A stretch of 64,000 bases of DNA from an uncultured bacterium. GTDB lineage: Bacteria > Bipolaricaulota > Bipolaricaulia > RBG-16-55-9 > DRJF01. The notes beneath the pieces are model-generated. The model was not told the origin of the DNA, searched no databases, and saw only the letters and a program-made list of their open reading frames with translations. Numbering within the stretch: position 1 is the first letter of the stretch; each line of letters starts with the position of its first letter. The DNA lies in the NCBI GenBank assembly GCA_913053845.1, contig CAJXGD010000004.1, positions 1-64,000 on the forward strand. The letters are read 5' to 3'. Shown here one piece after another: positions 1-64,000 of this stretch. The translations under genes and the position numbers were made by a program.

Positions 1-2651
1 GCTCGCACGAGGTCGCCCAGGGCTACCGCGAGGTTAGTGAGCCGGCGGTCACCGTAAAGTTCGAGCTCCAGGATCGCCCGAACGAATATTTACTGGCCTG
101 GACCACAACCCCTTGGACCTTGCCCGGCAACGTAGCCCTGGCAGTCGGTGCTGATATAGACTATCTCAAGGTAGAACAGCATGAAGAAATTTACTATCTG
201 GCCCAGGCGCGTGCCCCTCAGGTGCTCCAGGGCGACTATCGGATCTTGGCCAAGCTCAAGGGTGCTCACCTGGAAGGCTGGGCCTATCGGCCGCTGATGC
301 CCTTTTTAAAAGAGTCCTTAACCGAGGAGTACCCGCGCGCCTGGCAGGTGACCAGCGCCGACTTTGTCTCTACTGAGGAGGGCACCAGCATCGTGCATAC
401 CGCGGTGATGTACGGTGAGGATGACTATCAATTGGGCACGCGCTTGGGGTTGCCCAAGCGCCATACTGTCGACGAGAGCGGCCACTTCATCCCCGAAGTG
501 ACCCCCTGGGCCGGGCGCTTCGTCAAGGAGTGCGAGCCCGGGATTGTCAACTATCTCAAGGCTCAAGGGTTGCTCTACCAGGTGGCCAATTATACCCACA
601 GTTACCCCTTCTGTTGGCGCTGCAAGACGCCTCTGCTCTACTACGCGCTCGACTCCTGGTTCATCAAGACCACTGCCCGCCAAAAAGAGATCATGGCCAA
701 TAACCGGGCTATACATTGGCATCCGGAGCATATCCGCGACGGCCGCTTCGGCAACTTTCTCGAGACGATGAAGGACTGGGCGCTCTCGCGCGACCGCTAC
801 TGGGGCACGCCGCTGCCCATCTGGAGCTGTCAGTCGTGCGGCCGGCAGCTCTGCCTGGGCAGTCGGGCCGAGCTGGTCCAGTATGCCCAGGATCCTCAAC
901 AGGCGCAGAGCGTTGAGGCACATAAGCCCTATATTGATGAGGTTTATTTGCAATGCCCAGAGTGTCAGGGCCAGATGCGCCGTGTCCCCCAGGTGATAGA
1001 CACCTGGTTCGACTCGGGGATGATGCACACCGCCCAGTGGCATGCGCCCTTCGAGCATGAAGAGCGTTTCCAGGCCCAATTCCCCGCCGACTTCATCTGC
1101 GAGGCGCTCGATCAGACGCGCGGCTGGTTTTATACCCTGCTGGTGACCAGCACGCTGCTCTATCCCGATGGGAGATATCCGCATCCCTACCGTCATGTGA
1201 TCGTCACCGGCATGGGGCTCAATGCCCAAGGGGTGAAGATGAGCAAGTCTGAGGCCGGCTCCGGCCTGGACCCGATGGTGATGATAGATGAACTGGGCGC
1301 CGACACGCTACGTTGGTATCTCTACAGCTCCTCCGCTCCCTGGCGCGACCGGGTGCTGCGCGCCACAGACGCGGCCAAGGTGCGACACGGCTTCCTGAAC
1401 ACCTTGAGCAATGTCTATAATTTCTTCGCGCTCTACGCTTCGATAGACGGCTTCGATCCCAGCCAGGCAGGGGTGCAGCGTGCCGTCCTACAAGGGCAGG
1501 CACAAGACCTACAAGGGCAGGCACGAGACCTGCCCCTACTGGACCGCTGGCTGCGCTCGCGGCTCCAAGGAACGATCAGCGAGATCACTCAGACCCTGGA
1601 TGCCTATGATGTCGTCTCCGCCACCCAGGCAACCGAGCGCTTCGTTAACGAACTGAGCAACTGGTATCTACGCCTGTCGCGCTCCCGCTTCTGGGGCGAG
1701 GGGCTCAGCCCGGACAAGCTCTCCGGCTATGCGACGCTCTACGAGACTCTCGTGACCCTATGCAAATTGCTGGCGCCCTTTCTACCCTTTTTGAGCGAAA
1801 GCATCTATCGGCAACTGGGTGCCTCGGAGGCCGAGAGCGTCCATCTGACCGACTGGCCTCAGGCCGATGACTCTCTGGTCGATCCGGCGCTGGAGAGGCA
1901 AATGGCGCTCGTCCGGCGGATCGTCAGTCTGGGGCGTGCGGCGCGCAATCAGGCCGGAATCAAGGTCCGACAGCCTTTGGCGGCGATGCAGGTCCAGCTC
2001 AATGATAGTAGTGATGGCAAGCTACTCGAAGCCCTGCAGAAACTGGTACTGGACGAGCTGAATCTCAAGCGGCTGGAGCTCACGACCGAGAACTTGAGAG
2101 AGCGCCATCTGCATCCGCAGATCACACCACTGATGGAGCAGATCGGGCCGAAGTTTGGCGCCTTGGCCCCCAAGCTGAAGCGGGCCTTGCAGGAGGCCGA
2201 TCTGCGCCAGCTCGCCGGTGAGCTCGAAGACAGCGCTCATTGCTCGCTGGCCGTGGAGGGCCAGCAGGTGGAGCTGACCCAGACGGAGTTGAAGCTGGAA
2301 TATCTCCCGGAGCCCGGCGCCGGGGTTGCCTTTGATGAGACACTGCTGGTCGTGTTGGACACGCGGATCACTCCGGAGCTGCGCGCTGAGGGGTATGCCC
2401 GCGAGCTGATCCGGCTGGTTCAGGAGGAGCGTAAAAAAGCAGGTTATGATGTCTCCGATCGCATCACCCTCTTTGTCCAGGGCGAGGCCGAGTTGGCCCG
2501 CGCCATTGAGGCGCATCGCGAGTTCATCCGGCATGAGACGCTCACCGTGACGCTGCATCTGGCAGCTCCCCCGGCCGAGGCGGTTGACCGGCTGAGCGAG
2601 CTGAACCTGAACGGCCTGCAAGCCAAGGTCGGTCTGAAACGAGAGGAGTAG
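1..2651 (+). CDS. ileS: Isoleucyl-tRNA synthetase, 5' end off the window
   Basis: Charges tRNA-Ile with isoleucine in the cytoplasm. The frame is open from base 3, so the N-terminus with the HIGH motif is missing and 882 residues remain. The fragment opens in the CP1 editing domain (LAWTTTPWTLPGN, about 93-131). It continues through a Cys-rich insertion (CQSCG about 826, CPEC about 954) and the KMSKS loop (1236-1250), then the anticodon-binding helices and a long C-terminal region. The C-terminus ends LNGLQAKVGLKREE and lacks the CxxC zinc finger that closes typical bacterial IleS1, suggesting the eukaryote-like IleS2 class (inference). A 21-bp tandem duplication at 1488-1529 adds the heptad LQGQAQD/LQGQARD. 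birA follows after 4 bp, so the two are probably cotranscribed. Confidence 0.97.
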   Translation, partial: SHEVAQGYREVSEPAVTVKFELQDRPNEYLLAWTTTPWTLPGNVALAVGADIDYLKVEQHEEIYYLAQARAPQVLQGDYRILAKLKGAHLEGWAYRPLMPFLKESLTEEYPRAWQVTSADFVSTEEGTSIVHTAVMYGEDDYQLGTRLGLPKRHTVDESGHFIPEVTPWAGRFVKECEPGIVNYLKAQGLLYQVANYTHSYPFCWRCKTPLLYYALDSWFIKTTARQKEIMANNRAIHWHPEHIRDGRFGNFLETMKDWALSRDRYWGTPLPIWSCQSCGRQLCLGSRAELVQYAQDPQQAQSVEAHKPYIDEVYLQCPECQGQMRRVPQVIDTWFDSGMMHTAQWHAPFEHEERFQAQFPADFICEALDQTRGWFYTLLVTSTLLYPDGRYPHPYRHVIVTGMGLNAQGVKMSKSEAGSGLDPMVMIDELGADTLRWYLYSSSAPWRDRVLRATDAAKVRHGFLNTLSNVYNFFALYASIDGFDPSQAGVQRAVLQGQAQDLQGQARDLPLLDRWLRSRLQGTISEITQTLDAYDVVSATQATERFVNELSNWYLRLSRSRFWGEGLSPDKLSGYATLYETLVTLCKLLAPFLPFLSESIYRQLGASEAESVHLTDWPQADDSLVDPALERQMALVRRIVSLGRAARNQAGIKVRQPLAAMQVQLNDSSDGKLLEALQKLVLDELNLKRLELTTENLRERHLHPQITPLMEQIGPKFGALAPKLKRALQEADLRQLAGELEDSAHCSLAVEGQQVELTQTELKLEYLPEPGAGVAFDETLLVVLDTRITPELRAEGYARELIRLVQEERKKAGYDVSDRITLFVQGEAELARAIEAHREFIRHETLTVTLHLAAPPAEAVDRLSELNLNGLQAKVGLKREE

Positions 2652-2655
2652 CCCG

Positions 2656-3432
2656 ATGAGCTTCGATCTTGTTCGGTTGCAAGCCGAGCTAGCAGGTGAG
2701 CATCTCTTCGGCGAGTTGCTCTATCGTGACCATATTGACTCGACGATGGAGTTGGCCAGAGAGCGGGCCGAGGCGGGAGCCCCCGAAGGGACTCTGGTCA
2801 TTGCCGGACGGCAGAGCGCCGGGCGGGGTCGCCGCGGCCGAGGCTGGGAATCCCCGCCAGGTGGGGTCTGGTTCTCGTTGCTGCTGCGCCCGCCAATCGC
2901 CGCCTGCAAAGCGGGCTGCCTGTCGGTGTTGTTGGCCGTGGCCGCCGCTCAAGCGCTGCGCCGGTGCTATGGCCTGCCGGTGCGAGTCAAATGGCCCAAT
3001 GACCTATTGCTGGAGCGCAGGAAGCTGGCCGGGGTGTTGAGCGAGCTGGCCACGGTGGACGGTCAAATCCTCTGGCTGGTCGCCGGGATGGGGATCAACG
3101 TCAACAATGTCCTGCCTGAAGGGGCGCGTATCCCACCTATCTCACTGACCCAGGTGCTGGGGCATCCGGTGAGGCTAGAATCGTGCTTGGCGCTGGTTTT
3201 AGGGGAGATCGCCAGCTATTATCAGCAGTTCTTGCGCGAGGGCTTTGAGCCGGTGCGAGCACACTGGTCCGAGTTTTCGGCGCTGGATGACGGCGTTTGG
3301 GTCCGGCAAGGCGCAAAGAATTTCGCGGCCCAGGTCAAGGGGCTCTCAGAGATGGGTAAGCTGATCGTTGAGCATGATGGCCGGCTCGAAGAGCTGAGCG
3401 CCGCCGAGGTGGCACTGAGTCCGGTAGGATAG
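2656..3432 (+). CDS. birA: Biotin--[acetyl-CoA-carboxylase] ligase
   Basis: Activates biotin to biotinyl-AMP and attaches it to the biotin carboxyl carrier lysine of acetyl-CoA carboxylase and related enzymes. At 258 residues it begins directly in the catalytic domain: the biotin/ATP loop is SAGRGRRGRGW (residues about 54-64) and KWPNDLLL lies near residue 110. It ends with the small SH3-like C-terminal domain. The N-terminal winged helix of E. coli BirA is absent, so this is a group I ligase without repressor activity. It starts 4 bp after ileS; the ileS tail (GAGAGGAG) supplies the ribosome-binding site. purA follows after 27 bp. Confidence 0.94.
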   Translation: MSFDLVRLQAELAGEHLFGELLYRDHIDSTMELARERAEAGAPEGTLVIAGRQSAGRGRRGRGWESPPGGVWFSLLLRPPIAACKAGCLSVLLAVAAAQALRRCYGLPVRVKWPNDLLLERRKLAGVLSELATVDGQILWLVAGMGINVNNVLPEGARIPPISLTQVLGHPVRLESCLALVLGEIASYYQQFLREGFEPVRAHWSEFSALDDGVWVRQGAKNFAAQVKGLSEMGKLIVEHDGRLEELSAAEVALSPVG

Positions 3433-3459
3433 CCTGCTAGCTTGAGAAAGGAGCCGAAT

Positions 3460-4755
3460 ATGCCGGGAATCGCCGTGCTGGGCGCCCAATGGGGCGATGA
3501 GGGCAAGGGCAAGATCGTTCATCTGTTATCCAAAAACGCTGATATGGCCGTGCGCTTCAATGGGGGCACCAACGCCGGCCACACCGTGGTCTTCAACCCT
3601 GATCAGGCCGATCAGGCCGGCGAGAGCGAGTTCAGGTTCCATCTAATCCCTTCGGGTGCGCTGCACCCTAACTGCGTCGGCGTCTTGGGCAACGGTATGG
3701 TCATCGAGCCCTTCGCCCTGGCCGCCGAGCTGCGGCAGCTCTCTGAACAACTGGGCCAAGCTCCTCGGATTTGGATCAGCCAGAACGCGCACATGATTCT
3801 GCCCTATCACCCCATCGTCGAGCGCTTGGAAGGAGCAACCTCCGAGCTGGATACCACCGCCAAGGGCATCGGGCCGGCCTATCGGGATAAGACGGCCCGC
3901 CATGGCATCCGCACCTGCGAGCTGCGCTCGCCCGGGCGCTTCCAAGAGCTGCTGGCTCAGAATCTGGCGCGCGAGCGGGCGATCTTTCCCGATTCCCAGG
4001 AGCTGCAGGAGCTTGACCCGGCCAAGCTCACCGAGCAAATACTGGCCGCGACCGATGGTATGCGAGATCGGCTGACTGATACTTCGCTCTTGATCAACCG
4101 GGCACTCGATGAGGGCCGGGCGGTCGTCTTTGAAGGCGCACAGGGTTGCCTGCTGGACATCGACTTTGGCACCTATCCCTATGTGACCTCTTCCAGTGCG
4201 ACGATAGGAGGAGTCGGCGTAGGGGCCGGAGTCTCACCTCGGCGACTGGAGCGGGTGATCGGCGTGGCCAAGGCCTATGCCACCCGCGTGGGCGCGGGAC
4301 CCTTTCCGACCGAGGAGACCGAGGCGCTGGGCCGACGGTTGCGCGAGCAGGGTCATGAATATGGCACGACCACCGGCCGGCCACGGCGTTGCGGCTGGTT
4401 GGACCTAGTGGCACTGCGCTATGCGGTGCGCCTCAATGGCCTGACCGAGCTGGCGCTCACCAAGCTCGACGTGCTCAGCGGCCTGGATCAACTGCAAGTC
4501 ACCGTCGCCTATCGCCGTGAGGGCGAGCGGCTGACGGAGTTCCCCACTACGCTGGAGGAGCTCAGTGCCTGTGAGCCGAGCTATCAAAGCTTGCCCGGCT
4601 GGTCGGAGCGCTTGGAGAGTTGTCGCAGTTTTTCCGATCTGCCGCCCAGCGCTCAGCGGTATGTGCGCTTCATCGAGGAGCAGTTGGAGCTGCCGGTCGG
4701 CACCATCTCGGTCGGTCCCAGCTTCCACGATACGATTAGGATCGCGGGCGGGTGA
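3460..4755 (+). CDS. purA: Adenylosuccinate synthetase
   Basis: Condenses IMP and aspartate with GTP to adenylosuccinate, the first committed step of AMP synthesis. The protein has 431 residues, as usual for the family. The N-terminal P-loop-like motif is WGDEGKGK (residues 11-18), followed by NGGTNAGHTV. The conserved TTTGRPRRCGWLD occurs about residue 305, and the C-terminus ends GPSFHDTI. An upstream TTG at 3442 is in frame, but the ATG at 3460 is preceded by GAAAGGAG at proper spacing and gives the canonical N-terminus. Third gene of the ileS-birA-purA run. Confidence 0.96.
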   Translation: MPGIAVLGAQWGDEGKGKIVHLLSKNADMAVRFNGGTNAGHTVVFNPDQADQAGESEFRFHLIPSGALHPNCVGVLGNGMVIEPFALAAELRQLSEQLGQAPRIWISQNAHMILPYHPIVERLEGATSELDTTAKGIGPAYRDKTARHGIRTCELRSPGRFQELLAQNLARERAIFPDSQELQELDPAKLTEQILAATDGMRDRLTDTSLLINRALDEGRAVVFEGAQGCLLDIDFGTYPYVTSSSATIGGVGVGAGVSPRRLERVIGVAKAYATRVGAGPFPTEETEALGRRLREQGHEYGTTTGRPRRCGWLDLVALRYAVRLNGLTELALTKLDVLSGLDQLQVTVAYRREGERLTEFPTTLEELSACEPSYQSLPGWSERLESCRSFSDLPPSAQRYVRFIEEQLELPVGTISVGPSFHDTIRIAGG

Positions 4756-4775
4756 GCGCTAGCTAGCGGGGCATT

Positions 4776-5486
4776 ATGGCCGGCATACTGGAGCGCCTAG
4801 GTCGCATCTGGCGACAAAGGTGGGGGCGCAAGGCCCGCCAAGCCCAGAGTCCGCTGCAGGTGCTGCAACATCATCTGGACGAGATGGCCCGTAGCGCCGA
4901 TGCCCTCAAGCAGAGCAGCCTCAAATTGGGCCAAATGCAGGGAGAGCTGCGCCGCCGACTGCACCAGTTGGATCGCCTAATCCAACGCTATGACGAACAG
5001 GCGCGCAAGGCCTATAAGCTCAAGCAACTAGATCTGGCCGAGCTGGCCATCCGCGAAAAACTCAAGAATCAGGCCGAACAGCGGCACTTGCAGGACGATA
5101 TTGACGAATTAGGCGTGCAGATCACCTCGCTGGAGGCACGCAAGGAGGGCCTGATCAACCGCATGGAGATCTATCAGACCAAGCGGGAGGAGTTGGAACT
5201 GCGCCTGAGCGCCTCCAGGGCCCAGTTGCGGGCCGGCGAGGTGAGCCTCGGCCTCTCGGAGGGCTCGCTGATGCTGGAGGAGGTCAAGGAGGCCTTGGCG
5301 CAGGCTGAGCAGGAGATCCAGGCCATGCAGGCGCGGGTGGAGGCCACCCGCGAACTGGAGCAGGAGCGCCGCCGTCAGGCGCTGGCCAACATTGAGCTGG
5401 AGCCGGCAGCGGGACAGAGCTCACAGGCCGAGGAGCAATCGGCCGTCTCGCGCGAGCTGGAACGGATCAAGCGCGAATTGGGCTAA
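4776..5486 (+). CDS. PspA/IM30-like coiled-coil protein
   Basis: 236 residues, almost entirely charged coiled coil. It has the PspA/IM30 layout: a short N-terminal amphipathic stretch, then alternating Lys/Glu/Gln helices from about residue 20 to 200, including LQDDIDELGVQITSLEARKEGL and a Glu-rich tail. PspA/Vipp1 proteins form ESCRT-III-like rods on the inner membrane and protect its integrity under stress. No rhomboid, PspC or PspF homologue is nearby; it lies 20 bp after purA, so it is probably constitutive. The fold is clear from the pattern, but the PspA role is inferred and other coiled-coil proteins could look alike. Confidence 0.7.
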   Translation: MAGILERLGRIWRQRWGRKARQAQSPLQVLQHHLDEMARSADALKQSSLKLGQMQGELRRRLHQLDRLIQRYDEQARKAYKLKQLDLAELAIREKLKNQAEQRHLQDDIDELGVQITSLEARKEGLINRMEIYQTKREELELRLSASRAQLRAGEVSLGLSEGSLMLEEVKEALAQAEQEIQAMQARVEATRELEQERRRQALANIELEPAAGQSSQAEEQSAVSRELERIKRELG

Positions 5487-5489
5487 GCT

Positions 5490-5507
5490 CTGTAAGCGCC
5501 CTTACAG
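5490..5507 (+). terminator. Perfect 7-bp hairpin just after the pspA-like gene
   Basis: CTGTAAG-CGCC-CTTACAG lies 3 bp after the stop codon. No U-tract follows, so it may protect the 3' end or be a weak terminator rather than a strong intrinsic one. Confidence 0.35.
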
Positions 5508-5635
5508 ACGCTGAGAGTGATCTGAACTACACTTGCACTACCTCATCCCTGGAAGGGACTTGGTCAAGGGCTGCCAAGGTTTACGAGATTTCCCCTAGTG
5601 GCTCGATGAAACCAGGTCTGTGAACCCCCTTTCCC

Positions 5636-5700
5636 GCGGGACGGTCTGTAACCCTCAGGCCGTCCCGCTCCTTCCTCTCCGCTTGCAAGCCGGCCTTGCA
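5636..5700 (+). promoter_or_regulatory. Two hairpins in the rplM leader
   Basis: A 9-bp perfect stem (GCGGGACGG 5636-5644 with CCGTCCCGC 5660-5668) extends inward by three more pairs, one of them G-U, to a 9-nt loop. A pyrimidine-rich stretch follows, then TGCAAG-CCGGC-CTTGCA (5684-5700). They lie 55-120 nt upstream of the rplM start. They could be an L13-type autoregulatory leader or a terminator for the upstream operon; the sequence does not decide. Confidence 0.4.
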
Positions 5701-5754
5701 GTTGGTACAAATAGGCAGAGAGTTAGCTGGTTAATTTCCCGGAGGAGGATTCTC

Positions 5755-6213
5755 GTGCAGCGAAGCTTGCGGCAGAAGACATTTATGGCCCGGATTCAAG
5801 AGAAGGGCCAAAGCTGGGATCGCAATTGGTATCTGGTTGATGCGCAGGGCAAGACGCTCGGTCGGCTGGCCACCGAGCTGTCCCGTCGCTTGCAGGGCAA
5901 GCACAAGCCTATCTATACGCCTCACGTGGACGTGGGCGATTATCTGGTGGTCATCAATACCACCAAGATAAAGCTCACGGGCAATAAGAGCGAGCAAAAG
6001 CAGTATTATCACTACTCCGGTTATCCGGGCGGCATGCGGGCGCGCAACTACAACGAGTATCTGGCGGTCCATCCCACCGGTCCCTTGTACCAAGCGGTGC
6101 GCTTGATGCTGCCCAAGACCACCCTGGGGCGCCGGATGCTAAAGAAGCTCAAGCTCTATCCCGATGCGGACCATCCTCATCAGGCTCAACACCCTGAGCC
6201 GCTCGAGCTGTAA
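5755..6213 (+). CDS. rplM: 50S ribosomal protein L13
   Basis: Large-subunit protein L13, an early assembly protein that binds 23S rRNA. The GTG at 5755 gives a 152-residue product opening MQRSLRQKTFMARIQEKG and follows GGAGGAGG (5741-5748) at ideal spacing. Longer in-frame starts would add an unconserved extension across the leader hairpins. Family signatures are WYLVDAQGKTLGRLAT near residue 26, YTPHVDVGDYLVVIN near 58, and MLPKTTLGRRMLKKLKLY near the end. The usual partner rpsI (S9) does not follow; instead there is a terminator-like hairpin at 6272. Confidence 0.95.
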   Translation: MQRSLRQKTFMARIQEKGQSWDRNWYLVDAQGKTLGRLATELSRRLQGKHKPIYTPHVDVGDYLVVINTTKIKLTGNKSEQKQYYHYSGYPGGMRARNYNEYLAVHPTGPLYQAVRLMLPKTTLGRRMLKKLKLYPDADHPHQAQHPEPLEL

Positions 6214-6271
6214 CTTCCCCCCGGTTTAGCCCCTACAGTCAAAGACGATATGATGAATAGGATTTAGTATT

Positions 6272-6302
6272 AGGCCCCTGGCTATTTGTCTGCCAGGGGC
6301 CT
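6272..6302 (+). terminator. Terminator-like hairpin after rplM
   Basis: An 11-bp perfect stem, AGGCCCCTGGC (6272-6282) with GCCAGGGGCCT (6292-6302), has a 9-nt loop and is followed by GTTGTGCT. The stem is strong but the U-run is poor. Confidence 0.6.
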
Positions 6303-6370
6303 GTTGTGCTATGATGCTAATAAGCTCGGACTATTGAAAGATATCGGGGCAAAAGACGGAGAAGGAGGGG

Positions 6371-6425
6371 TGTTCCACATCACAGTCCACCGGCATCGCT
6401 AGGTGCTATAGTAACGGGTGGAACA
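6371..6425 (+). promoter_or_regulatory. Extended -10 inside an inverted repeat, upstream of the secreted trio
   Basis: TGTTCCAC (6371-6378) and GTGGAACA (6418-6425) form an 8-bp inverted repeat. Between them is TGC-TATAGT (6404-6412), an extended -10 without a clear -35. A regulator or the hairpin itself could gate the promoter. The downstream gene has a strong AAAGGAGG (6466-6473). Confidence 0.4.
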
Positions 6426-6478
6426 TTACTTAACGATGTGGTTCTTCTCCATAAGGCTCGAACCTAAAGGAGGCCAAG

Positions 6479-8647
6479 ATGAGAATTGTGAGAGGCAGCC
6501 TATATCTAGCGCTGGCGTTGCTGATGGTTGCCTTGCTGGTATGGCCCGGCGAGGCGCAGCAGCAGCCGGCTCCGGCGCAGAATGTCTTCTACACGGTACA
6601 GCAGGGGGCATTCTCGGCGACACTCACCCCGGTAAGCAGCAGCGGCTCGGTGGTTGACTTCTACAACTACTCCAACTTTTCGGCCCACTCCGGCCTGGAA
6701 GTTGAGCAGCAGAGCATCCTGTTCATCTATCGTGACCCGACCAGCGGGCAGGCCAGCTTGGTCATCATCCATAGCAAGGAAGATGGCAACAGCCCTGCCG
6801 GCAGCGTGACCTTCGACTTCAGCGGTCTGCCTCCTGGGGTGCAATGGCAGGTCCAAGACGACGCCGACGACAGCTATACGCTCAACCCGCCTACCGGCCA
6901 AGCTATTTGGAACTGGCAGGCCGGTTTCACCGATGGGGCCGTGTTAGGACCACTGCCGGACAGTTTCAAGATCACCATTACGCCTACTTTTACTGCCGGG
7001 ATCAACGATTGGGCACTGGTGAGCGGTGACCCGACCAATCCCCAGAAGACCAGTATTCCCAGCCTGACCAAGGCGATTACCATCACCGCCACCAAGGGCC
7101 AGCCTCCCACGGCCGATTTCACCTTCAGTCCGGCTCAGCCCAGCGCGGGGCTCCCCTTGACCTTCGATGCCTCTGCCTCCCGCGCCCCGGCAGGCAACCA
7201 GATCGTCAATTATGAGTGGGACTTTAATAACGATGGCATCTTCGAGGTTTCCACCACCTCACCTACCGTGCAGCATACCTTCGATCAGACCGGCGATCAT
7301 ACCGTGGCGCTGCGGGTGACCGACAACCGTGGGGTTACGGCCACCGTCAGCAAGAAGGTCACCGTGGTCGAGGTCAGCTCCGAGGCGGTGCAACAGATCT
7401 CGACTCCGGCCGCCGCACCGGGGATGACCTTCCGGGTGACCACCAATATCAAGGTGCGCACCCCGGTCAACGGCCTGGGCTTGCAGGAGAATGTCCCCGC
7501 TGGCTGGAAGATAACCCCGGTGGATAACGGTGGCGCGACCTTCAAGCCTTCGCTGAACCAGTGGGTTTTCCCCCAGACAATTCGCTCCGGAGAGACCCGC
7601 CGCATCGTCTTAGATGTCACCGTGCCCAATAGCAATGAACTGGCCAGCGGGCCACTCCCGGCCACCTTCGATCTGAGCTGTTTTATCGAGAGCGCCTCGC
7701 CGGCCTTTGAGATCAATTGCTCTGGCGAGCAACAGGTAGAGCTGGTCTCCTGCCTGCCGATCAAGGTGGCCGTGGCACACCTGACCCCGGAAGATGTGAT
7801 TGACCTGCGGCTGGACGAGCAGATCACCGCCGATCAGTTGCAGCGCGCCGTGGGATTCTGGTTGGAGGATGCCGGCGTGCCGGGCACCTGCGCTGCAGCC
7901 ATCTCGCTGGAGACGATGAAGGATATCACCGCCCGCGAGATCAGCGGCACCCCGGTGGATCAACCGTTGCCGGTGGATCAGCAGGTCGGGGCTACTGTGA
8001 CCCGCACCATACTCACCCCGTTGCCATTTCATCAGGTGATCCCCAGCCGCGACAACGGCAATATCTTCCGCGTGCGCCTGCAGATAAAGGCCACCCGGGA
8101 GCTCGACGGCCTGGGCTTGAACGAGGTGCTGCCTAGCAATTGGAAGGTCCAGCCGATCGACAACGATGGGGCTTCATTCAAGGCCTCCACGCGTGAATGG
8201 CTCTTCACCGGCAAGATCCGCACCGGGCAGCAGCGTACGGTGGTCTACCAGGTTACCGTGCCCCGTGACGAGCCCACCGGCTGCATCAATTTCCAAGGCC
8301 GGGTGGACTGCGCCCTGCCGCAGTTCGAGAGTGACATCCAAGGCGATGGCAGTATGCCGGGTATGCTGGCCAACCAAGTCTGTGTGGTGCAATGCCTCTC
8401 CGTACCGGTGGCCATCGCGCACTTGGATACCAGCATCAACGACATCAATGTGACCCTCTCCAACGTGATATCGTTCGATCAGATCCAAGCGGCGATCGCC
8501 TTCTGGCTGGAAGACGCCACCGTGCCGGGCACCTGCGGCAAGCAGATCGACTTCGAGATGATGAAGATGCTGATTGCTTATTGGCTCACCGGCGTCCCGG
8601 TCGATCAACCGGTCCCGGCAGGGGTCCAACTACCACCGACCAATTAG
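6479..8647 (+). CDS. Secreted PKD-domain protein with two beta-module/dockerin-like repeats
   Basis: An exported 722-residue protein of unknown function. A Sec signal peptide covers residues 1 to about 26 (cleavage after GEA). Then come an uncharacterised beta-rich region (about 30-205) and a PKD domain (about 207-299; core YEWDFNNDGIFEV). A beta module follows (about 300-420, NGLGLQENVPAGWKI). Next is a helix pair (about 424-500, DQLQRAVGFWLEDAGVPGTC). Module and helix pair are repeated (about 505-640 and 645-722, IQAAIAFWLEDATVPGTC, LIAYWLTGVPVDQPVP). The helix pairs resemble degenerate dockerins, suggesting partner binding at the cell surface (inference). The next two genes share the module and are on the same strand 14 and 42 bp away. 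The start is set by AAAGGAGG 5 bp upstream. Confidence 0.85.
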   Translation: MRIVRGSLYLALALLMVALLVWPGEAQQQPAPAQNVFYTVQQGAFSATLTPVSSSGSVVDFYNYSNFSAHSGLEVEQQSILFIYRDPTSGQASLVIIHSKEDGNSPAGSVTFDFSGLPPGVQWQVQDDADDSYTLNPPTGQAIWNWQAGFTDGAVLGPLPDSFKITITPTFTAGINDWALVSGDPTNPQKTSIPSLTKAITITATKGQPPTADFTFSPAQPSAGLPLTFDASASRAPAGNQIVNYEWDFNNDGIFEVSTTSPTVQHTFDQTGDHTVALRVTDNRGVTATVSKKVTVVEVSSEAVQQISTPAAAPGMTFRVTTNIKVRTPVNGLGLQENVPAGWKITPVDNGGATFKPSLNQWVFPQTIRSGETRRIVLDVTVPNSNELASGPLPATFDLSCFIESASPAFEINCSGEQQVELVSCLPIKVAVAHLTPEDVIDLRLDEQITADQLQRAVGFWLEDAGVPGTCAAAISLETMKDITAREISGTPVDQPLPVDQQVGATVTRTILTPLPFHQVIPSRDNGNIFRVRLQIKATRELDGLGLNEVLPSNWKVQPIDNDGASFKASTREWLFTGKIRTGQQRTVVYQVTVPRDEPTGCINFQGRVDCALPQFESDIQGDGSMPGMLANQVCVVQCLSVPVAIAHLDTSINDINVTLSNVISFDQIQAAIAFWLEDATVPGTCGKQIDFEMMKMLIAYWLTGVPVDQPVPAGVQLPPTN

Positions 8648-8661
8648 TTAGCAAGGCAATA

Positions 8662-10653
8662 ATGAGGGCAACTGGCAGAAGCAAAAAGGGGATGATGGAC
8701 TTGACTAAAATGCGTATAGGATTGGTCATCGTCATCGCGTTGGGGCTGCTGGCCGCCATCGGCCAGACCGGCTGGCAGCAGGGAATCTCGTTGCTACAGT
8801 TCAATCAAACGGTTGATCAAAACCGCATCTTCGTCAAAGGCTCCGGCTTACAGCCTCAGTTGGCCCAGGTGACCTTGACGCTGCGCACACCGGCCTCGCT
8901 GCAGCGCCTGCCGGTCAACCTGCTGATCATCGTTGATCGTTCGGCCTCCACAGACTTGGCCGGCGAGCGCCAGGCGGCGCGGCAGCTCATCTCCGCCTTA
9001 CAAGCGGGCGACCAGGTGGGCATCGCCTCCTTTGCCAATCAGGCGACGCTTGATCTGGCTTTAACGCCGATCGAGCAGAGCGCAGCGATCCAAAGCGCGC
9101 TCGACAACCTGAACTCCGGCGGCGCCACGGCCATCGGCGAAGGGATCGCCGTGGCCACCAATGAACTGAGCGCTGCCGCGAGCAACAGCGCCCTGCCGGT
9201 GGAAGTCTTGCTCTCCGACGGCTTCAACGATGCCGGGCGTGATCCGCTCGAGCAGGCCAAGCGGGCTGCCGATAAAGACATTACGCTCTACACCGTGGGC
9301 ATCGGCCGCCGAATCAACCGGGACCTGCTGGAGCGGATGGCCCAGATGACCGGAGGACAGTTCTTCCCAACTTTTAGCGACGCGATCAGCGACACCATCT
9401 TGAAGACTACCCTGCCCAGTACGGGTGTGCTGCGGGATATTCAGATCGTAGAGACGCTGAGCCAGGGCTTCAGCTTCGAGGGGGCTCAGCAGAACGCGCC
9501 CACCCAGGTGAGCACCAACCCCGACGGCACCGTGCGACTGGAATGGGATTTGGCCGCACTCAATCTGAACGAGAGTTGGACGACTATTTTTAGCGTCAGC
9601 AGCTCCAAAGCCGGCAGCTACTCGCTCAATCAAGCGCCTTCGCTGATCAGCTACAGCGATTTCCAAGGGCGCTCGCTCAGCAAAGACCTGCCGCTCATCC
9701 CGATGGAGGTCCGCCCACCCTGTACGCCTCCGACGCCGGCCTTCGACTTTTCACCCAGTGCGCCCACCCGGCAGGATACGGTGCTCTTCAGCGATCGCTC
9801 CAGTTTACCGGGTGGACAGATCACCCACTGGCGTTGGGAGTTCGGCGATGGCAGCAGCTCCGAAGAACAGAATCCCAGCCATCGCTACGCTCAAGATGGC
9901 AACTATCGAGTCACCCTCACGGTGAGCGATGATTGCGAGGCCTCGATCACGCGCACCATTACCGTCTTCACCCCTAAGCTGACGGTGAAGCGGACGATTG
10001 ACACCTTCTTGCCCCTGGACGAGACGATCCCCGGGCAGAGCTTTCAAGTGACGATTGACATTCGAGCCAATGAGACGATTAACGGCCTGGGCATTCAGGA
10101 GACCCTGCCCAATACCGACTGGCAGGTGAAGCCGCTGGGCTCGGGCAAGGCTAGCTTGCACGTGCAGGGCTCCAATTTCCAGTGGATCTTTGCCGAAAAG
10201 CTTCAGGCCGGCGATACCCGCCAGATCGTCTATCATGTCACCGTGCCCGGTCCGGACAAGAACGGCAAAGTGCCCGATACCTCCGCGCCGGGCGTCTACC
10301 AGATCAGTGGTCTGGTGAGCAGCGCCTCACCGGATATATCGGCCAAGATCACCGGTGAGAGTCAGATTCAACTTGATGACGGTTTTCCGATCAAGGTGGT
10401 GGTGGCGCACTGGAACAAGGACGCCAATGGCGGCGCTGGGGGCTTGGACCTGACAGCCTTCCCCAAGCACACCATTGGGTTCGATCAGATCCAGGTGGCC
10501 ATCGGCTGGTGGCTCAATAATCAATCGGTACCCTATACCAGTGCTACTAATAAAGACGCCGACAACCTGAAACTGGACTTCAAGACGGTCCAGATGCTGG
10601 TGGCCTACTGGCTGACCGGCACTTCGGTCTTCGATCCCTTGCCCAAAAACTAG
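8662..10653 (+). CDS. Membrane-anchored VWA-PKD protein with dockerin-like C-terminus
   Basis: A 663-residue surface protein. A short basic N-terminus and a hydrophobic segment (about 17-38) act as signal or anchor. A von Willebrand A domain follows (about 85-270) with a MIDAS motif DRSAS (92-96) and LSDGFNDAG, implying divalent-metal ligand binding. After a linker come a PKD domain (about 355-438, WRWEFGDGSSS) and the beta module of the preceding protein (about 440-560, INGLGIQETLP). It ends with the helix pair (about 570-663, IQVAIGWWLNN; MLVAYWLTGTSV). The ATG at 8662 has AAGG upstream; ATG 8695 or 8710 are alternative starts. An open frame extends further upstream but lies inside the previous gene. 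Probably cotranscribed with its neighbours. Confidence 0.85.
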   Translation: MRATGRSKKGMMDLTKMRIGLVIVIALGLLAAIGQTGWQQGISLLQFNQTVDQNRIFVKGSGLQPQLAQVTLTLRTPASLQRLPVNLLIIVDRSASTDLAGERQAARQLISALQAGDQVGIASFANQATLDLALTPIEQSAAIQSALDNLNSGGATAIGEGIAVATNELSAAASNSALPVEVLLSDGFNDAGRDPLEQAKRAADKDITLYTVGIGRRINRDLLERMAQMTGGQFFPTFSDAISDTILKTTLPSTGVLRDIQIVETLSQGFSFEGAQQNAPTQVSTNPDGTVRLEWDLAALNLNESWTTIFSVSSSKAGSYSLNQAPSLISYSDFQGRSLSKDLPLIPMEVRPPCTPPTPAFDFSPSAPTRQDTVLFSDRSSLPGGQITHWRWEFGDGSSSEEQNPSHRYAQDGNYRVTLTVSDDCEASITRTITVFTPKLTVKRTIDTFLPLDETIPGQSFQVTIDIRANETINGLGIQETLPNTDWQVKPLGSGKASLHVQGSNFQWIFAEKLQAGDTRQIVYHVTVPGPDKNGKVPDTSAPGVYQISGLVSSASPDISAKITGESQIQLDDGFPIKVVVAHWNKDANGGAGGLDLTAFPKHTIGFDQIQVAIGWWLNNQSVPYTSATNKDADNLKLDFKTVQMLVAYWLTGTSVFDPLPKN

Positions 10654-10695
10654 CAGGGATTGGCCGGCGCATCAAGAGAAAGAAGAGGTGCATTC

Positions 10696-11412
10696 ATGAG
10701 ACGCACTAGAGCCAGTTTATTGATTGGACTGGTGAGCTTGCTCTTGGGGATGTCCGGACTGGCTCAGGCGGCTGGAGGGACGGCTCAGTTTGCCTATTCA
10801 CCTGCTCATCCAGACATCAATACCCCGGTAACACTCGACGCCAGCGCTTCCAGCTTGTCGGCCGGGGTGATCACCACCTATGTTTGGGACTTCAACGGCG
10901 ATGGCCAATCTGACTTGAGCAGCGCTAGGGCACGGGTGACCCACCTCTTCGACCAGAGCGGTGATCGGGCGGTCAGCTTGAGCGTCAGCGATGCCGCTGG
11001 GAACTCTGCCAGCATCACCCGAGTCATCCGGGTGGCCTCCGCACCGGTCAGGGTGCGCCGGACCATCTCCACGCCGATAGCCCCCAATCGGGTGGCCGCC
11101 GGGAGCAGCTTTCAAGTCACGGTGACGATTAAGACCACCGAGGCGATCAGCGGTCTAGGCCTGGATGAGGATCCTCCCCAGGGCTGGCGGGTCAGCCTGG
11201 TGAACGGTGCCGGGGCGGCTTACAAGTTTGACGCCACCCAATTCCTCTGGCTGGCGACCCTCAATCCGGGGGAGACGCGCCAGGTGGTCTATAATATCAC
11301 CGTGCCGGCCAATGCGTCTCCTGGTCTATATACGCTGGCCGGCCGGGTGAGCAGCTTCTCGCCGCGTTTCAAGATCGAAGTTGTCGGCGATACGCAGGTG
11401 CAGGTGTTTTGA
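10696..11412 (+). CDS. Small secreted PKD and beta-module protein
   Basis: A 238-residue exported protein and third of the trio. It has a signal peptide (1 to about 25, AQA-AG) and a PKD domain (about 27-112, YVWDFNGDGQSD). One copy of the shared beta module ends the protein (about 115-238, ISGLGLDEDPPQGW, NPGETRQVVYNITVP). It lacks the helix pair found in the two larger proteins, so if that pair docks onto a partner this protein is the undocked form (inference). Start ATG 10696 follows AGAAGAGG. The stop is 10 bp before an inverted repeat that separates it from the convergent secA. Confidence 0.82.
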   Translation: MRRTRASLLIGLVSLLLGMSGLAQAAGGTAQFAYSPAHPDINTPVTLDASASSLSAGVITTYVWDFNGDGQSDLSSARARVTHLFDQSGDRAVSLSVSDAAGNSASITRVIRVASAPVRVRRTISTPIAPNRVAAGSSFQVTVTIKTTEAISGLGLDEDPPQGWRVSLVNGAGAAYKFDATQFLWLATLNPGETRQVVYNITVPANASPGLYTLAGRVSSFSPRFKIEVVGDTQVQVF

Positions 11413-11422
11413 TCCGGAATAA

Positions 11423-11490
11423 GGGCGAAGCATTCGCCGTTGAACAATCAGACCTTGGTTGGGAACGATGCGCGAATGCTTCGCCCCTAC
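11423..11490. repeat. 15-bp inverted repeat of the GTAGGGGCG family, overlapping the secA stop
   Basis: GGGCGAAGCATTCGC (11423-11437) and its exact complement GCGAATGCTTCGCCC (11472-11486) are separated by 34 bp, and CCCTAC continues to 11490. The secA stop codon (11487-11489, minus strand) is within the element. Lying between convergent genes, it could act as a bidirectional terminator. Related copies are at 33109, 38336 and 38452-38515. Confidence 0.75.
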
Positions 11491-14105
11491 TGAAGTTTCC
11501 CGTGACAGTGCTTATATTTCTTTCCGCTGCCGCAGGGGCAGGAGTCATTGCGACCGACTTTGGCTTCGGTCCTGCGCGGCTTCCTCTTCACCCCGGTGGC
11601 CACCGCACCGCCATCTGACAAGGCACTGCTCTCCTCATGTTGGTAGGAGAGCGCTCCCAAACCGGCAGCCGGCCTGAAGCCGGGCCGCTCCTCGCGGGCG
11701 AGCTGCAGCTTGGGTTTGATCAGATAAGAGACGATCTGCTCTTCAACCCGCCCCAGCATCATCTGAAAGAGTCGGAAGGACTCGGTGCGAAACTCCACCA
11801 AAGGGTCCCGGCCTTGATAGGCCCGCCAACCAATCCCCTCGCGCAGATCATCTAGGGCAAAGAGGTGCTGACGCCAGTCCTCATCAATAATATTCAAGAT
11901 CATCAGCGGAGCGACGATGGTGAAATGCTCGGCCAAGCGCTCCACCTGAGCGTGATAATTGGCCAACACCAATGCTTCGACCTGCTCGACCAGCTCATCG
12001 TAGGCCAGTTGGGCCGGGTCAAAATCAGGGGCGACGTTCTGGAAGGTGGCCAACTCCTTGTCCAATCCCTCCAGGTCCCATTTGTAGGGCTTCCCCGGAT
12101 CGGAGCAGTAGCGTGCCACCAACCCTTGGCTATAACCCGCCAGCAGATTGGTCAGATATTTGTCTAGCTCCGCCTGTGTCTTTTGCCTGATCTCTTGCTG
12201 CTCCGGCCCGCTGCCGTCAAATGCTCCGGGCTGCTCCGGCAGGATGAAGCGATTGCGCAGGCCATAGATGGCCTCGCGCTGGCGGGCCATCACCGCGTCG
12301 TACTCCAACAGGCGCTTGCGGATGTCAAAATTATAGGCTTCGACTTTCTTTTGGGCCGTGCGGATCGCCCGGGAGAGCATGTTATGCTCCAGGTGCTGGC
12401 CCTCCTCGAAGCCCTTCATCATCCATTGGACCATCTTCTGCTCGCCGAAGAGCCGTATCAGATCGTCTTCGAGCGAGACGTAGAACTGTGATGAGCCGGG
12501 GTCACCCTGGCGACCGGCGCGCCCGCGCAACTGGTCGTCAATGCGGCGGCTCTCGTGGCGCTGACAGCCGACGATGTGCAGTCCGCCCAATTCAGCGACG
12601 CCCGCTTCCAGCTTGATGTCCACCCCGCGACCGGCCATGTTGGTCGCCACGGTGATCGCACCGCGCTGACCGGCGTCTATGATGATCTCAGCCTCCTGCT
12701 CGTGGTGCTTGGCGTTGAGCACCGAGTGGGTCAGAGCGCGCTGCTTGAGCAGCTTGCTCAGATATTCCGACTTATCAACGGAGTTGGTCCCGATCAGCAC
12801 TGGGCGCCCTGCCTCATGTTTAGCTTGAATATCATCGGCCAGCGCCTCGAACTTCTCTCGCTCGGAGCGGAAGAGCATGTCGGGCAAATCCTGGCGGATC
12901 ATCGGCTTATTGGTCGGCACGACTACCACGTCGAGCTGATAGATGTCTTTGAACTCATCTTCCTCAGTCTTGGCCGTGCCGGTCATGCCGGCGATGCCCT
13001 GATACAATCTGAAGTAGTGCTGCAAGGTAATCTGGGCCAAGGTCTGACTCTCGCGGCGGATTTCCATGCCCTCTTTGGCTTCCAGCGCCTGGTGCAAGCC
13101 ATCGGAGTAGCGCCGGTCTTCCATCAGGCGACCGGTGAACTCGTCTACGATCATCACGCGGCCATCTCTGACGAGATAGTCTACGTCCTTGTGATAGAGC
13201 GCCTTGGCGCGCAAGGCCAGCTCCAGATGATGCAATAGCTCGACGTGTTGGGAGTAAATATTATCGACTTTGAGTAGCTCTTCAGCCCGCTGGGCACCCT
13301 CCTCGCTGAGATGCACTTGGCGGGTCTTCTCGTCGAGCTCGTAATCGCGCTCTGGATGGAACTGCGGTGCTAAACGGGCGAACTGCTTGTAAAGCTTGGC
13401 CGACTCGGCGGTCGAGCCGGAGATGATCAGCGGCGTGCGCGCCTCGTCAATCAGGATGTTGTCAACCTCGTCAATGATGACATAATCGAGGCTAGTCTGG
13501 ACATGCTGGTCGGCCGAGATGACCAGATTATCACGTAGATAGTCGAAGCCGAGCTGGGTATTCGTCCCGTAAATAATGTCGCCTTGGTAGGCGGCTTGGC
13601 GGTCTGCCGGATCCATTGTCTCCTGCAGCAGGCCCACGCTAAGGCCCAAGCTGCGGTAGATCGGTTCCATCCATTCGCAGTCCCGTTTGGCCAGATAGTC
13701 GTTGACGGTGACCAGGTGAGCCTTGCCTACCAGGGCGTTGAGATAGAGGGGCATGGTGGCCGCTAGCGTCTTGCCCTCGCCGGTCATCATCTCGGCGATG
13801 CGCCGCTGATGCAGCACGATGCCGCCCAGCACCTGGACATCATAAGGCCTCATGCCCACCTGGCGCTCGGCGACCTCACGCACGACTGCAAAGGCCTCCG
13901 GCAGCAGGTTGTCGAGCCGCTCACCCTGGGCCAGGCGCCGGCGGAACTCCTCCGTCTTGTCGCGCAGCTCCTCGTCGCTCAGTGACCCCGCCGCCTCGGC
14001 CTGCTCGTTCACCCGGGCGACGATGCGCCAGAGGTGCTTGAGCTTCTGCTCGTTGGTCTCACCGAAGATACGATCAACGGTATGCTTCAGCATGTCCAGG
14101 ACCAT
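11487..14105 (-). CDS. secA: Preprotein translocase ATPase SecA
   Basis: The motor that drives unfolded preproteins through SecYEG at the inner membrane. At 872 residues it is a normal length. NBD1 has Walker A MTGEGKT (about 107-113) and DEVD (212-215). The preprotein-binding, NBD2 (GTNSVDKSEYLS, MAGRGVDIKL) and helical scaffold regions follow. The C-terminal SEC-C zinc motif CPCGSGKKYKHCHG binds SecB or lipids. The start ATG at 14105 gives a canonical N-terminus (MVLDMLKHTVDRIFG). Monocistronic; its 3' end reaches into an inverted repeat shared with the convergent secreted-protein operon, whose products it probably exports. Confidence 0.98.
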   Translation of the reverse strand: MVLDMLKHTVDRIFGETNEQKLKHLWRIVARVNEQAEAAGSLSDEELRDKTEEFRRRLAQGERLDNLLPEAFAVVREVAERQVGMRPYDVQVLGGIVLHQRRIAEMMTGEGKTLAATMPLYLNALVGKAHLVTVNDYLAKRDCEWMEPIYRSLGLSVGLLQETMDPADRQAAYQGDIIYGTNTQLGFDYLRDNLVISADQHVQTSLDYVIIDEVDNILIDEARTPLIISGSTAESAKLYKQFARLAPQFHPERDYELDEKTRQVHLSEEGAQRAEELLKVDNIYSQHVELLHHLELALRAKALYHKDVDYLVRDGRVMIVDEFTGRLMEDRRYSDGLHQALEAKEGMEIRRESQTLAQITLQHYFRLYQGIAGMTGTAKTEEDEFKDIYQLDVVVVPTNKPMIRQDLPDMLFRSEREKFEALADDIQAKHEAGRPVLIGTNSVDKSEYLSKLLKQRALTHSVLNAKHHEQEAEIIIDAGQRGAITVATNMAGRGVDIKLEAGVAELGGLHIVGCQRHESRRIDDQLRGRAGRQGDPGSSQFYVSLEDDLIRLFGEQKMVQWMMKGFEEGQHLEHNMLSRAIRTAQKKVEAYNFDIRKRLLEYDAVMARQREAIYGLRNRFILPEQPGAFDGSGPEQQEIRQKTQAELDKYLTNLLAGYSQGLVARYCSDPGKPYKWDLEGLDKELATFQNVAPDFDPAQLAYDELVEQVEALVLANYHAQVERLAEHFTIVAPLMILNIIDEDWRQHLFALDDLREGIGWRAYQGRDPLVEFRTESFRLFQMMLGRVEEQIVSYLIKPKLQLAREERPGFRPAAGLGALSYQHEESSALSDGGAVATGVKRKPRRTEAKVGRNDSCPCGSGKKYKHCHGKLQ

Positions 14106-14156
14106 GACTGGAATTTTAGAGTAGCAAGCCGCTGATTACAAGCGCAAAGGGATGTC

Positions 14157-14185
14157 TTGCGTTATCGTGAAAAATCTTGTAAAGT
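14157..14185 (+). promoter_or_regulatory. Candidate promoter of the VapBC-like pair
   Basis: TTGCGT-N17-TAAAGT lies 19 bp before the antitoxin start. The match to sigma-70 is moderate. Confidence 0.45.
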
Positions 14186-14203
14186 AACCTTGAGGTGATT
14201 TCA

Positions 14204-14425
14204 ATGCGCACAACCCTGAGCTCGAGAGGCCAGACCGTCATTCCGGCCCAGATCCGCCGAACCCATCAAATCGGACCCCAGACCCAACTGGAGTGGATAG
14301 ATGATGGGGAAACCATCCGCGTGGTGCCTCTCCCGGAGGATTCAATCCGGGCAGCACAAGGGATCTCCGAAGGCCTGCGCCGCAGATTGGTGGAGGAGCG
14401 GGAGCAGGAACGACGAGGTGGCTGA
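14204..14425 (+). CDS. vapB: AbrB-fold antitoxin (VapB-like)
   Basis: A 73-residue AbrB/MazE-type swapped-hairpin DNA-binding protein: MRTTLSSRGQTVIPAQIRR is the hallmark N-terminal beta strand pattern, followed by an acidic, helical C-terminus that would wrap the toxin. Such antitoxins neutralise a PIN ribonuclease and repress their own promoter. ATG 14204 is chosen because GAGGTG precedes it by 6 nt. Its stop overlaps the toxin start by 8 bp (GTGGCTGA), a typical coupled toxin-antitoxin arrangement. Confidence 0.85.
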   Translation: MRTTLSSRGQTVIPAQIRRTHQIGPQTQLEWIDDGETIRVVPLPEDSIRAAQGISEGLRRRLVEEREQERRGG

Positions 14426-14855
14426 ACTATACGTGCTGGATACCTCGGCTATCCTAGCGTTCACCGATGCCGAACCGGGAGCCGGCGAGGTCCGGAGGCT
14501 GTTAGAGGAGGCTAGGGCAGGGCGGTGTCGTATTCTCGCTTGTTCTATCACCATCATGGAACTCTTCTACACGACGCTCCGAGAGAGGGACGAGGATCAG
14601 GCAGCGAGGCTAGTAGCTCTGGTTAAATCCTGGCCAATCTCTTGGGTAGAGCCGGAGGAGAGGGTGTTGCTACAAGCGGGAAGATTGAAGGCTTGCTACC
14701 GTCTATCGGTGGCAGACGCTCTGATAGCTGCAGTGGCCAAGTTGTATCAGGCGGTGCTCGTCCACAAAGACCCGGAGCTGGAGTCTCTGGGTCATGAAGT
14801 TCGACCGTTAAGCCTGCCCTTTAAGAAATCCCCAACAACTGATCTAGGCGCCTAA
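14418..14855 (+). CDS. vapC: PIN-domain ribonuclease toxin (VapC-like)
   Basis: A 145-residue PIN-domain protein, likely cleaving tRNA or rRNA when freed from its antitoxin. Visible acidic metal ligands are the first Asp in YVLDTSAILAF, a Glu in TIMELFYTTL, and the Asp in SVADALIAAVAK. Translation starts at GTG 14418 inside the antitoxin gene. An upstream in-frame ATG would run through the antitoxin in another frame and is rejected. The gene ends 5 bp from the convergent polymerase gene. The pair appears intact. Confidence 0.85.
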   Translation: MAELYVLDTSAILAFTDAEPGAGEVRRLLEEARAGRCRILACSITIMELFYTTLRERDEDQAARLVALVKSWPISWVEPEERVLLQAGRLKACYRLSVADALIAAVAKLYQAVLVHKDPELESLGHEVRPLSLPFKKSPTTDLGA

Positions 14856-14860
14856 CTGGG

Positions 14861-17041
14861 CTAGTGCCGAGCAGGGATCACTTGCAGCAACCGCTCGACT
14901 GCCCGCCGTTCATCCTGTAGCTGGGCTTCCTCCGCTTTGGCCCGATAGTAAGTATCGCTGGGCACGGTGATCGTCTTGACCGGATGGAGAACCCCCTCAA
15001 GCGCTTTCAACTTGCGGGCGATGATCTCACCAGCGTGAGCCAAGCTCCGCTTGGCCGGTCCGTATTGTCCTTGTTGCGCTTGATATTGGCCCAAGGCCAG
15101 ATAAGCCCGCTGGTAATTCGGATACTGCCCGATCAGTTTGTTCAGCAGCTCTAGCGCCTGCGGACCGGCTTGACGCTTAAAGGCCAGCAGCACTTGCAGA
15201 TATTTTGCGTCCGCCTGGAGAGCAGGCTGGGGATTGGTGGCCAACAGTTGCTCCAGATAACGCTCGGCCGCTGCATATCGGCCCTGCTGATAGAGCAAGG
15301 TGGCCAACTGATAGTAGGAGCGCTCGACGTTGAAGTAGCTCAGGGAGCGTTTGAAGGCGCTGATGCTCTTTTCTTGCAGCGTCTGGCGCTTTTGCGCCTC
15401 AGTGGAGCCGTCGGCTAAGGCCTGGTAAGTGCGGGCCAGCCAGGCCAAATTCTCCGCCGGCGCGAAACTGAGGTTTACGCTGCGCTCCAACTCTGAGAGA
15501 GCCTGCTGATAATCACCTTGGGCAAACTGGCTCCTGGCCTGGCTGAGGGCGATGTTACCTTGAAAACTCCGATAGGCCAACAGGCTGACTCCGATGGTGA
15601 TAATTACCGTGATGCTGGAAAGTGCAGCCCCGGCCAGAGGGCGCAACTGTAGCGCGTGGCGTTTGGCTCCCAGCGCTGGCGCGTAGAGCGCACCTAGCAA
15701 AAAGGCCAAGACCATCGAGTTGGCCGGCAGATGCAGCGGAAAGCTGAAGAACGCATCGCTCAGAAAGGCCACCACGCCGCTGAGAAGCGCCAGCAAGGTG
15801 AAGCGGAGCTGGGCCGATTTGACCGCCGGAATGCGGCGCAGCGTGCTCCAGAAGACCATCACGATCAGGAAAGCGCCGGCCAAGAGACCCAGGAGACCCA
15901 ACTCCGCTGCGATCTGAATATACTCGTTGTGTGTGTAAATAGGTCGCGGGTTGTAGCCGATGGAGGCATGAAGTTTTTTGCCTTGAGGGGTTTGTAGGTA
16001 ACGCGCCTTGTAGTGCAAGTATTGACGCTTATACTCCCCGATGCCACCACCGATCAGCGGGTGATCATAGAACATCAATAGGGCAATCTGCCATTCTTCC
16101 CAGCGCACTTTGAGGGAAGCGGAGGAGATTTTTCTGGAGATGGGCTCAAGCACCACTCGACCGCCCCAGAGGCTTCCGGCGATCCCTAAGCCGGCGACGA
16201 AGGCCAAGAGCAAGACCAGTGCCCCACAGCGCCGGCTAAGAGCTAGTTGCGACCAACGCGCTCTGAGCTCGGCTAACAAACTGCCACGAGAGTAAAGCCA
16301 GAAGCCGGCCAAGAGAAAGCCCAGTGACAGGGCGAAGGCCAGCCAAGCAGCAGAGGAGTTGGCCGCCAAGAGACCCAGAAAGAGCAAAGATAATTCCAGC
16401 AATACTAGTAATTTCTCGGCCCAATGCGTCTTGGTCAGTAGCAAGCTCAGGCCTGGCACAAAGAGATAGGCCAAGAAGCCGGCAAAGTCGTTCTTATTGC
16501 CGAAGCTGGAGAGCACCGCGCCTATTCCGCCTGAGACGCCCGGTCTTCCGGGCAGCAGGCCAAAATACTGCGATAGGCCATAGGTCGCCGCCAGCGCCCC
16601 GGAGAGCAGCAGTGCCCGCAAAAGCCAGCGCAGCTCACGCGCTGAGCCGATGGTGTTGGCGATCAGCAGGGCGAAGAGAAAGAAATATATCAATAAACCG
16701 ATATTCTGAAAGCTGCTGCGCAAGGCTGTACTATGTAGCAGCGAAATCAGAGCTGCGCCGATCAGCAGCAGTCCCGGCCAGAGGAGGCCGGTGAGGTCCA
16801 GACGATAGCTCTTTTGCAGCACCAATTGGGCCAACCAGAGCAAGAGCAGCAGCGAGATGACCCACAGGGAAAAGATGGCTTTGCTGTAATCATACGATGT
16901 ATTACCCGGATAAAGTAGCAGGGGTGTTACGAAAAGATAAGCCGCGCCTAGCCATAGCCGCAACCTGGGGAGCGCTCGGCTGAGCGCTTGAGCTGGAGTC
17001 GGCCGGGCGCTGGCCCGGTGGGTCTTCTTGCTTTTAGCCAT
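14861..17041 (-). CDS. O-antigen ligase/polymerase-family protein with C-terminal TPRs
   Basis: A 726-residue inner-membrane protein with 11-12 hydrophobic segments over residues 25-480. The family signatures are a large periplasmic loop with IGGGIGEYKRQYLHY and THNEYIQIAAELGLLG, as in Wzy_C/WaaL proteins. The rest (about 500-726) is a TPR-like region (ALSELERSVNLSF, YQLATLLYQQGRYAAAERYL, AYLALGQYQAQQGQYG). Ligase-TPR fusions often act in exopolysaccharide polymerisation or protein glycosylation. No glycosyltransferases are nearby, so the substrate is unknown. It starts with a basic, Lys/Arg-rich cytoplasmic tail. Confidence 0.82.
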   Translation of the reverse strand: MAKSKKTHRASARPTPAQALSRALPRLRLWLGAAYLFVTPLLLYPGNTSYDYSKAIFSLWVISLLLLLWLAQLVLQKSYRLDLTGLLWPGLLLIGAALISLLHSTALRSSFQNIGLLIYFFLFALLIANTIGSARELRWLLRALLLSGALAATYGLSQYFGLLPGRPGVSGGIGAVLSSFGNKNDFAGFLAYLFVPGLSLLLTKTHWAEKLLVLLELSLLFLGLLAANSSAAWLAFALSLGFLLAGFWLYSRGSLLAELRARWSQLALSRRCGALVLLLAFVAGLGIAGSLWGGRVVLEPISRKISSASLKVRWEEWQIALLMFYDHPLIGGGIGEYKRQYLHYKARYLQTPQGKKLHASIGYNPRPIYTHNEYIQIAAELGLLGLLAGAFLIVMVFWSTLRRIPAVKSAQLRFTLLALLSGVVAFLSDAFFSFPLHLPANSMVLAFLLGALYAPALGAKRHALQLRPLAGAALSSITVIITIGVSLLAYRSFQGNIALSQARSQFAQGDYQQALSELERSVNLSFAPAENLAWLARTYQALADGSTEAQKRQTLQEKSISAFKRSLSYFNVERSYYQLATLLYQQGRYAAAERYLEQLLATNPQPALQADAKYLQVLLAFKRQAGPQALELLNKLIGQYPNYQRAYLALGQYQAQQGQYGPAKRSLAHAGEIIARKLKALEGVLHPVKTITVPSDTYYRAKAEEAQLQDERRAVERLLQVIPARH

Positions 17042-17089
17042 CTGAATTAGTCGGGGAGTTTGGTAGCTCGCCCTCCTCCAAGTTGGAAG

Positions 17090-17395
17090 TTATCCTTGGA
17101 TTCTCCTGCGCAAGACTTCATAAAATCCCTCTCTTGATCCAATCATAATGACTAGCACAACCGCTTGTTCAGGATATATTTCGTAGACAATTCTATAAGC
17201 TCGACCCTAGTAATTGATGTGATAGGACCAAAGTCCCTTAAAATTATGGGATAAGGGATCCGCTTGATAAGGGTCTAGTGCGATGTGCGGATAATGCTCT
17301 TGCAGAATCTGTTTTTGTAATGTCTTATCCAGTCTTTTGAAGTCATGCTTGACTCTACTGTAAGTTTCGATTCTGAAGGAATTATCACTCGGCAA
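17090..17395 (-). pseudogene. RelE/ParE-family toxin interrupted by an in-frame TAG
   Basis: Translation from ATG 17395 gives 62 residues (MPSDNSFRIETYSRV ... GLWSYHINY) and stops at TAG (17207-17209). The same frame then continues as GRAYRIVYEIYPEQAVV... for 38 more residues to TAA at 17090. That tail matches the RelE/ParE C-terminal strand pattern (YRIVYEI, then hydrophobic strand, GSRE). The full-length product would be about 101 residues, normal for this mRNA-cleaving family. The amber codon therefore replaces one sense codon of an otherwise intact gene. It overlaps the antitoxin gene by 11 bp. It is either a nonsense-inactivated toxin, a readthrough candidate or a sequencing error. Confidence 0.72.
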
Positions 17396-17576
17396 GCAAT
17401 TCCTCCCTAGAGAGGGTTTCCCCTGCTTGGAACTCTTGCTTGGCCTTGGTCCAACGCTCAGTTAACTCGGCCTGTAAGGCGGGATTGAAGAGGATCTCCA
17501 GCGTCTCAAGCTCACCGGGCGACAACTCTTGTAAAGCCTTTGCCAATTGATCTAACCGTAGTTCAACTTTAGGCAT
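17385..17576 (-). CDS. Antitoxin of a RelE-type module
   Basis: A 63-residue, acidic, helical protein: MPKVELRLDQLAKALQELSPGELETLEILF at the N-terminus and a Glu-rich C-terminus ending LSREELLAE. The position directly before and overlapping a RelE-like frame identifies it as the cognate antitoxin; its own family is not recognised. Start ATG 17576 lies 6 nt after AGGTG; ATG 17579 is also possible. Preceded by a promoter at 17605-17632. Confidence 0.68.
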   Translation of the reverse strand: MPKVELRLDQLAKALQELSPGELETLEILFNPALQAELTERWTKAKQEFQAGETLSREELLAE

Positions 17577-17604
17577 CATGATCACCTGTTACCCTTGTGT
17601 TAAG

Positions 17605-17632
17605 ACTATCCTCATCTGTAACTGGCTGTCAA
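17605..17632 (-). promoter_or_regulatory. Promoter of the RelE-type module
   Basis: Reading the minus strand, TTGACA-N16-GATAGT lies 29 bp before the antitoxin start. The -35 hexamer is perfect. Confidence 0.55.
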
Positions 17633-17634
17633 AC

Positions 17635-18192
17635 TTATCCCTGCACTTGCCCTGCACAAGGCTCGATTGGATAATGAGCTGTGATCCACTCTCCGATGAC
17701 GTTCCGGCGGGCCAGATGATGCGCGTAGTGCAGATGCAGGCATTTGACCCGCTCGAGGTCGCCCAGCCCCCCGATGCCGCGCTCCCAAAAGGCAGCCCAC
17801 CAGCGCGGATCACGCCGCACCCGCTCTTTGTCTCGTTGATTTAACGAGCTCCAGCGCTCCAGTTGATAGGCGCGTTGGTCACTAGCATAGCGCGCGCGCA
17901 GCCGGACGTCGCTGCGGAACAGCTCTTCAAGCTTACGAATCAGTCCCTGATGCTCTAGCTTAGCAATCTGGCGAACCAGCCTGGGGCAGCTCAGCCAAAA
18001 GATGGTCGGGAAGGGCTCTAATAGGCCGGCTTTGTTCTCGATCAGCGGATAGACTCGAATCACCTGGGGATGGCCGGCCAGGCAGTAGCGCTCGACCTGC
18101 AATAACCCTCGCGGCTCTCGACCTAACTGGCGGGCGATAAGCCCCAGTTCTTCTGGGCTGACCTCGGATCGCTGGCTGATTGCGGGGCACAT
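17635..18192 (-). CDS. DUF501 family protein
   Basis: A 185-residue cytoplasmic protein of the uncharacterised DUF501 family. The family pattern is seen as IARQLGREPRGLLQVERYCLAGHPQVIRV near residue 20 and PTIFWLSCPRLVRQIAKLE near 62. A basic, Trp-rich C-terminal half follows (DPRWWAAFWERGIGG). DUF501 is widespread in Actinobacteria and some deep-branching phyla, often near enolase, FtsB or Ppx, but no such neighbours are here. It starts 7 bp after the PLD lipoprotein gene and is probably the last gene of the pdhA-like operon. Function unknown. Confidence 0.78.
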   Translation of the reverse strand: MCPAISQRSEVSPEELGLIARQLGREPRGLLQVERYCLAGHPQVIRVYPLIENKAGLLEPFPTIFWLSCPRLVRQIAKLEHQGLIRKLEELFRSDVRLRARYASDQRAYQLERWSSLNQRDKERVRRDPRWWAAFWERGIGGLGDLERVKCLHLHYAHHLARRNVIGEWITAHYPIEPCAGQVQG

Positions 18193-18199
18193 AGCTCGA

Positions 18200-19897
18200 T
18201 CAGGGCGAGGGCGGCGCTTCGCAATCCAGACAGCGCACTTGCCAGGGCTCGGTCACCTCAATCTCCGGACCGTTGTACTCGCCTAATTCGCCTGTGAGCT
18301 CGATCTGACGCCCCTGGAGAGCAAAGAGATCCAACCCGGAGCCGTTAAAGTGCGAGATGGCGCAGCTAGGAACAAAGCCGGTAAAGTCGGTCTGATAGTC
18401 CTTGCCGGCGTCCAGGAAGATATTGCCCTTCTTCGATTGGAAAACCCCCTGCACGGCGTAGCGCACCGTGACCGTTTGCCCCAGATATTTTCTCTCTTTG
18501 GCGCTCTCGGTTGACAAGAGGGCAATGTCGCCCGGTACGCTGGCCTCACGCTCGTTGGAGTAGCCGGTCCACTGTCCGGCGCTCCGGCTCCTCACCCGAT
18601 AAAAATAGCGCCTTCCCGGCGAGAGCCCCCGATCGACATAGTACCAGGCACTGCCCGGCAGGTCGGCGCGCTGCTCGCAAGGTCCAGCGGAAGAGCTCGC
18701 TCGGCAGACCTCATACCGATCAATCAGGCCCATCTGCTGCGGTCGCCAACTGACCAGTGCCGTGCCGTCGCCCGCCGTACCGAACTGCTGGATCTCCACC
18801 CGCGGTGGCTCGCTCCTGTCCGATTGGTAGCGCAGGGCATCCTGATAGAGCCGGTCAAAGTTCTGACGATAGCGCTCCGCGACCTTGGCGCTGCGGATCA
18901 CCAGCAGGTCTTCATCGTTGGCCCCACTAGGGCTGGTCCCCAGACCGGAGGCCGACCAGTTGGCCGAGCCGGAGACCACGATCTGATCGTCAATCACGGC
19001 ATACTTGTCGTGCAGCAACCCGGGGTCGGCATCCAGCGTTCCGATGCCAGCTTGCAGCAACTCGTCCACCTTGGAGAACTGGCAGCCTGCCAGGCCGGTG
19101 AAGTCCCAGATGGCCTGGATCGTCACCCCCCGTTGCTGGGCCGCTAAGAGCGCCTGGAAAATATCGTTCTGGGTGAAGGCGAACATGGCGATCTCGATGC
19201 TGGACTTTGCCTGCTCGATCAACTGTTGCAGCATTTTCTCCGGGTGATCGGCGGGCGAGAAATAAATTGCGATCGGCGTGCCGTTAAGCTGAAAACGCTC
19301 TTGATTATTGTCCTCGCTCTGGCGGCCGAATTTCTTTTGGACGAACATTTGGGTGAATTCAGCCTCATAGGCCCTTGCCACGGCTTGATCAACGATCTGG
19401 ATCGCATTGTTGGCATCGAAGTAAAGCCCTGCTTTGGTCCAGTTGGTCGAGCCGGACCAGACGGTTTCTCCGTCTACTATGACGAACTTATCGTGCATCA
19501 GGCGTCGGTTGTTATCCAACTGCAACTGCACACAGGAGGGGAACGGCTGACCGTGGAAGGTCCCGCGCTCGAGCAGCAGCCTGACCCGCACCCCCCGGCG
19601 GCAGGCCCGCTCCAGCGCTTGCATAATCGGCTGGGCGCTGACGCTGTAGACGGCGGCATCGAGCGACTTAGCCGCCGAGTCCAGCAGGGCGATCAGCGCC
19701 GGGGCGAGCTGACCCCCCTGGGCTTTCAGGTCGGTCATCAGCGGCAGACCGGCTAAGGGGTCATTGAAGTAGACGTTCAGCGAGCTGGGCCCGCTCTGAC
19801 CAGCGTTGCTCTGACCGGAGCAGGCGCTCAGTCCCCCGGCGAGCAGGGCTACGATCATCATCGCGCTGAGTGCCATACGTGTTAGCCTGCCGGACAT
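18200..19897 (-). CDS. Secreted phospholipase D-fold lipoprotein with FnIII and OB-like domains
   Basis: A 565-residue exported protein. Its lipoprotein signal has lipobox LSAC (Cys26). Two PLD catalytic motifs, HDKFVIVDGETVWSGSTNW (H135) and HDKYAVIDDQIVVSGSANW (H296), form one active site that could cleave nucleic acid or phospholipid. Next comes a fibronectin III domain (about 365-455, ALVSWRPQQMGLIDRYEVCRA), then an OB-fold-like domain (about 470-560) ending near GPEIEVTEPWQV. This resembles a surface-anchored nuclease more than a lipase. Start ATG 19897 was chosen because it opens the signal peptide 8 bp after the preceding stop. A longer frame lies inside the E1 alpha gene and is rejected. 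Confidence 0.87.
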   Translation of the reverse strand: MSGRLTRMALSAMMIVALLAGGLSACSGQSNAGQSGPSSLNVYFNDPLAGLPLMTDLKAQGGQLAPALIALLDSAAKSLDAAVYSVSAQPIMQALERACRRGVRVRLLLERGTFHGQPFPSCVQLQLDNNRRLMHDKFVIVDGETVWSGSTNWTKAGLYFDANNAIQIVDQAVARAYEAEFTQMFVQKKFGRQSEDNNQERFQLNGTPIAIYFSPADHPEKMLQQLIEQAKSSIEIAMFAFTQNDIFQALLAAQQRGVTIQAIWDFTGLAGCQFSKVDELLQAGIGTLDADPGLLHDKYAVIDDQIVVSGSANWSASGLGTSPSGANDEDLLVIRSAKVAERYRQNFDRLYQDALRYQSDRSEPPRVEIQQFGTAGDGTALVSWRPQQMGLIDRYEVCRASSSAGPCEQRADLPGSAWYYVDRGLSPGRRYFYRVRSRSAGQWTGYSNEREASVPGDIALLSTESAKERKYLGQTVTVRYAVQGVFQSKKGNIFLDAGKDYQTDFTGFVPSCAISHFNGSGLDLFALQGRQIELTGELGEYNGPEIEVTEPWQVRCLDCEAPPSP

Positions 19898-19904
19898 GAG
19901 CGTC

Positions 19905-21029
19905 TCAGTCTTGCTCTTTTCTGCTCTGGAGCTGGGTGCGCAGCTCGCGCAACTGGGCTTGCAGATGCCAAGGCATCCGGGCATACACGTCCTCGAAGAG
20001 GCTCTCAGGCGCCGGGGGAGCGGCCGCCTCGGCGACCGCGATAGCCTGGCCGATCTCTTCGTCCAGTGCTTGGCGCAGCGTCTCATCGTCACCATCGCTC
20101 CAGAGTTCTTTAGCTTGGAGATAATGGGCAAATCGCTTGATAGGATCACGCTTTTGCCAGGTGCGTACCTCGGCCTGGCTGCGATAGCGGCTGGGGTCGT
20201 CCGAGGAGGAGTGACCGCCGACGCGATAGGTCACGGCTTCGATCAGCGTCGGTCCACCTCCGGAGCGGGCTCGCTCGGTGGCCTCTTTGGTGGCACGATA
20301 GACGGCCAGCACGTCGTTGCCGTCCACCCGCAGGCCGGGGAAGCCGTAGGCCTCGGCCTTGACGGCTATATTGGGCGCCGCCGTCTGCCGGGCCAGGGGA
20401 ACCGAGATGGCCCACTGGTTGTTCTGGCAGAGGAAGACCACCGGGGCGCGCGCGACGCCGGCGAAGTTCATCGCCACATGAAAATCCCCTTCGGAAGTGG
20501 CGCCGTCGCCCAGATAGGCCAGGGCGACCAGCGGATCGCCTTTGAGCTTGGCCGCCCAGGCGAAGCCGACCGCGTGGGGCAACTGGGTGGCGATGCAACT
20601 GGACCAACTGACGAAATGGGAGGGTTGATGTGAATAGTGACAGGGCATCTGGTGACCCTGCTGCAGGTCGAGGGAGTTGCCGATGCACTGAGCTACCAGT
20701 TGCTCCAGAGGGTAGCCGCGCAGCAGGGCGGCTCCTCCCTGACGCAAGGCGGGGAAGATCCAATCTTCCGGCCGCAAGGCGTAGGCGCTGCCGATCACGC
20801 TGGCCTCTTCGCCGGTGGAGACGCCGTAGAAACCGATGCGGCCCTGGCGCTGCAGCTTGAGCAGCCGTTCATCGAGCAGCCGGGTGAGCAGCATGGCCCG
20901 ATAGAGCCGCTGCAGCTCCTCCGGGTCCAGTTGCGGATCGAGTTGGGGGTCGGCCCGTCCCGTTTCAGCCAGCACTTGCAACAGGTCGGCGCTTTTCTTT
21001 CCTGATCGTGGTTTGGTGCTCTTGGGCAT
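19905..21029 (-). CDS. pdhA: Thiamine-dependent 2-oxoacid dehydrogenase E1 alpha subunit
   Basis: The alpha subunit of a pyruvate- or branched-chain-type dehydrogenase E1, which decarboxylates a 2-oxoacid on thiamine diphosphate and passes the acyl group to E2 lipoate. It has 374 residues from ATG 21029, which follows GGAGAG. The TPP-binding motif GDGATSEGDFHVAMNFAGV...NNQWAIS lies near residues 185-225, and the phosphorylation-loop-like GGHSSSDDPSRYR near 285. A short tandem repeat (DPQLDPQLDPEE) sits before the first helix. The E1 beta, E2 and E3 genes are not adjacent, unlike most bacterial loci; they may be encoded elsewhere. The substrate cannot be read from sequence alone. Confidence 0.9.
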   Translation of the reverse strand: MPKSTKPRSGKKSADLLQVLAETGRADPQLDPQLDPEELQRLYRAMLLTRLLDERLLKLQRQGRIGFYGVSTGEEASVIGSAYALRPEDWIFPALRQGGAALLRGYPLEQLVAQCIGNSLDLQQGHQMPCHYSHQPSHFVSWSSCIATQLPHAVGFAWAAKLKGDPLVALAYLGDGATSEGDFHVAMNFAGVARAPVVFLCQNNQWAISVPLARQTAAPNIAVKAEAYGFPGLRVDGNDVLAVYRATKEATERARSGGGPTLIEAVTYRVGGHSSSDDPSRYRSQAEVRTWQKRDPIKRFAHYLQAKELWSDGDDETLRQALDEEIGQAIAVAEAAAPPAPESLFEDVYARMPWHLQAQLRELRTQLQSRKEQD

Positions 21030-21084
21030 CGGGTGCTCTCCTTCCATAGGAGTGTCTAGCCATACGCTCCTACTGATCTCCGTC

Positions 21085-21113
21085 ATTCTAGGTCAAGTGC
21101 AGACCGAAGGCAA
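21085..21113 (-). promoter_or_regulatory. Promoter of the pdhA-PLD-DUF501 operon
   Basis: On the minus strand TTGCCT-N17-TAGAAT lies about 55 bp upstream of the E1 alpha start. It is divergent from the RNA promoter at 21143. Confidence 0.55.
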
Positions 21114-21142
21114 ATTGCTTCCGTCAGAAAGAGTGCGCCAGG

Positions 21143-21151
21143 TGATATAAT
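21143..21151 (+). promoter_or_regulatory. Extended -10 promoter of the structured RNA
   Basis: TGA-TATAAT is a perfect -10 with an upstream TG; no good -35 is visible. Predicted initiation near 21158-21161 coincides with the first base of the terminal helix at 21162. Confidence 0.6.
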
Positions 21152-21161
21152 ACTCTCTGAA

Positions 21162-21522
21162 GCGACTTGACAAGAGGTGAGTGGCTAGGTATAGTAGTAA
21201 AAGGCCGAAGCAAGGTTCTTTGGCCTGAAGGGTAGTAAAGAGGGCAAACGGTTAGACTTAGAGGAGGGAATATTACGATATATCCTCTCACTTCCCAAGT
21301 GAGGCTTACCTCCCACGGCTTGGCCGCGGCACCCTTCGTGCGTAGAGCACTAGAGACTCTACCAGCTGCCAGGGTTTTGCTCGCGTAGTTTGCCTCCTTA
21401 AACGCGGGATTTTTCCCCAGCGGTTCTTAAACAGCGGGGGTGCCGCGGCACAAGCCACTCTTCCCCTCAGTGCCATACTGGCAGCGCAGAGTAGCTCAGA
21501 GCTGCTCAGTTTGTCAAGTCGC
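21162..21522 (+). ncRNA. Unclassified large structured RNA, about 361 nt
   Basis: No convincing reading frame lies in the 21030-21642 gap, but nested long-range helices do. The terminal helix is GCGACTTGACAA (21162-21173) with TTGTCAAGTCGC (21511-21522). A second helix is GAGTGGCT (21179-21186) with AGCCACTC (21453-21460). A third is GCCGCGGCACCC (21323-21334) with GGGTGCCGCGGC (21438-21449). Local hairpins: 21202-21226 (9 bp), CTCACTT-CCC-AAGTGAG (21287-21303), GTAGAG/CTCTAC near 21342-21362, and GAGTAGCT/AGCTGCTC near 21490-21508. GGCAAAC (21243-21249) complements GTTTGCC (21388-21394), a possible pseudoknot. I saw no signature of RNase P, tmRNA, SRP or 6S RNA. No U-tract follows 21522. The remainder to 21642 holds a 7-bp hairpin (21567-21593) and the next ribosome-binding site. 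A MITE with terminal inverted repeats is the alternative. Confidence 0.6.
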
Positions 21523-21642
21523 TCGGCTTAGCGCTGGCGCGATAGGGGTTTGCGCGGCTCTCTCCGATGATCTATAGTCAAGCCATCATCGCTCTAGGGC
21601 ACTCTCTAGCGCTTCAGTATCTGTGATAAGGAGGATTTTCAG

Positions 21643-24600
21643 ATGGCTTCACCTGGCTACTATCGCTTTCCCACACTACATAATCAGCAGGTTGTCTTCG
21701 TCAGTGAGGATGACCTGTGGACCGTCCCGACCGGCGGCGGCCTGGCCCGCCGCTTGACCTCCGGCCTGGGCTCGGCCAGCTCGCCCACCCTCTCCCCCGA
21801 TGGCCAATGGCTGGCCTTCTCCGGTCGAGACGAGGGACCCACCGAGGTCTATCTCATGCCCGCCCAGGGCGGCCCGCCCCAACGCCTGACCTTCTTGGGC
21901 GGCAACCTGCTGGTGGTGGGCTGGAGCCCTGAAGGGCGGATTCTCTTTGCGGCCAACGCCGCAGAGCCCTTCGCCAATATCTTTCGGCTCTATGCCCTCT
22001 CGCCCCAAGCAGGCGAGTCTCCGGAGCTTTTGCCCACCGGCCCGGCGCTCAGCCTCTCTTATGGCCCCCAGGGCGGCCGGGTCATCGGTCGCAATGCGAT
22101 AGACCCAGCACGCTGGAAGCGCTATCGCGGCGGCACCACCGGCGACCTCTGGATAGATCCGCAGGGCTCAGGGGACTGGCGGCGACTGCTCAAGCTGCCG
22201 GGCAACCTCTCCCGACCGATGTGGATCGGCAAGCGCATCTTCTTCCTCTCCGATCATGAAGGCGTAGGTAATCTTTACTCTTGCCTGCCTTCCGGTCGCA
22301 GCTTAAAGCGTCATACTGACCATGACGAGTTTTACGTGAGATATCCCGCCTCCGACGGCAAGCGCATCGTCTATCATGCCGGCGCGGATCTGTATATCTA
22401 CGATCCGGCGAGCGAAAAGAGCGCTCCCATCGAGATTGAGTATCGCAGCCCCCGCACCCAGCGGCAACGCAAGTTCGTCCAGCCGGCCAAATATTTTGAG
22501 GAGTATGACCTGCATCCTCAAGGGCATCTCTTGGCCCTCACCATGCGTGGCAAGGCTTTTACGCTGGGCAACTGGGAGGGGCCGGTGGTGCAGCATGGCC
22601 AGCCGGACGGCGTGCGCTCGCGCCTGGCCCACTGGCTCAGCGACGGTAAGCGACTGGTGGTCGTCTCCGATGCCCAAGGCGAAGAGCAGTTGGAGATTCA
22701 CCAGGCCGAAGGTCCGGAAGCGCCTCAATGCCTCAAGCTCGCGCTGGACATCGGCTCTCCCACTGAGCTGCGCGTCTCGCCGCTGGCCGACCAGCTCGCG
22801 CTGGCCAATCATCGCAATGAGCTGATCCTGGTAGATCTTAAAACCAAAAAGGCGCGCTTGCTCGATAAGAGCCCCTATGCACCGATCACCGGCTTCGACT
22901 GGTCGCCGGACGGGCGCTGGTTGGCCTATAGCTGCGCTCAAAGCCGGCATACCGCGGTGATCAAGCTCTGCGATACCGAGTCTGGCCAGCTCCATACGGT
23001 CACCAAGCCGGTCCTGCAGGATATCTCGCCGGTCTTCGATCCCGAAGGCAAATATCTGTACTTCTTATCTTACCGCGAATTCGATCCGGTCTACGACAGC
23101 TTGCAGTTCGACTTGGGCTTTCCGCGCGGGGCGCGTCCCTATCTGCTCACGCTGCAAAAGGAGCTGCGCTCGCCGTTCGTGCCGGTGCCCGAGCCGCCTA
23201 ATGAGAAGGAGAAAGCTCAAGAGGGCCCAAAAACCACCTCCGAGGACCCAGAGGCCCAGCAGGAGGAGAAGCCTGCTCCGGTCGTGATAGACCTTGAGGG
23301 CATCGAAGAGCGTCTGCTGGCCTTCCCCGTCTCCGATGGGCGATACCAGCAGATCGCTGCGATCAAGGGCAAACTGCTCTACAGTGAGCTGCCGATCGAG
23401 GGCAGCCTCAAGCATAACTGGTTTCAGATGAGTGAGCCGCCGGCCAAGGCAACGCTCAAGGCCTATGATTTTGAGTCAAAAAAAGAAGAGACGCTGATCA
23501 GTGGCCTGACCAGCTTTAAGCTCTCCGGAGATCACCGGACGCTGGTCTATCGCGCCGGCAATCGCCTGCGGGTGCTCAAAGCGGGCGAGAAGCCCGATGA
23601 GAAGCTGGCCAAAGAGCCGGCCGGCCACAAGTCTGGCTGGATCGACCTGAGCCGGGTCAAGATATCGGTGGTGCCCCCGGCCGAATGGCGTCAGATGTAC
23701 CGTGAGGCCTGGCGACTGCAGCGCGATCACTTCTGGACCCCGGATATGTCGCAGGTGGACTGGCCAGCGATCTATCAGCGCTATCTACCCCTGCTGGAGC
23801 GGGTGAGCAGCCGGGCAGAGTTCTCGGACCTGCTGTGGGAGATGCAGGGCGAGCTGGGCACCTCGCACGCCTACGAGATCGGCGGGGACTATCGGCCGGA
23901 GCCCCATTACGACCTGGGCTTCTTGGGAGCAGATCTGGTCTATGATCGGAAAATTAAAGTCTGGCGGATCGTGCGCATCATTCGCGGCGATCCCTGGGAC
24001 GATGAAAAGAGCTCTCCATTGGGACGACCGGGGCTAGGGGTACAGGAAGGGGATACGCTGCTGGCCATCGGCGGACGACCTTTGGATGAAAAACTCTCGC
24101 CGGCCGAGCTGTTGGTTGATCAGGCCGGGGTGGAAATCCTGCTCACTGTGGGCGATGAGCGGGGCAAACACCCCCGCAACCTAGCAGTGAAAACGTTGAG
24201 CGGCGAGACGCCGGCGCGCTATCGCGACTGGGTAGAGCAAAATCGCCGCTATGTCCATGAGCAAACTGGAGGCCGGGTGGGCTATCTGCACATCCCCGAC
24301 ATGGGGCCGCGAGGCTACTCCGAATTCCACCGTTACTTTCTCGCTGAGATTGACCGCGAGGGGCTGATCGTTGACGTGCGCTTCAACGGCGGGGGGCACG
24401 TTTCCGAGCTTATCTTGGAGAAATTGGCCCGCCGCCGCGTTGCCTACACCCAAACGCGCTGGTTTGGCACTGAGCCCTATCCTCAGGATTCGGTGGCCGG
24501 CCCGCTGGTGGCACTCACCAACGAGTATGCCGGCTCGGACGGTGATATCTTCTCGCACAACTTCAAGCTGCTCAAGCTGGGCCCACTGTTGGGGATGCGC

Positions 24601-24894
24601 ACCTGGGGTGGGGTGATCGGCATCTGGCCCCGACAGCGGCTGGTGGACGGTGGGATCACTACGCAACCGGAGTTCTCCTTCTGGTTCAAGGACGTGGGCT
24701 GGGGCGTGGAGAATTACGGTACCGATCCCGACATCCCCGTCGAGATGCGCCCGCAGGACTACGTAGCCGGTCGGGATCCGCAACTGGAGCGCACAGTAGA
24801 GGAAGCCACCAAGCTGCTGGAGGCTCATCCACCCGCTCGGCCTGATCTGAGCGAGCGGCCCAGTCGCCGGCAGCCTCGATTGCCGGAGCGATAG
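21643..24894 (+). CDS. Tricorn protease homologue
   Basis: A 1083-residue cytosolic giant serine peptidase that trims proteasome- or Lon-type peptide products to 2-4 residues. An N-terminal six-bladed propeller (about 1-300, with LTSGLGSASSPTLSPDGQWLAFSGRD) and a second WD-like propeller (about 310-660) precede a C1 helical bundle. Then come a PDZ domain (about 755-850) and the S41-type C2 domain. The catalytic residues fall at His742 (GTSHAYE), Ser965 (EYAGSDGD) and Glu1023 (GWGVENYGTDPDI). This nearly matches Thermoplasma tricorn His746/Ser965/Glu1023, so activity is likely. A charged Glu/Pro/Lys linker near 520-545 is species-specific. ATG 21643 follows AAGGAGGA. The next gene is a peptidase on the same strand 28 bp away. 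Confidence 0.95.
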   Translation: MASPGYYRFPTLHNQQVVFVSEDDLWTVPTGGGLARRLTSGLGSASSPTLSPDGQWLAFSGRDEGPTEVYLMPAQGGPPQRLTFLGGNLLVVGWSPEGRILFAANAAEPFANIFRLYALSPQAGESPELLPTGPALSLSYGPQGGRVIGRNAIDPARWKRYRGGTTGDLWIDPQGSGDWRRLLKLPGNLSRPMWIGKRIFFLSDHEGVGNLYSCLPSGRSLKRHTDHDEFYVRYPASDGKRIVYHAGADLYIYDPASEKSAPIEIEYRSPRTQRQRKFVQPAKYFEEYDLHPQGHLLALTMRGKAFTLGNWEGPVVQHGQPDGVRSRLAHWLSDGKRLVVVSDAQGEEQLEIHQAEGPEAPQCLKLALDIGSPTELRVSPLADQLALANHRNELILVDLKTKKARLLDKSPYAPITGFDWSPDGRWLAYSCAQSRHTAVIKLCDTESGQLHTVTKPVLQDISPVFDPEGKYLYFLSYREFDPVYDSLQFDLGFPRGARPYLLTLQKELRSPFVPVPEPPNEKEKAQEGPKTTSEDPEAQQEEKPAPVVIDLEGIEERLLAFPVSDGRYQQIAAIKGKLLYSELPIEGSLKHNWFQMSEPPAKATLKAYDFESKKEETLISGLTSFKLSGDHRTLVYRAGNRLRVLKAGEKPDEKLAKEPAGHKSGWIDLSRVKISVVPPAEWRQMYREAWRLQRDHFWTPDMSQVDWPAIYQRYLPLLERVSSRAEFSDLLWEMQGELGTSHAYEIGGDYRPEPHYDLGFLGADLVYDRKIKVWRIVRIIRGDPWDDEKSSPLGRPGLGVQEGDTLLAIGGRPLDEKLSPAELLVDQAGVEILLTVGDERGKHPRNLAVKTLSGETPARYRDWVEQNRRYVHEQTGGRVGYLHIPDMGPRGYSEFHRYFLAEIDREGLIVDVRFNGGGHVSELILEKLARRRVAYTQTRWFGTEPYPQDSVAGPLVALTNEYAGSDGDIFSHNFKLLKLGPLLGMRTWGGVIGIWPRQRLVDGGITTQPEFSFWFKDVGWGVENYGTDPDIPVEMRPQDYVAGRDPQLERTVEEATKLLEAHPPARPDLSERPSRRQPRLPER

Positions 24895-24922
24895 GAATAT
24901 GTTGTATTAAAGGAGAACGATC

Positions 24923-26281
24923 ATGCTGCCTGAGACTGTCGTAAGCTATCTCAACGAGCATTCGGAGCAGTTCGTCGCCGAGTTGCAGCGGCTCTGCCGT
25001 CAGCCGAGCGTCTCGGCCCAGAATCTGGGCTTGGGCGAGTGTGCCGAGCTGGTCAAGACGATGATGGAACAGGTGGGACTGCATACTCAGCTCTTTGAGT
25101 TGGAAGCCGGACCGCCGGTCGTCTACGGCGAGCTGCAGGGCCGCAGCGACAAGACGCTCATCTTCTACGATCATTATGACGTGCAGCCGCCGGAGCCGCT
25201 GGAACTGTGGCAGAGCGATCCCTGGGCGGCAGAGATCCGCGATGGGGTACTCTACGCGCGCGGGGCCTCGGACAACAAGTCGAACATCGTCTCACGGCTC
25301 AAGGCTATGGAGGCTTGGCTGCAAACCGCAGGGCAGTTGCCCTGTTCGGTCAAGTGGGTCATCGAGGGCGAAGAGGAGACGGGCAGCCGACACTTGGGCC
25401 AGTTCATTCGTGCCGAGCGCGCTCGCCTGGCCGGCGATGGCTGCATTTGGGAGTTCGGCGGGCTGGACGACGATGACATCCCGGCGATCGTCTTGGGGCT
25501 CAAGGGGATGCTCTATGTCGAGCTGACCGCCCGCGGCCCGGCGGCCGACCTGCATTCGGCGCGCGCGGCCATCGTGGAAAATCCGGCTTGGCGGCTTGTG
25601 CAAGCTCTGAGCACGATTCGCGATGCTGCGGGTCATGTCACGATCGAGGGTTGGTATGAGCGGGTGCGCGACTTCACCCCGGCGGAGCTGGCCGCGCTTG
25701 AGGCTGTGCCGCTACCTGAAGAAGAGCTCAAGCGAGAGCTGGGCATCGCGCATTTCCTGAATGACATGCACGGTCCGGAATTGAAAAAAGCCTTGGCGGG
25801 TGGCCCCACGGCCAACATCGCCGGGATTTGGGGAGGCTACAGGGGAGAAGGCCACAAGACGGTGCTGCCGGCCTCTGCCAAGGCCAAGCTCGACTTTCGC
25901 CTGGTGCCCGATCAAGAGCCCGAGGAGCTAGCCGAGCGGCTGCGCAGCCATCTGCAGCGCCACGGTTTTGGCGATCTCGAGCTGCAGATCCAGGCTGCAA
26001 GCCCGGCGGCGCGCACGCCGCTGGAAGCCGAGATCGTGCGGATGGCGCAGGAGACGGCGCGCCAGGTCTTCGCCAAGGAGCCGATTGTGCAGGTCAGCTC
26101 GGCCGGCTCAGGGCCGATGGCCCTCTTCAGCGATCTGCTCAAGCTGCCCACGGTAGCCATCGGCTGCAACCACAGCGGCAGCCAAACCCACTCGCCCAAC
26201 GAGAACCAGCGCCTGGACGTCTTCCTCGCCGGGACGCAGTGGATGGCCGCGATGCTAGAGCGCTTCGGGCAAGCAGGATAA
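24923..26281 (+). CDS. M20 family metallopeptidase (dipeptidase/deacylase)
   Basis: A 452-residue di-zinc enzyme of the ArgE/DapE/CPG2/carnosinase superfamily. The metal and catalytic signature YDHYDVQPPEPLELW (about 79-93) is followed by RGASDNKSN, and EGEEETGS supplies the general base Glu and a zinc ligand. The dimerisation insert lies about residues 190-310, and the C-terminus has CNHSGSQTHSPNEN with the last zinc His. The family hydrolyses dipeptides or N-acyl amino acids. Directly after tricorn it would logically finish peptides to free amino acids (inference). The start is supported by AAGGAGAA 8 nt upstream. Confidence 0.93.
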   Translation: MLPETVVSYLNEHSEQFVAELQRLCRQPSVSAQNLGLGECAELVKTMMEQVGLHTQLFELEAGPPVVYGELQGRSDKTLIFYDHYDVQPPEPLELWQSDPWAAEIRDGVLYARGASDNKSNIVSRLKAMEAWLQTAGQLPCSVKWVIEGEEETGSRHLGQFIRAERARLAGDGCIWEFGGLDDDDIPAIVLGLKGMLYVELTARGPAADLHSARAAIVENPAWRLVQALSTIRDAAGHVTIEGWYERVRDFTPAELAALEAVPLPEEELKRELGIAHFLNDMHGPELKKALAGGPTANIAGIWGGYRGEGHKTVLPASAKAKLDFRLVPDQEPEELAERLRSHLQRHGFGDLELQIQAASPAARTPLEAEIVRMAQETARQVFAKEPIVQVSSAGSGPMALFSDLLKLPTVAIGCNHSGSQTHSPNENQRLDVFLAGTQWMAAMLERFGQAG

Positions 26282-26330
26282 GGAGGGCTCAACGTAGAGC
26301 ACTTGCTCCAGGCACACCAACCTGTCATCT

Positions 26331-26360
26331 TTGACAAGCAGAGACCTTTGGTAAGATAAT
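26331..26360 (+). promoter_or_regulatory. Promoter of the MoxR cluster
   Basis: TTGACA (26331-26336), an 18-bp spacer and GATAAT (26355-26360) are followed by AGGAGG and ATG 26381. Confidence 0.65.
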
Positions 26361-26380
26361 AGGGTGCAGGAGGTCTGGCT

Positions 26381-27172
26381 ATGGAAGAAGAATCGCGGGT
26401 CTTGCGTCCACTTTCGGTTCTCGATCTCTTCGATGAGACTTTCTCGCTCTACCGGAGTAATTTCCTGCTGATGGCCGGCGTGACCGGTCTGGTCTATATC
26501 CCACTGGAGATCTTCCGCCAGACCCAACCCCTTCATCAGCTGAAGATAGGACAAGTGACCGTCAGTTGGAGCGGTCTGCTGATCCTCACGCTCATCATGT
26601 TAGCCGCAGGACTCATCGTAGAGGCGGCGCTGACCAAGGTGATTACGGAGCGCTATCTAGGACATGAGAGCAGCATCACCGGTGCCTACGGATTCATCCT
26701 GCAACGGTTCTACCCTTTCTTGGGGACCCTGATCCTAATGGGTTTGGCCATCTTGGTGGGATTGATCACCCTGGTCGGCTGGATCATCGTCTTCTTCTGG
26801 CTCTCCTTTGTCTTGCCCGTTTTTGTCGTTGAGGATCGGACTTATGCTGACGCGATGGGGCGCAGCCGCGAGCTGGCCAAGCAGAACTGGGGCCGGATCT
26901 TCTTGGTCGGTTTGATCACCTGGTTACTGAGCACCATCGTTGGTTTGGGTATCGGGGCGTTGGTACCCTGGCTTTTGGGGACATCGCCCACGGGGATCAA
27001 GGCCGTGCTGGCCGGCACGCTCCAGGGTATCATTGAAGCTCTCGTGCTGCCGATCGGTTTGATCCCCTTTGTTCTGCTCTACTTTGATCTCCGCGTGCGC
27101 AAAGAGGGTTATGACCTGGAGCTCCTGGCCCAGGAGATGGCCGCGCGAGCGGGAGGTTTGAGCGAACAATAA
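26381..27172 (+). CDS. Polytopic membrane protein, GDPD-membrane-domain-like
   Basis: A 263-residue integral membrane protein with about six hydrophobic segments. It has a short cytoplasmic start (RPLSVLDLFDETFSLYRSNF) typical of the membrane region of glycerophosphodiester phosphodiesterase-like and DUF7544-type proteins. The catalytic phosphodiesterase domain itself is absent. The loop EDRTYADAMGRSRELAKQNWGRIF is also typical. Such proteins commonly head MoxR/DUF58 clusters. Its TAA overlaps the next ATG by one base (TAATG), so translation is coupled. Function unknown. Confidence 0.72.
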   Translation: MEEESRVLRPLSVLDLFDETFSLYRSNFLLMAGVTGLVYIPLEIFRQTQPLHQLKIGQVTVSWSGLLILTLIMLAAGLIVEAALTKVITERYLGHESSITGAYGFILQRFYPFLGTLILMGLAILVGLITLVGWIIVFFWLSFVLPVFVVEDRTYADAMGRSRELAKQNWGRIFLVGLITWLLSTIVGLGIGALVPWLLGTSPTGIKAVLAGTLQGIIEALVLPIGLIPFVLLYFDLRVRKEGYDLELLAQEMAARAGGLSEQ

Positions 27173-27726
27173 TGGCTGCCTACGATGCTCTACCGGATTG
27201 CTCCAACGCTTCGGCGCAGCCGTTCGCCTGGCGGCTGGGGTCTGGAGCCGGCGGACCCCTCGCTGAGTTGATTCGATTCCTCTTCTATCTGGCGATCGCC
27301 CTGCTGATCGCCTGGGCACTCTACACGCTCTTTCGCCGGCTGATAAGACGCCGCGCTTACGCTAAGCCTGAGCCGAGCACACCGAGCGTCTTCGCCCCGC
27401 GCCCCGCCACCGTTCCCGACCTGCTGAGCAGTGCCCAGGAACAGGCCGCTCAGGGGAACTATCGGCTGGCGCTACGCTCCCTCTACACCGCCTTGCTCGT
27501 TCATCTGGACCGCTTGGGGGCACTCGATTACCAGCCGACCCAGACCGATGAGGAGCACCTGCGCGCGCTGCAGAAACGGGGCATGCAAGCGCTCTACGCG
27601 CAGCTGCGCCCCATCGCCGAGCTGGTCGAGCGCCGCTGGTACGGCCTGGAAGCGACCACCGCCGAGGATTTTCAGCGGGCCAGCCAGATCGCTCAGCCCA
27701 TCCTGGCCCAACACGAGGCACCATGA
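27172..27726 (+). CDS. DUF4129-type membrane protein
   Basis: A 184-residue protein with one strong transmembrane segment (about 23-48, LIRFLFYLAIALLIAWALYTLF). Its cytoplasmic C-terminal domain matches the DUF4129 pattern: AQEQAAQGNYRLALRSLYTALLVHLDRLGAL, then PTQTDEEHLRAL, and VERRWYG. DUF4129 domains occur at the end of transglutaminase-like membrane proteins and as separate genes in MoxR-DUF58 loci. Here it is a stand-alone subunit of that cluster. It overlaps the next gene by 4 bp. Confidence 0.75.
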   Translation: MAAYDALPDCSNASAQPFAWRLGSGAGGPLAELIRFLFYLAIALLIAWALYTLFRRLIRRRAYAKPEPSTPSVFAPRPATVPDLLSSAQEQAAQGNYRLALRSLYTALLVHLDRLGALDYQPTQTDEEHLRALQKRGMQALYAQLRPIAELVERRWYGLEATTAEDFQRASQIAQPILAQHEAP

Positions 27727-28285
27727 GATCTGCGCAATCTCAGGCGAAAGACCTTTGGGTCATCGCCCTGCTGCTTCTCTTCACTGTGGGAATAGCCTAT
27801 TGGGCCTCGCTGCAGGGGCCGGCCTGTCTGCCGTCCAAGACGAGCCAACTCGGCCTGTGGGCCATCACCCCCTGGCCGGTCAAGCTGGCTGTCGTTCAGA
27901 TGAGCTTGGCGCTGCTGTTGGCGATATTTACTCTCTCACGGCGCTTCATCGCTCCGGTCCCCTATCAGGGCGAAGGGGTGCGCCGGCGCGGTGAGTATCT
28001 CAGCTCGATGGCTCAGCTCTTCCAGCAGGCACAGGCCTCGCAGTTGGTGCTAGAGATCCTCTCAGCCCAGTTCAAACGAGATCTGGCCGCGCTCGTTGGG
28101 CTGGCCCCCGCAGCGACACCACAAGCGCTGCGGCAGGCTATCGCCTCCCGAAGGCCGGAGTTGACTTCTCAGGTCGAAGCGATCCTTCGTCAGGCCGCGC
28201 AACTCGCCCCCCGACTGGATGAAGCGCGCCTGCTCCAGTTGGGCCGACAGATGGCCCAAACGCGTCGTGCCTGGAGCCGAATGAG

Positions 28286-28289
<4 letters not shown>
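27723..28289 (+). CDS. DUF4350-like membrane protein, short form
   Basis: 188 residues with two transmembrane segments (about 12-30 and 55-75). They enclose a small extracytoplasmic loop of only about 25 residues where DUF4350 proteins usually carry a GATase-like domain. The C-terminal cytoplasmic half (RRRGEYLSSMAQLFQQAQA ... LRQAIASRRPEL) resembles the membrane-proximal end of DUF4350 proteins that sit between DUF4129 and MoxR genes. I infer a reduced DUF4350 homologue. It overlaps both neighbours by 4 bp. Confidence 0.55.
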
Positions 28290-29229
<940 letters not shown>

Positions 29230-29233
<4 letters not shown>

Positions 29234-30576
29234 GCGCTGCACCCCGACCGCAGCCTGTGCGGCGCCTTTTCTTCTCGCTCAGGTTGGCTCTGCTCTTCGG
29301 CCTCGGAGGGATCTGGTTGACCCTAACGCCCCTGTGGGTCGGGTTCTTCTGGCTGGGCGTCTTCTACAACCTGGCGCTGGCCGCGCTCGGCGCGACCGAC
29401 GCTTGGCTGCTGCGCGCCGCCGACCGGGTGAGCGCTCGGCGGGAGTTGGAGCTGCCCCTCTCGCTGGGCCGACCCAATCGGGTGGTGCTTGCGCTGACCC
29501 CTCACGGCGGCTTCCCGCTGCAGGCTGAGCTGCGCGACGAGTTCCCCCACGCCTTCAAGAGCGATGCCCGGCGGATGATTGCCAGCCTGAGCTCGGGTCA
29601 GACGACCGAGTGCATCTACCATTTGACCCCGTTGCAGCGGGGCAGCTATCGCTTCGGCGCGCTGGTGGTGCGCTTCACCGGCCGGCTGCGCCTCCTGGTG
29701 CTCCAACGGCGCTTCCCGCTGGAGACCCAGGTGAAGGTCTACCCCAATATTCTGGAGACCAAAAAGCACCGGCTGCTGGCTCAGCGTCACCAGTTAACTC
29801 AGATGGGCCTACGGCCGGTGCGGCGGCGCGGGACCGGCCTGGAGTTCGAGTCGCTGCGCCACTACGTCCCGGGTGATCCACCCAGCAAGCTGGACTGGAA
29901 GGCCTCCGCCCGCTGCCGCACGCTGATCAGCCGCCAATACCAACTGGAGCGCAACCAACGGTTGCTGATCCTGCTCGACAGCGGGCGCACCATGGCCAGC
30001 CGGGGGATGGGGCTCTCCAAGCTGGATTACGCCGTGAACGCGGCGATGCTGCTGGCCTATGTGGCGACGCAGCAGGAGGATCGGGTGGGGCTGATGACTT
30101 TTGCCGATGATGTCTTGAGCTATCTCGCGCCGGGTAAGGGGAGCGGCCAGCTAAAAGAGGTGATGGAGCTGCTCTACCGGCTGCAGCCTCGGCCGATCGA
30201 GTCGGACTACCGGCGCGCCTTCCTCACCGTGGCACAGCGGCTGCGCCAGCGCTCGCTGCTGGTCCTCTTCACCGACCTGATCGATCCCGACTCCTCCAAG
30301 CGGATCATCAGCCAGATCACGCCGCTGCTGCGCAATCATTTGCTGCTCTGCGTGGCGCTCTCCGACTACGAGTGGGGAGACCTGATCCGGGCCGTCCCCC
30401 AGGAGAGCGGCGATCTCTATCGTCAGGCGGTGGCCATCTCCATCCTGGAGGACCGCAAGAAGGCCCTGGCCATGCTGGCAGCGCGCGGCGTGCTCACCCT
30501 GGATGCCGCACCGGCTGATCTCTCGGTGGCTACGATCAATCGCTATCTGAAAGTCAAGCGCGCGGCGCTGCTTTAG
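29230..30576 (+). CDS. DUF58 protein with VWA-like domain
   Basis: 448 residues. Two N-terminal transmembrane segments (about 17-55) are followed by a beta-rich extracytoplasmic region (about 65-165). The DUF58 signature LEFESLRHYVPGDPPSKLDWKASAR lies near residues 198-222. A VWA-like fold follows with MIDAS variant LDSGRTM near 253 and DRVGLMTFAD near 285. DUF58 proteins partner with MoxR ATPases; substrates are mostly unknown. Its stop codon overlaps the convergent SpoIIM-like gene's stop by 3 bp. Confidence 0.9.
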
Positions 30577-31526
30577 GCTTGCTTCAGCGGCATGACGAAG
30601 AGGTAGAGCACCAGCGAGGAGCCGGCCCCGGCGGCGAAGAGCAGCTTGATCGGGGCAGGGGTCAGCGTCGGCGAGAAGAAGGCTTCAATCGTTCCGGCGA
30701 CGATCAACATGGCGACCACACCTCCCAGCAGCACTGCCGCCCGGCGCGCAGCCAGCTTGAGGGCGGTCTTGCGCGTATAGTCACCGGGGTTGATCAAGGT
30801 GTAACCCAACAGGAGTCCGGCCCCACCGGCGATGAAGATGGCTGGCAGCTCGATCACCCCATGCGGCGCGACGAAGCTCCAAAAGCTGAGGCTCACGCCT
30901 GCCCTGGCGACGGCGGCGGCGACCGCGCCGAGCATCAGCCCGTTGAAGATGAGCACATAGATCGTCCCCAGTCCCAGGAGGATCCCCCCGGCGAAGGCAA
31001 AGAAGGCTACACCGATGTTATTGGTCATGATGCCGGCCGAGGCACTGGGGCGCATGGAGAAGGGCAGCCAGTCCTGCGGCGTCTGGCTGCGGGCGACGAT
31101 CCTCCCGATCGCCTGTTCAAATCCGGAAGGCAGGATAGCGCCGACCAGATGAGGATTGAACCAGATCAACAAGAAGGCCAAGGCGCCGGTCACGAGAGAG
31201 AGGGCCGTCGCCCCGGCGATGAAGGGCCAGAGCGCCCGCACCGCCTGGGGAAAGTCGCACAGGAAGAAGCGAGGAATAGCCGTAAAGCCATGCTTCTCCG
31301 CCTGATAAATGTGGCCATAGGCGCGACCGACCAGCCGGTTGAGATCGGTGTTAGCCCGGGGATCTAGCCCATGGGCGCGCGCATAGGACAGTTCCGAGCT
31401 CGCGCGCCGGTAGAGCCGGCCCAGCTCCAGGAGCTCTTCGGCGCTGAGGACGCGCAGTCCCCGGCGGTCGATCCGATCCAGGATACCGGCCAGTTTACGC
31501 CATTGGCCTGCTTGGCTGGTTTTCAT
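30573..31526 (-). CDS. SpoIIM/DUF95-family membrane protein
   Basis: 317 residues. An N-terminal helical cytoplasmic region (about 1-95; LLELGRLYRRASSELSYARAHGLDP) precedes five or so transmembrane segments with the family motif FVAPHGVIELPAIFIAGGAGLLLGYTLI. SpoIIM proteins help DMP peptidoglycan remodelling in sporulators, but this branch occurs in non-sporulators beside RDD and MoxR/DUF58 genes and is of unknown role. It is encoded opposite to the MoxR operon and divergent from the RDD gene, with which it shares a promoter region. Confidence 0.88.
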   Translation of the reverse strand: MKTSQAGQWRKLAGILDRIDRRGLRVLSAEELLELGRLYRRASSELSYARAHGLDPRANTDLNRLVGRAYGHIYQAEKHGFTAIPRFFLCDFPQAVRALWPFIAGATALSLVTGALAFLLIWFNPHLVGAILPSGFEQAIGRIVARSQTPQDWLPFSMRPSASAGIMTNNIGVAFFAFAGGILLGLGTIYVLIFNGLMLGAVAAAVARAGVSLSFWSFVAPHGVIELPAIFIAGGAGLLLGYTLINPGDYTRKTALKLAARRAAVLLGGVVAMLIVAGTIEAFFSPTLTPAPIKLLFAAGAGSSLVLYLFVMPLKQA

Positions 31527-31529
31527 GGC

Positions 31530-31558
31530 TTGCTCCAGTAGATCGCTTGAATTATAAC
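31530..31558. promoter_or_regulatory. Divergent promoter region, SpoIIM-like and RDD genes
   Basis: Plus strand: TTGCTC-N17-TATAAC, leading to the RDD gene. The same bases ATTATA (31551-31556) read TATAAT on the minus strand toward the SpoIIM-like gene, so the two -10 boxes overlap. Confidence 0.4.
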
Positions 31559-31592
31559 TGAAATGAGCCGGTGACCCAAAGAGAGGAGCTTT

Positions 31593-32396
31593 ATGACGGA
31601 ATCGATTCGCATCCTGACGCCGGAGCAGGTGGAACTCGACTACGAAGTGGCGGGGATCGGCTCGCGCTTTGTGGCCGGTCTGCTGGACGGTCTGATCCAG
31701 GCAGGCCTGCTCTTGGCCGGCTATCTCGTGGCGCTGCTCTTCGGGATACGCACCCTCTTCTCCGGCGGCTCGCTGACGTTCACGCTGGGATCTTCGGTAG
31801 CCATGGCGCTGTTGATCCTTTATGTCTTCGTGGTCTTCTGGGGTTATTTCCTTTATTTTGAGACGCGCTGGAGCGGGCAGACGCCGGGCAAGCGCGCGGT
31901 GGGCCTGCGGGTCATCCGTGACGGCGGGCAGCCGATTGACCTACAGGCGGCCTTCATCCGCAACGTGGTGCGCTTGGTGGACCTGCTGCCGGGCTTCTAT
32001 GGGATCGGCTTCATCACCATGTTCATCAGCCCACACTGGAAGCGACTGGGCGATCATGCGGCCGGCACGATCGTCATCAAGGAGCGCAAGCGCCCACTCG
32101 CGGCGTTTAGTCCACCGGAGGCGACCGGCAAGCCCTGGGCGGTGAGCGATTTCACCCTGCTAGATGACCGGATGCTCGGTCAGGTTGCCAGGCTGAAGCG
32201 CGAAGACTATCAAGCTATCCAGCGCTTCTTCGCCCGGCGCTCCCAACTGGATCACTGGACTGCGAGTCGTCTGGCACAAGAGCTGGCCACACCGCTGGCG
32301 GCCAGATTGGGCATAGGATCAGTTGAGGACGAGCGGAGCTCCGAGCAGTTGCTAAGTGAAGTCGCGCGGGCTTATGAGCGCCTGCACGGGAGCTAG
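31593..32396 (+). CDS. RDD family membrane protein
   Basis: 267 residues. An N-terminal Ile/Leu-rich strand (TPEQVELDYEVAGIGSRFVAGLLDGLIQ) contains the R-x-x-D signature. Four transmembrane segments follow within residues 25-160, with the second family motif GQTPGKRAVGLRVIRDGGQPIDLQAAFIRNVVRLVDLLP. The cytoplasmic C-terminal tail is about 100 residues and helical. RDD proteins are thought to be transporters (one is a Na+/Li+-H+ antiporter), but the function here is unknown. RBS GAGAGGAG precedes ATG 31593. The stop overlaps the convergent ABC ATPase stop at CTAG. Confidence 0.9.
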   Translation: MTESIRILTPEQVELDYEVAGIGSRFVAGLLDGLIQAGLLLAGYLVALLFGIRTLFSGGSLTFTLGSSVAMALLILYVFVVFWGYFLYFETRWSGQTPGKRAVGLRVIRDGGQPIDLQAAFIRNVVRLVDLLPGFYGIGFITMFISPHWKRLGDHAAGTIVIKERKRPLAAFSPPEATGKPWAVSDFTLLDDRMLGQVARLKREDYQAIQRFFARRSQLDHWTASRLAQELATPLAARLGIGSVEDERSSEQLLSEVARAYERLHGS

Positions 32397-33070
32397 CCGA
32401 TCACCCCATCGTGCAGCTCGATCACCCGCTCGACCTGGTTCAGGAGCCGCGGGTCATGCGAGGCAAACAGGAAAGTCACCCCGCGCTCGTGATTTAAGCG
32501 GCGCAACAGGTCCATCAGCTTTTGCCCGCTCTCCGAGTCCAGATTGGCGGTGGGCTCATCGGCCAGCACCAGCGCTGGCCGGGCGGCCACCGCCCGAGCC
32601 ACCGCCACCCGCTGCTGCTCACCGCCGGAGAGCTTGTTCGGAAAACGATCGGCATACTCGGCGATCTCCAGAATGCTCAAGAGCTCTAGCGCTCTGTCTC
32701 GGCGCTGCCCCTCAGGAACGCCTTGCAGCTCCATCACGAACTCGGTGTTCTCCAAGGCCGTCAGCACCGGGATCAAGTTATAGGCCTGAAAGACAAAGCC
32801 AATGCGCCGCAGGCGCAGCCGGGCCAGTTGATCGGGCGTCAGGCCCCCCAGAGCTTGCTGCTCGATCCAGACTTGGCCGGAGGTCGGCCGGAGCAGGCCG
32901 CCGATCAGGTGCAGCAGCGTGGACTTGCCCGATCCCGAAGGTCCGGCCAGCGCGGCGAACTCCCCGGCGCGGATTTTCAAATTCACACCGCGCACGGCAG
33001 GGGTCTCGATGCCATCGGCGACGTAGCTCTTGCTCAAGCGCTCGGTGCGTACTACCAACTCGTTGGTCAT
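32393..33070 (-). CDS. ABC transporter ATPase, LolD/MacB type
   Basis: A 225-residue ATPase for mechanotransmission-type ABC systems. Walker [10 protein letters not shown] lies at residues 43-51, Q-loop [17 protein letters not shown] near 88, signature [14 protein letters not shown] near 137, Walker [13 protein letters not shown] and H-loop [12 protein letters not shown] 33070 gives the canonical N-terminus; longer frames run into the palindrome at 33109. It energises the two FtsX-like permeases encoded just upstream in the same operon, moving a lipoprotein or lipid rather than importing. Confidence 0.92.
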
Positions 33071-33108
33071 CTTATATCTATTTTCTCCATTGACATTGTT
33101 TTTCCTTT

Positions 33109-33136
33109 GTAGGGGCGCATGGCCATACGCCCCTAC
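33109..33136. repeat. 28-bp palindrome of the GTAGGGGCG family
   Basis: GTAGGGGCG (33109-33117) and CGCCCCTAC (33128-33136) flank a 10-bp centre CATGGCCATA. Only one base pair breaks the symmetry. It sits between a permease stop (33142) and the ATPase start (33070), so within an operon. Confidence 0.8.
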
Positions 33137-33141
33137 AGTTT

Positions 33142-34383
33142 TCATCCGGCAAAATGCATCGCCTCCACCGGTTCCAATCTCGCCGCCCGCCAACCCGGAT
33201 AGGCCGCGGCTGTCAGCGCCAGCACGAACATCAGCCCTGCCGACAGAGCAGCCTCGGCCGGCGAGATGCTCAGATAGAAGATATTATTCAGCCCAATAGA
33301 AACGAATTCGGCGTAGAAGCCCGGCAAGCGGAAACCCAGGCTGCCCCAGCCCACCAGCGCCAGTCCCAGCGCCGAGCCTAGCAGCGCTCCCAGGCCGGCC
33401 AGCAGCACCGCTTCGACCTCGATCCAGCCCAGCACCCGGCGGCGCGAGCTGCCCAAGGCCAAGACCACCCCCAGCTCGCGCGTGCGCTCCAGCACCGATA
33501 GATAGAGCGTATTTAGCACCACCAGGCCACCCAGCAAGAAGAAGATCAGGCTAAAAGCCAGATAGAGCGGCTGGATTATCTTGAATAGCCCCACAGTTGC
33601 CGGGGCCAGCTCCGCCCAGGTCTCGACCAGATAATCGGGGCCCAGTTTCGCTTGCAGGCTCCGAGCTTCCCGCTCGATCCGTGATTGGTCCCAAGGCCCC
33701 GAGATATCTTTTAATAAGACGACCACCGAGCTGGCCGCCTGGGGATTATGGACCAAGCTGCGCGCGTCGGCCAGCGGCAGCTCTATAATAGAGCGGGAGA
33801 GCTGCGGCGAGGGCGGCGCGAGGCTTCCCACCACTTTGGGGATCAGCACACCGGTACCAGTACGCAGGCTGGCGCTGAGCAGGATGACCGACTGGCCCAC
33901 TTTAAGATGCAGCGCCTTCAGCAAGTTACTGCCTGCCAGGGCGACTTTGCGATCACCGGCCTTCAGCGGGCGGCCCGTCCGCACCCATTTATCCAGCGCG
34001 CTGAGCTGACCGGCCTTGCCCGGCCGGACCCCGCGCAGCAGCACGCCGCGCGAGCGGTCACCGTGGGCGGCCAGCGCCGGCAGGTCCAGGCGCACGGCGA
34101 ATCTCTCTATTGCCGGATCCTGAGCGATGATCTGCAAAACGGGCGTCACATTTTGAATCAGGGGCAGGCCGGTCTGCAACTGGCGATAGTCGGCCCGGTG
34201 AACCTGCAAGTGTCCCGTCTCCAACTGGGTGGTGCTCTCGAAGAGATTGCGCTGGACGGCATTAGAGAATCCCCACATCAAGTCCAAGATCAGCACCGGC
34301 AGGAGCACCGCCAAGAGCGTCAGGACAGAGCGACGCCGGTTGCGGCTCAGGTTGCGCCAGGCCAGCCTCAGGGAGAACCGCAT
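33142..34383 (-). CDS. FtsX-like ABC permease (LolC/E or MacB type)
   Basis: 413 residues with the four-transmembrane FtsX/MacB layout: an anchor at about 18-40, a periplasmic core (about 45-270), then three membrane segments. The last cytoplasmic motif, WRAARLEPVEAMHF, couples to the ATPase. The start region MRFSLRLAWRNLSRNRRRSVLTLLAV is diagnostic. It overlaps the LolA-like gene by 16 bp. With the second permease (35140) it would form a LolCE-style heterodimer. Confidence 0.92.
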   Translation of the reverse strand: MRFSLRLAWRNLSRNRRRSVLTLLAVLLPVLILDLMWGFSNAVQRNLFESTTQLETGHLQVHRADYRQLQTGLPLIQNVTPVLQIIAQDPAIERFAVRLDLPALAAHGDRSRGVLLRGVRPGKAGQLSALDKWVRTGRPLKAGDRKVALAGSNLLKALHLKVGQSVILLSASLRTGTGVLIPKVVGSLAPPSPQLSRSIIELPLADARSLVHNPQAASSVVVLLKDISGPWDQSRIEREARSLQAKLGPDYLVETWAELAPATVGLFKIIQPLYLAFSLIFFLLGGLVVLNTLYLSVLERTRELGVVLALGSSRRRVLGWIEVEAVLLAGLGALLGSALGLALVGWGSLGFRLPGFYAEFVSIGLNNIFYLSISPAEAALSAGLMFVLALTAAAYPGWRAARLEPVEAMHFAG

Positions 34384-35147
34384 TGGGAGTCGTCCGCCAA
34401 GCAGGCCAAGCTGAAGCGCTCCGGCGGGATCGCTATATCCAGCTCGAAGGAGGGGTCCACCGTGCTCTCGGAATAGTTGCCCTGATGCAACAGGTCGTTG
34501 GAGATGGTCTTGGTGGGGATAACCCGCCCGCCGCGCACGACGAAATCTGAGAAGCTGGTCTCGCGGATCAGGCTGTTGCGCTGATCGTAGGTGTCCATCA
34601 GCAGCACGGCGCAGTTGCTATCCAGCAGGTCCAGCTCCAGTCGCCCGTAGACCACTGGCGCCTCCGGCTTGGGCGTGAGCACCAGATGGTCAATCAGTCG
34701 GCCTGATTTATCCTTGCGGCTGCCGGCCAGCTTGACCGTGTACTGCTCGCTCAGCGTGCCGCGATAGAGGTCTTCTAGATTGAGGTCGGAGCCCAGGAAG
34801 GCCTGGCTCAGCGAGGCGCTGGGCAGGGGAACGGCCTGACCGGCCGCCGGGCTATAATACCAGAGTTGGTCACCCTTGAGCAGGTAGCCGCTGCCTGCCT
34901 CAGCAGCGGGCGCGAGCAGCCGAATCATCACCTGTTTGTTCTCCTGAGCGCTCCAGACTTCCATCCGAAACTCTTTGGAGAAGTCGGCGCGAAATACCTT
35001 CAGATCTTCGCTGCCGTGGTAGGAGCTTGTCACCCAATTATGGCGGGCGCAGGCCAAGAGATCTGCCCCGCTGCGGGGCTCCCCGGCTGAGGCAGCCCAG
35101 GGGAGCATTAACAGCAGCAGCAATGTGAGCGCATAAAATCTAGACAT
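34368..35147 (-). CDS. LolA-like outer-membrane lipoprotein-sorting protein
   Basis: A 259-residue exported protein with a signal peptide (residues 1 to about 22, ASA-GE). The LolA/LolB-fold half-barrel family is recognised from VFRADFSKEFRMEVWSAQENK, LLKGDQLWYYSPAAGQAVPLP and the C-terminal FELDIAIPPERF. Such proteins carry lipids or lipoproteins across the periplasm and are commonly encoded between FtsX-type permeases. Here it sits exactly between two of them with overlaps at both ends. The cargo is unknown. Confidence 0.82.
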   Translation of the reverse strand: MSRFYALTLLLLLMLPWAASAGEPRSGADLLACARHNWVTSSYHGSEDLKVFRADFSKEFRMEVWSAQENKQVMIRLLAPAAEAGSGYLLKGDQLWYYSPAAGQAVPLPSASLSQAFLGSDLNLEDLYRGTLSEQYTVKLAGSRKDKSGRLIDHLVLTPKPEAPVVYGRLELDLLDSNCAVLLMDTYDQRNSLIRETSFSDFVVRGGRVIPTKTISNDLLHQGNYSESTVDPSFELDIAIPPERFSLACLADDSQCGSP

Positions 35148-36345
35148 AGCGCATCGCCTCCGTAGGTTCGAGTTGGGCCGCGCGCCGGGCGGGCAGGCGG
35201 GCAGCGAGCAGGGCGGTCAGCACCACGGCGATAAAGGCATAGATACCGTGCCAGACTGAGACCATGCTGTAGAGTACATGGGGCATGCCCAGGTCGGGAA
35301 AGGCCTGGGAGTAGGCGCTCAGATCGAAGCCTACCCGCGCCAGATAGGCGTTGAGGCCATAGCCCAGCAGCGCTCCCAGCAAGAAACCCAGTCCGGAGGT
35401 GAAGAGCGCCTCCAGGCCGATCAGCCGCTTCAGTTGACCGGGACGCAGTCCCAGGGCCAGCATGATCCCCAGCTCGCGGGTGCGCTCCAGCACGGTGGCG
35501 GTGATGGTGTTGGCCACGCCGAAGCTGGCCAGGAGCGCCAGCAGGAACATGGTGGGCCAGCCCTCGAAGCGACTGGCCTTGGATACGGCGCTGAGCAGCG
35601 GATTGAGCTCCATGAAGGTCGAGACTTTTATCCCTGGCCCCAGTAGCGCCTGCAGCCGAGCTTGCAGTCTGGCAGGATGCTGAACGGCCAGGGCCAGCTC
35701 TGAAGCTCCCTGGACTTCGGTGAGTGCCCTGGCATCTTGCAGATGAATGAATACTGTGTAGCGATCCAACCGCGGCAGGCCGGTGGAGAGCAGGCCCACC
35801 AAGCGCAGCCCCAAAGAATGTGGTCTGGTCAGCCCTTGGACCTGGAGCACTGCCCGCTCGCCCAGGCGCAGGTTGAGCTGCTGAGCCAGCGGGCGGCCCA
35901 TGACGATCTGGCCGGGCCGGGTGAGAAACCGGCCGGCTATTAGGCTTTTTGACAGAATAGTCGTCCGGCTTTCCAGCTCCGGATCAAAGCCGCGAATCTC
36001 TACCCCGGTGCTGCCATAAGCGCTCTGGATCAGGCCCTCGGCCAGCAAGCGAGGAGAGAAAGCTTGAATTCCAGAGATCTTTTTTAATCGGGCTTGCAAC
36101 GCCGCCAACTGGTCAGCGGGAAAAGTCAGTTTGAGATCGGGATCAGCCAGATAGCCGACCCGGTGGAGTTGCAGACCACCGGTATCCAGAGAGACCTGAG
36201 CCCGGACCATGGAGCTCACAAAACCGTCTTCCATCCCCCAGAGCACGATGATCGCCCAAGTGCCCAAAGCCACAATGGCCACCATCAGGGCCGTGCGGCG
36301 ACGGCTGCGTCGCAAGTTACGCCAAGCTAAGCGGGCCAATAGCAT
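35140..36345 (-). CDS. FtsX-like ABC permease (LolC/E or MacB type)
   Basis: 401 residues: N-terminal anchor (LARLAWRNLRRSRRRTALMVAIVALGTWAIIVLWG), periplasmic core about 45-255, then three transmembrane helices and the coupling motif RRAAQLEPTEAMRYV. It is paralogous to the permease at 33142, and ATLERTRELGIMLALG-type motifs occur in both (ERTRELGIMLALG here, ERTRELGVVLALG there). It overlaps the LolA-like gene by 8 bp and starts 2 bp before the threonine synthase stop, so the exporter is part of a longer operon. Confidence 0.92.
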   Translation of the reverse strand: MLLARLAWRNLRRSRRRTALMVAIVALGTWAIIVLWGMEDGFVSSMVRAQVSLDTGGLQLHRVGYLADPDLKLTFPADQLAALQARLKKISGIQAFSPRLLAEGLIQSAYGSTGVEIRGFDPELESRTTILSKSLIAGRFLTRPGQIVMGRPLAQQLNLRLGERAVLQVQGLTRPHSLGLRLVGLLSTGLPRLDRYTVFIHLQDARALTEVQGASELALAVQHPARLQARLQALLGPGIKVSTFMELNPLLSAVSKASRFEGWPTMFLLALLASFGVANTITATVLERTRELGIMLALGLRPGQLKRLIGLEALFTSGLGFLLGALLGYGLNAYLARVGFDLSAYSQAFPDLGMPHVLYSMVSVWHGIYAFIAVVLTALLAARLPARRAAQLEPTEAMRYV

Positions 36346-36347
36346 GA

Positions 36348-37478
36348 TTACTCACCTGAACTTATCTGTTTAGCGCTCTTCAGTCCGCTGCCGGTGAGCG
36401 GCAGCAGGACCGGCTCGTCGGCGGGCAATGATTCCCGCAAGCGCTGCCAGCCGGCCAGCGCCGCCGCCGAGGTCGGCTCAACGTAGAGCCCTTGATGAGC
36501 CAGCTCCTGCTGTGCCCGATAGATCTCTTCCTCGGAGACGGTCACGACTTGGCCGCCCGTCCGGCGCAACGCTCTCACGACCTGCTCCAGGCGCACCGGG
36601 CTACGCATGGCAATGCCTTCGGCGATGGTGGGCCCGGTGCTCTGCCGCTCTTGCTCTACTATCTGGGTCGGTGAATGTTCCGCAAAAGCTGCCCAGAGCG
36701 GCGCGCAGCGCTCGGCCTGCACCGCGACCAGCCGCGGCAACCGCCGGATCAGGCCGGCCTCTTTTAGCTCACAGAGGCCCAGATAGCTGCCATAGAGAAA
36801 GGTGCCCTGTCCGACGGGATAGATCAGCCACTCTGGCAATTTTTCGCCGAGCTGCTCCCAGAGCTCATAGACGAAGGTCTTGAGGCCGGCCAGCGCCCAA
36901 GGGCTGTAGACGTGCGAGGCGTAGTAAGCTTTTGTCTCGCCGGCCAACTGCCGGGCCCGCTCGCCGGCCTGCTCGCGCGGGCCGGGGACGCGAATCGTCC
37001 GTGCCCCATAAACCTCAATTTGGCGCAGCTTGGCCGGTGAGGTATAGGCCGGGACGCATATCTGGGCCTCGATTCCGGCGCGGGCGGCGTAGGCGGCCAG
37101 GCTGGCCGCGGCGTTGCCGGAAGAGTCTTCGACAACTTGGCCAACACCTAAGGCGCGCAAGGCGCTTACCAACACGCTGGTGCCGCGATCCTTGAACGAG
37201 CCAGACGGCGCCAGGAACTCCAGCTTGAGCTGCAGCGGGCGACCGGCCAACTCGAGCGAGACGATGGGCGTCCAGCCCTCACCCAGTGAGACCGGCTCGG
37301 CCCCTTCCGGTAGGGGCAGCAGCTTCCGGTAGCGCCAGAGGCTGAACTCCCCTCGCTCGATGACTGCCGTTTGAAAAACCGTACGCTCGGCCGGCTCTAG
37401 CAAGCCACCGCACTCACAGCACCAGCGACCGCTATCGTTGGCGTAGTGCTGCCCGCAGCTCGCGCATAGGAAAGCCAT
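36348..37478 (-). CDS. thrC: Threonine synthase (PLP-dependent)
   Basis: Converts O-phosphohomoserine to threonine with pyridoxal phosphate. The protein has 376 residues from ATG 37478. An N-terminal zinc-ribbon-like stretch (CASCG, CECGG; Cys5, 8, 21, 23) precedes the fold-type II core. The PLP lysine is Lys96 in GSFKDRG, SSGNAAASLAAYAARAG follows, and the phosphate-binding glycine loop is PVGQGTFLYGSY. Related diaminopropionate or cysteate enzymes cannot be excluded from motifs alone. It lies between membrane-protein genes and a Lol-like exporter, an unusual setting. Longer frames overlap the small membrane gene upstream and are rejected. Confidence 0.88.
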   Translation of the reverse strand: MAFLCASCGQHYANDSGRWCCECGGLLEPAERTVFQTAVIERGEFSLWRYRKLLPLPEGAEPVSLGEGWTPIVSLELAGRPLQLKLEFLAPSGSFKDRGTSVLVSALRALGVGQVVEDSSGNAAASLAAYAARAGIEAQICVPAYTSPAKLRQIEVYGARTIRVPGPREQAGERARQLAGETKAYYASHVYSPWALAGLKTFVYELWEQLGEKLPEWLIYPVGQGTFLYGSYLGLCELKEAGLIRRLPRLVAVQAERCAPLWAAFAEHSPTQIVEQERQSTGPTIAEGIAMRSPVRLEQVVRALRRTGGQVVTVSEEEIYRAQQELAHQGLYVEPTSAAALAGWQRLRESLPADEPVLLPLTGSGLKSAKQISSGE

Positions 37479-37483
37479 CGGCT

Positions 37484-37699
37484 TCAGACGCTGCCGCTGA
37501 GCACGCCCGCGACCAGCAGCGCCGCGGCGACCAGGTCGCCGGCACCGGCCAAGGCCATCCAGAGCAACTCGCGCTCGGAGTACTGGACATTCTCGCGCGG
37601 GAAGGCCAGTCCCAGTACCCCAAAGAGAAAGAAGACCAGCCCAATCCCTCCGAAGGCCACAGTGGCCAATAAAAATATGATGCGGATGATTTCGATCAC
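37484..37699 (-). CDS. Small two-helix membrane protein
   Basis: 71 residues from GTG 37699, two transmembrane segments (about 3-33 and 47-70) joined by the short polar loop RENVQYSEREL. No family recognised. The start overlaps the preceding gene's stop as GTGA, and threonine synthase begins 5 bp after its stop. Translation is therefore coupled to both neighbours. Confidence 0.62.
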   Translation of the reverse strand: MIEIIRIIFLLATVAFGGIGLVFFLFGVLGLAFPRENVQYSERELLWMALAGAGDLVAAALLVAGVLSGSV

Positions 37700-38274
37700 C
37701 TACCGCCGGGTGGCAGATAGAATTTGCCTTGCTTTTCCGCCTGTCCGCGTCGCAGCAGCTCGTGGGCCGCACCGGTGAGCTGACGCCAGGCCACTTCCAA
37801 CTCCTCTCCCAGTTGCACCAGGGTGATGCCCTCAGGATGAGCGACTATCACCTGTTGCATCGCCTCCAGACGCTGCTCGAACTCCAACTCCGGTTCTGGT
37901 CGTGAGGGGTGCTCCGCCGCTGTCTCCTCCATCGGCTCAGGAGATGGCTCACGGCGGCGGGCTTCGGCCAGTTCGGCGGCTCCCCGCCGGCGCGCTCGCC
38001 AGAGCAACAGAGCCGGCAGCAGGCTGAGGGCCGCCGCCGCGATGAACCAACTGCCGGTGATGGGTTGGAAGGGCAAGAAAGCGGCCGCAAGTTGCAGCAA
38101 GAAGGCCAAGAAGAGCAGGCTGAGCGCCGAGCGGGCCAGTGAGCTCATCTCCGCCGGAGAATAGATCCTGTATGAAGGCACCCGGCGCACCTGGGCCAGC
38201 AGCAACCAGATCACCCCCACCTCCAAGATCAGCCCCGCGAAGAAGACGACGGCATTAAGCGTCCAGAGACTCAT
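37696..38274 (-). CDS. Membrane protein with cytoplasmic winged-helix-like domain
   Basis: 192 residues from ATG 38274. Three hydrophobic segments (about 5-27, 47-67, 73-92) precede a charged Pro/Glu linker (about 100-130). A C-terminal domain follows with winged-helix character: LEAMQQVIVAHPEGITLVQLGEEL, then WRQLTGAAHELLRRGQAEKQGKFYLP, as in DNA-binding wHTH domains with a final beta wing. It may sense something at the membrane and act on DNA or protein. First gene of the operon leading to the Lol-like exporter. Longer upstream frames run into a repeat and are not supported. Confidence 0.65.
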   Translation of the reverse strand: MSLWTLNAVVFFAGLILEVGVIWLLLAQVRRVPSYRIYSPAEMSSLARSALSLLFLAFLLQLAAAFLPFQPITGSWFIAAAALSLLPALLLWRARRRGAAELAEARRREPSPEPMEETAAEHPSRPEPELEFEQRLEAMQQVIVAHPEGITLVQLGEELEVAWRQLTGAAHELLRRGQAEKQGKFYLPPGGR

Positions 38275-38321
38275 CGAGCTTACCTGCCCCCCTCTGACGA
38301 GATTTGCTCCATCCCGTATGG

Positions 38322-38350
38322 ATGATAAGGTCATCGCCCCTACAATGCAA
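38322..38350 (-). promoter_or_regulatory. Promoter of the wHTH/threonine synthase/exporter operon
   Basis: On the minus strand TTGCAT-N17-TATCAT. The spacer contains TGTAGGGGCGATG, part of the GTAGGGGCG repeat family, so a repeat appears built into this promoter. A 7-bp hairpin CTACAAT/ATTGTAG overlaps the -35. Confidence 0.5.
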
Positions 38351-38451
38351 AAATTGTAGAGCATCACCGGCCTCGGAGGCAAATCGTCGGGCCGCCGCCA
38401 AAATATTGGCAGCACTGGACCTAGAGCGTTACAATGATATCTGATTTGGCA

Positions 38452-38515
38452 GCGAAGCATTGGCGGGTGAAAACCAAACGGTGTGTTGTTAGACCCAGGG
38501 TGAATGCTTCGCCCC
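38452..38515. repeat. Inverted repeat of the GTAGGGGCG family upstream of rtcB
   Basis: GCGAAGCATT (38452-38461) and AATGCTTCGC (38503-38512) are exact complements 41 bp apart, and the right arm continues CCCTCC. The arm ends 3 bp before the rtcB ATG (38519) and occupies the place of its ribosome-binding site. Confidence 0.65.
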
Positions 38516-38518
38516 TCC

Positions 38519-39964
38519 ATGAGCGAGATCGAACTCCAACGGGTCGCCGATTATATCTGGGAGATCCCGGCCAAGGGCGGGATGCGTGTGCCGGCGCGCG
38601 TCTTCGCCTCCGAAACCCTGCTGGCGGGCATCCGTCAGGATGCCACGCTGAGACAGCTACGCAACACGACCTATCTGCCCGGCATCTATCCCTATGCCTG
38701 CGCCCTGCCCGATGCCCATCAGGGCTATGGCTTCCCCGTGGGTGGCGTGGCCGCGATAGACGCGGAAGACGGTGTGATCTCACCTGGCTCTATAGGCTTC
38801 GATATAAATTGTGGCGTTCGCCTCTGCCGCACCAACTTGAAATATGACGATCTGCATGGCCAGGAGCAGCAATTGGTCAATCAGCTCTTCGCCGCGGTGC
38901 CCACCGGTCTGGGTGTGGGCAGCATCGCCGGCACGCTCTCGGCCGATGAACTGGACCAGGTCGCGCGGCTGGGGATGCGCTGGGCGCTGGAGCGGGGCTA
39001 CGCCACCGAAGACGACCTGGCTCACTGCGAGGACGAAGGGGTGCGACCCGGCGCCGACCCGACCTGCGTCTCCCCGGAGGCCAAGGCTCGAGGGCGCAAG
39101 CAATTGGGCTCGCTGGGCTCGGGCAATCACTTCTTGGAGGTCCAGCGGGTCGCCGAGATATTCGACGAGCAGACGGCCCGCCAATACGGCTTGCAGCGTG
39201 ATCAGTTGGTGATCATGATCCACTGCGGCTCGCGCGGCTATGGCCATCAGATCTGCTCCGATTATTTGAAGCGCGTCGCCCACGAGCACCGTCGGTTACT
39301 GGCCGAGCTGCCCGACCGCGAGTTGGCCGCCGCCCCGGTGAATAGCCCCGCCGGTCAGGACTACTATCAGGCGATGAACTGCGCCATCAACTTCGCCTGG
39401 TGCAATCGCCAGTTGATCATGCACGCCGCCCGCGAGGTTTTCTCGACGATCTTCGGTAAGCGCTGGGATAGATTGGGCATGACGCTGCTCTATGATGTGG
39501 CGCACAACATCGGCAAACGGGAGACCCATCTCATCGCTGGCGCGCAGCGCGAGGTTTACGTCCATCGCAAAGGGGCCACGCGCGCTTTCCCCGCCGGCCG
39601 AGCGGAGCTGCCCCCGGCCTATCGCCAGGTGGGCCAGCCGGTGCTCATTCCCGGCTCAATGGGCACCGGCTCCTATGTGCTCAAAGGACAAGCTAGCTCG
39701 CTGGAGCTGACCTTCGGCAGCACGGCGCACGGGGCCGGACGGGTGATGTCCCGCCGGCAGGCCAAGAGACAGTGGCAGGCCGACGAGCTGCAACGGGAGC
39801 TCAAGCGCCAAGGCATCTACGTGCGAGGCCGCAGCAAGGCGACCATCGCTGAGGAGGCGCCGGGAGCCTATAAAGACCTGGATGAGGTGGTGCGCGTCTC
39901 CGACGAGCTGGGCATCGGTGCGCGGGTGGCCAAGCTGGTGCCGATCTGCAACATCAAGGGCTGA
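38519..39964 (+). CDS. rtcB: RNA-splicing ligase RtcB
   Basis: Joins RNA 2',3'-cyclic phosphate or 3'-phosphate ends to 5'-OH ends using GTP and Mn2+, in RNA repair or tRNA splicing. 481 residues. Metal and active-site elements: PDAHQGYGFPVGGVAA (64-79), GFDINCGVR (Cys98), HCGSRGYGHQ, DVAHNIGKRE, GSMGTGSYVLKG, and the guanylylated-His motif GSTAHGAGRVMSR. Start ATG 38519 gives the conserved N-terminus; an ATG at 38504 lies within the repeat arm. No Shine-Dalgarno is visible. folE follows after 13 bp. No archease or RtcA is nearby. Confidence 0.95.
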   Translation: MSEIELQRVADYIWEIPAKGGMRVPARVFASETLLAGIRQDATLRQLRNTTYLPGIYPYACALPDAHQGYGFPVGGVAAIDAEDGVISPGSIGFDINCGVRLCRTNLKYDDLHGQEQQLVNQLFAAVPTGLGVGSIAGTLSADELDQVARLGMRWALERGYATEDDLAHCEDEGVRPGADPTCVSPEAKARGRKQLGSLGSGNHFLEVQRVAEIFDEQTARQYGLQRDQLVIMIHCGSRGYGHQICSDYLKRVAHEHRRLLAELPDRELAAAPVNSPAGQDYYQAMNCAINFAWCNRQLIMHAAREVFSTIFGKRWDRLGMTLLYDVAHNIGKRETHLIAGAQREVYVHRKGATRAFPAGRAELPPAYRQVGQPVLIPGSMGTGSYVLKGQASSLELTFGSTAHGAGRVMSRRQAKRQWQADELQRELKRQGIYVRGRSKATIAEEAPGAYKDLDEVVRVSDELGIGARVAKLVPICNIKG

Positions 39965-39977
39965 AAAGAGGGAGTTA

Positions 39978-40562
39978 GTGAACGAAGATAAACTGAAGCG
40001 TCTGGAGGAGTTGTCGCGCGAGCTGCTGCTCATCCTGGGCGAGGACCCGGAGCGGGAGGGGCTGCGCAAGACGCCCCGGCGGCTGGCCGAGCTTTACCGG
40101 GATTTGAGCAGCGGCTATCGCATCTCGCCGGAAGAGGTCGTGGCCGATGCCATCTTTCCCGTCGAGTATGACCATCTGATTTTGGTGCGCGACATCGAGT
40201 ATCATTCGCTCTGCGAGCACCATCTGCTGCCCTTCTTCGGGCACATTCATGTGGGCTACATCCCCAACGGCAAGGTGATCGGCCTCTCCAAGATCCCGCG
40301 CATCGTGGAGGTTTTTTCCAAGCGACTCCAGTTGCAGGAGCGCATGACCGAGGAGATCGCCCGTTTTCTGCAACATATCATTCATCCACAAGGGGTGGCG
40401 GTGGTCGCCGAGGGGTTGCACCTCTGCCTGACCATGCGTGGGGCCAAGAAGGAGAGCGCCCGGATGGTGACCAGCTCGGTCAAGGGACTCTTTCGGCGGG
40501 ATGCTCGCTCCCGCGCCGAGATCATGAACCTGATCAGCATGGGCGGCCCGAGCGGACGATGA
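39978..40562 (+). CDS. folE: GTP cyclohydrolase I
   Basis: Converts GTP to 7,8-dihydroneopterin triphosphate, the first step to folate, and in some lineages to queuosine and tetrahydrobiopterin. 194 residues from GTG 39978, which follows GAGGGAG. Zinc ligands are in HSLCEHHLLPFFG (Cys79, His82) and GLHLCLTMRG (Cys150). LRKTPRR near residue 29 is the dimer signature. An open frame extends upstream through rtcB but that would be out of family length. Cotranscribed with rtcB. Confidence 0.96.
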   Translation: MNEDKLKRLEELSRELLLILGEDPEREGLRKTPRRLAELYRDLSSGYRISPEEVVADAIFPVEYDHLILVRDIEYHSLCEHHLLPFFGHIHVGYIPNGKVIGLSKIPRIVEVFSKRLQLQERMTEEIARFLQHIIHPQGVAVVAEGLHLCLTMRGAKKESARMVTSSVKGLFRRDARSRAEIMNLISMGGPSGR

Positions 40563-40572
40563 CGTGGTGGAA

Positions 40573-41127
40573 TCAGGAACGCCCCGCCCGCATCTTCGCC
40601 TGCAAGAACCCGATCAACCCCAGGGCCAAAAGCAGATCACCCAGGCTGAAGACGTTGGCCCCAGGCAGCCAGGCCGGCGTATGGAAAATATCGCTCAGCC
40701 AGACCAGTTGACTGCTAGCTACGATGACGGTGTTGTTGCCATAGTGGCCCAGTCCGGCCAGCTTCGCGGCGGCCCCCACCCGTCCGGCCGCCTGCAATCC
40801 GGCGACCGTGGTGGGCATATAACCGCCATTCAAGGTGATCACCAGCAGGTTGAGCGCCATGCCCGCTCCCATGGCCAAGATGCCCCATTCGTGCCAGTTA
40901 AGCCCCACGAAGAACAAGAGCAGCAGGTACGAGCCGAGGTGGAGATATTCAGTCCCCACGGTGATCAATGGCTTCCCTGCACCTAGCGGGAAGATCGAGA
41001 GCTGGATCAGCAAGGCCAGCAGGATCAGCCAGCCGCCGCGCAGCTTGATCTGAGCCAGATTGCCCAGCCGGCCGCCGCGCAGGTAACCGATGATAATCCC
41101 GAGGGGAATGGCCCAGATGAGCAGCAT
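40573..41127 (-). CDS. DUF5317 membrane protein
   Basis: 184 residues, five or six hydrophobic segments. The family pattern is IPLGIIIGYLRGGRLGNLAQIKLRGGWLI at the start and LNGGYMPTTVAGLQAAGR with NTVIVASSQLVWLSDIFHTPAWLPGANVFSLGD in the second half. Function unknown. It is the downstream neighbour of the HD-GYP gene (11 bp apart), so probably in its operon, and convergent with folE. Confidence 0.8.
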   Translation of the reverse strand: MLLIWAIPLGIIIGYLRGGRLGNLAQIKLRGGWLILLALLIQLSIFPLGAGKPLITVGTEYLHLGSYLLLLFFVGLNWHEWGILAMGAGMALNLLVITLNGGYMPTTVAGLQAAGRVGAAAKLAGLGHYGNNTVIVASSQLVWLSDIFHTPAWLPGANVFSLGDLLLALGLIGFLQAKMRAGRS

Positions 41128-41138
41128 GATGGCCTAGC

Positions 41139-42446
41139 TTAGTTGAGGCGTTGTTGCCTCTCCACCAAGTGGAAGAAGGCTTCCACGGCCTGGGGGTCCA
41201 GATGGGTACCGCTTTCTTCTTTGATGATCTGAAATGCTTTGGCCGGGGGATAGGCTTTACGATAGGGTCGGTCGGTGGTCAGGGCGTTATAGGAGTCGGC
41301 CACGGCGACGATGCGCGCCCCGATGGGGATATCCTTGCCAGCCAAGCCATCGGGGTAGCCCTGCCCATCCCAGTGCTCATGCTCGTGGCGCACGATCTGG
41401 ACTCCGTCGCCATAGATCTCCATGCCCTTGATCAGCTCGGCGCCGATGACCGGATGGCGTCTCATGATCTCCCATTCCTCATCGTTCAAGGGGCCGGGCT
41501 TGCGCAGAATCCTGTCGGGAATGCCGATCTTGCCGATGTCATGGATCAGTGCGGCCGACTGGATTGTCTCGACCTGATCGGGTGGGAGCTTCATCTCGCG
41601 GGCGATCTCGGCGGAGAGCTGTGCCACCTCTTCGGAGTGTTCAAAAGTATAGGGATCACGCTCGGAGAGAGCGTGGATCATCTGCTCGAAGGTATTCTTA
41701 GCTTCGGCGCGCAGCTTGGTATAGTCGCGCAGCGAGATATGGACCAGCACCAGCGGGATGAGCAACAGGATAAGGTTCCAGGGGTTCTGGGCATAGACGA
41801 CGGCGATCAGGATGCCCAGCACGCCCAAGCTGAGCAGTTGGATATGAAGGTGTTTCAAGTTGAACTTGAGCTGGTAGAAGAAGGGCACGCCCTGGGTCAG
41901 GCGGACGATTCCGGCTACCAGCGAGGTATTGGCGATCGAGGCGACAACATAGGCCAGGGCGACCGGGAGATAGCCAATTAGGTTCTGATAGCCCAGTATG
42001 CCAGTTGCATCAGATGATGTTTCCAGCAAAGGGTGGCCACCGACTAAAGTGAAAGTTAGCCCAGCTAAAAAGATTGCGACAAGAAGCTGGCCAGTGTTAA
42101 AAGCAACGCTACGGAGGAAAGGAACAAATCTCTTTGAGGAGATGAACTCCCAACGAAGGAATATTTCAGCTGAAAGGACAGAAAGCAACACGACCCCAAG
42201 TGCAAAGTGTAAGCCACCGAGTACAATTGCAGCCAAATAGAGCGCGATGGCCGTGGAGGTTGCCCTGGTGTAGATGATCTTTATTTCGTATATTTCGGCA
42301 AAGAAGGCAATCAGGCTGAAGAGACTAATGGTTAAGACATGTTTTACAAGAAAGGGTAATGATGGAAGCAGATAAACAATGACAATTGCTGCTCCCACAA
42401 GACCAACTACTGTGAGATAAAGCTTAGCCTCCCAGCGCAGAGTCAT
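41139..42446 (-). CDS. Membrane-anchored HD-GYP c-di-GMP phosphodiesterase
   Basis: 435 residues. The N-terminal half (about 1-245) has seven or so transmembrane segments of the kind found before HD-GYP domains in Clostridia and Chloroflexi. The C-terminal half (about 250-435) is an HD-GYP domain: RDPYTFEHSEEVAQLSAEIA, ALIHDIGKIGIPDRIL with the HD pair, HPVIGAEL, HEHEHWDGQGYPDGL, and VADSYNALTTDRPYR. The metal and GYP residues are complete, so hydrolysis of c-di-GMP is likely. Base composition differs between halves: about 60% G+C below 42000 but roughly 40-48% above, suggesting a mosaic origin. Confidence 0.9.
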   Translation of the reverse strand: MTLRWEAKLYLTVVGLVGAAIVIVYLLPSLPFLVKHVLTISLFSLIAFFAEIYEIKIIYTRATSTAIALYLAAIVLGGLHFALGVVLLSVLSAEIFLRWEFISSKRFVPFLRSVAFNTGQLLVAIFLAGLTFTLVGGHPLLETSSDATGILGYQNLIGYLPVALAYVVASIANTSLVAGIVRLTQGVPFFYQLKFNLKHLHIQLLSLGVLGILIAVVYAQNPWNLILLLIPLVLVHISLRDYTKLRAEAKNTFEQMIHALSERDPYTFEHSEEVAQLSAEIAREMKLPPDQVETIQSAALIHDIGKIGIPDRILRKPGPLNDEEWEIMRRHPVIGAELIKGMEIYGDGVQIVRHEHEHWDGQGYPDGLAGKDIPIGARIVAVADSYNALTTDRPYRKAYPPAKAFQIIKEESGTHLDPQAVEAFFHLVERQQRLN

Positions 42447-42541
42447 AATAAGCCCATTATAAAAGAGAAGAAGGAGTGGAGCAAGCCCTCTCCTTCATCT
42501 CTTAGGTAAATAGATAGACGTCGAAGCAGGAAATCTTTAGT

Positions 42542-42700
42542 TTAACCACCTGTCCACTTATCAGCCGCTCCGCTCAAGACTACAAAGGCCGCTAGCATCA
42601 TCAGCACGTAGAGGACCCGACTGCTGTTGATCCGTGCGAAAAACCGGTTCATCCGCTCCTGCGCCTGCTTTACTTCGGCTCCACTTTCCCACTTCAACAT
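42542..42700 (-). CDS. 52-residue single-pass membrane protein
   Basis: ATG 42700 to TAA 42542. A short charged N-terminus (MLKWESGAEVKQAQERMNRF) is followed by one hydrophobic helix (about 29-43, VLYVLMMLAAFVVLSG) and a short tail. No family recognised. It has a near-perfect ribosome-binding site AAGGAGGG (42706-42713) and a sigma-70 promoter 52 bp upstream (42752-42780), with a second promoter further up. These signals on so small a frame argue for a real gene. Nothing else in 42447-43006 is coding, and no terminator was identified after the stop. HD-GYP begins 96 bp downstream and may be cotranscribed. Confidence 0.65.
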   Translation of the reverse strand: MLKWESGAEVKQAQERMNRFFARINSSRVLYVLMMLAAFVVLSGAADKWTGG

Positions 42701-42751
42701 AATAACCCTCCTTAGGTTACATCTGGCTTGGATTTATGCTACCATGACTGC

Positions 42752-42780
42752 ACTATAACACACCTAACAAAAAAAGTCAA
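42752..42780 (-). promoter_or_regulatory. Promoter of the 52-residue membrane protein
   Basis: On the minus strand TTGACT (42775-42780), 17-bp spacer, TATAGT (42752-42757). Confidence 0.75.
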
Positions 42781-42903
42781 GCCCCCCGACTGCTCTGAGC
42801 CGGTGCTTGACGGTCATAGTGCGCTATAGATCGGCGAAAAGTCACTTTGCTGATGATCTTCCCACCTCGTCCCCAGACCTTGATGGATGCTACTAACGCC
42901 ACT

Positions 42904-42948
42904 ATTATAGCATAATACCCTCAAAAGTCAAGCGCGCGAATTGCCTCA
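42904..42948 (-). promoter_or_regulatory. Upstream tandem promoter with 14-bp conserved element
   Basis: On the minus strand TTGACT (42926-42931), 16-bp spacer, TATAAT (42904-42909). Three bases upstream of the -35 is TGAGGCAATTCGCG (42935-42948), found at the same distance in the glpR promoter. About 140 nt of transcript would precede the next promoter; a 41-codon open frame there has no ribosome-binding site. Confidence 0.7.
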
Positions 42949-43006
42949 GCAAAAAAGTACTCCAAATCCTATCGTTTGATCGGGAGACCTGAAGTGACTC
43001 GAGAGT

Positions 43007-43648
43007 TCAGTTCGCGGCGGCGCTGGGACGAACGCTTTTCAGCTCGGGAATCTGCTTCAAAGCGTCTTTGAAGACCGCTTTCAGCCAATCGGTTGCTTCC
43101 AGCGCACGCAGGTCAGCGGTGATCGCCGCGCGACGAGAGAGGATTCGCTGGGCTGCCTTTTGAGCAAAAGATGTATCGTTGCCTGGCGCAGTGCTCATCA
43201 CGCTCAGCGTCTGTTGGGCGATCAGCTCAATGGTGTCCAGATTAAGACGGATGCGATCCAAGCGCTGGCATAACTGTTGATGAAATCCCACCAGCGCGCG
43301 TGGCGGCTTGAGGCCCTTTTGGCAGAGCTTCCCGTGCTCATCTGCGATGGCGAACTTTGCGCTATCGCTGACATCGCGCAGTTCGGTAAACTCGGTAGGA
43401 ACCAAGCAGTAAGCTTCGTTCAGACAACGCATGACCTCAAAGGGCTGCACCAACGAGGGGATCAGGCCATTCAAGGGCACCGGTGCCGACGGTTCAACCG
43501 TCTGCTGGGGGCGGAGTACGGTGATGACCCGTTGTTGATAATCGGTCACCGATAACCTCCCCGAGCTGCATGCCGCCATCCCAGTGGCTACACCGATGAC
43601 CAGAGCACTGAAGGCCAGCCAGCGTAACGTTCGATTTATCAGATACAT
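43007..43648 (-). CDS. Lipoprotein of unknown function
   Basis: 213 residues from ATG 43648. A lipoprotein signal has lipobox MAAC (Cys26). The mature part is helical with three internal cysteines (MRCLNEAYCLV near residue 73, KLCQKG near 107 and QQLCQRL near 122) and no recognised domain. It lies 22 bp after the permease gene of the oligopeptide transporter on the same strand, so it may be an accessory lipoprotein of that system. Longer upstream frames overlap the permease and are rejected. Confidence 0.62.
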   Translation of the reverse strand: MYLINRTLRWLAFSALVIGVATGMAACSSGRLSVTDYQQRVITVLRPQQTVEPSAPVPLNGLIPSLVQPFEVMRCLNEAYCLVPTEFTELRDVSDSAKFAIADEHGKLCQKGLKPPRALVGFHQQLCQRLDRIRLNLDTIELIAQQTLSVMSTAPGNDTSFAQKAAQRILSRRAAITADLRALEATDWLKAVFKDALKQIPELKSVRPSAAAN

Positions 43649-43670
43649 AGATCTTTGAAGAGTCTCCCGC

Positions 43671-44723
43671 TTAGCGGCCCTCCCCGCGCATGCGGGGGTC
43701 GAGGATCTCCTGGAAGGCATCGCCCAATAGGGCGAAGCTGAGCACAAAGAGGAGCAAGGCGATGCCGGGGAAGGCGATCACGTACCAGTACTGGGTAGGA
43801 TCACCTGCCGAGCCTACGATCCAATTGCGGGCGAAGCTGGCCAGTTGACCCCAATCGGCATAGCCTTCGGGAGAACCCAGGCCCAGGAAGCTGAGTGTGG
43901 CCACGCCGACCATCTGGCTGCCGATGTCCAGCGTGGCCGCGGCCACCACCGGCGAGATGGCATTGGGCAAGATGTGGCGAAAGATAATCCGCAGGTTGCT
44001 GGCCCCTGAGGCCCGGGCGGCATTCACATAATCAACTTCTTTGACGCGCAGGACCTCCCCACGGGTGAGACGGGCATAGAAGGGCCAACCGAAGACGATA
44101 AAAGCGATGATCACAGAGTTAAGTCCCTTACCCATAAATGAAACCAGCACTATAGCACCGATCAGGGCAGGCAGCGAGAGGAAAATATCCACGACGCGCA
44201 TGATGAGGTTATCGATTCGTTTCCCGAAGAAGCCGGCGAGAGCGCCGAGCAGCACCCCGACAAACACGATGCTGAAGGTTACTTCAAACCCCACCCGAAA
44301 GGCGGTGCGCGTCCCCCAGATGATGCCGTAGTAGATGTCATATTGGTCACCGGTCAAGCCTAAGGGATGCTTGTGCCAATCGGGCGGGAAGCTCCGCCAG
44401 GCCGCCGATTCCGGCGGCTCCGGATAGGGTCTGAAGCTAGCACGCGGGATCATGTAGGGATTGCGGGCACCCGACGGCGGGGGCGCTAACCAGGGAGCAG
44501 CCAGAGCAACGAAGCTAAAGAAGAGCACCAGAACGAGTCCTATGATGGCCAGCGGACTACGCCGGACTCGCTGGCTGAGCCAGCGCAATCCCCGACGCCG
44601 TCGCGCCAGGTAGTCCTGGAACTGCCGCAGGCGATAGGCACTGGCCCTTGAAGTGAATACCCCCTGAGGCTTAGGACGAGCGGTGCGCAGGTGCGTGCGG
44701 CGATGGGGTTTGATGAACTTCAT
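43671..44723 (-). CDS. Oligopeptide ABC transporter permease, DppC/OppC-type
   Basis: 350 residues from ATG 44723 (a GTG at 44726 is adjacent). A basic N-terminal tail (about 1-58) precedes six transmembrane segments of the BPD_transp_1 fold. The OppC N-terminal domain motif SQRVRRSPLAIIGLVLV and the EAA loop YVNAARASGASNLRIIFRHILPNAI, contacting the ATPase, are clear. DppB is directly upstream with overlapping stop/start. No DppD/F ATPase gene occurs in the locus. Confidence 0.93.
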   Translation of the reverse strand: MKFIKPHRRTHLRTARPKPQGVFTSRASAYRLRQFQDYLARRRRGLRWLSQRVRRSPLAIIGLVLVLFFSFVALAAPWLAPPPSGARNPYMIPRASFRPYPEPPESAAWRSFPPDWHKHPLGLTGDQYDIYYGIIWGTRTAFRVGFEVTFSIVFVGVLLGALAGFFGKRIDNLIMRVVDIFLSLPALIGAIVLVSFMGKGLNSVIIAFIVFGWPFYARLTRGEVLRVKEVDYVNAARASGASNLRIIFRHILPNAISPVVAAATLDIGSQMVGVATLSFLGLGSPEGYADWGQLASFARNWIVGSAGDPTQYWYVIAFPGIALLLFVLSFALLGDAFQEILDPRMRGEGR

Positions 44724-45769
44724 CACTCTAGCCTCACTCGGGGGTCAATGATCGCGTAGAGCACGTCAACGATCAGATTGGTCAAGACGACCCCGCCGCT
44801 GATGACCAGCGCCGTGCCCATGATGGCCGCGCTATCCAGTTGGGTGGCCGAAAAGACGAAGAAGTAACCCAAGCCGCGGTAGTTATATACCGTCTCGGTG
44901 ATCGCGCCGCCGGTGAAGAAACCCAGTACCAACAGGCCGCCGACGGTAACCGCGGAGATGAGCGCATTGCGGCGTGCGTGCTTCTTGATGACCACCCGTT
45001 CAGGCAGTCCCTTGGCCCGCGCGGTGCGCACGTAGTCCTGGCGGAGCACCTCCAACATCGAAGCGCGCATCACCCGGAGCAGGATGGCCCATTCGAGGAA
45101 GGAGATGGTGAAGACCGGACCGACCAGGTGGCGGAAGGCATTCCAGGTGATGTCCCAGCGCCAATTCAGGATCCCGTCAATGGTGTTCAAGCCGGTATAG
45201 CGGATGAAGTGGAAAGAGGTGAGATTGCTCACCACCAGGTCGGCCCAGGTGCTCAGGCGGCCGGGAGGGAACCAGCCCAAGATCCCAAAGAAGATTAAGA
45301 TGAGGAAGATCGCCAGCACGAAGGAAGGGAACCCCCAGCCTAAGATGGCCATAATGCGGGTGAGGTGATCTATAATCGTATTCTGTTTCACTGCAGAGAG
45401 GACCCCCAACCAGATCCCCACGATGATCACCGGGATGAAAGAGTAGATCGCCAGCTCCAGCGTTGCGGGAAAGTAGGCCGCGATGGCCTGACTGACCCAC
45501 ATATTGGCATAGGTTGACCAGCCAAGTTTTCCATGAAAGATATTGTCCAGCCAGTTGAGATAGCGCTCCCAGATTGGCCTATCTAGCCCGTAGGTGTGGA
45601 TGAGCCTCTCAACAGCGGCTGTCCCCCCATGAAGCTGCGTGGGGCTTGAGACGTAAGCCGCCAGTTGCTCTGCAGGGCTGAGCAGACTGAACATGGCGTA
45701 GGTGATCAGGGTGACGCCGAGAATAATGACGGGCAGGATAACCAAGCGACGGATGATAAAGGCGATCAT
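44723..45769 (-). CDS. Oligopeptide ABC transporter permease, DppB/OppB-type
   Basis: 348 residues, six transmembrane segments. The N-terminal MIAFIIRRLVILPVIILGVTLITYAMF and the motif YGLDRPIWERYLNWLDNIFHGKLGWS are typical of OppB/DppB. The EAA loop is YVRTARAKGLPERVVIKKHARRNALI. It pairs with DppC to form the channel served by the substrate-binding protein encoded upstream. A strong hairpin (45815-45844) lies between that gene and this one. Confidence 0.93.
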   Translation of the reverse strand: MIAFIIRRLVILPVIILGVTLITYAMFSLLSPAEQLAAYVSSPTQLHGGTAAVERLIHTYGLDRPIWERYLNWLDNIFHGKLGWSTYANMWVSQAIAAYFPATLELAIYSFIPVIIVGIWLGVLSAVKQNTIIDHLTRIMAILGWGFPSFVLAIFLILIFFGILGWFPPGRLSTWADLVVSNLTSFHFIRYTGLNTIDGILNWRWDITWNAFRHLVGPVFTISFLEWAILLRVMRASMLEVLRQDYVRTARAKGLPERVVIKKHARRNALISAVTVGGLLVLGFFTGGAITETVYNYRGLGYFFVFSATQLDSAAIMGTALVISGGVVLTNLIVDVLYAIIDPRVRLE

Positions 45770-45814
45770 GACTGTTCCATTCTACTCAGTTTCAAGAGGG
45801 TTAGCAAGGAGGAA

Positions 45815-45844
45815 GGGGGAGGGCCGCTGATGCGGTCCTCCCCC
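45815..45844 (-). terminator. Intercistronic hairpin after the peptide-binding protein gene
   Basis: A 13-bp stem with one G-U pair (45815-45827 with 45832-45844) and TGAT loop lies between binding-protein and permease genes. It probably causes partial termination or stabilises the 5' message so the binding protein exceeds the permeases. Confidence 0.55.
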
Positions 45845-45882
45845 ACCGTTCCGTACTACTTGCCTTGCTATGTCTAATAGTC

Positions 45883-48015
45883 CTACTTAGACATGTTGTA
45901 GAAGTATTGCCCCGGATAGAGGGGGTTATAGAACCAGCCTTTTACCCAGAGCTGCTCGTAGTGCCGTCCCAACGCCTGCACGGTCACCACCGAGGGTGCC
46001 TGCTCGAAGTACCATAGCTGCAACTTGTTGTAGTCCGCCTGGCGCTTGGCCTTGTTCAGCTCGACAGAAGCCGAGTTGATCAGAGCATCCCAGTGCGCCT
46101 TAGCGTAGTCGAGCAGCGTCTTCCCCTGGAAGCCGGAGAAGGCTCCGTAGCTGGCCATGAGGGGCACCACCCAGTCGTGCGGATCGTGGAAATCCTCCAA
46201 CCAGCCGATGACGAACATGGTCAAGTTGCCCGCGATCAGATCCTTGAGATACTGCGGCCAGGCCTCACTCTGGATCGTGATACTGAACTTGGGGTTGAGG
46301 TTCTGGATGTTCTTTTGGAAGATCTGGGTGGCCGTCTTGCGCTGAGCGTTGCCGGTGTTGTAGAGCAGCGTCAAGTCAAAGCCCTTGTTCCAGAGCTCGC
46401 CGGTCTTGTCCACGACGATCTGATCATCGCCCAGGGCCGAGGTCTCCAGCACGCCGTCGGGGCCGGGCTGAATGGTATCGCCCTTGATCACATCATCTTC
46501 GGTCAGCACTTGCGCCGAGTCCAGCACACCGTTGGGGCCGGCCACAATGTGGCCCGTGCCGCCCCAGGCCATCTGAAACTCCGCCTTGGCGTCGTTCATG
46601 CTGTAGAAGTAGATCGGGTTCTCTGGGTTGTTGAAGGGCAGGCTCGCCGGGATAGGTCCGGTCGGTTGAACCGCCTCGCCCAACCAGGCCTGTTGGATAT
46701 AGGTCTTGTATTGGAAGGCATAGGCGAAGCCCTTCCTGACGTTAATGTCACTGAAGAACTCTGGCGGCACGCCCTGGCCGTCCATCTTGCCGCTGCCGAT
46801 GTACTTGCTGGTGGGGTTGATGTCGTACTGGAAGTAGACACCTTGGTTGAGGTTCTCCCCCAGATCCTTGAAGAGGCGCAGAGTAGCGTTCTTGTTGCCG
46901 GTAGCCTGGCACTTGTCGCGGTTGGCCGGCATGGTGAAATCTGGGCCACCCGCCTTAGGGGTGCAGAGCTCAGCTACCAAGGGGTCAACTTGGCCAACGT
47001 TCTGGCGTGGGACGTAGATCATGTCCGCATCGCCCTTCTGGAAGAGCAAGAAGCGCGTGGAGAACTCGTCGATCCCCTCGATGATCGCTGTCTTCACCGC
47101 CGCCGAGGTGCGCCAGTAGTGATCATTGCGGACCAGGATGACCTTCTTGTTGACCCGATCCCAGCTGGCGAGCTTGTAGGGGCCGGTCCCGTTCATCTCG
47201 GAGAAGAGCTTGCTCTGCTCCGCCTTGGGATTGTGGAAGAAGCGCCAGGTCGCGGCACCGCCATTCCAGCCCCCGACTCCTTTGGAAGTGACCCAGGTCC
47301 AATCGACGATACTGCCCCAGTTGCCCACCAGGGTGGAGAGGAAGTAGGCCGCCGGTTTGGCCAGGCGGACGATGAAGTCGTTCCCCTTGATCTGAAAGTG
47401 TCCGGCCATCTCATTAAAGGCCTTCTGGTCCACCTGCTTCATCGTGGCCGTGTAGGTGCCGGGCTTAGTGGGGTCAAAGGCCTTAAGGTCCTTAGCGTAT
47501 TGATCGGCCACCCCCATCTTCTTGGCCACACCTGCGACGAAGCTGTCCCAGGTGCCGACGTTGAGAATGGGATCGAGCAGGATCCAGATTGGGCCGCCGG
47601 CGCGATCCTGGATGAGATCTCGCTCGAAGCTGTACTTAACAGTGAAGGGAGTCAGGTCGTCGCCGTTCTGGAACTTGACGCCCTGGCGAATGTGGAAGGT
47701 GTAGGTCAGACCATCTTTGCTGATCGTGCCGTCAGCCACGCTGGGGACGTTGGTCGACAACATAGGTACGAACTCCGAGGCGCTATCCGCCTTGGGGAAG
47801 ATGAGCGTGTCATAGACGTTCTGTATGACCTCTCCCGATGCGGTGTCATAGCCCCAGGCGGGGTCGAGCGTCTCCGGACCACCGATGGTAGCCTCGATGA
47901 GCGTATCGGGGTTCTTCACCTGATTTTGTGCCGCGGAAACGGCCCCGCCTGCCGTCGCGATGAGCAGCAACAAGGCCGCGCCCACTATCCAACGGAGATT
48001 GAGATGCCGCCACAT
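45883..48015 (-). CDS. Peptide/nickel-type ABC substrate-binding protein
   Basis: 710 residues, long for the SBP_bac_5 family (usually about 520-600). Signal peptide at 1 to about 30 (GGAVSAAQ) without an obvious lipobox. Family signatures: ETLDPAWGYDTASGEVIQNVYDTL near residue 50, FHIRQGVKFQNGDDLTPFTVKYSFER near 110, and GPYKLASWDRVNKKVILVRN near 280. A region near residues 485-540 contains two GPxGVL-type motifs (AGPNGVLDSA, PGPDGVLETS) each followed by an acidic DD stretch, unusual for the family. The ligand could be peptides or related small molecules. It has its own promoter at 48097-48124 and is followed by the hairpin at 45815. Confidence 0.9.
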   Translation of the reverse strand: MWRHLNLRWIVGAALLLLIATAGGAVSAAQNQVKNPDTLIEATIGGPETLDPAWGYDTASGEVIQNVYDTLIFPKADSASEFVPMLSTNVPSVADGTISKDGLTYTFHIRQGVKFQNGDDLTPFTVKYSFERDLIQDRAGGPIWILLDPILNVGTWDSFVAGVAKKMGVADQYAKDLKAFDPTKPGTYTATMKQVDQKAFNEMAGHFQIKGNDFIVRLAKPAAYFLSTLVGNWGSIVDWTWVTSKGVGGWNGGAATWRFFHNPKAEQSKLFSEMNGTGPYKLASWDRVNKKVILVRNDHYWRTSAAVKTAIIEGIDEFSTRFLLFQKGDADMIYVPRQNVGQVDPLVAELCTPKAGGPDFTMPANRDKCQATGNKNATLRLFKDLGENLNQGVYFQYDINPTSKYIGSGKMDGQGVPPEFFSDINVRKGFAYAFQYKTYIQQAWLGEAVQPTGPIPASLPFNNPENPIYFYSMNDAKAEFQMAWGGTGHIVAGPNGVLDSAQVLTEDDVIKGDTIQPGPDGVLETSALGDDQIVVDKTGELWNKGFDLTLLYNTGNAQRKTATQIFQKNIQNLNPKFSITIQSEAWPQYLKDLIAGNLTMFVIGWLEDFHDPHDWVVPLMASYGAFSGFQGKTLLDYAKAHWDALINSASVELNKAKRQADYNKLQLWYFEQAPSVVTVQALGRHYEQLWVKGWFYNPLYPGQYFYNMSK

Positions 48016-48096
48016 AAAGACCTCCTAATTTTTTAAGGGACTCGGCCAGTGAGCCCTTTAGGGGTTCCTCTGTCCTGGCCCCTGACTTATCTAATT

Positions 48097-48124
48097 ATTA
48101 TAGCACAATACCCTAAAAAGTCAA
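48097..48124 (-). promoter_or_regulatory. Promoter of the oligopeptide transporter operon
   Basis: On the minus strand TTGACT (48119-48124), 16-bp spacer, TATAAT (48097-48102). About 82 nt upstream of the binding-protein start, whose RBS AGGAGGT is near 48022. Confidence 0.72.
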
Positions 48125-48253
48125 GAGTACGAAAAGAGATCATTACCAGGGAGAAGTATGATTATAGCTTAAAAAAGCGGGCATCCTTTGACCACTGTCT
48201 CTACCGAATTTGTTGCTTAGCTCTGCCCCAAAAGGGCCTGCGCTATTGGCGAC

Positions 48254-49387
48254 CTAGGCCTCGGCCGGCTGTGCGGCGGCCAGCGCCTCCAGTGAGCGCT
48301 CGCTCTCGCGATCGAAGAGGTGCAGTTTGCGAGTGTTGACCGAGAGGACCAGCTCCTGATCGATCGGCACCTGCAAGTTGGGCTCGAGCTTGACCACCAC
48401 TTCGCTGCCGGCCAGATCACCGTAGATGATCTGCTCCGGGCCCAACGGCTCTACTACCCTGACCCTTATCGGGAAAGCATTGCTTTCTTGACCATCGCTC
48501 GCTTGCCGGGGCTTAAAATCCTCCGGTCGAATGCCCACAATGACCTCTCGCCCGACATGATCGCTCAGCCGGGCAGCCTTCTCCTTGGTCAGCATCAGTT
48601 TAAAAGCCTCTCCCTCGGCATAAATATCGCTCCCTGTGCTTACCAGACGGGCGTTCAAAAAATTCATCGCCGGGCTGCCTAGAAAACCGGCGACGAAAAC
48701 GTTCTGCGGATGTTCATAGAGCCGCTGCGGCTGATCAACCTGTTGCAATACCCCGTCCTTCATCACCGCCACCCGCTGGCCCAGGGTCATCGCCTCAACC
48801 TGGTCGTGGGTGACGTAGATCGTCGTCGTCGCCAGTTGGCGGTGGAGGGCTTGCAGCTCGGCCCTCATGCGCACCCGCAGCTTGGCATCCAGATTCGAGA
48901 GGGGCTCATCGAACAAGAAGACTTGGGGGTCGCGCACGATCGCCCGCCCCAGGGCCACCCGCTGGCGCTGACCGCCGGAGAGTGCCTTGGGTTTGTTCTT
49001 GAGCTTATTGGTGATCCCCAGCAGTTGGCCCACCCGCTCGACCCGCTCGTTGATCTCACTTTTGGGGAAGTGGCGCAGCTTGAGGCCAAAGGCCATATTG
49101 TTATAGACGTCCATGTGCGGATAGAGGGCATAGTTCTGGAAGACCATCGCGATATCACGGTCCTTGGGCGGGACGTCGTTGACGATGCGATCCCCGATCC
49201 AGATCTCCCCTGAGCTGACCTCCTCCAGGCCGGCGACCATGCGCAGCAGGGTAGTCTTGCCACAGCCGGAGGGGCCTACCAGCACCATGAACTGTCCCTC
49301 CTCGATCTCCAGATCGAGCGAGTGCACCGCGGTGAAATCGCCGAAACGCTTGCCGACGCTTTTCAAGATCACTTTGGCCAACTTCAT
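48254..49387 (-). CDS. ugpC: ABC transporter ATPase, UgpC/MalK type
   Basis: A 377-residue carbohydrate-type importer ATPase. Walker A GPSGCGKTT lies near residue 39, signature LSGGQRQRVALGRAI near 136, Walker B VFLFDEPLSNLD near 155, and H-loop YVTHDQVEAMTLGQ. The C-terminal MalK/TOBE regulatory domain (about 235-377) completes it. It starts with AGGAGGT upstream and is 45 bp after the PiT gene at the distal end of the glycerol-phosphate island. It is the only importer ATPase in the island, so it most likely serves the UgpB/A/E permease 12 kb away; the assignment rests on context. A MsmK-like shared ATPase is possible. Confidence 0.85.
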   Translation of the reverse strand: MKLAKVILKSVGKRFGDFTAVHSLDLEIEEGQFMVLVGPSGCGKTTLLRMVAGLEEVSSGEIWIGDRIVNDVPPKDRDIAMVFQNYALYPHMDVYNNMAFGLKLRHFPKSEINERVERVGQLLGITNKLKNKPKALSGGQRQRVALGRAIVRDPQVFLFDEPLSNLDAKLRVRMRAELQALHRQLATTTIYVTHDQVEAMTLGQRVAVMKDGVLQQVDQPQRLYEHPQNVFVAGFLGSPAMNFLNARLVSTGSDIYAEGEAFKLMLTKEKAARLSDHVGREVIVGIRPEDFKPRQASDGQESNAFPIRVRVVEPLGPEQIIYGDLAGSEVVVKLEPNLQVPIDQELVLSVNTRKLHLFDRESERSLEALAAAQPAEA

Positions 49388-49432
49388 CGACCTCCTTTAG
49401 CGCGTTGATTATGGGTAAAGTTTCGCAAGAAT

Positions 49433-50383
49433 TCAACCGATCAATCTGCCGATTAACTTGTAGAGCACAAAGGCCAACAGCCCGGCAGCGGTAGGGGTGA
49501 GAACCCAACCGAGCGTGATCATGAACACTTTAGCGCGACTGACCGCCCGGACCCCTTTGACCAGACCAATCCCGACCAATGCCCCCACGTTGAGCTGGGA
49601 GAGTGAGACCGGGATGCCCACGACGGCAAAGAGGTGCGTGACCAGCGCGACGGAGGTCTGGGTGGCAAAAGCGCTCAATGGATCAAGCTGCGTGATGCCG
49701 CCGGCGACCGTCTCCGTTACCCCGCCGGCATAGGTCACAGCGCCAAGGGCCACCGCTGCTACGCCCAGCAAGATGATCCAGTCCGAGTGATAACCCAGAT
49801 TGGCCAACGGGCCGATCGCGTTGCCGATGTTGTTCGCTCCCCAGGAGTAGGAGGCGTAGCCGGCAGAGATGATCACCGTATAGTTCAGCAAATGGTCCCA
49901 GAGGCTCACCCGGTGCAGCAGGCGCAAGGGCAATGCCACGAAATAATATATCAGCTGAGAGAGTATCAGCGCCAGGAGCGGCGAAAAAACCCATACGGCA
50001 ATAATGTCCAGCACCAGCGAGAAATGCACCGGCAGGCCTACCGCCAGGCCTATCCCGGTCATCGCTCCCACGATCGCCTGCGAGGTGGAGACGGGCAGCT
50101 TGAGCAAGACGACGGGCAAGGTGACCGCGAGTCCCGCGGAGAGCATGGCGATGAACAGGGCCACCGGCGGGAGCGGAGCGGAGACGATGCCCTGCCCCAC
50201 CGTCCCAATCACTCGGCCGCCTTCCAACAGGGCCCCGGCGGCTGCGGCCAAGATGACCAGCAGGATCGCCCGCCGATAGGAGATCAGTCCTGAGCCGACC
50301 GCAGGTCCAATGCAGTTGGCGCTATCGTTGGCCCCTAGGTTCCAGCCCAGGTAGGCCGCGGCCAGCAGGAGCAAGGCGGTCAT
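49433..50383 (-). CDS. PiT-family inorganic phosphate transporter
   Basis: 316 residues, about ten transmembrane segments and the two inverted family repeats: LGWNLGANDSANCIGPAVGSGLISYRRAI near residue 13 and the second GANNIGNAIGPLANLGYHSDW near 185. PiT proteins transport metal-phosphate with protons or Na+, mainly inward but reversibly. DUF47 is encoded 24 bp before it. Within a glycerophosphate catabolic island it may export or recycle phosphate (inference). Confidence 0.92.
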   Translation of the reverse strand: MTALLLLAAAYLGWNLGANDSANCIGPAVGSGLISYRRAILLVILAAAAGALLEGGRVIGTVGQGIVSAPLPPVALFIAMLSAGLAVTLPVVLLKLPVSTSQAIVGAMTGIGLAVGLPVHFSLVLDIIAVWVFSPLLALILSQLIYYFVALPLRLLHRVSLWDHLLNYTVIISAGYASYSWGANNIGNAIGPLANLGYHSDWIILLGVAAVALGAVTYAGGVTETVAGGITQLDPLSAFATQTSVALVTHLFAVVGIPVSLSQLNVGALVGIGLVKGVRAVSRAKVFMITLGWVLTPTAAGLLAFVLYKLIGRLIG

Positions 50384-50407
50384 GGTTGAGCGCTCGGCGC
50401 GCCTCCG

Positions 50408-51088
50408 CTAGCGGGAGGTCATGATCCGGGCCCGCCCCGCCGCGTTCTCGATGTGATCGATCACGTCGCCGATCTGCAGCATAATCTGAACCAAATGATA
50501 CTTACTGAAAGCATCGAGCTCCTCTTGACGATAGATCAGTTTGATCAACTTCCCTTCGATCAGATCGGTCTGATGCTCCAACAGGTTGAGCTCCGCAATC
50601 AGCTTCCAGACTTGATCGACCTTGGCGCGGGTGAAGCCGGTCTCCAGCACCAAGCGCAGCCGCCGGCCCATCTCTCGGTAGACCCGCACAGTCTCGAGCA
50701 TCTTCTGTCGGAACTCCTCCAGGCCTTGCCGCATTCCCTCGGTCAACTCGACCTGTAATAGCGGCAACAACCCGGCGGCGTCCTGGCAGCTATCGGCTAC
50801 TTTGTCCTGCTGCCAAAGGAAGTTGAGCAGATCGGAGCGGGCGATGGGCATGAAGGAGTCGGAGCGCGGCAGGCTGCCCCGCAGTCGGACCTTGAGCAGG
50901 TCCGCCTCATGCTCCAGCTGGGAGATATGCCGACTCTGCTCTTCAACCGGCTTGTCCTCGAGATAATCCTGGATCGCTCCGGCCAGCGCCTCGACCGTCT
51001 CACAGACTTTGTCCGCATGACACTCCAACAGGTCAAATGAAGGTGATTGATAGATCAGCTTGCGCAGCAGCTTAAGCAATCTCTCCAT
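50408..51088 (-). CDS. DUF47/PhoU-like regulator of PiT
   Basis: 226 residues, all helical and PhoU-like (TIGR00153). It has a C-E-T-V motif (ECHADKVCETVEALAGAIQDYLEDKP) and LEHEADLLKVRLRGSLPRSDSFMPIARSDLLNFLWQQDKVAD, then VWKLIAELNLLEHQTDLIEGKLIKLIYRQ. These proteins usually precede PiT genes and tune phosphate uptake. The ATG overlaps the glpD stop by one base (TGATG). Confidence 0.92.
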   Translation of the reverse strand: MERLLKLLRKLIYQSPSFDLLECHADKVCETVEALAGAIQDYLEDKPVEEQSRHISQLEHEADLLKVRLRGSLPRSDSFMPIARSDLLNFLWQQDKVADSCQDAAGLLPLLQVELTEGMRQGLEEFRQKMLETVRVYREMGRRLRLVLETGFTRAKVDQVWKLIAELNLLEHQTDLIEGKLIKLIYRQEELDAFSKYHLVQIMLQIGDVIDHIENAAGRARIMTSR

Positions 51089-52710
51089 CAGCGCCTCACC
51101 TTGCTATGGAAGGCCTGGCCGCCTGTCAGCTCCAGCCTGGCCCGATAATCGGCCTGGTCCTGCTCGGCCTGTCCCGCATCCCAGTCCAGCCGCTCGCCGA
51201 TGAGCTTGCTCACTTGAGCCAGATAATCCAGTCCCTGACCGGCGGCAAGCCCCAGCCCCGAGCGGTGCAGTAAGAAGTCCGCCGAGCTACAGACCATCTC
51301 TCGCTCCAAGCCGTAGACCACTTGGGCTCTGATCTCCGGGCGCTGAGGACAGAGCTGCTCTCCCAGCTTCGGCTCTCGCTCAACTAACTCTAAGACCTCC
51401 TCGAACTTCGTCCCGTAAGTCCGGATCAAGCTTTCGATCTGCTCCGCCGCCAGACCTAAGCGCTCATAGCTCGTCTGGGCCTGCCCGATATAGCTCGGCA
51501 GATCGGTGATTGCTCCGCCGTAGAGCGGCAGCTCCCTGGTCCGGCAGCGACCCGCCCGGCCCAGCTTCCCCGCAACGCGATTGACCACCTCCCGGGCCAG
51601 CTCACGATAGGTGGTCAGCTTGCCACCTACCAGCGAGATCAGACCCACTAAGCCATCTTTGCTGTGCTCGATGATCCGGTGGCCGCGGGGCACGCGCGAG
51701 GGGGCCACCCCTTCCAGCCTGATCAGCGAGCGCACCCCGGCGATTGTATAGAGAATATCGGGCCGCAGTTTGGGGAAGAAGCGCCGCGTTTCCTCCAATA
51801 AATATTGCACTTCATCGTCATGGGCGCTCAAGCGATCCAAATCATTCTCGAAGTCCGTGTCGGTCGTCCCGATCAGGCTATACTCCTGCCAGGGGATGGC
51901 GAAGAACAGCCGCCCGTCGCGCCGGGCCAGCATCACGATGGCATGTCTGGTGAAGCGCGGCATGACTAGGTGAATTCCCTTGGTCTTCCTGACCAGTTGT
52001 GGCAGGCCCAGCGGGCCGTTCAACCGGTCAACCCAGGGGCCGGTGGCGTTGACCGTCCACTTAGCCCGGATCTCCTGGGTTCTGCCAGAGAGCTCGTCGC
52101 AGACCAGCGCCCCGCTGACGCGCCGATCCTGCACCAGAAAGCGCATCACTGTGGCATGATTGGCCAACTGCGCACCGTAGTCCGCGGCCGAGAGGGCGTT
52201 CTCCACGCAGAGCCGCTCGGGATAGCTCGCCTGACCGTCGTAATAAAGCGCCCCGCCCCGCAAGCCCTCTGAACGCAGCCCCGGCTCCAACCGGAGCAGC
52301 TCGGCCGCAGAGAGCCCCCGATGGCCGGGCAGGCTGCTGCCCCAGGAGAGCAGATCATAAAGCGTCAGGCCCAGTCTGACCATCGCCGGGCCATAGCGGT
52401 CGCCGTGGTAGACGGGCGTGATGAAGGGCAAGGATTTGACCAGGTGCGGGGCGATACGCAGCAACACTTCTCGCTCCTTCATCGCCTCACGGACCAGCTT
52501 GAAGTCGAAGAGCTCGAGATAACGCAGCCCGCCGTGGATCAGGCGCGTAGAGCGCGAGGTCGTGCCATAGCCGAAGTCCTCCTTCTCCACCAAGGCCGTC
52601 TTCAAGCCGCGCAGGGCCGCATCGCGGGCGATCCCTGTGCCCACGATACCCCCACCGATGATCAGGAGGTCGAACCGCTGGCCAGACATGGCTGCCAGCT
52701 CGCGTTTCAT
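51088..52710 (-). CDS. glpD: FAD-dependent glycerol-3-phosphate dehydrogenase
   Basis: Oxidises glycerol-3-phosphate to dihydroxyacetone phosphate at the membrane, passing electrons to quinone. 540 residues. The N-terminal dinucleotide motif is LLIIGGGIVGTGIARDAALRG (about 14-34), then GTTSRSTRLIHGGLRYLE, NATGPWVDRL and the C-terminal GlpD domain (about 390-540). Start ATG 52710 follows AAGGAGGAGC and overlaps the glpK stop as ATGA. Part of the glycerol-phosphate island. Confidence 0.95.
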   Translation of the reverse strand: MKRELAAMSGQRFDLLIIGGGIVGTGIARDAALRGLKTALVEKEDFGYGTTSRSTRLIHGGLRYLELFDFKLVREAMKEREVLLRIAPHLVKSLPFITPVYHGDRYGPAMVRLGLTLYDLLSWGSSLPGHRGLSAAELLRLEPGLRSEGLRGGALYYDGQASYPERLCVENALSAADYGAQLANHATVMRFLVQDRRVSGALVCDELSGRTQEIRAKWTVNATGPWVDRLNGPLGLPQLVRKTKGIHLVMPRFTRHAIVMLARRDGRLFFAIPWQEYSLIGTTDTDFENDLDRLSAHDDEVQYLLEETRRFFPKLRPDILYTIAGVRSLIRLEGVAPSRVPRGHRIIEHSKDGLVGLISLVGGKLTTYRELAREVVNRVAGKLGRAGRCRTRELPLYGGAITDLPSYIGQAQTSYERLGLAAEQIESLIRTYGTKFEEVLELVEREPKLGEQLCPQRPEIRAQVVYGLEREMVCSSADFLLHRSGLGLAAGQGLDYLAQVSKLIGERLDWDAGQAEQDQADYRARLELTGGQAFHSKVRR

Positions 52711-54212
52711 CTCGCTTGCTCCTCCTTGGCCCAGCCCCGTGAGCGCTCTATCGCCCGGAGCCAACCGCGATAGAGCGCTGCCCGCCGCTCCACCGTCATC
52801 TGGGGGGTGAATACCCGCTCGATCTTCCGGCTCGCCTGTAGCTCTCTCTTGTCGGTCCAGTAGCCGACGGCCAGGCCGGCGGCGTAGGCCGCGCCCAGCG
52901 CAGTCGCTTCCAGCCCCGCCGCGCGCAGAACCGGGATGCCCAGAATATCGCTCTGAAACTGACAGAGGAAGTTGTTGGCCGCGGCGCCGCCGTCCACCTT
53001 GAGCTCGCCGAACACCAAATCGGCGTCGGCCTCCATCGCCTGCACCACGTCACGGGTGCGATAGGCCATCGCTTCCAGCGCCGCCCGGACCAGCTCGGCC
53101 CGGCCGCTCCCGCCGGTCAAGCCAATAATTAGTCCCCTGGCATAGGGATCCCAATAGGGCGCGCCCAGACCGGCCAGCGCCGGGACGAAGTAGACCCCGC
53201 CGGTATCGGCCACCGAGAGTGCCAACTCTTCTGTTTGAGCAGCCTGCTCGATAATGCCCAGGCCGTCGCGCAGCCATTGCACCAGCGCCCCGCCGGCAAA
53301 TACAGAACCCTCTAGGGCATAGCTGACCTGCTCGCCGGGCGGAGCGCCGGCGATGGTCGTCAGCAGGCCGTGTTGGCTTTTGACCACCCGTCTACCAGTA
53401 TTCAGCAAGAGAAATAAGCCAGTGCCGTAGGTATTCTTTGCCTCGCCCGCCTCCCAGGCCAACTGGCCGAAGAGCGCCGCTTGCTGGTCCCCCAGATCGC
53501 CGCAGACCGGGACATGGCCAAAGGTGTGGGCCCGGCCGTAAAAGTCTGGCTCGGAGCTGGGCCTGACTTCGGGGAGCATCTGGGGCGGAATCCCAAATAG
53601 ATCTAATAGATCCTCGTCCCAAGCCAAGCGGTGAATATCGAAGAGCATCGTGCGTGAGGCGTTGGTGTAATCTGTGATATGTTGCCCGGTGAGCTGCCAG
53701 ATCAGCCAGCTATCTATCGTGCCAAAACAGGCCTGTCCACGCTCAGCCTGCTCGCGCAGTCCGGCGACGTTCTGCAGCAGCCATTCCAGCTTGGTGGCCG
53801 AGAAATAGGGGTCGAGCGAGAGGCCGGTGCGCTCCCGGACCAACTCCTGGTAACCCAGCGCTCGCAGCTCGGCGCAGCGCACTGCGGTCCGGCGGTCCTG
53901 CCAGACGATGGCATGGTAAAGCGGCCGGCCCGTCTTGCGCTCCCAGACTACCGTGGTCTCGCGCTGGTCGCTGATACCGATGGCCACCAATTCTTCTGAG
54001 CGCAAATCTGCCTGACGCAACGCTTGGTCAATTACCCGCCGGGCGTTCTCCCAAATCTCGGCCGGATCATGCTCCACCCAACCGGGGTGGGGATAGAGCT
54101 GCCGATGCTCCAGATAGGCCTGGGCGACCGGCCTACTCGCCCGATCGAAAACGATAAAGCGCGTGCCGGTCGTCCCCTGATCGAGTGCGCCGATATATTT
54201 CTCGCTCTGCAT
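52707..54212 (-). CDS. glpK: Glycerol kinase
   Basis: Phosphorylates glycerol to glycerol-3-phosphate with ATP. 501 residues of the FGGY family. The phosphate loop is GALDQGTTGTRFIVFD (about 8-23), the FGGY signature 2 region is GGSGRAELVRAALEAMAYRTRDVV, and EGSVFAGGALVQWLRDGLG is typical. Both glycerol from the HAD phosphatase or diffusion and direct G3P can thus enter GlpD. Overlaps glpD by 4 bp and starts 23 bp after the HAD gene. Confidence 0.96.
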   Translation of the reverse strand: MQSEKYIGALDQGTTGTRFIVFDRASRPVAQAYLEHRQLYPHPGWVEHDPAEIWENARRVIDQALRQADLRSEELVAIGISDQRETTVVWERKTGRPLYHAIVWQDRRTAVRCAELRALGYQELVRERTGLSLDPYFSATKLEWLLQNVAGLREQAERGQACFGTIDSWLIWQLTGQHITDYTNASRTMLFDIHRLAWDEDLLDLFGIPPQMLPEVRPSSEPDFYGRAHTFGHVPVCGDLGDQQAALFGQLAWEAGEAKNTYGTGLFLLLNTGRRVVKSQHGLLTTIAGAPPGEQVSYALEGSVFAGGALVQWLRDGLGIIEQAAQTEELALSVADTGGVYFVPALAGLGAPYWDPYARGLIIGLTGGSGRAELVRAALEAMAYRTRDVVQAMEADADLVFGELKVDGGAAANNFLCQFQSDILGIPVLRAAGLEATALGAAYAAGLAVGYWTDKRELQASRKIERVFTPQMTVERRAALYRGWLRAIERSRGWAKEEQAR

Positions 54213-54235
54213 AAGCGATCAATTCCTATTCGTAT

Positions 54236-55033
54236 TTAGCTCGCATTCAGCAGGTCGTCCAGCGCCGGCAGCTCAGCCAGACTGCCGATGACCCGGTCCG
54301 GTTGGATGGCCGATTTTTGCAGATCGTCTCTGGAGTTGACCCCGGTCAGGGTCAAGATGGTCATCAGGTCGGAGCCCTGGCCCATGGCGATATCGGTCTT
54401 CAGCCGGTCGCCGACGATGGCCACTCTAGCGGCTGGAAGCTCCAGTTGTGCCAGGGCAGCCTCGATCATAATCTTAGAAGGCTTGCCCACGATCTCCTCG
54501 ACCCGCTTCCCCGTGACCGCCTCGACCGCGGCGATCATCCCGGCGGCATCGGGAATCTCGCCCCCTTCCACCGGACAGGTGCGATCCGGATTGGTGGCGA
54601 CGAAATGGGCCCCGCGCCTGATCGCCTGAAAAGCCAGATTCAGCTTCTGATAATCAAATGTCCGGTCGAAGGCCACCACGACATACTCGATGTGTTCATA
54701 ATCTTCGCTAATCACCAGGCCGGCCTCTCTTAATTCTGCTATCAGCGGTGGTTCCCCAATCGCGTAGACCGGTGCATGGGGCGCTATGCGGGCCAGATAG
54801 CGCGCCATCACGTAGGAAGAATTGATCACTTCTTCCTCGCGCGCCGGCACGCCGAGGCAGGCCAGTTTTTCTGCATAGTCCCGCCGCGGGGCCAGCGGCT
54901 TGTTGGAGAGAAAGACCAGCCGCCGCCCGCGGGCACGCAGCCTAGCAATGACCCGATCTGCCCCGGGGATCAGCTTAGCCCCACGATAGACGGTGCCGTC
55001 GAGGTCAAGCAAATAGCCGCTAATATTTTTCAT
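54236..55033 (-). CDS. HAD-IIA phosphatase (NagD/glycerol-phosphate phosphatase-like)
   Basis: 265 residues of the HAD superfamily, subclass IIA. Motif I is LLDLDGTVYRG with nucleophile Asp near residue 9, motif II LVFLSNKP, lysine motif III EIVGKPSK, and acidic motif IV VAIVGDRLKTDIAMG. C2a caps of this subclass prefer small phosphomonoesters; relatives act on glycerol-phosphate, phosphoglycolate or nucleotides. In this operon, glycerol-3-phosphate or glycerol-2-phosphate is a reasonable but unproven substrate. The ATG overlaps the aldehyde dehydrogenase stop (ATGA). Confidence 0.88.
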   Translation of the reverse strand: MKNISGYLLDLDGTVYRGAKLIPGADRVIARLRARGRRLVFLSNKPLAPRRDYAEKLACLGVPAREEEVINSSYVMARYLARIAPHAPVYAIGEPPLIAELREAGLVISEDYEHIEYVVVAFDRTFDYQKLNLAFQAIRRGAHFVATNPDRTCPVEGGEIPDAAGMIAAVEAVTGKRVEEIVGKPSKIMIEAALAQLELPAARVAIVGDRLKTDIAMGQGSDLMTILTLTGVNSRDDLQKSAIQPDRVIGSLAELPALDDLLNAS

Positions 55034-56484
55034 TCTGCACTGATAAAGACTGATTTATACTCGCTATAATGCTCCAGGGCAACCATGCCCTGCTCACGGC
55101 CCAGACCACTCTGCTTCACGCCGCCAAAAGGCGCCTCGATATGCACGCTGGAGCTACTGTTCACCGAGACCATACCGGTTTCCAGCGCTCGCACCACCCG
55201 CAGCGCCCGCCCGATGTCCCTGGTCCAGACCGAGCCGGAGAGACCGTAACGGCTGTCGTTGGCGATGCGAATGGCCTCTGCTTCACCCTCGAAGGGCAAG
55301 ATGGCGGCGATCGGGCCGAAGATCTCCTCTTGCGCGATGCGCATCTGCGAGCTGACTTGAGTATAGACCGCTGGTCGCAGATAGTTGCCCCGCGCCAGCG
55401 GCTCCTCGCTGGGGATCTCGCCGCCGCAGATACGCTGTGCCCCTTCCCGGTCGCCAATTTCCAGATAACGGCGGACTGACTGGCGTTGCTCCCGGCTGAT
55501 CAGCGGTCCTATCTCAGTCTGGTCATCCTGAGTGTCGCCCAGTCTGAGCGCTTGGGCCCGCCGGGCGAAGCGCCGGGCGAACTCATCATAAATCTCCCGC
55601 TCGACCAGAATGCGGCTGCGCGAGCAGCAGTCCTGCCCGGCATTGTCATAGACGGCAAAGACGGAGGACTCCACGCAGGTGTCCAGCTCCGCGTCGGCGA
55701 AGACGATGTTGGCCGATTTGCCGCCCAACTCCAGCGAGACCCGCTTGATGCCCTCGGCGGCCTGGCGCATCACCTGAGACCCGACTGCGGTGGAGCCGGT
55801 GAAGGCGACCTTGCGCACTAGCGGATGGCCTACCAGCGCCGCGCCTATCTCGCCTCCGGAGCCGGGAATGACGTTGAGCACGCCCGGCGGCAGGCCGGCC
55901 TCCAGGGCCAGATCGGCCAGAGCCAGTACGCTCAGCGGCGTGGCGCTGGCCGGCTTGACCACGGCGGTATTGCCCATGGCCAGCGCCGGAGCGATCTTCC
56001 AACTGGCGATCAGCAATGGAAAGTTCCAAGGCACGATCAGCGCGCAGACGCCCAGCGGCTCATGGAAGGTCAACAAAGTGCCCTCGGCCGCGCCGGGAAT
56101 GGTCTCTCCAGAGAACTTATTGATCGCCCCGGCATAGTATTCGAAGCAGCCTGCCACCGCTTGGATTTCTCCGCGCGCCGCCCCGATGGGCTTGCCGGCA
56201 TTGTGCGATTCCAGTCTGGCCAGCATTTCGGCTCTGTCTCTGATTAGCTCGGCTATGCGCTGCAACAACTGGCCCCGCGCGCGGCTGCTCATTCTCCGCC
56301 AACTGCCGGCGCTGAACTTGGTGTAGGCGGCCTGGACCGCCCGGTCCACATCGGCGACGCCGGCCTGGGCCACGCGAGCTAACACTTTTCCATTGGCCGG
56401 ATCGAAGACCTGGGCTTCCCGGCCCTCTTGAGCGGGCAGCCGCTTCCCATCTATGCTCAGCCCTTCAAACCCTATCTCTGTCAT
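55030..56484 (-). CDS. NAD(P)-dependent aldehyde dehydrogenase
   Basis: 484 residues of the ALDH superfamily, close in pattern to betaine-aldehyde and aminoaldehyde dehydrogenases. Asn154 in VPWNFPLL, general base Glu252 in LELGGKSANIV, catalytic Cys286 in NAGQDCCSR, and cofactor loop GSTAVGSQV. In the island it could oxidise the aldehyde arising from a glycerophosphodiester head group (ethanolamine/choline) or from glycerol; the sequence does not fix this. It starts 13 bp after the SDR stop, with GGAGG upstream. Confidence 0.92.
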   Translation of the reverse strand: MTEIGFEGLSIDGKRLPAQEGREAQVFDPANGKVLARVAQAGVADVDRAVQAAYTKFSAGSWRRMSSRARGQLLQRIAELIRDRAEMLARLESHNAGKPIGAARGEIQAVAGCFEYYAGAINKFSGETIPGAAEGTLLTFHEPLGVCALIVPWNFPLLIASWKIAPALAMGNTAVVKPASATPLSVLALADLALEAGLPPGVLNVIPGSGGEIGAALVGHPLVRKVAFTGSTAVGSQVMRQAAEGIKRVSLELGGKSANIVFADAELDTCVESSVFAVYDNAGQDCCSRSRILVEREIYDEFARRFARRAQALRLGDTQDDQTEIGPLISREQRQSVRRYLEIGDREGAQRICGGEIPSEEPLARGNYLRPAVYTQVSSQMRIAQEEIFGPIAAILPFEGEAEAIRIANDSRYGLSGSVWTRDIGRALRVVRALETGMVSVNSSSSVHIEAPFGGVKQSGLGREQGMVALEHYSEYKSVFISAE

Positions 56485-56497
56485 TTAGTCAAACCTC

Positions 56498-57271
56498 CTA
56501 CTGGGGGGTCACATATGCCGCGCTCAGGCCGCCGTCAACCATGAAAGCCGTGCCGGTGACGAACGAAGACTCATCTGAAGCCAAGTATAAGGCGGCAGCA
56601 GCGATCTCCCGCTGGTCGCCGAAACGGCCCATGGGAATATGCACCAACCGGCGCTCTTTCTTCGCCTCGGTATCCAGAAACTTCATCAACAGCTCGGTGC
56701 GCAGCGGACCGGGGCAGAGGGCGTTGACCCGGATATGCTCGCGGGCATGCACCACGGCCAGCTCGCGCGAGAGCGCCAGCACGCCGCCCTTGCTGGCGGT
56801 GTAAGCGAGCTGCGGGGTCGCCGCGCCCACCAGGGCCACAAACGAAGCGGTGTTGATCACCGAGCCGCCCCCGGCCCGGCGCAGCGCCGGGATGCCATAC
56901 TTGCAACCTAGAAAAACCCCTTTCAGGTTGACGTTCATGGTCAAATCCCAGATCGCCTCCTCGGTGGCGACGGCATCGGCATCGGCGGAGTGCATGATGC
57001 CGGCGTTGTTGAACAGTACGTTCAGCTTGCCATAGGCTGACTCGGCAAGCTGCACCATCTTTTGGCAGTCGGCTGCCTGCGAGACGTCGGCGTGCAGATA
57101 GACCGCCTGGCCACCCTGCGCGCCGACCAGCTCTGCCGTCTCGTTGCCGCCGGAGTCATCAATGTCAACGACGACAACTTGGGCGCCCTCGGCGGCGAAG
57201 AGCAGCGAGCTGGCGCGGCCGATGCCGCTGCCGCCGCCGGTGATCAGCGCGACTTTATCCTTCAGTCTCAT
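56498..57271 (-). CDS. Short-chain dehydrogenase/reductase
   Basis: 257 residues, classical SDR. Cofactor motif ITGGGSGIGRA (about 10-20), Asp in VVVDIDD indicating NAD preference, NNAG, and the catalytic Ser-Tyr-Lys as NTASFVALVGAATPQLAYTASKGG. Likely oxidises a secondary or primary alcohol in the same pathway as the adjacent aldehyde dehydrogenase. Overlaps the amidotransferase gene by 17 bp, so they are tightly coupled. Confidence 0.92.
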   Translation of the reverse strand: MRLKDKVALITGGGSGIGRASSLLFAAEGAQVVVVDIDDSGGNETAELVGAQGGQAVYLHADVSQAADCQKMVQLAESAYGKLNVLFNNAGIMHSADADAVATEEAIWDLTMNVNLKGVFLGCKYGIPALRRAGGGSVINTASFVALVGAATPQLAYTASKGGVLALSRELAVVHAREHIRVNALCPGPLRTELLMKFLDTEAKKERRLVHIPMGRFGDQREIAAAALYLASDESSFVTGTAFMVDGGLSAAYVTPQ

Positions 57272-58151
57272 GGCCCCTCTCCTTGGCTGCTCCCAGTGAA
57301 GGGATCACCAGATGATCTATCCAGTTGCGCAGCTCACCTTCCCTGATCTCGGCGGTCAAGATGTCATCGCCGATCTGCAGCTCCTCCCGCAGCTCTTGAG
57401 CGTCCGGATGGCGATAAAGCTCGCTCATCTTGTCGGCCAGCGCCTGGGCTGCCGCCGGCGCCGGGAAAAAGCCTTCCTTGACCAACGCCTGGGAGCGCGT
57501 CTTGATCAGCTTGGCCATCTCATCCAAATTGTACTCCGGATGGTACTGGGTGGCCCAGAAGGTGCCCCGGCCATACTTGACCTCGACCGCCTGCACGGGG
57601 GTATGCTCGTTGCCGGCCAGCAACTTGGCCCCTGCCGGCAGCCGTGTGACCTCGTCCAGGTGCATGATGAAGCCGTCGAAAGAGGGCGGCTTGCCGGCGT
57701 ACAACGGCGAGCGCTGGCCTTCGGGGGTAAGCTGGATGTCCCGGGCCAAGCCCCATTCGCGACCGCGGGGGTTTTTCTGCACTTCACCGCCGGCTGCCAC
57801 CGCGGCCATCTGCACCCCCCAGCAACTGCCGTATTGCGGCGGCCCGGCGCGATAGATGGCGCGAGAAAACTCGATCTGCCTGACAACCCGCGGGTCATCC
57901 TGGTGATAAATGGTCAGGTCTGAGCCGGTCCAGATGTAGGCGTCGTAGGCACTCAGCGCGTTGCCGCTCGGCAATACCGTGGCCAGATCACTGATGAAGA
58001 GCACGTCTATCTTGACCCGCGGCAGGTATTGCTCAAGAAAATTGATATATAGGTTATGGGCCTGGGTCACACCGGCCGCCTCCAGCTTAGCGCGACTCGC
58101 TTGGGGGTAGCCGTTGAGAATGCAGATGGCTAGTTCAAGCTCTGGGTGCAT
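57255..58151 (-). CDS. Class I glutamine amidotransferase-like protein
   Basis: 298 residues with a GATase-1 core resembling the glutaminase half of GMP synthase. Nucleophile Cys110 (GSCWGVQ) and the His204-Glu206 pair (TQYHPEYN) are present, so it is likely active. Stand-alone members cleave gamma-glutamyl groups or donate ammonia. Amidotransferase-SDR-aldehyde dehydrogenase trios occur in polyamine and ethanolamine gamma-glutamylation pathways, but no glutamine-synthetase-like ligase is visible here. The C-terminal 85 residues lack a recognised domain. Start ATG 58151 follows AGGAGGA. Confidence 0.85.
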   Translation of the reverse strand: MHPELELAICILNGYPQASRAKLEAAGVTQAHNLYINFLEQYLPRVKIDVLFISDLATVLPSGNALSAYDAYIWTGSDLTIYHQDDPRVVRQIEFSRAIYRAGPPQYGSCWGVQMAAVAAGGEVQKNPRGREWGLARDIQLTPEGQRSPLYAGKPPSFDGFIMHLDEVTRLPAGAKLLAGNEHTPVQAVEVKYGRGTFWATQYHPEYNLDEMAKLIKTRSQALVKEGFFPAPAAAQALADKMSELYRHPDAQELREELQIGDDILTAEIREGELRNWIDHLVIPSLGAAKERGHETEG

Positions 58152-58201
58152 CTAGTCCTCCTGAATGTTGCCTGTTATCGGGTCATTAAAGCGGAAAGCG
58201 G

Positions 58202-59014
58202 TTATCGCTTCACGCCTTCGTGGAGCAACGCCGCCAGCCGCTGCGGGTAGTCGGTGATCAATCCGGCGGCACCGGCAGCGCTGAACCGTCGCATCTGGCT
58301 CTCTTCGTTGACCACGAAAAGATTGACCGCAATGCCTTGCTGGCTGACCGCCCGGATTTGCCGCTCGTCAATCAGGGTGCTGCGGGCATTGTAGCTCTTG
58401 AACTCCAGCTTGCCCCAGTCAAGGGGCTCCTGCTCCGAATAGCCGATCAGAGCTTGGATTTTGATCTGAGGCCGGCGGGCGTGCAGCTCGCGCAGCCACT
58501 CATGCACGAACGATGAGATAACTATCTGGTCGGTCAGGCCCAATTCATCTATCAAGGTCAGCACCCGCTCGACTAGCGGAAAGCTCTGCAGGGGAGCCGG
58601 CAGTTGCTTCAGCTCGACATTGACGCGATAATCGCGCTCACGGGTGAAGATGAGCGCCTCCCGTAAGCTGGGAATGGGCTCGCCGTGATAGGCCTCTTGC
58701 TCGGCGAGGCTCACCTGCCCGGCAGCGATCTCGCCGAAGGGATCTGCATTCACAAACCAACTGCCGGCATCGAGGGTGCGCAGCTCGGCCAGGGTAAAAG
58801 CGGTAAAATACCAGGGAGCGCGATCGGGAAAGCGTTTTTGTGCGTCGGTAGTGCGCGCCAGCGAATCGTCGTGGAACAGTATGAGCTGGCCGTCGGCGCT
58901 CACTCCTATGTCCGTTTCCCACAGGTCTGCACCCACTTCCTGGGCCTTGGCGGCAGCGACTAAGGTGTTTTCGGGGGCCAAGCTGCGCGCCCCCCGATGG
59001 GCAATATTGATCAC
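58202..59014 (-). CDS. ugpQ: Glycerophosphodiester phosphodiesterase
   Basis: Hydrolyses glycerophosphodiesters (glycerophosphoethanolamine, -choline) to glycerol-3-phosphate and the alcohol. 270 residues from GTG 59014. Catalytic motif HRGARSLAPENTLVA (His6, Glu15), WETDI and FHDDSLART are canonical. A TTG at 59041 would add nine residues, but GTG 59014 is preceded by AGGGGAAGG. No signal peptide, so it acts in the cytoplasm on imported substrate, as E. coli UgpQ does. Named by analogy. Confidence 0.93.
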   Translation of the reverse strand: MINIAHRGARSLAPENTLVAAAKAQEVGADLWETDIGVSADGQLILFHDDSLARTTDAQKRFPDRAPWYFTAFTLAELRTLDAGSWFVNADPFGEIAAGQVSLAEQEAYHGEPIPSLREALIFTRERDYRVNVELKQLPAPLQSFPLVERVLTLIDELGLTDQIVISSFVHEWLRELHARRPQIKIQALIGYSEQEPLDWGKLEFKSYNARSTLIDERQIRAVSQQGIAVNLFVVNEESQMRRFSAAGAAGLITDYPQRLAALLHEGVKR

Positions 59015-59050
59015 CCTGAGCCTTCCCCTTTCCTGATCCAACCTGCCCCC

Positions 59051-59821
59051 TCAGACGAGCGAGAGCTCAACTCCAAGCTCAGCCAGCAGTTTTTTGTATT
59101 CGGGCTCGACTCCCTCGTCGCTGATGATCAGATCCACATCCCGGAGCTCGGCAATCCTCCCGTGGGCCACCTTGCCGAACTTGCTATGGTCGGCGACGAT
59201 GACCGTCTTGCTCCCGGCCCGCATGATCTCTTGTACCGTCTCGGCTTCGTTCAAGGAAGGAATCGTGATCCCTTGCTCGACAGATATCCCATCGGCTCCC
59301 AAGAGAACCAGATCGAAGTAGACCCCCTCCAGGGCACGCTTGGCCAATGGCCCGACCATCGCATAGGATTTCCAGCGCAGGTGGCCACCGATTACCGAGA
59401 GGTCCACTTGAGAGAGATCGGCGAGCTCGATGGCATGGGTCAGGGCATTGGTAAAAACCTTGAAAGGCTTCACCGGATCGAGGTGGCGCACGATCTCCAT
59501 GGTGGTCGAGCCATTGCCGATGAAGATGGCCATGTTCTCCTCTATCAGCTCCGCCGCCGCCCACCCGATGCGCCGTTTCTCCTCGGTGCGCAGCGTGAGC
59601 TTCTCTTGATAGGAAGGTTCAAAGGCCAAACTGTCTCGGGTGACCGCGCCTCCATGAGTGCGGATGATCTCCCCTCGCTCGGCCAATTCTTGCAGGTCTT
59701 TACGGATGGTGATCTCGGAGACGGAGAAGAGCTTGCTCAGTTCTGAGGTCTTCACCGCTCCTTGTTTGCGAATCTGGTCCCTCACCAGCCTGCGCCGCTG
59801 CTCCCCCAGGAGTTGAGTCAT
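59051..59821 (-). CDS. glpR: DeoR/GlpR-family transcriptional regulator
   Basis: 256 residues. The N-terminal winged helix (about 1-58, with SELSKLFSVSEITIRKDLQELAERGEIIRTHGG) is the DeoR signature. The C-terminal DeoRC sugar-phosphate domain binds the inducer (FIGNGSTTMEIVRHL, LGADGIS, ADHSKFGK). As first gene of the glp/ugp operon it likely represses it until glycerol-3-phosphate binds. The symbol reflects context; other DeoR effectors are possible. A consensus promoter lies 47 bp upstream. Confidence 0.9.
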   Translation of the reverse strand: MTQLLGEQRRRLVRDQIRKQGAVKTSELSKLFSVSEITIRKDLQELAERGEIIRTHGGAVTRDSLAFEPSYQEKLTLRTEEKRRIGWAAAELIEENMAIFIGNGSTTMEIVRHLDPVKPFKVFTNALTHAIELADLSQVDLSVIGGHLRWKSYAMVGPLAKRALEGVYFDLVLLGADGISVEQGITIPSLNEAETVQEIMRAGSKTVIVADHSKFGKVAHGRIAELRDVDLIISDEGVEPEYKKLLAELGVELSLV

Positions 59822-59867
59822 TACGATTCGATTCCCTTTCTATCTTTTGCTTTCTTTTGTGAAGCAA

Positions 59868-59913
59868 ATTATATCCCGGTGGCGACTGCCTGTCAAGACC
59901 GCGAATTGCCTCA
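59868..59913 (-). promoter_or_regulatory. glpR operon promoter with 14-bp upstream element
   Basis: On the minus strand TTGACA (59891-59896), 17-bp spacer, TATAAT (59868-59873): a perfect sigma-70 promoter. Three bases upstream of the -35 is TGAGGCAATTCGCG (59900-59913), identical in sequence and spacing to the element at 42935-42948. Confidence 0.85.
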
Positions 59914-59990
59914 TCAAATAAGGCGTAATACAGAAAACATGGTGGCGTTAAGAAGAGCCGATATGGTAGACTGGGAGGGAGGTGATACCC

Positions 59991-60334
59991 ATGCCCATCC
60001 ACTTCTACAAACTTGGTGAACTCTTCAAACAACGGGCGGTGATCCAAAAGGAACGGACCCCCGCTTGGGCCATCGCTCTGGGCTTGGCTCTCTACGCTCA
60101 AGGCCTCAGCCTGCGCAGAACCGCCTTGACCTTGGCCCAACTGGGAGTCCGTGTCTCCCACGTGGCCGTATGGTACTGGATTCAGTCCTTTGCCGACAAG
60201 TGGTCTGTGTGGAACGGCCCCCTGCCTGAGCGCATCGTGGTTGATGAGACCCAGGTCAAACTGGGTGGGAGGCCCTGCTGTGGTATGATTATAACGGCCA
60301 GCCGGTCCCGGTAGACTCCGACCTACAGTTGTGA
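59991..60334 (+). pseudogene. Truncated, frameshifted IS transposase
   Basis: ATG 59991 follows GGGAGGGAGGTG. The first 94 residues read as the N-terminal half of an IS6-like/DDE transposase: helix-turn-helix LSLRRTALTLAQLGVRVSHVAVWYWIQ and first catalytic Asp region RIVVDETQVKLGGR. At about 60272 the frame breaks. A -1 shift continues as ALLWYDYNGQPVPVDSDLQL and stops at 60334. The remaining catalytic half is absent, so this is a decayed remnant. It lies between the glpR promoter and the beta-propeller gene. Confidence 0.72.
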
Positions 60335-60342
60335 TCGGTACT

Positions 60343-61779
60343 CTACTCTTCCCCCAAGCGCTCGCGCGCCTGAGCGGGCCAAAGGCCACTGTAAGGTGCG
60401 TAGTGCTTGCCCTTCTCGCCCAGCAGGACCACCACGTCGTCCCCGGCGGCGTCGCTCACGGCCACATCCAACTGTCCATCATGGTTGAAGTCCCCCACCA
60501 CCGCCGCAAAGGGGGAATCTCCGGCCGCGAACTGGATGGGAGGGGCAAAGGTACCGTGCCCGTTGCCCAGCAGGATGGAAATATTATCATCATCCGCGTT
60601 GGTCACGATCAAGTCCTGATGCCCATCTCCGTTGACATCCCCTACCGCAACCCAGTGAGGCAACTTGCCCAGGTGAATGCCCCGTTCGTCATAAGGGAAG
60701 TCACCCTTCCCGTCGCCCAGTGAGATTGAGAGCAGATTGCTCCCCTCGTCGACCACCGCCAAATCCGGATGGTCGTCCTCGTTGAAGTCACCCACCGCGA
60801 CTCCGGTGGGGTTCAACTTGGTCCTGAGCGTGTGAGTCGCGAACTGAAAAGGCTGATCTTCGCCCAGCAGGATGGACAGATTCGCCCCTCGTAGATTGGC
60901 TACCAGCAGATCCGGATGGCCATCTCCATTGACGTCGGAGGCACTGATGAAGTTGGGAAACTCACCTACGCTCAGGGTGGCCACGCGCTTAAAGTGAGCC
61001 TGGCCAACGTTCTGATAGAGCACCACGTCGTTCTGGTAGGAGCTGACTACCGCCAAGTCAGGTCGGCCATCGCCGTTGAAGTCCCCGACCGCAATGCCAT
61101 TGGGAAAGGTGTCGGTGCGCAGCGTCGTGGCCAACTGAAAGCCCTTGGCCCCCCCGATTAGGATTGAGATTAGATCCTGATCGATGCTGGCCACGGCCAA
61201 GTCCGGATAGCCATCACCGTTGAAATCACCTACTGCTAGCCAGCCGGGTGAGCGCACCGTGGGGATGGTGTTAGCTCGAAATTTTCCCCCAGCTTCTCCA
61301 TACAAGACGGTCAGAGTGCCATCGCGCATGTTGGACACAACCAAATCTGTGTAGCCATCCCGGTTGAAATCCCCCTCGACCAAGCTGGTGGGGGTATGCC
61401 CCACCTTGAACACCCGCTTGGTGAACCCCAAGACGGTAATCACCGTCTCCTGCTGAGCGCTCCGTCCCTGCGGAGTCTTCACCGTCAGCCGCACCGTATA
61501 TATCCCGACCTGAGTGAACGTATGCTGCACCGTACTCCCGTGCGCCCGGCTGCCATCTCCGAACTCCCAGCTCATCTGCAAACCTGCTGAGCCGGCCGAG
61601 CCAGACCCCTCAAAGTCTACCTTGAGCGGGACGGCCCCGCTTTGCACCGAAGCAACCAACACCACCGTAGGAGCAGGCAAGCTCCTCTGGAAGATCAGAT
61701 AATAACCGCTGAGCCCGATCAGCAGCGCCAGCACTACCAACACCATCAGGGTCAGCTTCTTCTTGACATGAAGCTTCAT
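60343..61779 (-). CDS. Membrane-anchored PKD and FG-GAP beta-propeller protein
   Basis: 478 residues from ATG 61779. An N-terminal hydrophobic anchor (about 9-30) precedes a PKD domain (about 37-115, MSWEFGDGSRAHG). Seven FG-GAP/VCBS repeats follow from about residue 135 to 460 (DFNRDGYTD, DFNGDGYPD, DFNGDGRPD, DVNGDGHPD, DFNEDDHPD, DVNGDGHQD, DFNHDGQLD). These would close a seven-bladed calcium-binding propeller. The ATG lies within the ugpE stop (ATGA) and has GGAGGA upstream, so it is translated with the permease. An extracytoplasmic ligand-binding accessory of the importer is possible; otherwise function unknown. Confidence 0.85.
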   Translation of the reverse strand: MKLHVKKKLTLMVLVVLALLIGLSGYYLIFQRSLPAPTVVLVASVQSGAVPLKVDFEGSGSAGSAGLQMSWEFGDGSRAHGSTVQHTFTQVGIYTVRLTVKTPQGRSAQQETVITVLGFTKRVFKVGHTPTSLVEGDFNRDGYTDLVVSNMRDGTLTVLYGEAGGKFRANTIPTVRSPGWLAVGDFNGDGYPDLAVASIDQDLISILIGGAKGFQLATTLRTDTFPNGIAVGDFNGDGRPDLAVVSSYQNDVVLYQNVGQAHFKRVATLSVGEFPNFISASDVNGDGHPDLLVANLRGANLSILLGEDQPFQFATHTLRTKLNPTGVAVGDFNEDDHPDLAVVDEGSNLLSISLGDGKGDFPYDERGIHLGKLPHWVAVGDVNGDGHQDLIVTNADDDNISILLGNGHGTFAPPIQFAAGDSPFAAVVGDFNHDGQLDVAVSDAAGDDVVVLLGEKGKHYAPYSGLWPAQARERLGEE

Positions 61780-62600
61780 TTTTCCTCCGATAGCGCGAAA
61801 CCGTGCATAAACTGCTCCTGGAGCAGCAAGAACAGGAGCAGCGGAGGCATGATGGCCATCACCGAACCGGCCATTACCATGCCCCACTGAATGGCTTCTT
61901 CCGGGCTACGCAAGAGCTTCAGGCCAATCTGGATAACCTGTTTATCGGGTGAACTTATGATCAGCAGCGGCCACAGGTATTGGTTCCACATATAGACAAA
62001 CTCGATCACTGCCAGCGCCCCAATGGTGTTCCAGGACATCGGTATCAGTATCTTCATCAGAAAGCGCAACGGCCCCGCCCCGTCAATGCGCGCCGCGTCC
62101 ACCAGCGAGTGCGGAATGGACATAAAATGCTGCCGAAAGAGAAAGGTGCCCGTGGCACTGGCCAGGAACGGCAGGATCAAGGCCCAGTAGGTGTTCCCTA
62201 GTTTGAGCGAAGCCGCCAGGTTGAACAGGGGTACGATGCGCACCGGCACCGGCATCATCAGCGTGACCAGGATGAAGAAGAAGACTGCGCCTTTCCAGGG
62301 GAATTCGAAGTAGACCAGCGCCAGCGCGGCCAGCAGGGCCAAGGCCGTTTTGCCCACCGTGACCACGAGCGAGATCCAGGTGCTGTTGAGCATCATGCGC
62401 CCCAGCCCCAGTTGCCAGGCGTGCTGAAAGTTTTGCACTAGGCCGGAGCCAGGAGCAATTCTAGGGGGATAGGTATAGGCTTCAGCGCGGGTCTGGGTGC
62501 TGCCCAAGAAGGCGTAGATCAAGGGCGCGGCCACCACCACCGTGCTGAGCAGCAGCGTCAGATGCACCAGCAGTATCCTCCACTTCAAGCGTTTAAGCAT
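61776..62600 (-). CDS. ugpE: Sugar/glycerol-phosphate ABC permease, UgpE-like
   Basis: 274 residues, six transmembrane segments. The EAA loop is SLVDAARIDGAGPLRFLMKILIP, and EFVYMWNQYLWPLLII near residue 205 is the typical UgpE segment. Forms a heterodimer with UgpA to import glycerol-3-phosphate or glycerophosphodiesters. Overlaps ugpA by 8 bp and the beta-propeller gene by 4 bp. Confidence 0.9.
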   Translation of the reverse strand: MLKRLKWRILLVHLTLLLSTVVVAAPLIYAFLGSTQTRAEAYTYPPRIAPGSGLVQNFQHAWQLGLGRMMLNSTWISLVVTVGKTALALLAALALVYFEFPWKGAVFFFILVTLMMPVPVRIVPLFNLAASLKLGNTYWALILPFLASATGTFLFRQHFMSIPHSLVDAARIDGAGPLRFLMKILIPMSWNTIGALAVIEFVYMWNQYLWPLLIISSPDKQVIQIGLKLLRSPEEAIQWGMVMAGSVMAIMPPLLLFLLLQEQFMHGFALSEEK

Positions 62601-63474
62601 AATACACCCATTTTCGCTGGATTCTGAACTGAATCCAGGTTAGAATCACCATCATCACGAACAAGATGGCGGACTCTGCCGAGGCCAAGCCGGTCTCGAA
62701 ATAGCGGAAACCGTCCTGATAGAGCCGATAGATCATGATATTGGTGGCGTTCACCGGCCCGCCAGCGGTCATGATGTCGATCATCCCGAAGGTTTCAAAG
62801 AAAACATAGACCAAATCGGTGATGACCAAAAAGAAAGTAGTAGGAGAGATCAGCGTGAAAGTCACCCGCCAAAAGCGTTGGAAGGCGTTGGCACCATCTA
62901 TTGTAGCGGCTTCCAGCACCTGGCCGGGCACGTTTTGCAGCGCGGCCAGATAGAAGACGATATTATAGCCCAATTGCTTCCAAGCGGCGGTGAAGATCAC
63001 CAATAGCAGCGCCAGCGTGGGGTTCCCAATCCAGTTAGGCTGTATGTTAAACAGGGTTCCCAGCGCGTAGTTGACCACTCCAGAATTAGGGCTAAAGATG
63101 TAAAGCCAGATGAGTCCGGCCACCGCCGGCGAGAGGGCATAGGGCCAGATGAGGGCCATGCGATAAATGCGTGCCCCCTTGATCTTCTTGTTGAGCAGCA
63201 GGGCCAGGCCCAATCCCCCGGACATGCTGAGCAACAACACCCCACCGCTGAAGATCAACGAGACCATCACGCTGTAGAGGTAATCTGGCGACTGGAACAA
63301 ACTGAGATAGTTTCCGATCCCCACAAAAGTTTTTCTCAACCCAAAGAAAGCCACCTGATAGGTAGATAAGATAAACGTTTCAATTTGAGGGTAATACAGG
63401 AAGACGGTCAGAATCACAAAGGTGGGCAGCAGCAGGAAAAACGGCAGCAGACGCCCTTTGAATTTTGATGCCAT
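62593..63474 (-). CDS. ugpA: Sugar/glycerol-phosphate ABC permease, UgpA-like
   Basis: 293 residues, six transmembrane segments. The EAA loop is LEAATIDGANAFQRFWRVTFTLISP, with TDLVYVFFETFGMIDIMTAGGP and the C-terminal MMVILTWIQFRIQRKWVYY as in UgpA. Follows the binding-protein gene after a 96-bp gap carrying a hairpin, and overlaps ugpE. Confidence 0.9.
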   Translation of the reverse strand: MASKFKGRLLPFFLLLPTFVILTVFLYYPQIETFILSTYQVAFFGLRKTFVGIGNYLSLFQSPDYLYSVMVSLIFSGGVLLLSMSGGLGLALLLNKKIKGARIYRMALIWPYALSPAVAGLIWLYIFSPNSGVVNYALGTLFNIQPNWIGNPTLALLLVIFTAAWKQLGYNIVFYLAALQNVPGQVLEAATIDGANAFQRFWRVTFTLISPTTFFLVITDLVYVFFETFGMIDIMTAGGPVNATNIMIYRLYQDGFRYFETGLASAESAILFVMMVILTWIQFRIQRKWVYYA

Positions 63475-63521
63475 CAGCTTATCTTTATCGTGAGCAAGCT
63501 AGTAGGCATATAGGTAAGACA

Positions 63522-63554
63522 AAGGGGAGAAACCCCATGGAGATCTCTCCCCTT
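63522..63554 (-). terminator. Intercistronic hairpin after ugpB
   Basis: A 9-bp stem, AAGGGGAGA (63522-63530) with TCTCCCCTT (63546-63554), lies 17 bp after the binding-protein stop. As at 45815, it probably sets the ratio of binding protein to permease. Confidence 0.6.
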
Positions 63555-63570
63555 CGCCCGATTTCCGGTT

Positions 63571-64000
63571 TTAGGCACAACCCGGATTATTGACGCCGAT
63601 CGATTTTTGGTAGTCGCAGATGGCCTTATCGGCCTTAGTACCTATCGCTTTTAGCTCTGTATCCACGGCCTGCACCACCGGCATGCCGCCCTTGATGTCC
63701 GCTTCTAGCGACTCAAAGCCGTGTTCCACGATGGTGCGGACCTTCAAGAAAGCCCCTATCCTGGCCCCGTTGGTGGCCGAATTATCTTTGGTCTCGGTGA
63801 GTTGGTCCAGTGCGGTCTTCAGATTCGGCCGAGCCTTAAAGGTGCCCTGCGCTTGCAAGACGCTCAGGGCCTGGGTGGTCACCGGGAAGTAGCCCGACTG
63901 CTGGTGCCAGCGGATGGTTTGCGCCGTCTCCGACATCCAAACGGAGAAGGTGGCCGCGTCGCAGAGGTTCTGCGCGCCCTGCTTGGCCGGCAGCCAGAGC
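63571..64000 (-). CDS. ugpB: ABC substrate-binding protein, UgpB-like, C-terminal part
   Basis: The frame is open to the window end, so only the last 142 residues are present; the start and signal peptide lie beyond 64000. It begins LWLPAKQGAQNLCDAATFSVWM and has the solute-binding family 1 segment SETAQTIRWHQQSGYFPVTTQAL, as in UgpB. It ends with a disulphide-capable SIGVNNPGCA and CDYQ. Identity as UgpB rests on its permeases and context; another carbohydrate ligand is possible. Confidence 0.82.
   Translation of the reverse strand, partial: LWLPAKQGAQNLCDAATFSVWMSETAQTIRWHQQSGYFPVTTQALSVLQAQGTFKARPNLKTALDQLTETKDNSATNGARIGAFLKVRTIVEHGFESLEADIKGGMPVVQAVDTELKAIGTKADKAICDYQKSIGVNNPGCA

Follow-up and report, generated by a model that had tools for sequence, protein, structure and literature searches.

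The sequence CCUCC is the complement of the ribosome-binding (Shine-Dalgarno) site of bacterial mRNAs, and Hfq is the usual partner of anti-Shine-Dalgarno-type RNAs. The alpha-r14 sRNAs of alphaproteobacteria (NfeR1) are multi-copy, trans-acting RNAs that carry a conserved, unpaired anti-Shine-Dalgarno motif (PMC10746234). The merRNA of Bdellovibrio has been proposed to act as a store of c-di-GMP (PMC3627812).

Here, we describe a structured RNA family of the phylum Bipolaricaulota. The family is well supported; it is absent from current RNA databases and, at the depth searched, restricted to this phylum, and no description of the RNA was found in the open-access literature. The family RNA is probably a translation regulator, because its (putatively) ancestral members have a tRNA-like fold that presents CCUCC. 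One copy lies in the window, i.e. the whole stretch of 64,000 nt analysed here. This copy is a derived member without a T-arm, located divergently from a pdhA-like gene and carrying two CCUCC segments.

The window locus

The features of the window locus, referred to throughout the text, are as follows (all on the plus strand unless indicated otherwise).

19905-21029 (minus strand): pdhA-like E1 alpha gene, the divergent neighbour (Pfam E1_dh, 8e-96; likely start at 21029)
21123-21151: predicted promoter GTCAGA-N17-TATAAT (-35 box at 21123-21128, -10 box at 21146-21151, extended TG; predicted start around 21158)
21158-21523: putative non-coding RNA (its 5′ end deduced from the promoter, its 3′ end placed only roughly, at about 21465-21525)
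21161-21173: closing helix P0, 5′ arm, a perfect complement of 21511-21523 (minimum-energy fold)
21167-21195: second candidate promoter TTGACA-N17-TATAGT (11 of 12 matches; start around 21202)
21308-21313: 5′ anti-Shine-Dalgarno segment ACCUCC, the counterpart of (A)UCACCUCCUU 5′ of P1 in many paralogues
21317-21333: P1 5′ strand, equivalent to an acceptor stem (minimum-energy fold)
21342-21362: P2 hairpin, GUAGAG-loop-CUCUAC (fold; kept in the L003/L004 alignment)
21364-21425: P3 core module (match to covariance model R1, 52.8 bits, E 2.4e-11; covariation)
21375-21379: 5′ strand of the U-rich internal loop, UUUUG (conserved; its G/A opposition with 21409 is exchanged for A/G in several groups)
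21393-21397: anti-Shine-Dalgarno CCUCC in the P3 apical loop (conserved across groups, invariant in the tRNA-like relatives)
21409-21414: 3′ strand of the U-rich internal loop, AUUUUU (conserved)
21439-21456: 3′ strand of P1; a pyrimidine tract comes next, an arrangement that resembles a terminator in the short members
21511-21523: closing helix P0, 3′ arm, pairing with 21161-21173
21643-24894: tricorn-like protease gene downstream (Pfam), outside the RNA; this adjacency is absent in the homologue L004

The plus strand folds with considerable stability, reaching -155.8 kcal/mol over 21150-21535 compared with -133.9 ± 5.5 kcal/mol for shuffles (z -4.0; 0 of 100 shuffles as stable). The initial annotation had assigned four pairings to this region, and all four are exact to the letter. 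Its terminal helix of 12 bp is present as P0, which spans 13 bp (21161-21173/21511-21523) and forms part of the minimum-energy fold. In L004, P0 is replaced by a closing helix of other sequence, although three sequences are too few for proof. The nested 12-bp helix (21323-21334/21438-21449) belongs to the conserved stem P1. The remaining two pairings fare less well: the 8-bp helix (21179-21186/21453-21460) is near chance, with 0.84 8-mer inverted repeats expected from shuffles, is missing from the minimum-energy fold and is in competition with P1, and the proposed pseudoknot (21243-21249/21388-21394) is at chance level (3.9 expected) and not obvious in homologues. The most informative parts of the locus (the U-rich loop, both CCUCC segments and the further copies) had been overlooked.

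The extended -10 element that had been proposed at 21143-21151 is borne out, as it combines with GTCAGA (21123-21128) to give GTCAGA-N17-TATAAT. At this 17-nt spacing, the window locus is the single occurrence in its own genome, and GTCAGA-N17-TANAAT is found upstream of five further family members (L040, L054, L103, L159 and L169, with TAAAAT in L103). We had also considered the outer helix as a duplicated -35 box and the promoter as a chance match; this reading was withdrawn because the promoter sequence recurs in other family members. The second candidate promoter sits approximately where L003 and L004 have TTGCAG-N17-TATACT.

Family members and their distribution

A BLAST comparison with 100 relatives (MAGs, like the window's own Acetothermia genome) reveals long homologues beside pdhA in two genomes, L003 in G010 and L004 in G012, and a 60-nt core common to many other loci. 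The exact core pattern is found at 31 sites in 15 of the 19 genomes of the order, where the invariance of the core is partly inflated by its use as the search pattern. It has no match in the remaining 81 genomes of the phylum, and the reversed pattern, used as a control, gives 0 matches. In the genomes of approximately 85,000 species, all exact core matches (26 stretches) belong to Candidatus Bipolaricaulota/Acetothermia. Covariance model R1, whose E-values are to be taken as rough, detects 2-7 copies at unrelated loci in each of the 19 order genomes. Seven of these are in the window's own genome, on contigs C4 (the window), C1, C15, C16, C26, C80 and, weakly, C9. Beyond the order, R1 gives one convincing match (G033).

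The initial annotation had suggested either a new RNA class or a very divergent housekeeping RNA. A new class is supported by the lack of an Rfam match, by strong covariation among homologues and by the restriction of the core pattern to Bipolaricaulota. The window and the element in relatives have no match to Rfam families, including riboswitches, above the curated threshold, nor any relevant match at permissive thresholds. The element is none of the tmRNA, RNase P RNA or SRP RNA, because each is encoded elsewhere in the same genome (C3:4125-4498, 175 bits; C3:4581-4945, 232 bits; and C66:4872-4971, 67 bits, respectively). A cmscan of the window gives no match to 6S RNA. Bacterial Y RNA (YrlA) was rejected as a candidate: the Ro60/TROVE domain (PF05731) is found in 0 of the 19 order genomes, with a positive Deinobacterium control. 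As a side observation, a gap of 82 nt separates the tmRNA and RNase P RNA genes on G000:C3, which share a strand.

Several dispersed copies per genome, with GAGCUUGGC/GCCAAGCUC arms common to paralogues, would also be expected of a MITE or another mobile repeat with terminal inverted repeats, an alternative already raised by the initial annotation. This origin is most improbable: near-identical dispersed copies are lacking, as the window's own genome holds one copy at the DNA level, and its further copies are old paralogues with covarying structures, scattered over unrelated loci, that have diverged with compensatory changes and have their own promoters. Furthermore, two genera share the same neighbour, Beta_elim_lyase (L176 and L184), and a DNA-level search of plasmids, phages and viral contigs returned nothing relevant.

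Architecture of the conserved module

The conserved module consists of the P3 arm, with its GGG/CCC block, its U-rich internal loop and, in most cases, CCUCC within the apical loop, placed on the closing stem P1; the neighbouring hairpin is a tRNA T-arm in many members. On the plus strand, P3 runs from a covarying stem through CA, GGG and UUUUG into a second covarying stem that carries the loop, and returns through AUUUUU, CCC and CA to the first stem. Pairing is kept in 92.6% of the cells of P3 over 33 distinct sequences. Double-change cells number 78, compared with 26.5 in shuffles, counts that are not independent as the sequences are related. The covariation score is 0.475, versus 0.142 for shuffles and around 0.08 or less for slid structures. 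In L040/L054, L153/L161 and the L003/L004 group, the G that faces an A at the top of the U-rich loop is replaced by an A facing a G, which would fit a non-canonical pair.

P1 encloses P3, and its GCUUGG/CAAGC sequences are common to several paralogue groups. In four short members (L090, L091, L099 and L165; the L090 type measures about 97 nt), P1′ runs into a U tract and a promoter-like site is located upstream of P1, which it abuts in L090 and L091; P1 therefore resembles a terminator stem ending a short transcript. In other members, P1 additionally encloses the tRNA T-arm (CGGUUCGAAUCCG) or a hairpin that stands in for it.

We assign the RNA to the plus strand because of its bias for G-U over A-C, the polarity of its T-loop and its promoters. 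Counts of G-U versus A-C are 25 and 3 for the lower stem, and 28 and 10 once the sequences are collapsed to groups, and the T-loop UUCRANUC has the correct polarity on this strand. Upstream promoter-like scores are 6.66 on the plus and 5.82 on the minus strand (5.75 and 5.56 in shuffles), and the 20 nt following P1 contain on average 14.4 pyrimidines on the plus strand versus 8.7 on the minus strand. One paralogue group (L012, L035, L059 and L061), which lies beside Beta_elim_lyase genes and has no clear plus-strand promoter, has strong TTGACA-18-TATAAT-like promoters on the opposite strand in its downstream flank, pointing to a possible antisense transcript.

A tRNA-like form of the family

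In a form that we designated as type A, the P3 arm is carried by a full tRNA-like domain, arranged as an AGUCC acceptor strand, a D-like hairpin, an anticodon-like stem, a T-arm and GGGC, followed by GAGGGAAACC. Type A elements (L197, L202, L203, L207, L211-L217 and others) are approximately 150 nt in length, likely as a piece of a longer transcript, and are usually single-copy. They have no Rfam match. Covariance model R2 finds matches with E 0.001 or better in 50 of the 100 phylum genomes, covering families f6-f9 and the order, a count in which some of the weaker matches are small forms or borderline. For the tRNA-like domain, double changes number 136 (versus 47) and the covariation score is 0.395 (versus 0.143), although these pair counts lean towards the model to which the alignments were fitted.

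The full length of R2 also matches T-arm-bearing small members (e.g. G000:C26, E 1e-7), which connects these members with type A. The type A relatives have acceptor, D and T arms and the T-loop consensus; the window copy has lost the T-arm. ARAGORN calls one copy from family f7 a tRNA, with anticodon CCTC, and calls no tRNA among the order members. Judged by its wider spread, type A appears to be the ancestral form of the family.

Conservation of CCUCC and of the U-rich loop

In type A, the apical loop of the anticodon-like arm contains CCUCC in 29 of 29 sequences. Among these, the G033 homologue keeps CCUCC on a stem that is wholly replaced. Among 21 groups (type A included), 18 have CCUCC either in the loop of P3 or no more than 130 nt upstream of the core, compared with 6.4 expected (P 6e-9, dinucleotide shuffles); the exact motif is missing in a few members (L168/L169 of G013 and L099 of G008). 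The conserved CCUCC is located in unpaired regions, as in the alpha-r14 sRNAs, a resemblance that concerns function and not homology. Within the window, Shine-Dalgarno (GGAGG-type) sites are found for 19 of the 45 long ORFs, versus 8 in the control.

The second conserved feature of P3, its U-rich loop, resembles an ENE. Alignments A1 and A3 show opposed U-rich strands between G-C flanking stems. The two U tracts are flanked by the invariant GGG/CCC block and a CC/GG stem, in line with the definition of ENEs (PMC8704770), and several groups have A/G in place of the G/A pair that closes the loop. An ENE-like role is nevertheless improbable: no A tract was found in the RNA by eye (a partner in trans is possible), and the loop is missing in families f6 and f7, the members of which keep CCUCC. 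As the U-rich loop has no A-rich partner that we could find and is less widely kept than CCUCC, we regard it as a secondary feature, possibly one that binds a protein or makes a tertiary contact.

Gene context and c-di-GMP riboswitches

The neighbours of the element differ for almost every group and provide no functional hint; they include IMP dehydrogenase, MeaB, LexA, KsgA, Beta_elim_lyase, histidine kinase/response regulator, MutS2 and AsnRS genes. The element is not a leader, because the next gene is convergent in several loci. Read on the minus strand, the window copy could be taken for a leader that regulates pdhA and contains AAGGAGG segments and a loop rich in A (AAAAAU/CAAAA). The pdhA gene does adjoin the element in the window, G010 and G012, and the minus strand folds too. 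However, paralogues adjoin unrelated genes in various orientations, and the strand evidence given above (G-U/A-C bias, T-loop polarity and promoters) favours the plus strand. Inspection reveals no consistent start codon after the minus-strand AAGGAGG, and a promoter scan places a promoter-like site of pdhA's own at 21113-21085, making a pdhA leader very unlikely.

At two loci (G000:C15 and G005:C10), the element is preceded on its own strand by a c-di-GMP-I riboswitch, and this in turn by a promoter, in what looks like one transcription unit. In G000:C15, the riboswitch (L173, 3951-4042, plus strand) diverges from a gene for a GGDEF/PAS/HD protein and precedes the element core (4238-4277, plus strand), and the next gene, MeaB, is convergent. 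In G005:C10, the riboswitch (L104) spans 1582-1664 on the minus strand, and a terminator-like hairpin follows the element. Both riboswitches apparently have no ORF of their own, and the succession of promoter, riboswitch and element suggests riboswitch-controlled non-coding RNAs. Three further riboswitches, of the c-di-GMP-I-GGC type, are found approximately 1 kb or less from an element (L160, 2404-2488, plus strand; L178, 5579-5663, plus strand; L053, 571-655, minus strand). These apparently do not form one unit with it, and the L053 riboswitch precedes an apparent protein-coding gene.

Proposed mode of action

Based on these sequence comparisons, we consider it somewhat more probable than all other readings taken together that the family RNA acts in trans, with CCUCC pairing with the Shine-Dalgarno sequences of mRNAs and blocking initiation from a tRNA-related scaffold. 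Trans action is favoured because the element has diverse neighbours and is often followed by a convergent gene. In the window copy, the exposed CCUCC of the P3 loop (21393-21397) and of the 5′ segment (21308-21313) would pair with GGAGG of mRNAs, and this pairing would prevent translation initiation. As CCUCC comprises only five bases, specificity must come from elsewhere; the bases flanking CCUCC may set the targets of each paralogue. The tRNA-like or P1/P3 scaffold would stabilize and present CCUCC, perhaps together with a protein that binds the U-rich loop; the variable 5′ region would act as the input domain, a role potentially taken by the c-di-GMP riboswitch in two cases. Counting against this reading, Hfq-like proteins give weak matches (28 bits) in just 2 of the 19 genomes (G000:C51:731-877 and G018:C61:953-1105), a few members are without the exact CCUCC, and the L012 group has its strong promoter-like site on the opposite strand.

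The strongest rival holds that the RNA is a housekeeping, tRNA-shaped mimic of the 3′ tail of 16S rRNA that, instead of pairing with selected mRNAs, binds the ribosome or a factor recognizing tRNA or the CCUCC tail (in assembly, hibernation or rescue), with the small paralogues as specialized copies. The ancestral form being tRNA-like, usually single-copy and spread phylum-wide would suit such a role, as would the invariance of CCUCC on a variable stem and the ARAGORN call with anticodon CCTC. Still, the several paralogues per genome with differing 5′ regions and the two riboswitch fusions look regulatory, and the T-arm is lost in the window copy, so that we regard this mimic as rather unlikely.

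Returning to Shine-Dalgarno pairing in trans, a broader version of this proposal is conceivable and is put forward tentatively: a phylum-wide, tRNA-shaped global translation regulator, the anticodon-like arm of which reads Shine-Dalgarno sequences, and which in one order has multiplied into regulatory copies, some of which are c-di-GMP-switched and carry the ENE-like U-rich module. If true, this would be a new structured RNA family broadly spread in a deep-branching phylum, in which a tRNA-like scaffold is reused for Shine-Dalgarno reading, tying together tRNA mimicry, translation control and second-messenger sensing. The proposal makes tRNA-like RNAs testable as global initiation regulators, and alignments A1 and A3-A5, together with models R1 and R2, form a basis for annotating the family.

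Comparison with known systems

The family shares an acceptor-like stem, a D-like hairpin with GG and a UUCRANUC T-arm directly 5′ of the 3′ acceptor strand with tRNAs and the tRNA-like domain of tmRNA. Unlike these, it has no CCA end, and its anticodon-like stem branches into a hairpin and the long CCUCC arm; the tmRNA gene of the genome sits elsewhere. As in the ENEs of PAN and MALAT1 (PMC8704770), a U-rich internal loop faces a U-rich strand, with G-C-rich stems on either side. Known ENEs are eukaryotic or viral, whereas this family is bacterial, with 4 U facing 5 U and a G/A closing pair.

Like merRNA (PMC3627812), the two riboswitch-bearing members appear to be non-coding RNAs with a c-di-GMP riboswitch that controls no downstream ORF. 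In contrast to merRNA, the riboswitch here is coupled with an independent RNA module, and this at two loci only. The alpha-r14 sRNAs (PMC10746234) belong to another phylum, and homology is neither seen nor expected; they consist of three simple hairpins with CCUCCUCCC, lacking a tRNA-like fold and a U-rich internal loop. What both have in common is that they are multi-copy and conserve an unpaired anti-Shine-Dalgarno motif while their stem sequences vary freely, with pairing to mRNAs being predicted for the family described here.
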